Positions 1 to 31,591 of a stretch of 31,591 nucleotides of DNA are shown in pieces (position 1 is the first letter of the stretch; every line of letters begins with the position of its first letter). A model generated the notes under the pieces. The model searched no databases. It saw nothing but the letters and a program-made list of their open reading frames with translations, and had not been told where the DNA came from. A program made the position numbers and the translations under genes. Source of the stretch: a virus; IMG/VR virus record IMGVR_UViG_3300030060_006403, positions 1 through 31,591 of that record; one strand, written 5' to 3'.

Positions 1-54
1 CCTTTGACTCCTTGCAGTTATATAATCATTGGCATCTTGTCTAGTTATTGCCAT
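1..54 (-). CDS. 5' fragment of the small gene that is complete at 30835-31062
   Basis: The minus strand encodes 18 codons beginning MAITRQDANDYITARSQR and then runs off the window edge. The bases are identical to the start of the gene at 30835-31062, including the AGGAG ribosome site just upstream. It is therefore the cut end of that same gene if the molecule is circular, not a separate gene. The alternative is the start of a second tandem copy. No function is recognised. Confidence 0.8.
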   Translation of the reverse strand, partial: MAITRQDANDYITARSQR

Positions 55-583
55 TTTAATCTCCTATTGCTAAAGGTTGTAAAGTTGCACTAATGTTTAT
101 GGCTGATCCACCACTATCAACTGCCTTGATTACCATACCTGCAACAGAAATTGTGAATCCGTTATTTTCTATGGTATCAACAACAGCTATGCCTCCATTG
201 TCTACACCTATAATTCCAGTAAATCTTGTAGAATAACTTCCACCACGTCTGACTGCATTAAATAAGTATGTGCCATCACCGGTATTATCGGATGGGGCTG
301 TATTTGTGAGGTCGAAAACTTCCGTAGCACTTGTGCCTAAATTCACATCAGCATGTAATGTTCCAATATTCATACCTTGTCCAATAGTAATTGCATCACT
401 TTGGTCAATTAGTAATCTTTCAGCACCTCCAGTTTCAAATGATAAAGTAGTGCTGTTTAATGCAGTAAATTTATTTTTATTTCCACCACCTCCACTATAC
501 TCAGCAGATGTCATTGAAAATACAGAGGCAGGTTGAGATGAATCCGTAAAAGTAATATGTTGAACTGCATCTGCACCAGAAAA
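1..583. repeat. Left copy of an imperfect terminal direct repeat (pair 31009-31591)
   Basis: Bases 1-583 align without gaps to 31009-31591 (offset 31008). I count 37 mismatches, all between about 92 and 503. The outer 91 and 80 bases are identical. The repeat holds the start of a small gene and the C-terminal part of the fibre gene. Within the compared 152 codons only four residues differ, so nearly all changes are silent. The pattern fits two strain variants of one locus at the join of a circular or permuted genome better than a true gene duplication. Confidence 0.9.
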
Positions 584-3319
584 TGTAATTGGTTGAAATG
601 TTGTTGTTGTGGTTCCATCAATCACTAATTTTTCTGCATTGTTAGCATCAAAATGAATTTCATTTGCAGTTTCAAAATCAATCTTTGTTTCAGCATCCTC
701 ACCAATAACTATATCAGTTGCAAGTAATGATGTGATTGTTGTTTGTGAGGCATTGATTGAAAAATCAATATTATCATTAGATGTGTCATAGGTTACTGTT
801 ATACCACTTTCAGTATTGCTTGAAAGCATATTTGTGCCAACTGTATCTCTTATAAATGTTCCTAATGCAACACCATCTATTGTAACAGCATCGGCTTCAA
901 GTGTTCCATCGACATCCACATCACCACTAATATCTAAACTACTTGCCTCAATTTCTCCTGATGTTTTAAAAATGACATTATCTCCACCATCAACCTCAAA
1001 GATTATTTGATTATCAGTACCGAATTTGATTCTGTTATCAGCATCTCTACCAATTTCTAAACTACTATTTACAAGAGATGTAATGCTTGTCATTGAGGCA
1101 TCAATTTCTAAATCGATGGTATTGTCTGCATCTTGATAAGTTGCTGTGATCCCAGTTTCAGTATTGGAACTGAACATGGCTCCAGTTGTATCAGAAATAG
1201 TTTCTGCTAAAGTAACACCTGCTATTGTGATAGCATCTGCCTCAAGTGTTCCATTGATGTGAGCATCTTTGAATTGTAAACTATCACTACCTAGATCTAT
1301 ATCATTATCTGTTACTGGTAATAATGCTCCATCTTGTAATTTTATTTGGTCTGCTCCTGATGCTCTAAAAATAATATTATTATCGGTTGCAAAATCGATG
1401 TCATTGTCTGCATCTCTACCGATCACTAAACTTGTGTTTGTGATGGAGGTAATTGTTGTCTGTGAGGCATCGATTGCTAGATCTATTGTGTTATCTCCAT
1501 CTTCATACGTTGCTGTAATTCCAGTTTCTGTGTTGGAGGAAAACATAGCACCAGTTGTGTCTGATATTGTTTCTGCTAATGTTACCCCACCGATTGTTAA
1601 AGCATCGGTTTCTAATGTGCCATCAATATCGGCATCACCTGAAATATCTAAAGAACCTGCATCTAATTCACCAGTTATTGTAAAATTTCTGATTCCAGTA
1701 TAATCTTTATTAGAATCTAGTATAACTGCTTTTGATGCTATTGCAGTTCCGACAGCAGTTGATCCTAAATCAAGAGCATTTATTTCTCCCACCACAACTG
1801 TTGCACCATCAAGAATATTTAATTCTTCAGGTGTTGAAGTGATCTGTGTGGTACTTGCAACTGCTAAAACTGGTAGAGTTCCTGATTGATTAGGAAGATT
1901 GATCGTTCTGTCTGCTGTTGGATCAATAATTGTTAAAGTGGATTCGTGAGCATCAGCAGTAGCACCCTCAAATATAATCGCATTTGATGCCTCCATTGTA
2001 ACCGTATCAACAGTTGTTGTTGTTCCTGCAACAGATAAATTAGGAACTAAAAGAGTTCCTGAACTTGGATTATATCGTAATGCTCCAGTATCATCTAATA
2101 GTGCATTGGATTCATCGTGAAATACAACTGGAAAGTTTGTGTTTGCTGTGCTGTCTGTAACTGTTGTTGTTGCTGATAAAGTTGCATTAGAAACAGTTGT
2201 TCCTGCTATGACAGATGATAACGAACTACCATTGACCGTGATTGCATCTGCTTCGAGCGTTCCATCAATATCTGCATCTCCACTTACATCCAATGAACCT
2301 GCATCAAGTTCGCCAGTGAGTGTGATATTTCTAAAAGATGCCACATCTTTATTTGCATCTACTGTTACTGTTTTACTTGCAACAACTGTTCCCACAGCAG
2401 ATCCAGTATCATTATAATTGAGTTCAGATGCTGTTGCTGTAACTCCATCTAAAATATTTAATTCAGATGCTGTGCTTGTAACATTTGTTCCACCTATATC
2501 AAGCGTGGTTACACTTATCTCTCCTGCTATGGTTGCTATACCATCTGCTAAAGTAATTAGATCTGTGTCATCTGTGTGACCGATTGTAGATCCATTTATA
2601 TTTATATTATCGATGACTGCTTGAGTAACAGCACTATTTGTTCCAAGAGTTACTCCATCAACTGAACCACCATCAATATCAGGACTGTTAATATCAGGGC
2701 TAGTTAAAGTTTTATTTGTTAAAGTATCAGTTGTAGCACGACCAACTAAAGTATCTGTTGCATCAGGTAATGTGATGGTTCTGTCTGCACTTGGATCACC
2801 TGCTGATAAAGTTAATTCATTGGCATCACTAGATGATCCCTCAAAAACTAAACTCCCAGTAATAGTACCACCAAAAGCAATAGTATCACTTGTAGCATCA
2901 CCAAGTGTTATTGTTCCTCCATTAAAAGTAGTAGTTCCAGTTACAGTTAGATTTCCTCCAACAGAGGCATTTCCTGTTACTGTTAAATTATCTGCTATGG
3001 TAGTTTCAGATGTAGTATGTCCAATGGTTACAGCGATTCCTGATGTTTCAGTTGCAATCTTTAAAGTGCCAGTAGAATTAGTGATGAATGAGTTAGATCC
3101 ATCATGATAAATCTGAAGATCAGTTCCAGTTCCTAATTTAATAGTCTTACTATCCTCTAATTCTATACCTCCAGTAGATAATTTTAATCCACTAGCAGTT
3201 CCATCTCCATCATAAAGCACAAGTGCTGTGCTTGATAAACCACCGTCATCTCCAGTATGAATTAATTGAACATAACTATCTGCGATTCTTTGATTTGTTA
3301 AATTAGTTACCGATGCCAT
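56..3319 (-). CDS. Large repeat-rich phage tail fibre-like protein (1087 aa)
   Basis: The protein is rich in Thr, Ser, Asp, Gly and Ile with almost no Cys, as is typical of beta-structured trimeric phage fibres. Internal repeats are clear. A block with TGELDAGSLDISGDADIDG occurs near residues 335, 549 and (diverged) 787. A longer unit with AETISDTTGAMFSSNTETG, or a diverged form of it, starts near 577, 701 and 816, each followed by an IGRDAD-like strand. ADRTITLP-like motifs lie near 179 and 469. The C-terminal 150 residues are not repetitive and may form the tip or trimerisation domain. The start is set by AGGAG seven bases before ATG. It lies downstream of the coat gene, in the structural region. 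A receptor-binding or virion surface role is inferred from composition and position; no known tip domain is recognised. Confidence 0.7.
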   Translation of the reverse strand: MASVTNLTNQRIADSYVQLIHTGDDGGLSSTALVLYDGDGTASGLKLSTGGIELEDSKTIKLGTGTDLQIYHDGSNSFITNSTGTLKIATETSGIAVTIGHTTSETTIADNLTVTGNASVGGNLTVTGTTTFNGGTITLGDATSDTIAFGGTITGSLVFEGSSSDANELTLSAGDPSADRTITLPDATDTLVGRATTDTLTNKTLTSPDINSPDIDGGSVDGVTLGTNSAVTQAVIDNININGSTIGHTDDTDLITLADGIATIAGEISVTTLDIGGTNVTSTASELNILDGVTATASELNYNDTGSAVGTVVASKTVTVDANKDVASFRNITLTGELDAGSLDVSGDADIDGTLEADAITVNGSSLSSVIAGTTVSNATLSATTTVTDSTANTNFPVVFHDESNALLDDTGALRYNPSSGTLLVPNLSVAGTTTTVDTVTMEASNAIIFEGATADAHESTLTIIDPTADRTINLPNQSGTLPVLAVASTTQITSTPEELNILDGATVVVGEINALDLGSTAVGTAIASKAVILDSNKDYTGIRNFTITGELDAGSLDISGDADIDGTLETDALTIGGVTLAETISDTTGAMFSSNTETGITATYEDGDNTIDLAIDASQTTITSITNTSLVIGRDADNDIDFATDNNIIFRASGADQIKLQDGALLPVTDNDIDLGSDSLQFKDAHINGTLEADAITIAGVTLAETISDTTGAMFSSNTETGITATYQDADNTIDLEIDASMTSITSLVNSSLEIGRDADNRIKFGTDNQIIFEVDGGDNVIFKTSGEIEASSLDISGDVDVDGTLEADAVTIDGVALGTFIRDTVGTNMLSSNTESGITVTYDTSNDNIDFSINASQTTITSLLATDIVIGEDAETKIDFETANEIHFDANNAEKLVIDGTTTTTFQPITFSGADAVQHITFTDSSQPASVFSMTSAEYSGGGGNKNKFTALNSTTLSFETGGAERLLIDQSDAITIGQGMNIGTLHADVNLGTSATEVFDLTNTAPSDNTGDGTYLFNAVRRGGSYSTRFTGIIGVDNGGIAVVDTIENNGFTISVAGMVIKAVDSGGSAINISATLQPLAIGD

Positions 3320-3328
3320 TTTATACTC

Positions 3329-3526
3329 CTAATTAGTATCGAAACTCCCTTTTTTATATTCTTCTTCATAAAAGTCTTTGCCAAAACGTGTTTGAACCCT
3401 GCTAATAAGCCCTCTAACGTCTTTACTTTTGCATTGTGGACATTCACTTGCCTTGTACCCAGAAACGTCCATAAAACGCTCAAAAACGATTTTACATTTA
3501 TTGCATTGAAACTCGTAGATCGGCAT
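3329..3526 (-). CDS. FmdB-type zinc ribbon small protein (65 aa)
   Basis: The N-terminus MPIYEFQCNKCKIVFE and the two CxxC pairs (C8/C11 and C29/C32) match the FmdB-type zinc ribbon family. These are short single-ribbon proteins of bacteria and phages whose precise role is poorly known. The ATG overlaps the previous stop as TAATG, so translation is probably coupled. It sits between the coat gene and the fibre gene. A role in virion assembly or late gene control is only a guess from position. The family call is fairly secure. Confidence 0.8.
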   Translation of the reverse strand: MPIYEFQCNKCKIVFERFMDVSGYKASECPQCKSKDVRGLISRVQTRFGKDFYEEEYKKGSFDTN

Positions 3527-3732
3527 TACTTTTTACCTTTTTTTGGTTTAGGTGGCTTTGGATGTTTTTTAGGTTTTGGTTCATCACAAGAAACCACAGC
3601 ACCTGCAACACATTCACATCCATCTTCATCGCATAATTCATAGCCATTATCTTTATACTCTTGAATACGTTCTTCTGATGGATTCCATTTACCAATGACC
3701 CTGCCATCTTTTTTAAAATATTTCCATTCCAT
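3526..3732 (-). CDS. Small hypothetical protein with Pro/Lys-rich tail (68 aa)
   Basis: No family is recognised. The N-terminal half is charged (MEWKYFKKDGRVIGKW). Four cysteines lie in the middle (CDEDGCECVAGAVVSC), and the last 18 residues are nearly all Pro and Lys. The start has a strong AAAGGAG eight bases upstream. It is the first gene after the coat gene, beyond a strong hairpin, and it couples to the zinc ribbon gene through TAATG. The Cys cluster could bind metal. The basic tail could contact nucleic acid or the capsid. Both are speculation. Confidence 0.7.
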   Translation of the reverse strand: MEWKYFKKDGRVIGKWNPSEERIQEYKDNGYELCDEDGCECVAGAVVSCDEPKPKKHPKPPKPKKGKK

Positions 3733-3745
3733 ATAAATCTCCTTT

Positions 3746-3780
3746 TGAGTATTGAGGGTGGAAACCCACCCTCTTACTCA
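3746..3780 (-). other. Strong hairpin just downstream of the coat gene
   Basis: GAGGGTGG (3754-3761) pairs with CCACCCTC (3766-3773) around a four-base loop. An outer TGAGT/ACTCA pair extends the stem. There is no U tract on either strand, so it is not a classic intrinsic terminator. Its place directly after the coat gene fits a 3' end that stabilises or tapers the highly needed coat message. Confidence 0.55.
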
Positions 3781-3793
3781 TTATCATCCAGTT

Positions 3794-4657
3794 TTAAGGA
3801 TTGTTAAAGTTCACAACAGGTAATGCTGTTGAACTTGCACTGTGTGAAAGTGTTGCACCGAAAAGTGAATCGACTACGATACTTGTTGCCAAGTAATCGA
3901 TGTCATAAGATTCTTGTACTCTTGGAGCTAATTGTGATGCATAGTAAACACCACTTCTTTTGAAGATACATGCTGTTTCATCACCAGTTCCACCATCATC
4001 ATCAAAGTCTGTTGATGCAAAGACTGGGATTCCATACACATTACCTAGTTCACCACTAGCATTCGGATTGACTGCATCTCCTCTTCTACTTGCATCAGAA
4101 AAATCTTGCAATGATAGAAGACTTGAAAAGAATGCAGGAGAGGCATATAAATATGTATCTCCATCTGTGTAACTATGTCCTGCATCTAACAACTTTTGTA
4201 GACCTGATCTAACAAGTGCTGTTGTTGCTGTATTATCTGCTGATAAAGTTACATCGTTTCCTGTTGCTGATTGGAGTACATCAACTGCAATATAGTTCTC
4301 TATTTTCTTTGCAATTGCATATCCCATTGATCTAGCGTACATGCTGAATAGATCAGGGTTAGATTGTACTCTAACTAAATCACCTATTCGCTTAGCTTCA
4401 TAAACGTGTTGATTGACGGTGAGTTGAATTTCGCCATCTGTATTTGCACCATAACTAACTGCCGAACCTGAACTTAATGTTGATGCTGTTTCTTCAGACA
4501 CTTTAGGAATATGTAATATATCTCCATTTGGTGCTGATGCAGAAAGATCAGTTACTTGATTTACAAGTCTGAACTCTCTTTCAGCATAGTCTAAGATTGC
4601 CTCTGACCACAGCTCTGGGATAAATACGGCACTTGTGCTAGTTGTTACCTCTGCCAT
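3794..4657 (-). CDS. Major capsid (coat) protein (287 aa)
   Basis: The protein follows the scaffold-like gene and precedes the virion accessory genes, the usual coat position. The N-terminal pattern (FIPELWSEAILDYAEREF, then a segment with VYEAKRIGDLVRVQSN) and a mixed alpha/beta composition with no Cys-rich or membrane segments resemble phage coat proteins of the HK97-fold group. A glycine and aspartate-rich loop (TDFDDDGGTGDE) lies near residue 215, and an Ala/Ser/Thr-rich C-terminus follows. AGAGGT lies before ATG. There is no obvious N-terminal delta domain, which agrees with scaffold being a separate protein. I am sure of the role from context; subfamily is unassigned. Confidence 0.85.
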   Translation of the reverse strand: MAEVTTSTSAVFIPELWSEAILDYAEREFRLVNQVTDLSASAPNGDILHIPKVSEETASTLSSGSAVSYGANTDGEIQLTVNQHVYEAKRIGDLVRVQSNPDLFSMYARSMGYAIAKKIENYIAVDVLQSATGNDVTLSADNTATTALVRSGLQKLLDAGHSYTDGDTYLYASPAFFSSLLSLQDFSDASRRGDAVNPNASGELGNVYGIPVFASTDFDDDGGTGDETACIFKRSGVYYASQLAPRVQESYDIDYLATSIVVDSLFGATLSHSASSTALPVVNFNNP

Positions 4658-4662
4658 TTTAA

Positions 4663-5196
4663 TTACCTCTTATTTCTATAACTTGCAATGATACCCTGCC
4701 AGTTCTCTCGTTTCTCTTTTTGATTCATATCAGTCATCCTCTTGGATGGAGTAGTTGAGATTCCTGCAACTGAACTTTCGGTTCTTGCAACTTTCTGTTT
4801 TAATAGTTTATTGTGGACTTTACGTAATGCAGGTGTTGGTAAATCCTTAAAGTCATCCTGATCATCTTCAGGAAAGTCAGATAGCAGTTCTGCTCTGATT
4901 TGTTGTTCGGTTTGTTGGAATTGTTCTACAATAGGTTCAAGTTGAGAGATTTTGTTTGCACGTTCCTCTGCAAGTTCTTTCCATTGTTGATTTTCTTCCA
5001 TCTGTTTCTGCCGATCATTTTCGAGTTGTTTCTGAAGTTTTTCTAACTTCTGTTCTGCTTTCTGTGATCTTTGTCTGTACTTTTTGCTTTCTGCTATTAT
5101 ATCAGACACATTGATGTCTCCAGTAGCTGACTCCTTTTCTACTGGCTCTGTTACTTGGTTCTCCTGAACCTCAACTGATTGTTGCTCTTCGGACAT
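4663..5196 (-). CDS. Capsid scaffolding protein (177 aa)
   Basis: The acidic, Gln/Glu/Lys-rich protein has a long predicted coiled coil (about residues 35-105, counted from this start), then an acidic stretch (SDFPEDDQDDFKDLP) and a basic C-terminus. This is the usual design of phage scaffolds, in which the basic end binds coat protein. It sits directly upstream of the coat gene. I chose the ATG at 5196 because AAGGAGG lies just before it. An in-frame ATG at 5232 would overlap the previous gene by eight bases but lacks a good ribosome site. Scaffold is expected to leave or be degraded before DNA packaging. Confidence 0.75.
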   Translation of the reverse strand: MSEEQQSVEVQENQVTEPVEKESATGDINVSDIIAESKKYRQRSQKAEQKLEKLQKQLENDRQKQMEENQQWKELAEERANKISQLEPIVEQFQQTEQQIRAELLSDFPEDDQDDFKDLPTPALRKVHNKLLKQKVARTESSVAGISTTPSKRMTDMNQKEKRENWQGIIASYRNKR

Positions 5197-5224
5197 ACTG
5201 CCCTCCTTATTGATTAAGTCTTTG

Positions 5225-5698
5225 CTAACCAACTCTTATATTGACTGGTTTGCTAGTATATTCTTTTATATTCTTTTCAATTCTTTTCATAAAAAATTTT
5301 GCTATTCGATCACGGTTTTTTTTGCTTAAATCATAGAGATCATATCCATGTCTGTTTGCATTACCCTCAACAATCTGTCCTCTTGCAAAAACCAGTTTGA
5401 AACCATCAACAAGGTTTTTAACATTGATCCTTCTTAAGGTTTCTCCAGTTAATCTCATATTAACATTATTGACTTTTGTGTTTGTTGATTTACCTCTGAA
5501 TGCTTTTAATTTTGTTTTATTAACACCAGTCATAGCATTTGATTTATATCTTCTGTAAGTCTTGCTTTTATATTTAAAGTTTTGTCTATTGTTTTGAAAG
5601 ATTCCCTTATCTGCATCTTCTATGATCCTGGACTTTGCAAGTTCTCCTGCTTTCTTAAAAATATTTCTTGGTATTTTATGGATGTCTTGGTTTCTCAT
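5225..5698 (-). CDS. Basic head/tail morphogenesis protein, family uncertain (157 aa)
   Basis: This Lys/Arg-rich protein sits between the MuF-like gene and the scaffold. A middle segment (MRLTGETLRRINVKNLVDG) and a helical end (RIAKFFMKRIEKNIKEY) faintly recall phage virion morphogenesis or gp10-like tail completion proteins, in which a target chain is followed by a C-terminal helix. That is an impression, not a firm match. The ATG overlaps the previous stop as ATGA, so it is co-translated with the MuF-like protein. A structural or assembly role is likely from context. Confidence 0.6.
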   Translation of the reverse strand: MRNQDIHKIPRNIFKKAGELAKSRIIEDADKGIFQNNRQNFKYKSKTYRRYKSNAMTGVNKTKLKAFRGKSTNTKVNNVNMRLTGETLRRINVKNLVDGFKLVFARGQIVEGNANRHGYDLYDLSKKNRDRIAKFFMKRIEKNIKEYTSKPVNIRVG

Positions 5699-6390
5699 AT
5701 AACAACCCAGTCATGCCTACAATTAAATCCACCTCTATCATCGAATCCAACTGGTAGATCAAATATTTCCTCCATTGTATATCCCTCAGAATTTTGACCA
5801 TCCTCTAACACTTGTCTGCAACTATCTCTTGTTTTTCCATCTAAAACACCCACATATCTATACCTTGTTTGAGGTTCATCTGCGAATGCCTGAAACGTTG
5901 CTGAATTGCTAAATTTTGCAAATGAATCATTAACAATAAGGTTTAGATTAGCACTTGTAAGTTCTGTGCCAAGTGTGGCTGTTAAACGATCCACAATCTG
6001 TCTGCCTGATTCTCCTGCAATAATACCTCTTAATAATTCTGATTTATATCTGCTTGAGAAATCTCTTGCTCTTCCTAATAATGTTCCTGCATCCAATTCT
6101 TTTATCAGTTCAAGATTCTGTGCTGTTGCTACTTGAACTTGCAATCCTCTAGATCTTGCCTGATTAAATACTTTTGTTGCCACGTCATCATATTCATTCA
6201 TTAAATCAGTTAAAGCATCACTATAACCAAGTCTGTTTAACTCCTGAAAAAAATCTAATTCTCTAGCAATGATTGTAAGTTCCTGATCACTTAATCTTGC
6301 TAATCTTGATGCAAGAGTTGGCAGTTGATCGTTGAGTTTATTTTGGATTCCACCTAATGCACTCATAAAATTTTCTGCTCCATTAGCCAT
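5695..6390 (-). CDS. MuF-like minor head protein (231 aa)
   Basis: The C-terminal 60 residues carry the pattern of the phage Mu F/SPP1 gp7 head morphogenesis domain: YVGVLDGKTRDSC near 179-191, a conserved G, then GGFNCRHDW near 220-228. The N-terminal 150 residues are helical. The gene overlaps the portal gene by eight bases, and the portal-MuF order is the standard one. Family members are few-copy proteins inside the head near the portal and help assembly or DNA ejection. No toxin or enzyme domain is fused to it, unlike some MuF proteins. Confidence 0.8.
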   Translation of the reverse strand: MANGAENFMSALGGIQNKLNDQLPTLASRLARLSDQELTIIARELDFFQELNRLGYSDALTDLMNEYDDVATKVFNQARSRGLQVQVATAQNLELIKELDAGTLLGRARDFSSRYKSELLRGIIAGESGRQIVDRLTATLGTELTSANLNLIVNDSFAKFSNSATFQAFADEPQTRYRYVGVLDGKTRDSCRQVLEDGQNSEGYTMEEIFDLPVGFDDRGGFNCRHDWVVI

Positions 6391-7699
6391 TTTGTACTAA
6401 TCTTTCAACTAATGTTTGTGCTTGTGGTTGTTCAGGTTGAGCATCTTGCTGAACCTCTTCCATTGCTTGATCTATTTGTTCATCTGTAAAATCAGGATTG
6501 TAATGCCTGAACCAATCTTTTTTAGATGCTAATCCATTATCCCATTTCCACAACCATTCCTCACGTTCTTGCTGTGGACTTGCAGGGATATGTGGTTCAC
6601 TAAAATCAACTGAGTACTCATCATTAATATTTATATTATTTGTTTCTAGTATTGTTTTATCTAGTTGAAATCTTTGTTTCTCAAATTTCCTGAACCTTTC
6701 AAAGTCAGCCATGACTGCCTCAGTTAGATCCACCTCCATAATTCTTTGATGCTCTCCTGATGTGCTTGATGTATCATCTCCCCATTTCATTTTCAGGTGC
6801 ATCGCATCTGCTGTGGTTTCAATAATAAATTTCATGTTAGATCTAATTTCTGATAATGATCCTGATGGACTTACAATAGAATAATTAGCACCTTCAGGTA
6901 AGACTAACATCTTTGACACATCCATCTTTAATCTTGTGGTTTCATCAACTCCAGTCAGGACGCTTTGGCCGAGGGATTGGTACATATTTCCAAGAGATAA
7001 CTGAGTGCCAAAAATATTATATAAAAGGTTAGCATTTGCAACCATCTTCCCTTTACCAGTTCTGATAAACTCATTACCTAGCATTGGATATAAATGACTG
7101 TAAACAATAGGAACGACACCAAATGGATTTATATCTTCATCATTCACGTGGATCACTTCACCACTTTTTTTAATTTTAAAATGAGATTCATTAGACCAAT
7201 AAACAAACTGCTGTTCTTCTGCTCTCATATCTCCATGTGAAAACAATGGATAAATAATTCCTATAGGATCAGGATTATTTTGTTTGAAGATAGGTTCAAA
7301 GTCTGTTATGATATGAGAATCAAGTCTGTCTTTATCTTCATCATAATATCGAAGAACTGCAACTGTTCCTAAAAGACCAGTCAATCTGTCCACCTCAATC
7401 ATGTCCTGATCTAGATCACCTAATCGTTCTAAATATCGGTCATCTGCTGTTCTTTCAGGTGCAGACTTATATGCGATATACCTAGCATCAATTAATTTTT
7501 TAGTAATGTTTGTGGCTAAAATAGGTGCAAATTGAAGAGCATTAGGATCAAAGTAATTCATGACCTCTTCTTCTAAATTGATGCCCTCATAATAATTCAT
7601 TATCTTAAGTCTGTCTTCATTCTCATTATAATGCGAGGTGTCAATGTAATCTTTTAAAGATTGCACTATGGTTTGTAGGGATAAATCAGGAACTAACAT
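6383..7699 (-). CDS. Portal protein (438 aa)
   Basis: Size and order (large terminase, portal, MuF protein) identify it. Sequence features fit SPP1 gp6-type portals: an N-terminal helical region, a central core with PFGVVPIVYSHLYPMLGN near residue 195, and a C-terminal helical region with acidic and Gln-rich end (QDAQPEQPQAQ). The portal forms the ring at one head vertex through which DNA is packed and leaves, and it docks the terminase and the neck proteins. The start lies just after the terminase stop with only a weak GGT-type ribosome site, suggesting coupling. Confidence 0.85.
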   Translation of the reverse strand: MLVPDLSLQTIVQSLKDYIDTSHYNENEDRLKIMNYYEGINLEEEVMNYFDPNALQFAPILATNITKKLIDARYIAYKSAPERTADDRYLERLGDLDQDMIEVDRLTGLLGTVAVLRYYDEDKDRLDSHIITDFEPIFKQNNPDPIGIIYPLFSHGDMRAEEQQFVYWSNESHFKIKKSGEVIHVNDEDINPFGVVPIVYSHLYPMLGNEFIRTGKGKMVANANLLYNIFGTQLSLGNMYQSLGQSVLTGVDETTRLKMDVSKMLVLPEGANYSIVSPSGSLSEIRSNMKFIIETTADAMHLKMKWGDDTSSTSGEHQRIMEVDLTEAVMADFERFRKFEKQRFQLDKTILETNNININDEYSVDFSEPHIPASPQQEREEWLWKWDNGLASKKDWFRHYNPDFTDEQIDQAMEEVQQDAQPEQPQAQTLVERLVQNG

Positions 7700-7705
7700 A
7701 TATTA

Positions 7706-9046
7706 TTACCATCTGCTTACTTCCAATACCTCCCTCTTCTTGATTGGAAATTTGTTAATAAAAAAATATCGGACTGCATCCATACCGTGATCATGTCTGC
7801 CATCCTTCAAAGGTTCTTCTTTCAATGCTTGGTTATCTCTTTTTTCAGGGTATCTGTAATTCTCAAAATCTTCTATGATTCCATGACAACTTTCATCAAC
7901 AAAGAGTCTTGCTTTTTTTTCAGCATTTTCAATGAATGATCTAACGAGGTCAATACCTGAAGATATATTTCTGCTGATTTTATCTGTTTTGAATTTTGGG
8001 AATATCCCATATCTTTTAAATATTTCAGTCTCTGAACTGCCTGAGATACTTTGAAACCCTGCTCCTGCAGGATCGCAGAAGTAATTCGTGGGCAGGACTG
8101 GGTGTCCTTTTTGTAAAATCTTTTGAACCAATTCCTCAGTTTTAATATTTGTTTCATGAATAATCTCATCTATAATATGAACCTGAACGTCATTATCAAC
8201 CTTGCCAACCTGAAACCAAACTGCTGATGGCATCCTGTAACCAAAGTCTACCGAACAATAGGTGTCCCATTCTTTTTTAAATGGAAACTTTCCAACATGT
8301 TTACTTCTATCAAATGGATAAACTTTACCTGCATACGATGTAAACTGTGCCTCATACTCTTGAAGATAGGTTTCTTTGGTAAGTTCGTTTTTAAGTTCAT
8401 CAATATTATCTTTAAAATATTTAGATGTGTAACTTGGATGTTGCCATGATTCCCAATCAGGAAACTCTTCTGATTGACCTCTGACATATAAATCATAGAT
8501 CCAATTAAAACCTCGTGGTGTAGATGTGAAAAGACATGTGCCTAATCTGTCTGATAAAGTTGGTCTTAAATATTGTTCCCATATTCTTTTAGGGAGTAAA
8601 GCACATTCATCAATGATCAACCAATCTAAACCCTCTCCCACAAGCGATTCAGGGCTGTCAGCAGACTTGATCCATACCTCAGAGTTATTTAAAAATTTTG
8701 CATAAAATAACTGACCACCTATAATTTTTTTAGTGATCGTTGGTAGTCTGTGTTTTAAAATGAGATTATCAAAAATCTCTCTACCAATTTTATGGGCTAA
8801 CTCATATGATGGTGCAACGATCCACCCTCTTGAATTTTCTTTAAGAATACCAAGTTCTGCCTCTCTTGATGCACTGTAAGATTTACCTGATCGTCTACCC
8901 TGAATATTAACTCTGAATCTTGCTTTAGAATTATGCACTGCCCATTGTATTGGTTCAGGTTCATATCCAATTGATTTAAAATACGCACTCTTATTCAGGC
9001 TCAGAGTGTGCTGATCTGACAATCTCATGCCACTTGTCTGATACAT
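7706..9046 (-). CDS. terL: Terminase large subunit (446 aa)
   Basis: The packaging motor ATPase and nuclease. Walker A is QGRRSGKS (49-56). Walker B with the catalytic Glu is DWLIIDE (141-147). The coupling motif TSTPR is near 174-178. The RNase H-like nuclease has Asp residues in SVDFGY (D267), FCDPAGAG (D325) and GRHDHGMDA (D419/D423). The length is usual for the family. GGAGAGGA lies before the chosen ATG; a second ATG six codons on is possible. It overlaps the small terminase gene by 56 bases, a tight arrangement. Confidence 0.95.
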   Translation of the reverse strand: MYQTSGMRLSDQHTLSLNKSAYFKSIGYEPEPIQWAVHNSKARFRVNIQGRRSGKSYSASREAELGILKENSRGWIVAPSYELAHKIGREIFDNLILKHRLPTITKKIIGGQLFYAKFLNNSEVWIKSADSPESLVGEGLDWLIIDECALLPKRIWEQYLRPTLSDRLGTCLFTSTPRGFNWIYDLYVRGQSEEFPDWESWQHPSYTSKYFKDNIDELKNELTKETYLQEYEAQFTSYAGKVYPFDRSKHVGKFPFKKEWDTYCSVDFGYRMPSAVWFQVGKVDNDVQVHIIDEIIHETNIKTEELVQKILQKGHPVLPTNYFCDPAGAGFQSISGSSETEIFKRYGIFPKFKTDKISRNISSGIDLVRSFIENAEKKARLFVDESCHGIIEDFENYRYPEKRDNQALKEEPLKDGRHDHGMDAVRYFFINKFPIKKREVLEVSRW

Positions 9047-9311
9047 CTGCTGTCCTCTCCACAGCTTTTCCCTCAGTTCTATTTGCTATAAATTCAACTG
9101 CCCATGATTTACCTTGCAAGGCATAATGAAAAACTTTTCTTAAAACGACTTCAAGTTTTGTGTGACCATCTTTAGTTCCCTCTTCAAATCCTATCTTCTT
9201 TAATATATCAGGAATTGACTGAGATCCCTTTGGTCTGCCATTTAGATTACCACTAACACCTTTTTTAAAAGTGCCATCAGAATTCCTGTTCTCTCCTGTT
9301 TTATCAGGCAC
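8991..9311 (-). CDS. Putative terminase small subunit, DUF5681-like (106 aa)
   Basis: The N-terminus has the pattern GTFKKGVSGNLNGRPKGS, typical of the DUF5681 group found beside phage packaging genes. The C-terminal part (WAVEFIANRTEGKAVE) resembles the usual helix after it. It lies directly upstream of and overlaps the large terminase gene, where the DNA-recognising small subunit is expected. It also overlaps the methyltransferase gene by eight bases. The small-terminase role is inferred from position; the DUF-type motif is seen. Confidence 0.7.
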   Translation of the reverse strand: MPDKTGENRNSDGTFKKGVSGNLNGRPKGSQSIPDILKKIGFEEGTKDGHTKLEVVLRKVFHYALQGKSWAVEFIANRTEGKAVERTADVSDKWHEIVRSAHSEPE

Positions 9312-10488
9312 TTGCAGACTCCATTAAGATTGCTTTTTTACCAGTATAATCTTCCCATCTTTGAACGATCACATCACAATATTTAGGATCTAATTCCATA
9401 CCAAAACACTTACGGTTTGTTTTTTCACAAGCAATTAAAGTTGATCCTGATCCTAAAAAAAGATCTACAACTAAATTATTTGGATCACTTGAATTTTTTA
9501 TCGCTCTTTCAACCAACTCAACTGGTTTGGTTGTTGGATGTAATTTACTTTTTAAAGGTTTTTTAAAATCCCAAACATCAGATTGTTTTCTGTCACTTAA
9601 TTTTTTTATTCTATGTGAATCATACCATCCATACCATATTGGTTCATATTTTGTATGATAATCTTTTCTTGATATAACATGTCTGTCTTTATTCCATATA
9701 ATCGTTGAGCTCCAATGAAAATTATTTTTTTTCATTTCAAGCATTGCATTACCCCACTCTTGAGCAGACATGACTAAATAAACTATTGTTCCCTTCATAG
9801 ATAACTTTGCAAGTGAGTTAAATGATTTATTTAAAAATATTTGAAAATCATCTGTGCTCATATTATCGTTTAATATTTGATTGTTTTTATATCTTGGATG
9901 TTTATCTTTTCCATAGGCAACATTCCACGGTGGATCAGTAAAGATCATGTGTGCTTTTTGATCTAATAATAATTGATCTATATTTTCAAAGTCTGTGCAA
10001 TCACCACATAAAAGTTTATGATTACCTAAAATCCAAATATCACCAAGTTTTGTTCTTGGTGTTACTTTTTCTGGAATCTCATCTTCATCAGTTAATCCAA
10101 CAACATCAGGAGTTTCAAATTGTAACTCTTCATTAGTAAAACCCCAGTCAATTAAAGATTCAACATCAAAGTAATTACCAAGTGCATCCCAATCCCATTC
10201 ACCAGTATTTTTATTGAGTCTTACGTTCAACTCTTTCTCTTGGTCAATCGTTAGATCTAATTCAACACAAGGTATCTTTTCAATGTTTAGATCTTTAGCA
10301 ATTTTTAACCTTTGATGTCCTCCGATAACAATATTTTCTCTATCTTTGTTTTTATTAATGATAACTGGATCAACTAAACCAAAACGTTTTATAGAATCTT
10401 TGAGGTTTTTATATTGCTCTTTAGTCAATTGACGTGGATTATATTCTGCAAAGACTAAATCATTTATATTATGTTGTTTTATATCCAT
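9304..10488 (-). CDS. ParB-like domain fused to N4/N6-type DNA methyltransferase (394 aa)
   Basis: Residues 1-110 form a ParB/Srx-like domain (YNPRQL near 16; GGHQRLKIAKDL near 56). Residues 150-394 form an amino-methyltransferase with DPPW at 185-188 and the SAM-binding motif DLFLGSGST near 342-350. The catalytic motif precedes the SAM motif, which is the beta-class order. The likely product is N6-methyladenine or N4-methylcytosine. No restriction enzyme gene is visible, so it is a solitary methylase. Its place just upstream of the terminase suggests DNA marking for packaging or escape from host restriction. No good ribosome site precedes the ATG. Confidence 0.9.
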   Translation of the reverse strand: MDIKQHNINDLVFAEYNPRQLTKEQYKNLKDSIKRFGLVDPVIINKNKDRENIVIGGHQRLKIAKDLNIEKIPCVELDLTIDQEKELNVRLNKNTGEWDWDALGNYFDVESLIDWGFTNEELQFETPDVVGLTDEDEIPEKVTPRTKLGDIWILGNHKLLCGDCTDFENIDQLLLDQKAHMIFTDPPWNVAYGKDKHPRYKNNQILNDNMSTDDFQIFLNKSFNSLAKLSMKGTIVYLVMSAQEWGNAMLEMKKNNFHWSSTIIWNKDRHVISRKDYHTKYEPIWYGWYDSHRIKKLSDRKQSDVWDFKKPLKSKLHPTTKPVELVERAIKNSSDPNNLVVDLFLGSGSTLIACEKTNRKCFGMELDPKYCDVIVQRWEDYTGKKAILMESASA

Positions 10489-10524
10489 ATTAAAAAAAAG
10501 TGATAAGTGTTTAAACCGAGTTTA

Positions 10525-10767
10525 TTACTTTGTGTTTTTTAACTCATCACCATAAATATCAAGAAGTTCATCAAATATTTGTGTTGAGTTTTTATCAGGA
10601 GTTATTTCTTCTTTTAAAGAAACAATTTTGTTTTTATTGTATATAGAATAAACATCAGATTTTTTTGTATGTGGTTTTAAATAAATAGATTTTATTTTCT
10701 TTGCCATCGATTTATCACAATTATACTTTTGTTGGATTTGTTTAACTGAAAGTTTATTTATATTCAT
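10525..10767 (-). CDS. Small HTH-like protein (80 aa)
   Basis: The N-terminal 30 residues (LSVKQIQQKYNCDKSMAKKI) look like a helix-turn-helix. The rest is charged with no known domain. I place the start at the ATG at 10767, with AAGGGA upstream; a further in-frame ATG lies five codons earlier without a ribosome site. It lies between the other small HTH gene and the methyltransferase, at the boundary of early and packaging genes. It could be a regulator or a packaging accessory. Family unknown. Confidence 0.6.
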   Translation of the reverse strand: MNINKLSVKQIQQKYNCDKSMAKKIKSIYLKPHTKKSDVYSIYNKNKIVSLKEEITPDKNSTQIFDELLDIYGDELKNTK

Positions 10768-10782
10768 AACGTCCCTTACCAT

Positions 10783-10873
10783 ATATCAAAAATTGGAGGT
10801 TTTTTGAATTTAAAAGTCTGTAAGTTGTTATATTGCTGAATTTAAAAAATTTTTTTGTGGAGGTTTTGGTAGA
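10783..10873 (-). promoter_or_regulatory. Repeat-bearing gap before the late genes
   Basis: This 91-base gap is the longest non-coding stretch in the early-to-late transition. On the minus strand AAACCTCC occurs twice and TTTTAAATTC occurs twice, each pair spaced by tens of bases. No clear sigma-70 promoter is present. It could hold a phage late promoter or activator sites, but nothing in the bases proves it. Confidence 0.3.
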
Positions 10874-11035
10874 CTAAAAATTAAGATTAATGCCTTTTTT
10901 CTTTATCGTTTGCAATCTTTTATATACTGCTGATTCACTAATTTTTTCTTCTTTTGCTATTTGTTTAACTGATTTTTTCTTTATCACGTGTTTTCTTATT
11001 GCTTCAAATTGTTTATGGGTTAGATTGTTTTTCAT
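10874..11035 (-). CDS. Tiny sigma-70 region 4-like HTH protein (53 aa)
   Basis: This short gene overlaps the resolvase-like stop as ATGA. The whole protein is one DNA-binding unit: LTHKQFEAIRKH, then SVKQIAKEEKISESAVYKRL. That arrangement, a first helix followed by an IAKEEKIS-SAVYKRL helix-turn-helix, resembles region 4 of sigma-70 factors and LuxR-type HTH. It is very basic. Its position just ahead of the packaging genes suggests a transcription activator for the late genes, but this is inference. Translation coupling and the clean HTH make the gene itself likely. Confidence 0.7.
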   Translation of the reverse strand: MKNNLTHKQFEAIRKHVIKKKSVKQIAKEEKISESAVYKRLQTIKKKGINLNF

Positions 11036-11331
11036 TTTATATACTCCAAATATTCAATGTAAGAGATGAGGATCAAAGTGGGTTTTCTGTCTTGCCTGAT
11101 AACAACTCCATCTATTTTATCAGGATCTAGATCTAAAAATTTTGGAAGAGATTTTCTTATTTTACATTGAAGTCTTTTATCATTGATCATTATATCACAT
11201 TCAGAGGATTGACCAAGACTTCTACCATCTGATGCATATGCACGTACAGATTTTTCTATGCCTTTTTCTTTTGCAATATTAACGCATTCACGTTCAAAAT
11301 TATTACCTTTAGTTTTTGATTTACTTGCCAT
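11032..11331 (-). CDS. Small PD-(D/E)XK nuclease, Holliday junction resolvase-like (99 aa)
   Basis: The order GNNFERE (E13), a Ser/Gly-rich stretch, CDI (D46), QCK (Q55-K57), then VVIRQDRKPTLILIS matches the compact PD-(D/E)XK fold of archaeal Hjc-like resolvases and related phage proteins. Such enzymes cut branched DNA. In phages they clear replication or recombination junctions before packaging. There is no clear ribosome site before ATG; a hairpin lies just upstream. The ERF annealing gene in the same block supports a recombination role. The exact substrate is not shown. Confidence 0.7.
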   Translation of the reverse strand: MASKSKTKGNNFERECVNIAKEKGIEKSVRAYASDGRSLGQSSECDIMINDKRLQCKIRKSLPKFLDLDPDKIDGVVIRQDRKPTLILISYIEYLEYIK

Positions 11332-11339
11332 AAAAATTT

Positions 11340-11379
11340 AAAGGGTGCAAATGGGAGATGAAGTCCTTTCACACCCTTT
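11340..11379. other. Inverted repeat in the gap between the HTH and resolvase-like genes
   Basis: AAAGGGTG (11340-11347) and CACCCTTT (11372-11379) form an eight-base-pair stem with a loop of about 24 bases. On the plus strand it is followed by a short T run. In the leftward transcript it lies directly upstream of the resolvase-like gene, where it could be an attenuator, a weak terminator or a processing site. Confidence 0.4.
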
Positions 11380-11395
11380 TTCTTATCCAGAAAGT

Positions 11396-11617
11396 CTATC
11401 TATTCATGGCGTAATCATCAAGCCAGTCTTTTTTGTATCGAATAGTGTTCTTTTTATCTTTTGCATAATTAAGAGATCCACACAATCTTGCTCTATGAAT
11501 TGTTTTAGTAGATACTCTTAAATAAATAGATGCATCCTTTGTATCAAACCAAAATGGTAATTTTCCATCTATTTTTTTTTCTAATTGGTCTAATCTTTCT
11601 TTTAATGCCAAATCCAT
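11396..11617 (-). CDS. Excisionase-like HTH_17 DNA-binding protein (73 aa)
   Basis: After a short coiled N-terminus (LKERLDQLEKKIDG) the protein carries a winged HTH of the excisionase/MerR-like kind: WFDTKDASIYLRVSTKTI near 23-40, then a wing and TIRYKKDWLDDY. The family covers phage excisionases (Xis) and small regulators. As the phage has an integrase and attP, it is a fair candidate for the recombination directionality factor, although it lies far from int in the early leftward block. The ATG overlaps the previous stop as TAATG. Confidence 0.7.
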   Translation of the reverse strand: MDLALKERLDQLEKKIDGKLPFWFDTKDASIYLRVSTKTIHRARLCGSLNYAKDKKNTIRYKKDWLDDYAMNR

Positions 11618-11856
11618 TATAACTGCTCCATTTCATCAATTGGTATTATTCGCAAGGTAGGGGTGTTTTTTTTCTTCATAGTTTCACATTTATCTGCCAA
11701 ATGCTTGGAAAGATAAAATGAATGTGGATATTTAAAAGAACCATCTTTTTGTTTATAAGTTATGCTAACAAAAACGCCTTGATCAGTTATTATATTTTGA
11801 TCAATTCCGACAGCGTTAAGTTTCCAAATAGGTTCTTTGATCTTTACTGTTTGCAT
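11617..11856 (-). CDS. Hypothetical early protein (79 aa)
   Basis: No family is recognised. The chain reads as a small beta-rich domain (IWKLNAVGIDQNIITDQ, then GVFVSITYKQKDGSFKYPH) followed by a helix and a short strand. I chose the ATG at 11856 because GGAGG lies nine bases before it. An in-frame ATG at 11877 would add seven residues but overlaps that ribosome site. It is part of a dense early block in which each gene overlaps the next. Confidence 0.6.
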   Translation of the reverse strand: MQTVKIKEPIWKLNAVGIDQNIITDQGVFVSITYKQKDGSFKYPHSFYLSKHLADKCETMKKKNTPTLRIIPIDEMEQL

Positions 11857-12043
11857 TGTTTTTTTCCTCCATCTCAATTAATTCTAATATCAAACTTGCA
11901 GTATAAATAGATGTGTCAAGAACTTCTTCTAAAACATCCATTTCTTTATACTTTCCAATAGGCATCTCTCTGCCAAACTTGGCATTACCTTGATTAAGTC
12001 TTTGCTTAATGAGGTCTATGATCTTATCATTCGTTGATTCCAC
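11816..12043 (-). CDS. Small MazG-like/all-alpha NTP pyrophosphohydrolase-like protein (75 aa)
   Basis: The helical pattern IIDLIKQRLNQGNAKFG, then KEMDVLEEVLDTSIYTASLILE, resembles the short all-alpha nucleotide pyrophosphohydrolase-like proteins of phages, with an EE-x-x-D metal-type motif. Such proteins can clean or adjust nucleotide pools. The start is GTG with AGGAGAGG seven bases upstream. It overlaps the previous stop by 17 bases. The fold is a reasonable reading, but only part of the usual motif set is present, so activity is uncertain. Confidence 0.55.
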   Translation of the reverse strand: MESTNDKIIDLIKQRLNQGNAKFGREMPIGKYKEMDVLEEVLDTSIYTASLILELIEMEEKNNANSKDQRTYLET

Positions 12044-12347
12044 AAACCTCTCCTACTGCATCTCTATCGTAAGTTAAATCTCCATACATCCCTGCCGATA
12101 GTTTTGATGCAGGTAAATCAGGTAAATCATATTGTTCTTCAGAACGTCTTTTAATTTTTTTTGGTTCTGTTTTTTCTTTGAATTTTGCACGTTTATTCCA
12201 ATGGTGGTCTACACCATAGAATCCATCTAATAATTGATGACCAATCTGTATGTCTTCTTTTTTTGGTGCAGGTTTTAATTTTTCATTAAAAACCTCATTT
12301 TCACATGCCCTGATCATGAATTTTAATTTTCTTCTGTTAATCTCCAT
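12027..12347 (-). CDS. Hypothetical early protein (106 aa)
   Basis: No domain is recognised. The protein is basic in the middle (KRAKFKEKTEPKKIKRRSEE) and ends in a more ordered part (DLPASKLSAGMYGDLTYD). An HHW motif lies near residue 49. GAGG lies seven bases before the ATG. It sits just downstream of the putative helicase loader gene, so a role in replication is possible. Its C-terminal codons overlap the MazG-like gene. Confidence 0.6.
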   Translation of the reverse strand: MEINRRKLKFMIRACENEVFNEKLKPAPKKEDIQIGHQLLDGFYGVDHHWNKRAKFKEKTEPKKIKRRSEEQYDLPDLPASKLSAGMYGDLTYDRDAVGEVCGINE

Positions 12348-12375
12348 AGTTCATCCTCTTGTTTTTGTTCCCTCT

Positions 12376-12840
12376 CTAAAAAAATTTTTTTTTAGTTTTA
12401 TCATATCCACCCTTGATTGCTTTTTCAGCAAGTAACAAATGATTATCTACCATATCAGGTTCATTTTCTTTTTTAAATTGTTCTGCCAAAACTTTATGAT
12501 ATTCTGATTTATTATGTGTGTTTAATCCTCTTAAAACTGCTTGAGCAATTCTTGATCCATAAATTTTATCTTGATCACTTATTTGTACTGGTGGTTCATA
12601 AGATAATTGTTCTTTATTAGATTTGAATATCGGTTCAACAATCTGCCAAGATGGATATCTGAAAGGTTGTAATTGTTTAATAAAATCTGTCCATGATCGT
12701 TCAACAACCTCTTGTGTATATTGACTCAAACAATCTCTCCAAAATCTTTTTTGTACATCATTAAATTCTTTAGATGTGTGTTGTTCAATCTCAATTATTG
12801 CAGATTCTAATAATTCATTAGTCATTTCAGTTTGTTGCAT
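12376..12840 (-). CDS. Putative replication accessory protein, perhaps a helicase loader (154 aa)
   Basis: A helical protein with no Walker motif. The N-terminal 75 residues (EHTSKE-like segment, FWRDCLSQYTQEVVERSW, then PFRYPSWQIVEPIF) resemble in layout the small non-ATPase helicase loaders of phages such as the G39P or lambda P type. It follows and overlaps the initiator-like gene by 14 bases, where a loader is usual. This is inference from layout. The gene ends in a run of nine A and seven T bases, prone to slippage, giving the C-terminus KKKFF. Confidence 0.5.
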   Translation of the reverse strand: MQQTEMTNELLESAIIEIEQHTSKEFNDVQKRFWRDCLSQYTQEVVERSWTDFIKQLQPFRYPSWQIVEPIFKSNKEQLSYEPPVQISDQDKIYGSRIAQAVLRGLNTHNKSEYHKVLAEQFKKENEPDMVDNHLLLAEKAIKGGYDKTKKKFF

Positions 12841-13297
12841 TGATCAATTTCTCTTTCTTAATTTTATCTTTCAAACCCACCACTTGTTTTGTTTTATTAT
12901 ATTCTATTCTATTATATTCTATTCTATTAGGAATGATTACTCCATGAGCGTTCAATGAATCCTCACTGATATTATATTTAGATGGTATTGGTCTGTTGAT
13001 TTTTTGATATTTATTCCAGTTCTTTACCATGAGAATATCATCACCAAATTCATCCTCTTTAATTGCTATGATCAAACCTATTTGGATCAGTTCTTCTTTT
13101 AATTTTTTAACATCATCTTTTGTAATATCATCAGCAGGAAATATCTCTGCTTTTAATTTTAGATCACTATCTTTATGGATTCCTGAATCATCGCAAAAGT
13201 TCCACAATCCAATAAATAATAAACGTGCAGAATGGCTTAGGGTCATCATTTTTTCATCACACCAAAATTGAGGGTCAATCATTCTTTTACGTGCCAC
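12827..13297 (-). CDS. Phage replication initiator-like protein (156 aa)
   Basis: The N-terminal 100 residues match a common phage replication protein type: MIDPQFWCDEKMMTLSHSAR, LFIGLWNFCDDSG, then KAEIFPADDIT and a final MVKNWNKYQKINRP. It is a winged-helix DNA-binding domain like lambda O or DnaD-type replisome organisers. The C-terminus is short and carries NRIEYNRIEYN, encoded by a perfect 15-base tandem repeat that could be part of the origin. The start is GTG, overlapping the stop of a small upstream gene as TAGTG. With no polymerase or helicase gene visible, replication must use the host machinery. Confidence 0.75.
   Translation of the reverse strand: MARKRMIDPQFWCDEKMMTLSHSARLLFIGLWNFCDDSGIHKDSDLKLKAEIFPADDITKDDVKKLKEELIQIGLIIAIKEDEFGDDILMVKNWNKYQKINRPIPSKYNISEDSLNAHGVIIPNRIEYNRIEYNKTKQVVGLKDKIKKEKLINATN
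12896..12925. repeat. 15-base tandem repeat inside the initiator gene
   Basis: ATTATATTCTATTCT occurs twice in a row (12896-12910 and 12911-12925), followed by ATTAG. It is extremely AT-rich and lies in the C-terminal part of the initiator-like gene, where lambda-type phages keep their origin. It encodes the repeated RIEYN. It could act as an unwinding element or iteron. A pure codon repeat is the alternative. Confidence 0.6.
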
Positions 13298-13512
13298 TAA
13301 TCAATCCCTTTTATTTTTTTAAATTCAATAACAAGTTCACTCATAAGATTATTTAATTGATCAACAGTGCAATTAATAAGAACATCATTATTGCAAATAT
13401 CACGTTTAATCCTACGAGTGACCTGAATGCCTTGTTCCATACCAAGTTCTCTACAAAAAGCCGACTGTGCCTTAGCAAACCTGCGAAGTATTTTAATTTT
13501 CTCATCTAAAAT
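13297..13512 (-). CDS. Small early protein with no standard start codon (up to 71 aa)
   Basis: An open frame reads LDEKIKILRRFAKAQSAFC and on to a TAG that overlaps the next GTG start as TAGTG. The overlap and the charged, helical composition suggest a real gene. No ATG, GTG or TTG occurs in frame until 13440 (giving 47 residues). The frame runs upstream to a TGA and contains an ATT at 13512 that could be a rare start. A competing 50-residue frame begins at the ATG at 13505 and ends in a hydrophobic stretch (VIFAIMMFLLIALLIN). I favour the first frame because of the coupling overlap. Function unknown. Confidence 0.45.
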   Translation of the reverse strand: MLDEKIKILRRFAKAQSAFCRELGMEQGIQVTRRIKRDICNNDVLINCTVDQLNNLMSELVIEFKKIKGID

Positions 13513-13748
13513 GGTAACTCTATTTCTTCCTCACTTGTTTTGATTTCAGGTTCAGGATCAACTAATTCACGTTCAATGATCAAACCAATATAGGTATCGT
13601 TTCCATCTTTAGTTTTATTATTCCATCCTGCTACCTTGTAAACTACTTTTTTTCCATCAGGAGTTAATTCATCTACCTCCATCTTTCCTCTCCAGTCAGG
13701 GTGTTTATCTTGGTCTTTGTATTGGTTTTTAAAAATATTTATTCTCAT
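13506..13748 (-). CDS. Small protein with SSB-like acidic tail (80 aa)
   Basis: The body (YKVAGWNNKTKDGNDTYIGL) is a short beta-rich domain without a firm family match. It slightly recalls DUF736-like proteins. The C-terminus is acidic and ends in ELPF (SEEEIELPF), the kind of tip that bacterial SSB uses to recruit partners. It lies between the ERF annealing protein and the replication genes and starts as TAATG on the ERF stop. A role as a single-strand DNA partner is inferred from the tail and the neighbours. Confidence 0.6.
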   Translation of the reverse strand: MRINIFKNQYKDQDKHPDWRGKMEVDELTPDGKKVVYKVAGWNNKTKDGNDTYIGLIIERELVDPEPEIKTSEEEIELPF

Positions 13749-14251
13749 TAGTAAGCATCTCCCATTAGATCTGTGTTATTATATTTTACTGTACCATTAC
13801 TCACAATTTTTGGTTGTGGTGTAAATTGTTTCTGTGGTTGTTTTTTTGGTGCAGATTCTTGATCTAATGCACCATCTGTATCTTCTCCACTTGCAAGATT
13901 TAAAAGTGCCATTATACTATATCTTCTGTAATAAGTGATTGCAGTACCTGCACTTTGATATAGATTTATTCGTTTACTAGATTCAATATTAGTCTGCATT
14001 TTATTACTTATAAATTGACCTGATTCGTGGCACAACAATGTTTCAATACCAATCATTATATCATCTCCAACTGGTAATTGAATGATCACCAGTTTATGTT
14101 TTTCTAATATTGGTTTTACTTTAATTAAAAGACCATCTAAAGAGGTGTATTCATACATCCCTTTTGAATCTTTATCCATTACCTTTGGTAGGTCAGATTG
14201 TACTTTTAAAAGTGCAGGAATCAATTGATCCAACTTTTCTGATGTTTTCAT
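13748..14251 (-). CDS. erf: ERF-family single-strand annealing protein (167 aa)
   Basis: The sequence fits the ERF superfamily along its length: YEYTSLDGLLIKVKPILEKH near 33-52, CHESGQF near 74, then QSAGTAITYYRRYSIMALL near 99-117 and an acidic EDTDGALD. ERF proteins anneal complementary single strands and drive phage recombination and circularisation. The C-terminus is a Gln/Lys/Pro-rich tail. AAGGGAG precedes ATG. Together with the resolvase-like gene it forms the phage recombination set; no exonuclease partner is visible. Confidence 0.9.
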   Translation of the reverse strand: MKTSEKLDQLIPALLKVQSDLPKVMDKDSKGMYEYTSLDGLLIKVKPILEKHKLVIIQLPVGDDIMIGIETLLCHESGQFISNKMQTNIESSKRINLYQSAGTAITYYRRYSIMALLNLASGEDTDGALDQESAPKKQPQKQFTPQPKIVSNGTVKYNNTDLMGDAY

Positions 14252-14266
14252 TATCTTATCTCCCTT

Positions 14267-14446
14267 TTATAAATCTTCAAACCAAGTCATAAATCTCCAG
14301 TAAGTATTCACCATTCTTCTCCAAATTGTTGGTTTTGCTTTACCAAATGCAGTTAGAATTGCAACTGCTTTAGATTCGTATGGTGGATAACTTGGTTGGT
14401 AAACTTTGTCAAATTCTTCTTCGTAGTAATTATGAACTTTGCTCAC
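14267..14446 (-). CDS. Hypothetical early protein (59 aa)
   Basis: No family is recognised. The chain has a YYEEEFDKVYQPSYPPYESK stretch, then AVAILTAFGKAKPTIW and an aromatic, basic C-terminal helix (RRMVNTYWRFMTWF). I set the start at the GTG at 14446, where AAAGGAG lies seven bases before it. In-frame ATGs at 14452 and 14479 sit on or before that ribosome site. It overlaps the preceding gene by 17 bases. Confidence 0.55.
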   Translation of the reverse strand: MSKVHNYYEEEFDKVYQPSYPPYESKAVAILTAFGKAKPTIWRRMVNTYWRFMTWFEDL

Positions 14447-14624
14447 GATCATTCTCCTTTGGTTTAATAATCTCATCAATTTCTTTCATGGTTTTTTTTA
14501 TCATGTTTATAAGCGTATCTAACTCTTTACTGAGTTCATTTGTGGAATCAATAGAACTAGAAATAGCAGAGTCGTAATTGCTTACGACATCTGCTTTATT
14601 GTAGGGGTTTTCATGTCTTTTCAT
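14430..14624 (-). CDS. Hypothetical early coiled-coil protein (64 aa)
   Basis: A short protein with a Ser-rich first half and a helical, coiled-coil-like second half (NELSKELDTLINMIKKTMKE). No family is recognised. The ATG overlaps the previous stop as ATGA, so it is translated with the first early gene. It may be a small regulator or host-directed factor; nothing in it is specific. Confidence 0.55.
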   Translation of the reverse strand: MKRHENPYNKADVVSNYDSAISSSIDSTNELSKELDTLINMIKKTMKEIDEIIKPKENDREQSS

Positions 14625-15238
14625 TTATAGCACTCATTTCTACCAATCGGAAATGGTTCAGGTTTATATCCAATAGGTGAAAGTATATATGTAATTCCCT
14701 TAATTGGATTTCCATATAAAGTCCTATACCTATTGAACCTTTGTTTTTCGGATTTAATTAATAAACATGAATCAATTAATGTATTTAATCTTGTATAATA
14801 ACAATCGTATTTGACCTCACATTTTAGTCTTTGAATTAAATCGGTTAAAAGGTTTCGCTCACAACCATGATTAACACAATCTTTAGGTCTATAAAAAATA
14901 TTTAAATGATAGTTTTCTATTGCAGTTCCAATTATTACTTCTTTGTCATTTTTAGTTAAACTCTCAAAAAATTCATCATTTAAGTCATCTACCATTTTTT
15001 CAGTATCCTTTATGGGTTTTTGACTATGACTGGTACTATGTTTTCCTCCGTTTACACAAAAAAACCCTGTTGTTGGAAAGAATGAAAGGTTTTTGTCAGG
15101 TAAAACAACATAAAAATCATCATCAACATCATACCAAGGATTGGTATTTTTTTTATTAGTGATGTATTTATATAATTGCCAATCTTCTAAATCGGTTGTA
15201 ATCCAATTTTCAAAATCGGCTGTAATAGTGTCTTTCAT
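14621..15238 (-). CDS. First gene of the leftward early block, unknown (205 aa)
   Basis: No domain is recognised. The protein is aromatic-rich near the start (FENWITTDLEDWQLYKY), has a segment GFFCVNGGKHSTSHSQK near 60-76, and several cysteines (CVNHGC, LKCEVKYDCYY). The ATG at 15238 has AAAGGGAG nine bases upstream; the ATG at 15247 lies against that site and is less likely. As the first gene after the divergent control region it should be made earliest, so it may act in the lysis-lysogeny choice or in host takeover. That role is inference. Confidence 0.65.
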   Translation of the reverse strand: MKDTITADFENWITTDLEDWQLYKYITNKKNTNPWYDVDDDFYVVLPDKNLSFFPTTGFFCVNGGKHSTSHSQKPIKDTEKMVDDLNDEFFESLTKNDKEVIIGTAIENYHLNIFYRPKDCVNHGCERNLLTDLIQRLKCEVKYDCYYTRLNTLIDSCLLIKSEKQRFNRYRTLYGNPIKGITYILSPIGYKPEPFPIGRNECYK

Positions 15239-15259
15239 TGTATTCATCTCCCTTTAAAT

Positions 15260-15354
15260 TGATGATCATGCAGGGTTGATGAGCGAAGAAAGGAAAAGAC
15301 TTGTACCCTGCACATCATCAGTTTTTTATTGATTATTAGTATTTTTTCGCTCAT
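15260..15354 (-). promoter_or_regulatory. Interleaved inverted repeats in the early leader, possible pseudoknot
   Basis: TGATGATCATGCAGGGT (15260-15276) pairs with ACCCTGCACATCATCA (15305-15320) in an 8 + 7 base-pair stem with a small internal loop. ATGAGCGAA (15279-15287), inside that loop, pairs with TTCGCTCAT (15346-15354) outside it. The order is therefore b-a-b'-a' in the leftward RNA: a pseudoknot or two exclusive hairpins. The structure ends about 10 bases before the ribosome site of the first early gene. A DNA operator is the alternative. Confidence 0.5.
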
Positions 15355-15409
15355 TATAATGAAGTTTAATATTAATTATAATTAATTCCAAGAATAAAAA
15401 TTACTAATA

Positions 15410-15437
15410 ATTAACTATAAAGTTAATATAATTAACT
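15410..15437. promoter_or_regulatory. ATTAACT half-sites, candidate repressor operator
   Basis: ATTAACT (15410-15416), ATAA spacer, AGTTAAT (15421-15427) form a perfect palindrome. A third ATTAACT lies at 15431-15437, exactly 21 bases (two helical turns) after the first. The set lies 41 bases upstream of the repressor-like gene. Such spacing is usual for dimer-binding operators. The region is AT-rich, so chance is possible. Confidence 0.4.
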
Positions 15438-15478
15438 AGATAATTGTGTTGTAAATTATTAAATTCTTTCACTTAATT

Positions 15479-16297
15479 ATGTTTGTGAATACAAGACTTG
15501 CAGTAATCAAAATGATCGAAGAATCTAGACTGCCCATCAGTCGTGTGGCAGACCTCGCAGGAATGACACCTAATTCAATATTCAGGTTGAAACGTGATCC
15601 AAACTCCAAATGTAGAAGTTATAATGTGGAGAAAATAGCAGACATTTGTGGTTTTAAAGTGAAATGGGATCAGCGAAAACCTGATGAATGTAATGTGTTT
15701 AAACTTGACGACGAACCTATTGAGGAGATTCAAAACATGAATGGATTTACTAATGAAATTGAAAAACTTGCTGATCGTATTGCAGATTATAAAATGCAAA
15801 ACAGAATGAAAGATCAAGAGATTGAAGAACTTAAAGAAAAGTTAAATACAATTAGCATTGATGATGAAACAAAAAAATTAGATTTTGCAAAAAACTTTCA
15901 AAGTGAATGTAAAATGGAGGTTCGTTTAAATGGTTTAACTCTTGAAAACAGACTTTTAGACATTCAAGGTAAAGATGCATGTTCAAAATATTTAGGATAT
16001 TCAGAAAATGAACTAACCGAACTGTGGAGACCTAATGAATGGTTTAAATTTGGTGAACATCCAATAGATCAACTTTTTCATAAAGAATCTCCAACCAAAT
16101 TAGAATCTGCTAAATTATTTGTTTCAGGTGCTTTATCATTAGCAAAAACTGTTTTTATGTCAAATGAAACCTTTGCATTACCTATTATATATAAGCACAA
16201 AGATGGATCAAAAGTTTTAACGACTTTATATTTTGATTTTAATATTTCAAAAAAGATTGCAACGATTAAAACTAGGTTTCATAATGGAACTCATTAA
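15479..16297 (+). CDS. HTH-coiled coil-PAS-like protein in the repressor position (272 aa)
   Basis: Residues 1-62 look like a lambda repressor-type helix-turn-helix (MIEESRLPISRVADLAGMTP, then SIFRLKRDP). Residues 88-125 are a likely coiled coil. Residues 145-272 read as a PAS domain: ENRLLDIQGKDACSKYLGYS, then ELWRPNEWFKFG, and a final PIIYKHKDGSKVLTTLYFDF. No S24/LexA-type Ser-Lys peptidase or cleavage site is present. The gene diverges from the early block and is next to attP and int, the classic place for the lysogeny repressor. Induction by a ligand or cell signal instead of SOS cleavage is inferred. There is no ribosome site before ATG, so the message may be leaderless. DNA-binding role is likely; the PAS call is moderate. 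Confidence 0.75.
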   Translation: MFVNTRLAVIKMIEESRLPISRVADLAGMTPNSIFRLKRDPNSKCRSYNVEKIADICGFKVKWDQRKPDECNVFKLDDEPIEEIQNMNGFTNEIEKLADRIADYKMQNRMKDQEIEELKEKLNTISIDDETKKLDFAKNFQSECKMEVRLNGLTLENRLLDIQGKDACSKYLGYSENELTELWRPNEWFKFGEHPIDQLFHKESPTKLESAKLFVSGALSLAKTVFMSNETFALPIIYKHKDGSKVLTTLYFDFNISKKIATIKTRFHNGTH

Positions 16298-16298
16298 G

Positions 16299-16322
16299 TC
16301 CCCATGTTTTGTTCCCCATGTT
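16299..16322. repeat. Direct repeat arm near attP, left copy
   Basis: A 24-base sequence made of TCCCCATGTTTTG followed by a second TCCCCATGTT occurs here and again at 16512-16535. Each copy is itself a double of the core CCCCATGTT. The two copies flank the tRNA-Leu half at 80 and 67 bases. This is the layout of integrase arm-type binding sites. Confidence 0.8.
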
Positions 16323-16331
16323 TGACCCATT

Positions 16332-16357
16332 ATGTCCTTTGATGTCCTAGGATGTCC
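16332..16357. repeat. Three ATGTCC boxes at 10-base spacing
   Basis: ATGTCC occurs at 16332, 16342 and 16352, so on one face of the helix. It lies between the left arm repeat and the attP core. Phased short direct repeats in an att region usually bind an excisionase or an accessory factor. Confidence 0.5.
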
Positions 16358-16402
16358 CTCTGAAAATATATAAAATTAAATTTGTTGAATATAGTGTTTT
16401 TA

Positions 16403-16444
16403 GATTTTAAGTCCACAGTGTCTACCAATTCCACCACCCGGGCA
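16403..16444 (-). other. attP: attP core: 5' half of a tRNA-Leu(UAA)
   Basis: On the minus strand the bases from GCCCGGGTGGTGGAATTGG through GTAGACACTGTGGACTTAAAATC match the 5' half of a bacterial tRNA-Leu: acceptor strand, D-arm, anticodon stem and a loop with anticodon TAA. The match stops two bases into the 3' side of the anticodon stem. No variable arm, T-arm or 3' end follows, so this is not a working tRNA gene. It lies beside the integrase between repeat arms. The crossover probably falls in the anticodon loop of the host gene. Confidence 0.8.
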
Positions 16445-16511
16445 TCAAATCTTTTGTCGTCAATCTTTTTTTCAAAAAACTAAATAATTAAAAAATGTTA
16501 AAATTCTTTGT

Positions 16512-16535
16512 TCCCCATGTTTTGTTCCCCATGTT
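16512..16535. repeat. Direct repeat arm near attP, right copy
   Basis: The second copy of the 24-base double CCCCATGTT repeat described at 16299-16322, in the same orientation. It ends one base before the stop codon of the integrase gene (16537). Probably an integrase arm site. Confidence 0.8.
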
Positions 16536-16536
16536 G

Positions 16537-17703
16537 TCAAATTTGAGGATAAAAACCTGATTTTTTAACACTTGGAAAATCTGTTTCTAATTGGGATATA
16601 TGAAATTTAGTATAACCATCAGTTGTATTAGTATTGGTATGACCTAATAATCTTGACACTAAATGAATATCTCCAGTTTCAAAATATTTTCGCACTGCAA
16701 ATGTATCTCTTAAATTATGAAAATGCAATTTACTTTCTTTTCCTAAAACTTTTTTTACTGCTTGTTTAAATCCTCTTGATATTTTACTACGATCATTAAA
16801 CTTAACAATATGGTATTTTTTATCTTTTGCTTTCTTTTGAAAATCAATTAAAAAATCTTTTTGTTCTTGATTTATAATAAACTCTCTGAATCTTTGTTTT
16901 CTTTTTGTTTCTTCCATTGGTATTTTCATCAAATAGTTTTTATTCAATGGAATAATATTAGCATAAAAAGGTTCTTTTAATCTACATCCAGTTTCAACAT
17001 AAAATTTTATAACTTGTTTTAAATAGTTTGCATCATCACGAGTTTTTTGAAAACCACTAAATTGATTAAAATCACATTGTAATATTTTATCTAATACTGG
17101 TTCTGAAAAATAAGTTGGTTCTTTATTGGGTTTAGTTGGTAGTTTTATATTTGGTTTATTATTAAGATCTAAATTCCAATCTTTAACTTTTTCAGCGTAA
17201 ATGAAATCAACTAAATATTTAAAATATCTGAGACTGTTATATGTAAAGTATTCTGAATCTTTTTTGTTTACATACTTTCTAAATTGTAAAATATCTTTTT
17301 GTGAAATAGTTTCAAAATTTTTATTTTTACCAAAACAATCTAAAAGTCTTCCTAATATAATTTTATCTCCTCGAATAGTTTCTTCAGATTGATTTTCTGT
17401 TATTTTATAATCAATATAATAATCAATTGCATTTTTTAAAGTGATCGTTCTTACTTTACTTACTTTATCCTCATTGATCCATTCAAAATATGTTTTATCA
17501 ATAATGCCATTTAACAAATTTTTTCTTTGTTGATGCACCATCAATCCTCTTTTCTCTGCTTGATGTTTTTGTTGTATAGTTGATAATGACATATCTATTT
17601 CAAGAGGAATCAAAAAATCTTTTTCAATTCCATCCTCAACAGAACGTAAACGATAATAATATTTTTGACGTTTAAAAATCCAATGGTTTATTCTTCTTAC
17701 CAC
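16537..17703 (-). CDS. int: Tyrosine recombinase integrase (388 aa)
   Basis: The catalytic set is complete: R241 (ETGCRLKEP), H329 and R332 (FHNLRDTF), H355 (LLGHTNTNTT) and the nucleophile Y364 (GYTKF). The core-binding helical domain spans about 85-190, and a basic, aromatic N-terminus (HWIFKRQKYYYRLR) fits an arm-binding domain. The enzyme joins attP to a host tRNA-Leu gene and, with a directionality factor, excises it. The start is GTG at 17703 with no clear ribosome site; later starts would cut the arm domain. It faces the repressor-like gene across attP. Confidence 0.92.
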   Translation of the reverse strand: MVRRINHWIFKRQKYYYRLRSVEDGIEKDFLIPLEIDMSLSTIQQKHQAEKRGLMVHQQRKNLLNGIIDKTYFEWINEDKVSKVRTITLKNAIDYYIDYKITENQSEETIRGDKIILGRLLDCFGKNKNFETISQKDILQFRKYVNKKDSEYFTYNSLRYFKYLVDFIYAEKVKDWNLDLNNKPNIKLPTKPNKEPTYFSEPVLDKILQCDFNQFSGFQKTRDDANYLKQVIKFYVETGCRLKEPFYANIIPLNKNYLMKIPMEETKRKQRFREFIINQEQKDFLIDFQKKAKDKKYHIVKFNDRSKISRGFKQAVKKVLGKESKLHFHNLRDTFAVRKYFETGDIHLVSRLLGHTNTNTTDGYTKFHISQLETDFPSVKKSGFYPQI

Positions 17704-17740
17704 AGATCAATTTAAGAAAAATTTTAAAATTCTTCCACAA

Positions 17741-17783
17741 TTGACTATTTCATTTTAACTTTTATAAATAAAGGGAGGTTACT
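17741..17783 (+). promoter_or_regulatory. Sigma-70-like promoter and ribosome site of the small rightward gene
   Basis: TTGACT (17741-17746), a 16-base spacer and TATAAA (17763-17768) form a good promoter, and GGGAGG (17773-17778) lies six bases before ATG. The start of transcription implied by the -10 box would fall within the ribosome site, so either the leader is very short or a slightly upstream promoter is used. It lies in the int-divergent gap and could fire in the prophage. Confidence 0.55.
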
Positions 17784-17972
17784 ATGATTCCTGCTGAACA
17801 TATTGAAGAAATGGTTAAAAATTCTTGGATCAAAGATGCTGATAAAGAAGATTTAGATGCTTTTTTTAAATGGTTAGAAAAATGTCCAATTGTTTATAAA
17901 GCAATTGATGCCAATGAAAAAGATCATACAATCGAGTTAAATTATAAATTTACATTATTAAAAGAAGATTAA
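17784..17972 (+). CDS. Solitary rightward small acidic protein (62 aa)
   Basis: One of only two plus-strand genes in the phage. The protein is acidic and mostly helical (HIEEMVKNSWIKDADKEDL, DAFFKWLEKCPIVYKAID) with a final strand (HTIELNYKFTLL). No family is recognised. It has its own promoter-like sequence and strong ribosome site. It ends convergently on the tail operon, sharing its last four bases with the opposite stop. Its position beside int and opposite to lytic transcription is typical of a gene expressed in the lysogen (a moron), such as superinfection exclusion, but no function can be read. Confidence 0.75.
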   Translation: MIPAEHIEEMVKNSWIKDADKEDLDAFFKWLEKCPIVYKAIDANEKDHTIELNYKFTLLKED

Positions 17973-18988
17973 AATTCTTCAACGATAGATAAACTGGTAT
18001 TAAAAACCCTTGATGCTACTTGAGTTGATTGCAATTCATTCTGTCCAAATCTAGCATATAAATAATCACCAACTGTTGTACTTGATGAATCAGGAGTAAA
18101 TATAAATGGAATATGTGATCCATTAGTTTTATTCCAAACTGAATTATAAAAATCAAACGATGCATGATTATTTGTTGATATATCTGATGAAGTCAATTGA
18201 GTATCATTAACAAAACTATAACTAATATCATACCTTGTTCTTCCACCAAATCTTAAAGATGTGTTTGTTCCCTTTGATCTAAATGGCTGACCTGCTGTTG
18301 TATCTGAAGATGTGAAACCCTCTAAAAATCGTGCTGAACTAAATCTCTTACCTGAAGGAGTCTCCATAATATCGTTCCCATATTCAATCGTTCTATTAAC
18401 TTGTAAATCAGGAGATCCTGATAATTCAAAAGCCATACCAATTACAATCTGACCAATCTTTAAATCTGTGCTTGAAAAATCTCCACTCACTCCCTCTATT
18501 TGTATTCCGAAATGTTGAAAATTTAAATTTGAATCAAAAGTTATAATTGAATCTCCATCATTGTCAGGAGTGAAAACATTAGAACTTTCATCTGCATTAA
18601 TTACCTCTGATGATGCTGTTATTGCACCACTATTATCTAAAACAATTGCTGATGTGTTTGCACAAACAAAAAATTGTGCATCTGCTGTTTTCATATTATG
18701 GTTTAAGATTGCCACATAAGACAAAGGGATCGCTGTTCCAAAATCTAAATTAATTAAAACATGATCTTGTTTTGTCACGCTTCCTGCTGATGTGTCAAAC
18801 GTTACTCTTTTTTGAGGATTCATATCAAATAACTCTTGAACAACTCCTCCACCTGATTTGATTCCAACAAAATCATTCGCACTGCTTGTTGACTGAACAG
18901 TAAAATTATCCATTCCATATCCTCTTGAAACCATAGAGTTTATTTGATCTGTAAAAAATTTTGGTGAAACAATTCTTTGATGTGTCAT
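17969..18988 (-). CDS. Tail tip/baseplate-like structural protein (339 aa)
   Basis: The last gene of the structural operon. It is beta-rich, Ser/Thr/Asp/Asn-rich and has no membrane or enzyme motif. The start at 18988 couples to the previous stop as TAATG; an in-frame ATG at 19024 lies inside that gene and is less likely. Features include SYVAILNHNMKTADAQFF near 90 and RFGGRTRYDISYSF near 252. No family is recognised. Position after the large tail tip-like protein suggests a distal tail or host-contact role. Confidence 0.65.
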   Translation of the reverse strand: MTHQRIVSPKFFTDQINSMVSRGYGMDNFTVQSTSSANDFVGIKSGGGVVQELFDMNPQKRVTFDTSAGSVTKQDHVLINLDFGTAIPLSYVAILNHNMKTADAQFFVCANTSAIVLDNSGAITASSEVINADESSNVFTPDNDGDSIITFDSNLNFQHFGIQIEGVSGDFSSTDLKIGQIVIGMAFELSGSPDLQVNRTIEYGNDIMETPSGKRFSSARFLEGFTSSDTTAGQPFRSKGTNTSLRFGGRTRYDISYSFVNDTQLTSSDISTNNHASFDFYNSVWNKTNGSHIPFIFTPDSSSTTVGDYLYARFGQNELQSTQVASRVFNTSLSIVEEF

Positions 18989-21243
18989 TAAGGTCTTCCT
19001 ACTTCTGTAACAACAAACTCGCATCCATGAGGTCGTTTTGTTGTTTGTGTTATCATAAATAAAAAACTGGTTGTCATTGCAGTTCCATATAATTTGATGT
19101 TTGAATCCCAGTTCTCAAAATTAATTATATCTCCCACCTCAAGATGATTGTATCTAGCAGTTGGAACATCAAACATGATCACAAGTTTTCTGTCTTTAGA
19201 AATATCTTTATAATAACTGGCTAATCCAGTTGCTGTTGCTGTGTCTAATATTTTATCTGCCTCTATTTCCATTTCAAGAGTTTGAGAAACTCCTGATGCA
19301 GTTGTTCCCTGCGATGTAGAATCACTTGCAGAAACTGATTTTTTAGTTTGATTTTTTGCATAATCAAAATCATAATCAATAACGATAGAATTTCTAACTG
19401 CATTGAGTGGAGTAAATGCAATGCTATCTAATGTCATAAAATTATAATCAATATTTTCAACAGCATCTCCACTTGCATAATCAGCATCTTTTTCAAGAGT
19501 TGCAGTTTTAAAAGTTTTACCTGCTGAAAGAAAAAAGAATGTTCCACAAAGAGATCCGATATTTTCAATCAAAGATTTAGAATTAATAAATTTATTTTGT
19601 GAAAATGCAAACTTTATGTTTGCTATTGAACTCGGATGATTGGCAGTTCCAATATCAAAAACATTTGTTATCTTGCCATTGGTTGAGTTTCCTGATGCAT
19701 CAAAAACAGTTGTGTTTATATCTGAGTAAGAAAGTTCAGTTCTTATAATATCCTCTGCTATATAAATAGGATTTTCGATTACATCATTTTCATCATACCC
19801 ATTATCTCTGCTGTCATCATCTGCCCAACTTCCAAATTTTCTACCTTTTCCACTAAAATATACATACTCAATATTAGCAGGATTTGTAACCTCTTTTTTC
19901 TTTTTGATCACTTGTCTTGGAACTAAGACACGTCTATCATTTTGGATAAATGAATCCATCATCGTTTTTTGTTCATTTATATCCTGAATATATTGTGTAT
20001 AATCCTGATCTGCTGTATAGGTAATTTCTAATGCAACCTCTTTAAATTGTGCATTCACATTTACACTTGCACCTGCATCAAGAAAAAATTCATACGTTCC
20101 CTCAAAACTCCAGTTTTCTTGTTCACTCGTAGAGAATATTAAACTACCTCCAGTGAGTGGTATATCAATGCTCTGCTCAAGATTAGAATCTGAAAAAGTA
20201 ACATTGACAGAATTACCAGTATTATTTGCATCTCTAAATGTAAAAGCATCCTGACCTGATCCTACAAAATCTTGAAAACTACAAACTAAATTTATGTCTG
20301 TGATCACACCAAGATTAGGTTGTTTAGGTATATCAAACTGAACTGTTCCAGTTGAACCTGCATTTGCTGTAACTGTTGCACCAGTTTGAAATGAACCATC
20401 TGTAAGTCCACTTCCGTTTTTCAATTCAGGATAATAAATATTTGATGATCCACTAAACCGTATTATATCAGTTGATCCTGAAACTGCAAAAGCAACACTT
20501 CCTAAATTTGGATAAATATTTTTTTGATATTGAAAAACTAAATCAGCATCTACTGTATGCATTCGTTGAGAATCACATTGTGCAACAACCACATTATTTG
20601 AATCATCCCAAGAATTAATCACAATAGCAGGAAACCTTGCTCTTGGTGCATATTTGCTAAAATTGCTAGGTATCGTTCCTATATCACTTTTTTCAGAAAA
20701 ATCTCCATATTGCATCGGAATTGGTTTATTTAAATTTTCTTCAGGAGCATCTGATGATGTAACCACACTTGTTGGTAGATCCTTGTGAATTGTTCCACTT
20801 TTATCAAGCAATTGTAGAACAACTTCGTTTCTATTATAAGTAAAATCTCCTGCAATGACTCCCTCTGCTAAAAGATTACTGGAGGTATCCCAAGGTCTTA
20901 CCTCTTGTTTACATTGAAACAATTCCCACTTTCTATTTGCAAAGTTTTGAGAAGAAAGAAGATCAGAAAATCTACCTCCATTTATAGAGTTAGGAACATT
21001 TGCAATTTTTAAAGTCATAGTGCTGATTGATGAGGTATAATCAAAATAATCTATATTTTGAATAAACTGCCCAAAATCAGTTATTAATCCATAATAAAAA
21101 TCATCACCATCATCTCGATTTGCATCGGATAACCCATAAAATAAACTGGAAGATCCTGCATTATAATAAAGTTTTACAACCCAAAATGTGTTGGTGTTTC
21201 TTGCATACAATCCATTGGTTAATCCTGAACTAAAACTAAGCAT
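18988..21243 (-). CDS. Large tail tip/baseplate hub-like protein (751 aa)
   Basis: It follows the tape measure gene directly, sharing its boundary bases, which is where siphophages keep their distal tail and tip genes. It is beta-rich. Parts resemble tail tip proteins: an N-terminal domain with LITDFGQFIQNIDYFDYTSS, and a C-terminal segment LEVGDIINFENWDSNIKLYG typical of hub-like phage proteins. The gene may combine distal tail and hub roles, as no separate Dit gene is seen. Family assignment is moderate and the role comes mainly from position. Confidence 0.7.
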   Translation of the reverse strand: MLSFSSGLTNGLYARNTNTFWVVKLYYNAGSSSLFYGLSDANRDDGDDFYYGLITDFGQFIQNIDYFDYTSSISTMTLKIANVPNSINGGRFSDLLSSQNFANRKWELFQCKQEVRPWDTSSNLLAEGVIAGDFTYNRNEVVLQLLDKSGTIHKDLPTSVVTSSDAPEENLNKPIPMQYGDFSEKSDIGTIPSNFSKYAPRARFPAIVINSWDDSNNVVVAQCDSQRMHTVDADLVFQYQKNIYPNLGSVAFAVSGSTDIIRFSGSSNIYYPELKNGSGLTDGSFQTGATVTANAGSTGTVQFDIPKQPNLGVITDINLVCSFQDFVGSGQDAFTFRDANNTGNSVNVTFSDSNLEQSIDIPLTGGSLIFSTSEQENWSFEGTYEFFLDAGASVNVNAQFKEVALEITYTADQDYTQYIQDINEQKTMMDSFIQNDRRVLVPRQVIKKKKEVTNPANIEYVYFSGKGRKFGSWADDDSRDNGYDENDVIENPIYIAEDIIRTELSYSDINTTVFDASGNSTNGKITNVFDIGTANHPSSIANIKFAFSQNKFINSKSLIENIGSLCGTFFFLSAGKTFKTATLEKDADYASGDAVENIDYNFMTLDSIAFTPLNAVRNSIVIDYDFDYAKNQTKKSVSASDSTSQGTTASGVSQTLEMEIEADKILDTATATGLASYYKDISKDRKLVIMFDVPTARYNHLEVGDIINFENWDSNIKLYGTAMTTSFLFMITQTTKRPHGCEFVVTEVGRP

Positions 21244-22835
21244 TATCCGATGGCTCTTGCATTATTGATTGCAGGTAATAATGTATTTTTAACATAAGAT
21301 TGTGAAACTAATCCACCGTTAATATTGATCGTTTGATTTACTTTCGATGTTTGACCAGTAAATCCCTTTAACAGAAATGCTCCGAATCCTCCTCCAGTTG
21401 CTGTTTCGATTGCCATACCTGCACCACTTGCAGGATTTAAAATACTTCCTGCTAATCTTAACATTCCAAAAATTGCAGTTTTAGATGCAATCTCAACTGC
21501 TAAACTTGTAACTGCTGAAGACAAAATTTTCTCCATATTTTGACCCTCAATAGATGCCTGAACTAATCGTTGGGTAAATGTTTCTGTCATTCCAATTAAA
21601 CCCAAAAAAGGTTCTTGCATTTTTTGCTCTAGCTCAGCAATACGATCTGCTCTTTCCCTTTGTCTTTGATCTAAACCAATTAAAGAATCTTCATAGGCTT
21701 GATCCATATTCATTTTTTCTTCATTTCTTTTTTTGAAATGCTCTAACTCAACTTTTATAAAAGCATCAAGAATTGCTTTTCGAGATTCACGTTCTTCTTT
21801 ATCAAGTATTTTATTTTGTTCTATCGATGCTAACCTTGCATTTTCTCTTTCAATATTTTTCTCTCTAATAGCATTTTTTTCATCTTTATGTGCTTGAACA
21901 AGATCAATAATTTTTTGTCTTTGACCCTCCATCACATCACTGTTTACCTCATACTCATGACTTAAAGTTTTAAGCAATAGAAATGCACTTTGAATCTCAG
22001 GAGTTAAAGTCATGTAAGACATTTGATTTTTAATGATTTCATCATTTTGATTTGATGTAGCAAATAAAGTTTCAGTAACAACATTTAAAAAACCAGTCAT
22101 TGCTGTTGTTGCTTTCATTACAGCAGGAGTTGATGCTTCACCAAAAGCTAGTCCTAAATTTTCAACAGCAACTGAAAGTTGTTGTTGTCTTTCAATTAAA
22201 CCAAGTTCCTCTGCTCCAAGTTGTTGAACAGCAGTTTTTGCTTGTCTCATTGCTTCATTTAAAAATGCTCTTTTTCTTTCTTCTTCGCTTAATTGAGCTA
22301 CTGATACGCCTTGTTCTTTTGCTAATGCTTTATTGGCAGATGTAACATCAACCATAATACCCAAGTTATCTAACATCAATCTTGACTGCCTACCAAGTCC
22401 AACTGTTAAAGAATTAACAGCAAAAGCAGTATCAACACCCATTGCTTTACCTAATCTTTGAGCAGTATCTAAAAGCTGAGCCATTTCATCATCATTTTCA
22501 ACAATACCTAAAAGCAAAGCTGTATTAGCAGATGTTAAAAGTTCTGTATCACCTATTGTTCCATTAGTTGCATCTCTTAATTTTTGTAGAGAATCAGCAG
22601 TAAATCCAACATTTTTACCTAGATTTAACATTGCACGTTCTAGATCTTGAACTCTTTGTGACTGAACAGCAAGTTGAACTGCTTGATTTGCAGTTTGAAA
22701 TGCGATGAATCCTTTTGCAACTTGCCCTGCTCTTTTGCCAAGTTTTTCTAATGATGAATCTAATTTTCTAGTTTTTTGAGTTGCCTTATCAATGCCTAAA
22801 ATTTTATAAATTAGATTTATTGTTTTATCTGCCAC
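21243..22835 (-). CDS. Tail tape measure protein (530 aa)
   Basis: A long helical protein with an N-terminal tape-measure-like stretch (LEKLGKRAGQVAKGFIAFQT), a long charged coiled coil (about 300-400), a hydrophobic membrane-active-like region (LAVEIASKTAIFGMLRLAGS) near 437-456 and a Gly-rich C-terminus. It follows the two-frame chaperone locus, the usual place. At about 1.5 angstroms per residue it would set a tail of roughly 80 nm, short for a siphophage. The start is GTG, with GGAG well spaced before it. Confidence 0.85.
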   Translation of the reverse strand: MADKTINLIYKILGIDKATQKTRKLDSSLEKLGKRAGQVAKGFIAFQTANQAVQLAVQSQRVQDLERAMLNLGKNVGFTADSLQKLRDATNGTIGDTELLTSANTALLLGIVENDDEMAQLLDTAQRLGKAMGVDTAFAVNSLTVGLGRQSRLMLDNLGIMVDVTSANKALAKEQGVSVAQLSEEERKRAFLNEAMRQAKTAVQQLGAEELGLIERQQQLSVAVENLGLAFGEASTPAVMKATTAMTGFLNVVTETLFATSNQNDEIIKNQMSYMTLTPEIQSAFLLLKTLSHEYEVNSDVMEGQRQKIIDLVQAHKDEKNAIREKNIERENARLASIEQNKILDKEERESRKAILDAFIKVELEHFKKRNEEKMNMDQAYEDSLIGLDQRQRERADRIAELEQKMQEPFLGLIGMTETFTQRLVQASIEGQNMEKILSSAVTSLAVEIASKTAIFGMLRLAGSILNPASGAGMAIETATGGGFGAFLLKGFTGQTSKVNQTININGGLVSQSYVKNTLLPAINNARAIG

Positions 22836-23244
22836 TTTTTTTCTCCATTAAATGTTTTTGTAAAAATGAAATTTCATCTTTTATAACAAAAAAATCCCTG
22901 ATCTTTAATGCAGGTGCATCATTCAGGGATCTTGCTAAGGGAATATTGAAACTATTCATTAGTTGATACTCTTCGATAATTTTGTCAAATTCTGAATCCC
23001 ATAAATATCGAGGATTCGCAAAAAAATGAAACTGGTAAAATAATTGCTGACCAACTGAAAACTTTTTTCCATCTGCCTCCGATGCTATACGTTCTATTTC
23101 TTCCCATATCTCCTCCTCATCATATTGTATATTTTTGAAAAGGGTAGGAGATTGAGCAGTATAATTAGTTCCTAGTGGGAGGATAACTGGGAACTGAGGT
23201 GTTTCTGTATAACCAAGTGCTGAACACCAAACAGCATAACTCAA
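22825..23244 (-). CDS. Tail assembly chaperone, second frame (gpT-like; made by frameshift)
   Basis: This 139-codon frame lies between the first chaperone frame and the tape measure, the gpG/gpGT position. Its only upstream start is a TTG at 23244 whose GGAG is one base away, which is too close for efficient starting. The frame is open back to the A AAA AAA site at 23262-23256. A -1 slip there would give a fusion of about 239 residues. It has helical content (EEEIWEEIERIASEADGKKF; FYQFHFFANPRYLW). The chaperone role is inferred from the layout. Confidence 0.7.
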   Translation of the reverse strand: MSYAVWCSALGYTETPQFPVILPLGTNYTAQSPTLFKNIQYDEEEIWEEIERIASEADGKKFSVGQQLFYQFHFFANPRYLWDSEFDKIIEEYQLMNSFNIPLARSLNDAPALKIRDFFVIKDEISFLQKHLMEKKSGR

Positions 23245-23543
23245 TCTCCTGATTCTTTTTTTGACTCATTATCCATTCTTAAGTAACGAAGTAATATTTT
23301 TTGACCTAGTGCATCAATCTCAGGATGACTTAAGCCTTTTAAAATATTTTCAGGATCATCAAAAGCAAACTCTAAACATTTTGAAATAGATTGATCATGA
23401 AGTTCCCAATCAATATTTAGTTTAGAAACTTCACCTTTTTTGTCAATTGTTGAATTTCTATAACTTTTTTTATACATGTTATAAAGCTCACGTTCTTGAC
23501 CAAATGTTATGTCATTTATTTCATATTTATCTACTTTTTGCAT
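23241..23543 (-). CDS. Tail assembly chaperone, first frame (gpG-like, 100 aa)
   Basis: A short acidic-basic helical protein (YEINDITFGQERELYNMYKK; SKCLEFAFDDPENILKGLSH) between tail tube and tape measure. Strong AGGAGG precedes ATG. Near its end the codons TCA AAA AAA GAA carry a -1 slippery heptamer in the right phase, 13 bases before the stop, so most ribosomes should make this form and a minority the gpGT-like fusion. Chaperones of this kind coat the tape measure before tube polymerisation. No sequence homology to a named family is claimed. Confidence 0.75.
   Translation of the reverse strand: MQKVDKYEINDITFGQERELYNMYKKSYRNSTIDKKGEVSKLNIDWELHDQSISKCLEFAFDDPENILKGLSHPEIDALGQKILLRYLRMDNESKKESGD
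23256..23262 (-). other. Programmed -1 frameshift site A AAA AAA
   Basis: On the minus strand the zero-frame codons TCA AAA AAA contain the X XXY YYZ heptamer A AAA AAA in correct phase. After a -1 slip the reading enters the second chaperone frame as AGA ATC AGG AGA TTG. A small TGCTG/CAGCA hairpin lies about 20 bases downstream (23218-23236). The two-frame chaperone with a slippery site is a known, conserved tail-gene arrangement. Confidence 0.75.
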
Positions 23544-23628
23544 AGATCCTCCTCTTTTTGGATTTTGTTAAAAAACGGATTGAATAAAGGGCGTTAGAAT
23601 CGACTTTCTCGACAGTAGGCGATAGTTA

Positions 23629-24633
23629 CTACGCTATTATCTGAATGACATCACCTGAAGTGTGAGCCATACCTTTAATCGAAACGTCGAAAAATTGAGC
23701 AGAATTTTCACTCATTGTAAGTCCTGTTATCTTACCATAGTCAATTTTGATACCAAAAGTTGATGCAGAACTCCAAGTTCCATGATTAGACAGTTCAGTA
23801 CTCACGGTACTACCTGATTTGAAAGTTGAGTCGAGTCCACCTGTGTTGTCATCATATTTTATACTGGCATCAAGATTTATATTAATTTCAGGAACTGCTG
23901 AGATTATAGATTCAGGTTCTGCTGTTGATCCATTAAAACCTAAAAAGTTTCTAGGATTTTCTATATTCAAAGTAAGAGATGCAATAACACAGTTTGATAT
24001 ACCTGCCACCTTTCTAGTAGTGTGCATATCAGTTAAAAAATAATTATTAGCACTAAAAACAGTTGGACTGCTTGGAGCACCTTGACCGTAACTTGGAGTA
24101 GATGCTGTTTGAAAAGTTCCTGAAATAGTAACCCTGCCACTTTCTGTTCCCATATCAGCACTAATTGATAATGAAGATAAAACACAACCTTTAAAAACAA
24201 TGCTATGATCATCTCCTGCCTCTGGAGATATAAATGCAACTGTAAAAGTTTTAGTGTTTGTACTTGCACTTGCACCAATTTGTAATTCAGGTGGAGTATA
24301 ATTAAAAGCCACATCATAACTAGCAGGAGAACTACCAACTGCTGTGGTTGTTATTGCTTGTAATAAAATAGGCAGAGTTGTTTGATCTGCATATCCTGAA
24401 AAAGATATTTCCTTAATCGTATGTTTTTCTGATATGTAGGCATCTGCGACCTTGGCTGTTCTGCCATCTCCAGACCTGACATCTAAAACTTGTGTGGGTG
24501 TAATTGTAGGAAATGTAATAGCATCAATATTTAAAAGATTCATACTTGATACGATTGCAGTTCCAATTGTTGTTTCGGCTTTAATAGCCATTTTAAACTG
24601 ACTGGCAGAATATCCTGCTCCATCTAAAGCCAT
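23629..24633 (-). CDS. Major tail tube protein (334 aa)
   Basis: It sits before the chaperone frames and tape measure, where siphophages keep the tube gene. The protein is beta-rich with many Ser, Thr and Gly, has little charge and almost no Cys. Typical stretches are KEISFSGYADQTTLPILLQA near 73-92 and VTISGTFQTAS near 162. AAAGGAG lies before the ATG. A structured gap of 85 bases follows its stop. The C-terminal part (after about 240) may be an added surface domain. The role is firm from context; no fine motif is claimed. Confidence 0.8.
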   Translation of the reverse strand: MALDGAGYSASQFKMAIKAETTIGTAIVSSMNLLNIDAITFPTITPTQVLDVRSGDGRTAKVADAYISEKHTIKEISFSGYADQTTLPILLQAITTTAVGSSPASYDVAFNYTPPELQIGASASTNTKTFTVAFISPEAGDDHSIVFKGCVLSSLSISADMGTESGRVTISGTFQTASTPSYGQGAPSSPTVFSANNYFLTDMHTTRKVAGISNCVIASLTLNIENPRNFLGFNGSTAEPESIISAVPEININLDASIKYDDNTGGLDSTFKSGSTVSTELSNHGTWSSASTFGIKIDYGKITGLTMSENSAQFFDVSIKGMAHTSGDVIQIIA

Positions 24634-24806
24634 TATTCACTCTCCTTTGGTTTTGGTTGTTTGACATATTCTTGAACAAGTTCAGGTATTTCTTTTAATT
24701 CAACCACCTCTCCCTTGTTCAACTTTCTCCAATCCTCTGTATCTAATCCACTGTATGAATCCCATATTGGAATTGGTTTTTTTAAATCTTTTATTACGAC
24801 TTTCAT
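24633..24806 (-). CDS. Small protein upstream of the tail tube gene (57 aa)
   Basis: A short gene with a strong AGGAGATATTT before ATG. Its TAA overlaps the tail tube ATG as TAATG. The protein (VVIKDLKKPIPIWDSYSG, then NKGEVVELKEIPELVQEY) has no recognised family. Tight coupling to the tube gene suggests a tail assembly or virion role, or simply a translational leader. The good ribosome site and overlap make it likely a real gene. Confidence 0.7.
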   Translation of the reverse strand: MKVVIKDLKKPIPIWDSYSGLDTEDWRKLNKGEVVELKEIPELVQEYVKQPKPKESE

Positions 24807-24815
24807 AAATATCTC

Positions 24816-25328
24816 CTATTCATAGTCAGGTTCTGATGATGTACAAGAAAATGCAAAGTTGATCACATAGTTATCAGGTCTGTTTTCTTCTTGATCCGTT
24901 AATGCAGGGCTGTAATTGACATCTCCGATTATAGCATTATGATATAAATAACTGGTCAGTAGATTCCAGTAATCCTCACTTAATGAAAAACGATCTGTTA
25001 ATGTTGAAAAGATTGTTTCATCTCGCAAGGGAGATGGATTGTTTTTCATCAATCTTAACATTCTTTCAGCAATATTAGATAAATAATTACTATGTGTATT
25101 TCTTTGGAAACCTAATCGGTTCATATAAAATCTGATATTAAAATTATAGTTTCTAATAAATCCACCTGATAAAGGTTCTACATCAGAAACAGAATCAAAT
25201 AAAATATTAAAAAAAACGCTGTTTCTGTATCGGTAATCTTTTTCAAATACAACTGGCATACTGAACTCCTCCGTGATTAATTGTTGGAGTTTGTTCATGA
25301 TCTGTTTGCCTTTGTTTAAATATATCAT
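24816..25328 (-). CDS. Putative tail terminator/completion protein (170 aa)
   Basis: Position between the connector gene and the tail tube fits the tail terminator. The N-terminus (NKLQQLITEEFSMPVVFEKD, then FIRNYNFNIRFYM) is compatible with the small alpha/beta fold of terminators such as gpU-like proteins. The start overlaps the previous stop as ATGA. A later ATG at 25298 has a weaker ribosome site. Role inferred from place and size, not from a clear sequence match. Confidence 0.6.
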   Translation of the reverse strand: MIYLNKGKQIMNKLQQLITEEFSMPVVFEKDYRYRNSVFFNILFDSVSDVEPLSGGFIRNYNFNIRFYMNRLGFQRNTHSNYLSNIAERMLRLMKNNPSPLRDETIFSTLTDRFSLSEDYWNLLTSYLYHNAIIGDVNYSPALTDQEENRPDNYVINFAFSCTSSEPDYE

Positions 25329-26314
25329 CTTCTCTCGATTGTGTAGGTTTTAACTGGTGATCCACTTTCAGGTATCATTCCTGAACATTCAATCTCCCAT
25401 GTATCATTTGTGGTAAGAACCCCATAACTAAAACGAATCTCAAGTCCATGTGCAAGTTGCTGATATGCTCCTGATATAGGTTCATCACTTACCACCTCTT
25501 TAACTTGTAAGCCAGTATCATCCCCAACAAACACAGAATATTTAACAGAACTATTTGCAGAGCCTCGAGTAAGAGTACCACCATTTGTAATAATTACTTT
25601 AATAAAATCATCATCTGTTGCCAGTCCTCTTAGATCTGAAATATTTGCAGTTGTGTTCGAATTAACACTTACCCTGCGAACAATGCCTTGATTCTGTCTT
25701 GATGATTTATCATGCCACAATGAAATCTCACCTGATTTAATTAAATCTAAATATCCATTTTTTTCTTCAAGATTGTATGCAAGAGAATCTAAATAATCTG
25801 CTCGGTCTTGATCATACGGTCTCACAATGGATGCACAAGCAAGGAGTGCATTTGATTTAATTATGATGTCATCGTAATCTCTACTGGTTGAACCTTGTAT
25901 GCCGACACCTAATCTTTTATGAATAGGTTTATTGATGTATGATCTGATGAACTCAGCTGACTTTTGTAATGCTAAAGTTTTTAAATCTGAAAAGGATCTA
26001 CCACCCTCAATTGTATGATGAGTAACTGGAGTATTATCTGAACGTAAATAAACAACATCATTCGTTGAATCATAAAACCATTGACCATCTGTGTCATTTG
26101 ATTGCAAGTTTGAAAGGGATGATTGTGCAGAACCTAAAGTAATATTATCCCTGAATAATTCATCAATCGTTCCAACAGAACCTGAACGATAAACCTTACT
26201 AGAAAATGTGATCCATTCTGTGATCAATAATCTTCTATCAAATGCCTGAATATCAGGAAGATAAAATTCTAAATCCGTGCCAGTATTGGCATACACTTCA
26301 TCATATGTACTCAT
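25325..26314 (-). CDS. Head-tail connector-like structural protein (329 aa)
   Basis: The middle segment is helical (KTLALQKSAEFIRSYINKPI; NALLACASIVRPYDQDRADY, then YLDLIKSGEISLW) and resembles head-tail adaptor proteins with their small helical bundle. The flanks are beta-rich, unusual for the short adaptors, so extra domains are present. GGAG precedes ATG. It begins the neck and tail group. It could occupy the portal-to-tail interface. Confidence in structural role is good; in the exact place, moderate. Confidence 0.65.
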   Translation of the reverse strand: MSTYDEVYANTGTDLEFYLPDIQAFDRRLLITEWITFSSKVYRSGSVGTIDELFRDNITLGSAQSSLSNLQSNDTDGQWFYDSTNDVVYLRSDNTPVTHHTIEGGRSFSDLKTLALQKSAEFIRSYINKPIHKRLGVGIQGSTSRDYDDIIIKSNALLACASIVRPYDQDRADYLDSLAYNLEEKNGYLDLIKSGEISLWHDKSSRQNQGIVRRVSVNSNTTANISDLRGLATDDDFIKVIITNGGTLTRGSANSSVKYSVFVGDDTGLQVKEVVSDEPISGAYQQLAHGLEIRFSYGVLTTNDTWEIECSGMIPESGSPVKTYTIERR

Positions 26315-26481
26315 AATTCTCCAAACTCACTTCCCAGTAATTCAGGTATATCAAGATTATCAATGACCTCAAATATCCTCATCATGATCTGTCCTTTTTC
26401 TTCAGGTGTTATTTCATCAAAATATTGTAATCGTAAGACTTTCAATTGTGCTATTGCATCTCCAAGATTAAGTTGTTCCAT
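26311..26481 (-). CDS. Small helical protein between phosphoesterase and connector genes (56 aa)
   Basis: A short helical acidic protein (LGDAIAQLKVLRLQYFDEI; IMMRIFEVIDNLDIPELLG). AGAGGT precedes ATG at 26481, inside the end of the phosphoesterase gene. Its stop overlaps the connector ATG as ATGA. No family is recognised. The two overlaps and ribosome site support a real gene that is co-translated with the connector. Confidence 0.7.
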   Translation of the reverse strand: MEQLNLGDAIAQLKVLRLQYFDEITPEEKGQIMMRIFEVIDNLDIPELLGSEFGEL

Positions 26482-27190
26482 CTATTACCTCTCCATTTAA
26501 AATTGTTTTACCCTTAATTATATCCACGATATGTAAGATATAATCTCCACTTGAGAACCAGTCCACAATACCAAAGGCATGATTCCAGTTCGTTCTTCTT
26601 CCCTTAAGCCATTTATTATTTTCTGCCTCAATACTTTTTAAGCATCCTAAACTGACACCTGCAATCGTTCCGTCCACATGCGAAATCCCCATTCTTTGCA
26701 CATCATGCATGTGTCCATAAACCACATTCTTTCCGAGATTTTGAACATGTACCCTTGTATGAAAAGCTGTGCTATAATGCCCTCCATGATAAAAATAAAG
26801 TTTTCCAATTTTTAAATACTTTCCATATTCATAATATTTATAACCACGTTCTTTTAATTTGTATGCTTTATCAACCTTGTAATTTTTTAGGTATGGATGC
26901 TCTTCTACGAATTGATTTAACCAATCACAATGGTTACCCTCAATGAAATGTTTTTGATCACATCCTACTTCTTTTAATGCTTTATCAAAATCATCTAAAC
27001 CATCATTACCTGATTGAATATCTTTATCAATCTCAGGGATTATATATTCAAGAGGTGGTCGTTTTCTTCTTTTATATTTCCAATGAGAAACCGACTCGTT
27101 TTCACATAGATCACCTAAATGTATAAATATGTTAGGTTTTACTTTTTTGATTGCTTTGAGTACCACATTAACTGCACTTTGATCTTGCAA
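26468..27190 (-). CDS. Calcineurin-like metallophosphoesterase (240 aa or more)
   Basis: Metal-binding motifs are clear: HLGD (G26-D27), EGNHCDW (85-90), YHGGHYS (134-140) and GHMH (159-162). The family hydrolyses phosphoesters of nucleic acids, nucleotides or phosphoproteins with two metal ions. The first metal motif, D-x-H, is missing after the only standard start (TTG at 27190) but is encoded just upstream, in frame, as CCDTHYP (codons at 27208-27191). No ATG, GTG or TTG precedes it before the TAA of the previous gene at 27239-27241. An AAGGA lies 10 bases before an ATC at 27232, so a rare start or read-through is possible. It lies among virion genes, which is unusual for a nucleotide enzyme; substrate unknown. 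Confidence 0.85.
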   Translation of the reverse strand: MQDQSAVNVVLKAIKKVKPNIFIHLGDLCENESVSHWKYKRRKRPPLEYIIPEIDKDIQSGNDGLDDFDKALKEVGCDQKHFIEGNHCDWLNQFVEEHPYLKNYKVDKAYKLKERGYKYYEYGKYLKIGKLYFYHGGHYSTAFHTRVHVQNLGKNVVYGHMHDVQRMGISHVDGTIAGVSLGCLKSIEAENNKWLKGRRTNWNHAFGIVDWFSSGDYILHIVDIIKGKTILNGEVIDGTT

Positions 27191-27238
27191 TGGATAATGG
27201 GTATCACAGCAGACTATGGCTCGTCTGTGGATAAAGGG

Positions 27239-27763
27239 TTAGTCCTTTTGTATAGTTACTTTCATTCTGAGAACGCTTGTTGAACTTGCAACAAAGTTTC
27301 CACCACTTCTGTTGATGGCTGTTGCAAAAATACTGGTACTGCCACTTGCACTTTGGATGCCTAGATCTATGCCAGTTTTACTTGCTAAACTTGAATCTGT
27401 TAAATTGGTGTAATCTCCTGATGCAATCTTTACAACACCAAGCATATTGACCAATGCTGAATCTAAATCTGCTACATCTTCTCCAATAGATTTACCCTCA
27501 TCTTGTGCTAGTGATGTATTTACTGAACTGAATACAATATCCATTGCAGGTGAAGTTGTTGTTTGATCTAAAATCGTAATTGATTTAATTAATCCTGAGC
27601 CACCATTTTCTGAGGTTGCAAAAGGTATCTCTATTGCTAAAGAAAAAAGTTTATTATCTCCAATGGTTTCTGCATCAGTTGTTAGTGTTACTGATATAAC
27701 ATCCAAATCTTGTTTGTTCAATCTTTCGGATGTCGAAAATTTATCTATTTCTGTTTGTGCCAT
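27239..27763 (-). CDS. Virion structural/decoration-like protein (174 aa)
   Basis: A beta-rich protein with the features ISVTLTTDAETIGDNKLFSL near 24, GLIKSITILDQ near 57, MDIVFSSVNTSLAQDEG near 74, and GSTSIFATAINRSGG near 140. This pattern is common in hypothetical structural proteins of marine phages. No enzymatic motif is present. It has AGGAG seven bases before ATG. It could decorate the capsid or tail. It is in the same frame as the phosphoesterase behind it, separated by a single TAA. Confidence 0.65.
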   Translation of the reverse strand: MAQTEIDKFSTSERLNKQDLDVISVTLTTDAETIGDNKLFSLAIEIPFATSENGGSGLIKSITILDQTTTSPAMDIVFSSVNTSLAQDEGKSIGEDVADLDSALVNMLGVVKIASGDYTNLTDSSLASKTGIDLGIQSASGSTSIFATAINRSGGNFVASSTSVLRMKVTIQKD

Positions 27764-27782
27764 TACTATCTCCTAATAAGTA

Positions 27783-28268
27783 TTAATGTGAAACTGCTCG
27801 TCTGTACCATCCGAACCAGTATTTTTTTAAGGTAGGTTTACGATTAACTAGGTCAGCATAATATTTAACTCTGAATGATTTCAATCTTTCAGGTTCAACA
27901 AACTCTGATGCCTTTGCAGTCATCTTACCAAGTTTTCCATCAACAGTTATCTGTTGTTTATTTTTATTATTACAAGTTTCCTGAAGAATCTTTGTGGCTC
28001 TTGACCTACCCATATTAACTGTCATGTCAAAATAAATCTGTCTTAATTTTTTAGGTAAAAAAACCACACCAGTTTTGATCCAGTAATCGTCATAATAAAT
28101 TTTGATCGCTTGTTTCCTAGAAAGATTTTTTATGTCCACATTGGGATAAGCACGTTTACTGATTCCAAATTTAGTCTCACCTCCTGGATCTTGTGGATCA
28201 TTTACATATCCACCCTCATGATTTAAAACTTGGATCACTCCGTCTTTAAATTCTTCAGGATAACTCAT
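27783..28268 (-). CDS. Endolysin, GH108 muramidase-like (161 aa)
   Basis: The N-terminal motif NHEGGYVNDPQDPGGETKFG holds the family's catalytic Glu (E18) and the DPGG-T-GIS pattern of glycoside hydrolase 108 muramidases, which cut the sugar backbone of peptidoglycan. The C-terminal half (YFDMTVNMGRSRATKILQ, then TVDGKLGKMT) fits the usual peptidoglycan-binding part. There is no signal peptide, so release needs a holin; several small membrane proteins upstream are candidates. A loosely spaced AGGAA precedes ATG. Confidence 0.9.
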   Translation of the reverse strand: MSYPEEFKDGVIQVLNHEGGYVNDPQDPGGETKFGISKRAYPNVDIKNLSRKQAIKIYYDDYWIKTGVVFLPKKLRQIYFDMTVNMGRSRATKILQETCNNKNKQQITVDGKLGKMTAKASEFVEPERLKSFRVKYYADLVNRKPTLKKYWFGWYRRAVSH

Positions 28269-28290
28269 TAATAAGGTTTCCTACGTTTTC

Positions 28291-28374
28291 TCATCTTCGT
28301 CTACCTATTTTCTTTTTCTTTTTTTTCATTCCAACTTTTGCTTTTTTCTTTTTTTTACCTGTGTGATATGGCAT
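28291..28374 (-). CDS. Very small Lys-rich protein (27 aa)
   Basis: A 27-residue protein, more than half Lys or Arg: MPYHTGKKKKKAKVGMKKKK and onward. Its ATG overlaps the previous stop as TAATG, so it can be made by coupling. Similar tiny MPYH-starting, Lys-rich proteins are known from marine phage genomes, as far as I recall. It may neutralise DNA or RNA, but this is speculation. Too small for most gene callers. Confidence 0.55.
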   Translation of the reverse strand: MPYHTGKKKKKAKVGMKKKKKKIGRRR

Positions 28375-28550
28375 TATTTACCAACCTTTCTCTGTGCTGA
28401 TGTATGAGACTGAGTGAATGTTCTACCTCTTCTCATTGCTTTGACCATCTCCCTTAAATGTTTTGCTGTATGATGTCTAGCATGTCGCCTCATGGCTGTT
28501 ACTTGCCTTTTGGTAAGTCCAGTTAATTCTACACCTTTTACTTTAGGCAT
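28374..28550 (-). CDS. Small basic protein (58 aa)
   Basis: A His/Arg/Lys-rich helical protein (KRQVTAMRRHARHHTAKHL, EMVKAMRRGRTFTQSH) with no recognised family. It overlaps the previous gene by eight bases and couples to the 27-residue gene by TAATG. Strong positive charge and lack of membrane segments suggest nucleic acid binding. It belongs to a run of basic small proteins between the endolysin and the fibre. Confidence 0.65.
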   Translation of the reverse strand: MPKVKGVELTGLTKRQVTAMRRHARHHTAKHLREMVKAMRRGRTFTQSHTSAQRKVGK

Positions 28551-28722
28551 TAAGCACTTTCCTCAAAACATCTTTAACAACCTGCCATACAGCACGAGCA
28601 ATTTTTTCTTCTGATTTTTCGTTAATGAATGGGATGTCAATGGATTTATTTAATCCGTTGATTACTTTATCTTCAACCTCATCATTTGTTAAGTGATCTA
28701 ATATGATTTTATTTATACTCAT
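28543..28722 (-). CDS. Small hypothetical helical protein (59 aa)
   Basis: Mixed charge, with segments ILDHLTNDEVEDKVINGLNK and EEKIARAVWQVVKDVLRKVL that read as amphipathic helices. No family or membrane segment is seen. The gene begins just after the membrane-anchored gene and overlaps the next by eight bases. The frame is open and coupled, so it is probably real. Confidence 0.6.
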   Translation of the reverse strand: MSINKIILDHLTNDEVEDKVINGLNKSIDIPFINEKSEEKIARAVWQVVKDVLRKVLNA

Positions 28723-28726
28723 TTAT

Positions 28727-28939
28727 TTACCTCATTATGTTAATAATCCAAGAAATACTGCTACCAAAAAGAACAACAACAATCGCAAAAAACCCTTTGA
28801 ACCACGATATCTGTTTCTCAATCGTGCCTTGCCTATGTTGGATGTTTCTAAGATTTTCCTTAATCCATCCGACATCTGATTTTACATAAGTCAAATCAGA
28901 ACGAACTGACTCTCTCCATTCATTCAGGTCTCTGCTCAT
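28727..28939 (-). CDS. Small membrane-anchored protein, holin/XhlA-like candidate (70 aa)
   Basis: The first 45 residues are a charged helix (YVKSDVGWIKENLRNIQHRQ) and a single membrane span lies near the C-terminus (FFAIVVVLFGSSISWIINIM), the layout of XhlA-type lysis accessory proteins. GAGG lies six bases before the ATG at 28939; an earlier ATG at 28954 lacks a ribosome site. It lies close to the endolysin. A role in lysis is plausible. It overlaps the small acidic gene in another frame by 20 bases. Confidence 0.6.
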   Translation of the reverse strand: MSRDLNEWRESVRSDLTYVKSDVGWIKENLRNIQHRQGTIEKQISWFKGFFAIVVVLFGSSISWIINIMR

Positions 28940-29057
28940 CTTCTCCCTCGTCATTTACAAATTCAAAAACAATTCCATCAGGAATATTATATTCTGTTTT
29001 TTCTGTTTGTGTTGTATCATCCACCAGATTTTCTCCTTTGTTTACTGCCTCTGCCAT
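28920..29057 (-). CDS. Small acidic protein (45 aa)
   Basis: A short frame beginning MAEAVNKGENLVDDTTQTEK and ending in an acidic FVNDEGEDEQRPE. It overlaps both flanking genes (41 bases with the upstream one, 20 with the downstream one). A short AGG lies near the ATG. No family is recognised. Composition is that of a real soluble acidic peptide, but coding status is uncertain because of the long overlaps. Confidence 0.5.
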   Translation of the reverse strand: MAEAVNKGENLVDDTTQTEKTEYNIPDGIVFEFVNDEGEDEQRPE

Positions 29058-29319
29058 TACCTAGTTTTGATTCGATATAATTAAGATGATTAGTTGTTTC
29101 ATCATCTAAATGACTAATGGATTTCATTAGTTCTGTTATATCTTCATTGATGGAATCTTTTAAGGCGTTTTTTGAATCGATTAGTTTGATGATGATCTGA
29201 TGAAGATCATCTATCTTTTTGTTTAGTTCTCCAGTCATCCATCTGAATACTCCAAATAGAAGTACAGCAGATAAACCTGCGAAACCTAACTCTGCAAAAT
29301 TACTGGGATCTATCGGCAC
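29017..29319 (-). CDS. Holin-like membrane protein (100 aa)
   Basis: An N-terminal membrane span (FAGLSAVLLFGVFRWM, about 13-28) is followed by a long helical charged region (NKKIDDLHQIIIKLIDSKNA onward) and a basic end (RGSKQRRKSGG). This is the layout of BhlA/UviB-type bacteriocin and phage holin-like proteins. GTG start with AAAAGGA upstream. It is one of the holin candidates for the endolysin. The other is the small C-terminally anchored protein. Which one forms the pore cannot be told. Confidence 0.6.
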   Translation of the reverse strand: MPIDPSNFAELGFAGLSAVLLFGVFRWMTGELNKKIDDLHQIIIKLIDSKNALKDSINEDITELMKSISHLDDETTNHLNYIESKLGNGRGSKQRRKSGG

Positions 29320-29530
29320 TGTCCTTTTCCTTGTTCAACGATCCATTGAGTAGATTTATAAAGTGATTCATACCTACCTCTAGTTGTTGAAGATTAAATT
29401 TTGATGATTCTATTTTTCTGTTTAGATCTGTAATATGTGCCAGATATGTTTTTTCATTAGCATCCATATTATCGATTTTATATTCTTTGTCATTGAGTGT
29501 TATTGTGTTTTCTTTTTTTGTTTTACTCAT
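29300..29530 (-). CDS. Conserved small phage protein, DUF6447-like (76 aa)
   Basis: The segment NTITLNDKEYKIDNMDANEK followed by a helical, coiled region (LNRKIESSKFNLQQLEVGMN) resembles the small 'TITLNDKEYK' phage proteins of the DUF6447 kind. Function unknown. GGAGG lies just before the ATG at 29530; an in-frame ATG at 29548 overlaps the previous gene. It overlaps the holin-like gene by 20 bases. Confidence 0.6.
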   Translation of the reverse strand: MSKTKKENTITLNDKEYKIDNMDANEKTYLAHITDLNRKIESSKFNLQQLEVGMNHFINLLNGSLNKEKDSADRSQ

Positions 29531-29541
29531 TTGTCCTCCAT

Positions 29542-29829
29542 TTACCATTTTACTTTATTAGCCCACCATGCTCCTGACATCTTACCTTTTCTGATGTTTT
29601 TAGCATGTCTTTTACGAAAGTTTCTCCGTAGTGTATCAAATTTTTTACCTTTTTTATCGGTTGCACCAGTCACTCCCTGCTGACCAAAACGAATTAATTT
29701 AACTTTGTGTCCCACCTCTGCAACAACTGCGTGAGATTTTGTTTTATGTTGAGGAGTTCTTTTTGCTTGATTTGTTTTTCTAAATCCAAATCGTTTTAAT
29801 AATTGTTTTTTTCTTTGTAGATGTGGCAC
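29542..29829 (-). CDS. Conserved basic phage protein with RFGQQG motif (95 aa)
   Basis: Strongly basic. It has VGHKVKLIRFGQQGVTGATD near 39-58 and RRNFRKRHAKNIRKGKMSGA followed by WWANKVKW. This RFGQQG ... RHAKNI.KGKMSA.WW pattern occurs in many phage hypothetical proteins, as far as I recall. No enzyme function is known. The start is GTG, overlapping the previous stop as TAGTG. It is the middle of three conserved basic genes and may bind nucleic acid in the head or cell. Confidence 0.65.
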   Translation of the reverse strand: MPHLQRKKQLLKRFGFRKTNQAKRTPQHKTKSHAVVAEVGHKVKLIRFGQQGVTGATDKKGKKFDTLRRNFRKRHAKNIRKGKMSGAWWANKVKW

Positions 29830-30014
29830 TATCCAAACACTCTTTTTAACAATGATTTAGGTATTCTTTTACCTGCTTTATACAATCGTTGCATCCTTGT
29901 TATATCTCTACCTCTTTGAGTTCTTTGAGCACCTTTTGTTCCTGATAAATATTTCTTAGGAACAGATTTGTAAACCTTATCTTTAGCCACTCGCCTTTGC
30001 TTTTTTCTTCTCAT
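29829..30014 (-). CDS. Conserved basic phage protein with PKKYLSG motif (61 aa)
   Basis: Very basic, with KVYKSVPKKYLSGTKG and RTQRGRDITRMQRLYKAGKR. A 'VPKKYLSG ... R..EI.R....Y..GK.IP' pattern is familiar from small phage proteins often found beside the RFGQQG protein. Function unknown. It is coupled to its neighbours by ATGA and TAGTG overlaps. Confidence 0.6.
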   Translation of the reverse strand: MRRKKQRRVAKDKVYKSVPKKYLSGTKGAQRTQRGRDITRMQRLYKAGKRIPKSLLKRVFG

Positions 30015-30268
30015 CTTTTTTTACGTCTTTTTCTTTCTGCCCTTGCAAGAACTGGATCATGTTTTATTGCTTTTCTACCCTTAACAATTTTTACAAATGA
30101 GTTCACTCTAGCCATCGCCCATCCAGAGCTGGAAATTCCTTTCCTCACACCTGATCCTAGACTCGCACCGAGTCCACGTCGATAAACCTTTGTAAGTGAA
30201 CTTGGTCTGATCTTATTTTTTTTAGCAATCGTTCTTAATCTTTTTCTAATTGATGCACTTATTGCCAT
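30011..30268 (-). CDS. Conserved basic phage protein, DUF5824-like (85 aa)
   Basis: The segment KVYRRGLGASLGSGVRKGIS followed by SGWAMARVNSFVKIVKGRKA fits the small DUF5824 group ('vyrrG ... WAMARVNSF') found widely in phages. The function is unknown. The C-terminus is a run of Arg and Lys. The start couples as TAATG to the membrane protein gene ahead. Together with the next two genes it makes a conserved trio. Confidence 0.7.
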   Translation of the reverse strand: MAISASIRKRLRTIAKKNKIRPSSLTKVYRRGLGASLGSGVRKGISSSGWAMARVNSFVKIVKGRKAIKHDPVLARAERKRRKKR

Positions 30269-30594
30269 TATTTATCACCTATCATTGTGTTTAAATCATA
30301 TACTTTGTCTTGAAGTTTTATTATTTCTGATTCGTGTTGTGCAACCATTGTTTCTAAAAATCTAATTGAAGTATTTTGAATATGGTCTGAGCTAATGGGA
30401 GCATCTTGGTTAGCCAACATATCTGATTGAATTTTCTCTATGTGCATTGAATTGTTTGATGCAGAAGTTTCCAAAAAACTAATTCTTGAATCCAACTGGC
30501 TGTAACCCCAAACACCTAAAACGATTGCTGACAAAACTTGAATTAAAAAACTAAGTGAAAAACTTACTCCACTAGACTCTTGAATCTTTGCCAT
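30268..30594 (-). CDS. Small membrane protein with coiled coil (108 aa)
   Basis: One membrane span near residues 17-36 (LIQVLSAIVLGVWGYSQLDS) is followed by coiled-coil helices (RISFLETSASNNSMHIEKIQ; VAQHESEIIKLQDKVYDL). The ATG at 30594 couples to the previous TAA as TAATG; an upstream ATG at 30609 is inside that gene. Similar one-span, coiled-coil proteins are frequent in marine phages. A lysis accessory or virion role is possible. Confidence 0.65.
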   Translation of the reverse strand: MAKIQESSGVSFSLSFLIQVLSAIVLGVWGYSQLDSRISFLETSASNNSMHIEKIQSDMLANQDAPISSDHIQNTSIRFLETMVAQHESEIIKLQDKVYDLNTMIGDK

Positions 30595-30833
30595 TAGTAC
30601 AATATCCAATCACTTGCAACATCATTCCAATCTTTATACTTAGTTCTGTTTGTATCTTTTTTTACAATTTCAAACTCTTCATGGTTATAACACCAAAGCA
30701 TTGTAGAGTCTTCATTAAAGTGTAATATTCTATTGTAAAAATGTTTTTTGCCATGTTGGTCTTGTATATCCATACTACCTGATCCTGTACAATTCAAAAA
30801 AAGAATCAATGGTATAGTTATTTTTTTTAACAT
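30594..30833 (-). CDS. Small exported or lipoprotein-like protein (79 aa)
   Basis: The N-terminus (MLKKITIPLILFLNCTGSGS) looks like a signal peptide with a Cys in a lipobox-like place, although the residue before Cys is Asn, not the usual Gly, Ala or Ser. The remaining part is soluble and charged (HFYNRILHFNEDSTMLWCYN). A TTG three codons ahead is a possible start. It could be an outer-membrane spanin-like or exclusion lipoprotein. Call is weak. Confidence 0.5.
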   Translation of the reverse strand: MLKKITIPLILFLNCTGSGSMDIQDQHGKKHFYNRILHFNEDSTMLWCYNHEEFEIVKKDTNRTKYKDWNDVASDWILY

Positions 30834-30834
30834 C

Positions 30835-31062
30835 TCAACCAAGATTATTCTCTTTGCAATATTGTTCTAAATCAGCAGTTGCACATCCATCAGGATAAGG
30901 AAATCTGTTTTTGATCTCTGCCTTTTTATTGAGCCATACAGACTTTTCTATTTCCTCTGCCATATATTGTGCCAATAAAGGATCAGATTCTTTTTTGTGA
31001 GCATGAATCCTTTGACTCCTTGCAGTTATATAATCATTGGCATCTTGTCTAGTTATTGCCAT
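30835..31062 (-). CDS. Small hypothetical protein after the fibre gene (75 aa)
   Basis: A helical, charged protein (RIHAHKKESDPLLAQYMAEE; VWLNKKAEIKNRFPYPDG) ending in a Cys-containing helix. No family is recognised. AGGAG lies seven bases before ATG. It directly follows the fibre gene and its first 18 codons are repeated at the left window edge. It might be a fibre chaperone by position, as such genes often follow fibre genes, but nothing in the sequence shows it. Confidence 0.65.
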   Translation of the reverse strand: MAITRQDANDYITARSQRIHAHKKESDPLLAQYMAEEIEKSVWLNKKAEIKNRFPYPDGCATADLEQYCKENNLG

Positions 31063-31591
31063 TTTAATCTCCTATTGCTAAAGGTTGTAAAGTTGCACTT
31101 ATGTTTATGGCTGATCCACCACTATCAACTGCTTTGATTACCATACCTGCAACAGAAATTGTAAATCCGTTATTTTCTATGGTATCAACTACTGCAATGC
31201 CTCCATTATCTACACCTATAATCCCAGTAAATCTTGTAGAATAACTTCCACCACGTCTGACTGCATTAAATAAATAGATACCATCTCCAGTATTATTGGC
31301 AGGAGCAGTATTTGTTAAATCAAAAACTTCAGTTGCACTTGTGCCTAAATTCACATCAGCATGTAATGTTCCAATATTCATACCTTGACCAATAGTGATG
31401 GCATCACTTTGATCAATAAGTAATCTTTCAGCACCTCCAGTTTCAAATGATAAAGTGGTACTATTTAATGCAGAAAATTTATTTTTATTTCCACCACCAC
31501 CACTATACTCTGCCGATGTCATTGAAAATACAGAGGCAGGTTGAGATGAATCCGTAAAAGTAATATGTTGAACTGCATCTGCACCAGAAAA
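31009..31591. repeat. Right copy of the imperfect terminal direct repeat (pair 1-583)
   Basis: The partner of 1-583. It has the same two gene parts in the same order. The identical outer blocks and divergent middle suggest an assembly bubble with two variants whose shared ends are the overlap anchors. If circular, the unique length is 31,008 bases. Confidence 0.9.
31064..31591 (-). CDS. Fibre gene variant, C-terminal part, open at the window edge
   Basis: This frame is open to the end of the window and matches the last 175 or so residues of the 1087-residue fibre-like protein. Within the last 152 residues only four differ (near QPASVF-SM start: T to S, SD to AN, T to I). The stop and downstream spacing are the same. 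It is best read as the same gene from a second strain variant; a true second fibre gene is possible but less likely. The N-terminal part is not in the window. Confidence 0.8.
   Translation of the reverse strand, partial: FSGADAVQHITFTDSSQPASVFSMTSAEYSGGGGNKNKFSALNSTTLSFETGGAERLLIDQSDAITIGQGMNIGTLHADVNLGTSATEVFDLTNTAPANNTGDGIYLFNAVRRGGSYSTRFTGIIGVDNGGIAVVDTIENNGFTISVAGMVIKAVDSGGSAINISATLQPLAIGD

Follow-up and report, generated by a model that had tools for sequence, protein, structure and literature searches.

The nearest known phage regulator with a PAS domain is VqmA of Vibrio phage VP882, a phage-encoded regulator of the lysis-lysogeny decision that joins a PAS domain to a helix-turn-helix (HTH) and acts without DNA damage. 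VqmA binds DPO and activates qtip, the product of which inactivates CI (PMC8284805, PMC12802170). TF-smORF modules provide other phage-encoded, DNA-damage-independent routes to induction (PMC10432266). Searches of PubMed Central, which leaves out most subscription journals, found no paper evidently describing a phage repressor that itself carries a PAS domain. Here we analysed a window of 31,591 nucleotides (positions 1 to 31,591 of the virus record IMGVR_UViG_3300030060_006403 in IMG/VR), in which one gene had been predicted by eye to encode a repressor of this kind.

The gene was confirmed exactly as an open reading frame running from ATG to TAA and encoding 272 amino acids (Table 1). It is the sole long gene on the plus strand of the 31.6-kb record, all remaining long genes being leftward, and it lies between the leftward early operon and the attP/integrase block (16299-17703). 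Scans of IMG/VR revealed the same regulator in L002 (91% identity) and L003 (72%), as well as two fragments at contig ends, an N-terminal part in L004 and a C-terminal part in L007. The early operon adjoins the regulator gene in L002 and L003, and in L004 as far as the contig end. Searches of bacterial genomes with the regulator or the integrase found no relative, and at the sensitivity applied the PAS domain had none in the phage (INPHARED) and plasmid collections. A scan for the same locus in further phages, based on the ERF protein, added only L039, whose contig ends before the regulator. Two candidates from a pattern scan for more relatives, L016 and L020, were false positives. PADLOC gave no informative match, and membership of a defence system was rejected.

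Table 1. Positions of the regulator, its predicted domains and neighbouring features in the window.
Feature	Position	Strand	Basis
HTH/coiled-coil/PAS regulator gene, putative lysogeny repressor	15479..16297	+	Open reading frame; identity of relatives
N-terminal helix-turn-helix region, residues 1-64	15479..15670	+	Consistent matches below threshold
Coiled coil, residues 89-126	15743..15856	+	Heptad test
Predicted PAS-fold domain, residues about 140-268	15896..16282	+	AF2 model; PDB/BFVD fold search; hhalign with null
AT-rich intergenic region, presumed promoter/operator site of the regulator	15322..15478	.	Partial conservation across four phages
Long stem-loop, 5' leader of the early operon	15260..15320	-	Folding, four phages
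First gene of the divergent leftward early operon, 208 aa	14621..15247	-	
ERF annealing protein, early operon	13748-14251	leftward	
HTH_17 protein, 73 aa, early operon	11396-11617	leftward	
PDDEXK nuclease-like protein, early operon	11032-11331	leftward	
Repeat pair left of attP (TCCCCATGTTTTGTTCCCCATGTT), presumed integrase arm-type site	16299..16322	.	
attP core, 5' half of a tRNA-Leu(TAA) gene	16395..16447	-	Matches tRNA-Leu genes
Repeat pair right of attP, same sequence as on the left	16512..16535	.	
Tyrosine integrase, 388 aa	16537..17703	-	Pfam Phage_integrase 1.5e-13; PHROG integrase 2e-22

The N-terminal HTH of the original prediction was upheld by weak matches to HTH and phage repressor families, all of them below curated cut-offs. 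HTH_23 was matched with E = 6e-4 by the window protein and 2.6e-5 at best, the Cro/C1-type HTH_26 with E of 0.05-0.06, and PHROG 2328, a phage 'transcriptional repressor' family, by all four members (best E 0.005). This region is 82-93% conserved across the four phages. The coiled coil also held, as the hydrophobicity of its a and d heptad positions was equalled by only 3 of 5,000 shuffles. The original prediction had further noted that the protein lacks the S24/LexA peptidase, consistent with a Pfam search that returned no match to this family at E <= 10. No second, CI-like repressor was identified among the scanned open reading frames, a subset of those in the window.

The proposed PAS domain at the C-terminus was supported by structure prediction, fold search and profile comparison with controls, though searches with single sequences were silent (no PAS match in Pfam, even at E <= 10, in NCBIfam or among PDB sequences). 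By sequence, the domain is detectable in profile-profile comparison only, and no curated Pfam cut-off for PAS is reached. AlphaFold2 (AF2), given an alignment of the C-terminal domain from six members (A6), produced a model of medium confidence (pLDDT 71, pTM 0.62); a run on three full-length sequences reached a pLDDT of 40 only and was not used for reading the fold. The modelled elements (E12-23, E26-35, H37-44, H48-55, H67-71, H77-92, E104-111, E117-127 and E132-140; E, strand, H, helix) follow the PAS order of two strands, four helices and three strands, with the five-stranded sheet expected of this fold. In a Foldseek search of the PDB, each of the 50 matches listed was a PAS, LOV or haem-PAS structure or another protein containing PAS (probability 0.99-1.00, E from 3.3e-4, TM-score 0.40-0.53 by query length). 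A fold search of BFVD gave one strong match, A0A516M3Q0 (E 2.5e-11, TM 0.77), and weaker ones that include sensor histidine kinases; Cellulophaga phi19:1 was matched as well. A0A516M3Q0 is a viral protein of 245 amino acids with 24% identity to the C-terminal domain, possibly a further member.

For the profile comparison we used a 14-member PAS profile, comprising eight E. coli stretches (Aer, two from DosP, three from DgcE, PdeR and AtoS) and six plasmid or phage sequences retrieved with the PAS domain of Aer as query. The C-terminal alignment scored 32.4 against this profile in hhalign, whereas 400 column shuffles reached at most 19.1 and the reversed alignment 12.6; these significances are empirical for this comparison and not database-wide. 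Unrelated HTH and integrase alignments scored 10.9 and 15.5, respectively. Known PAS domains, each left out in turn, scored 44 to 142, with the less certain DgcE 426-552 at 30.0, and VqmA of phage VP882, a proven PAS receptor, scored 29.3. Taken by branch, the window group alone gave 31.8 and the L010 group, described below, 22.6. The predicted structure and the profile comparison support a PAS fold for the C-terminus of the regulator.

A second group of phages carries the same domain in a different setting. L010 was found by scanning with the integrase, to which its own is 86% identical, and it has the same tRNA-Leu attP. Downstream of the integrase, the product of its gene at 9793-10578 combines an HTH and a coiled-coil-like stretch with a C-terminal domain that is a homologue of the one in the window protein (31% identity over 160 amino acids, BLASTP 5e-20). 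L013 has a near copy of this gene (93% in the domain). The HTHs differ between the groups: that of L010 is CI-like (Phage_CI_repr, E 4.3e-4, 21 bits and so just below the 22-bit cut-off), while the window group has the weak HTH_23, HTH_26 and phage-repressor matches. Because the same C-terminal domain stands behind a different, CI-like HTH beside the integrase and attP, the regulator is likely to bind DNA.

Comparison of related phages, one of the checks proposed with the original prediction, bears out the classic repressor place in part. L002, L003 and, as far as its contig reaches, L004 keep the locus, and in the window, L002 and L003 the gene is divergent from the early operon and near the integrase and attachment site. 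In L010 and L013 the PAS gene is instead convergent with the early genes, and in L010 there is no promoter region in common. The classic place is therefore not universal, and the linkage common to both groups is to the integrase and attP (seen in L010), not to the early promoter. Between attP and the PAS gene, L010 also has a long inverted-repeat-like stretch (9577-9652) that matches no Rfam family at gathering score. The attP core block is identical in L002, L003 and L010. The paired repeats that flank the tRNA half in attP co-vary between phages, and L007 has a different tRNA half and an integrase of 46% identity.

The AT-rich region upstream of the regulator gene is 157 bp long and separates it from the early-operon leader. 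Imperfect palindromes lie around TTAACTAGTTAA in this AT-rich background, in which the palindrome search established no operator motif. The first early gene varies among the relatives, without conservation in L002 and L004, and so is not an obligate partner of the regulator; an obligate antirepressor encoded by the divergent neighbour was accordingly rejected. The leader stem-loop is kept in four related phages though the first gene behind it differs, with folding z-scores of -3.3, -2.2, -4.2 and -3.9 and compensatory changes in the stem (GCAGGGU/ACCCUGC, GCAGAAC/GUUCUGC and GCAGAG/CUCUGC). It matches no Rfam family. Further along the operon, the HTH_17 protein is a possible excisionase or directionality factor; L010 encodes a similar-looking protein of 72 amino acids at 11631-11849.

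The residues of the PAS domain that are invariant in both phage groups in alignment A6 (protein numbering, the alignment position plus 128) include G164, K165, C168, G173, Y174, W183, W188, H194, P195, K202, S204, Y238, H240, K241 and G243, several of which could line a pocket. LOV photoreceptors are marked by the motif GxNCRFLQ with its photoactive cysteine, haem PAS domains of the DosP and FixL type by a proximal histidine on helix F, and FAD-binding PAS domains of the Aer type by an Asn on helix C, Arg-His-Pro-Asp on helix E and a Trp on strand H. GxNCRFLQ is absent from the 272-residue translation, and no histidine is conserved along helix F (residues about 205-220) in A6. The sequence EHPID resembles the RHPD of Aer, and the counterparts of the Asn and Trp are, by eye, K165 and L247. 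Apart from this partial resemblance to Aer, no ligand or cofactor signature of the flavin, haem or LOV kind was recognisable in the domain. LOV-type light sensing and a classical haem PAS were rejected, and neither light nor classical haem sensing is supported, since the LOV cysteine and the haem histidine are missing. Light, one of the induction cues suggested in the original prediction, is accordingly disfavoured.

The domain order, the predicted PAS fold, the lack of a peptidase match and the linkage to integrase and attP are supported by the analyses above. Around them we infer dimerisation, repression, the position of the operator, a ligand and a cue. We suggest that the protein probably controls lysogeny as a homodimer, most likely by repressing the early operon independently of SOS, and that its DNA binding would be set by the PAS domain. 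A repressor role is suggested by the position of the gene, its HTH and the CI-like HTH of L010. With its subunits joined by the coiled coil, the dimer would use the N-terminal HTH to bind putative operators in the AT-rich stretch preceding the regulator gene and would hold down the leftward early promoter. The PAS domain would set the DNA-binding state of the dimer through a bound small molecule, a cofactor or a partner. A change in this domain may then alter the dimer and release it from DNA, so that induction would follow this route and not RecA-stimulated self-cleavage. Because a predicted PAS fold replaces the usual self-cutting domain triggered by DNA damage, these prophages may wake on a chemical or redox cue. 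More tentatively, they may form a phage family in which the master repressor has its own PAS sensor, a module paired with different HTHs in different phages, and is released from DNA directly by a cue inside the cell, such as a metabolite or a redox signal, and not by DNA damage.

The main alternative, which we consider rather unlikely, is that the PAS domain of the repressor binds no ligand and only dimerises or docks a partner, with induction depending on an antirepressor or host factor. PAS domains can serve in dimerisation, and without its PAS domain VqmA is reduced to DNA-binding domains that are inactive and monomeric (PMC8284805). Phages are known to encode small antirepressors by which CI is inactivated (PMC10432266), and the want of a recognisable flavin, haem or LOV signature fits such a role. 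Yet the invariant W183, W188, H194, Y238, H240 and C168 seem excessive for a bare dimer interface, and the variable first early gene argues against docking of an obligate partner encoded next to the regulator. It is less probable again that the protein is an accessory regulator, either a lysis activator or a regulator of integration and excision, and not the master repressor. VqmA of VP882 offers the precedent, as the known phage PAS regulator activates an antirepressor and does not repress (PMC8284805, PMC12802170), and the gene lies beside int/attP in both groups but is divergent from the early genes in one and convergent with them in the other. VP882, however, has both VqmA and CI (PMC12802170), whereas the scanned open reading frames of the window include no separate CI-like repressor, and the HTH of L010 resembles those of CI repressors. 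That the C-terminus is a phage-specific alpha/beta domain merely resembling PAS is very improbable, since the fold search and the shuffled-column profile test, which are partly independent, both yield PAS, despite the silent Pfam, NCBIfam and PDB sequence searches, the medium model confidence and a TM-score of about 0.45.

The preferred reading, in which the repressor has a PAS domain built in, would tie induction directly to the state of the cell and could explain the timing of prophage exit in habitats poor in DNA-damaging agents. Ligand, DNA binding and induction could all be addressed together in one small protein.

Compared with VqmA, which has an N-terminal PAS domain and a C-terminal LuxR-type HTH, the domain order of the window protein is reversed and includes a coiled coil. 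The two have no specific sequence relationship, as their hhalign score of 12.0 is within the shuffle range. Bacterial LOV-HTH and PAS-HTH one-component regulators likewise couple a PAS domain to an HTH, but the window protein lacks the LOV cysteine motif, has its HTH at the N-terminus and is carried by a phage. Lambda-type CI resembles it in being divergent from the early operon, with an N-terminal HTH and a C-terminal effector or dimerisation half. In CI that half contains the S24/LexA peptidase, whereas the window protein has a predicted PAS domain, no S24 match and no visible route to RecA-stimulated cleavage. In TF-smORF modules a separate transcription factor switches on a small antirepressor, whereas here the candidate repressor itself carries a sensor-type domain (PMC10432266). 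In VP882, CI is separate from VqmA; in the window, the predicted PAS domain sits in the protein at the repressor position.
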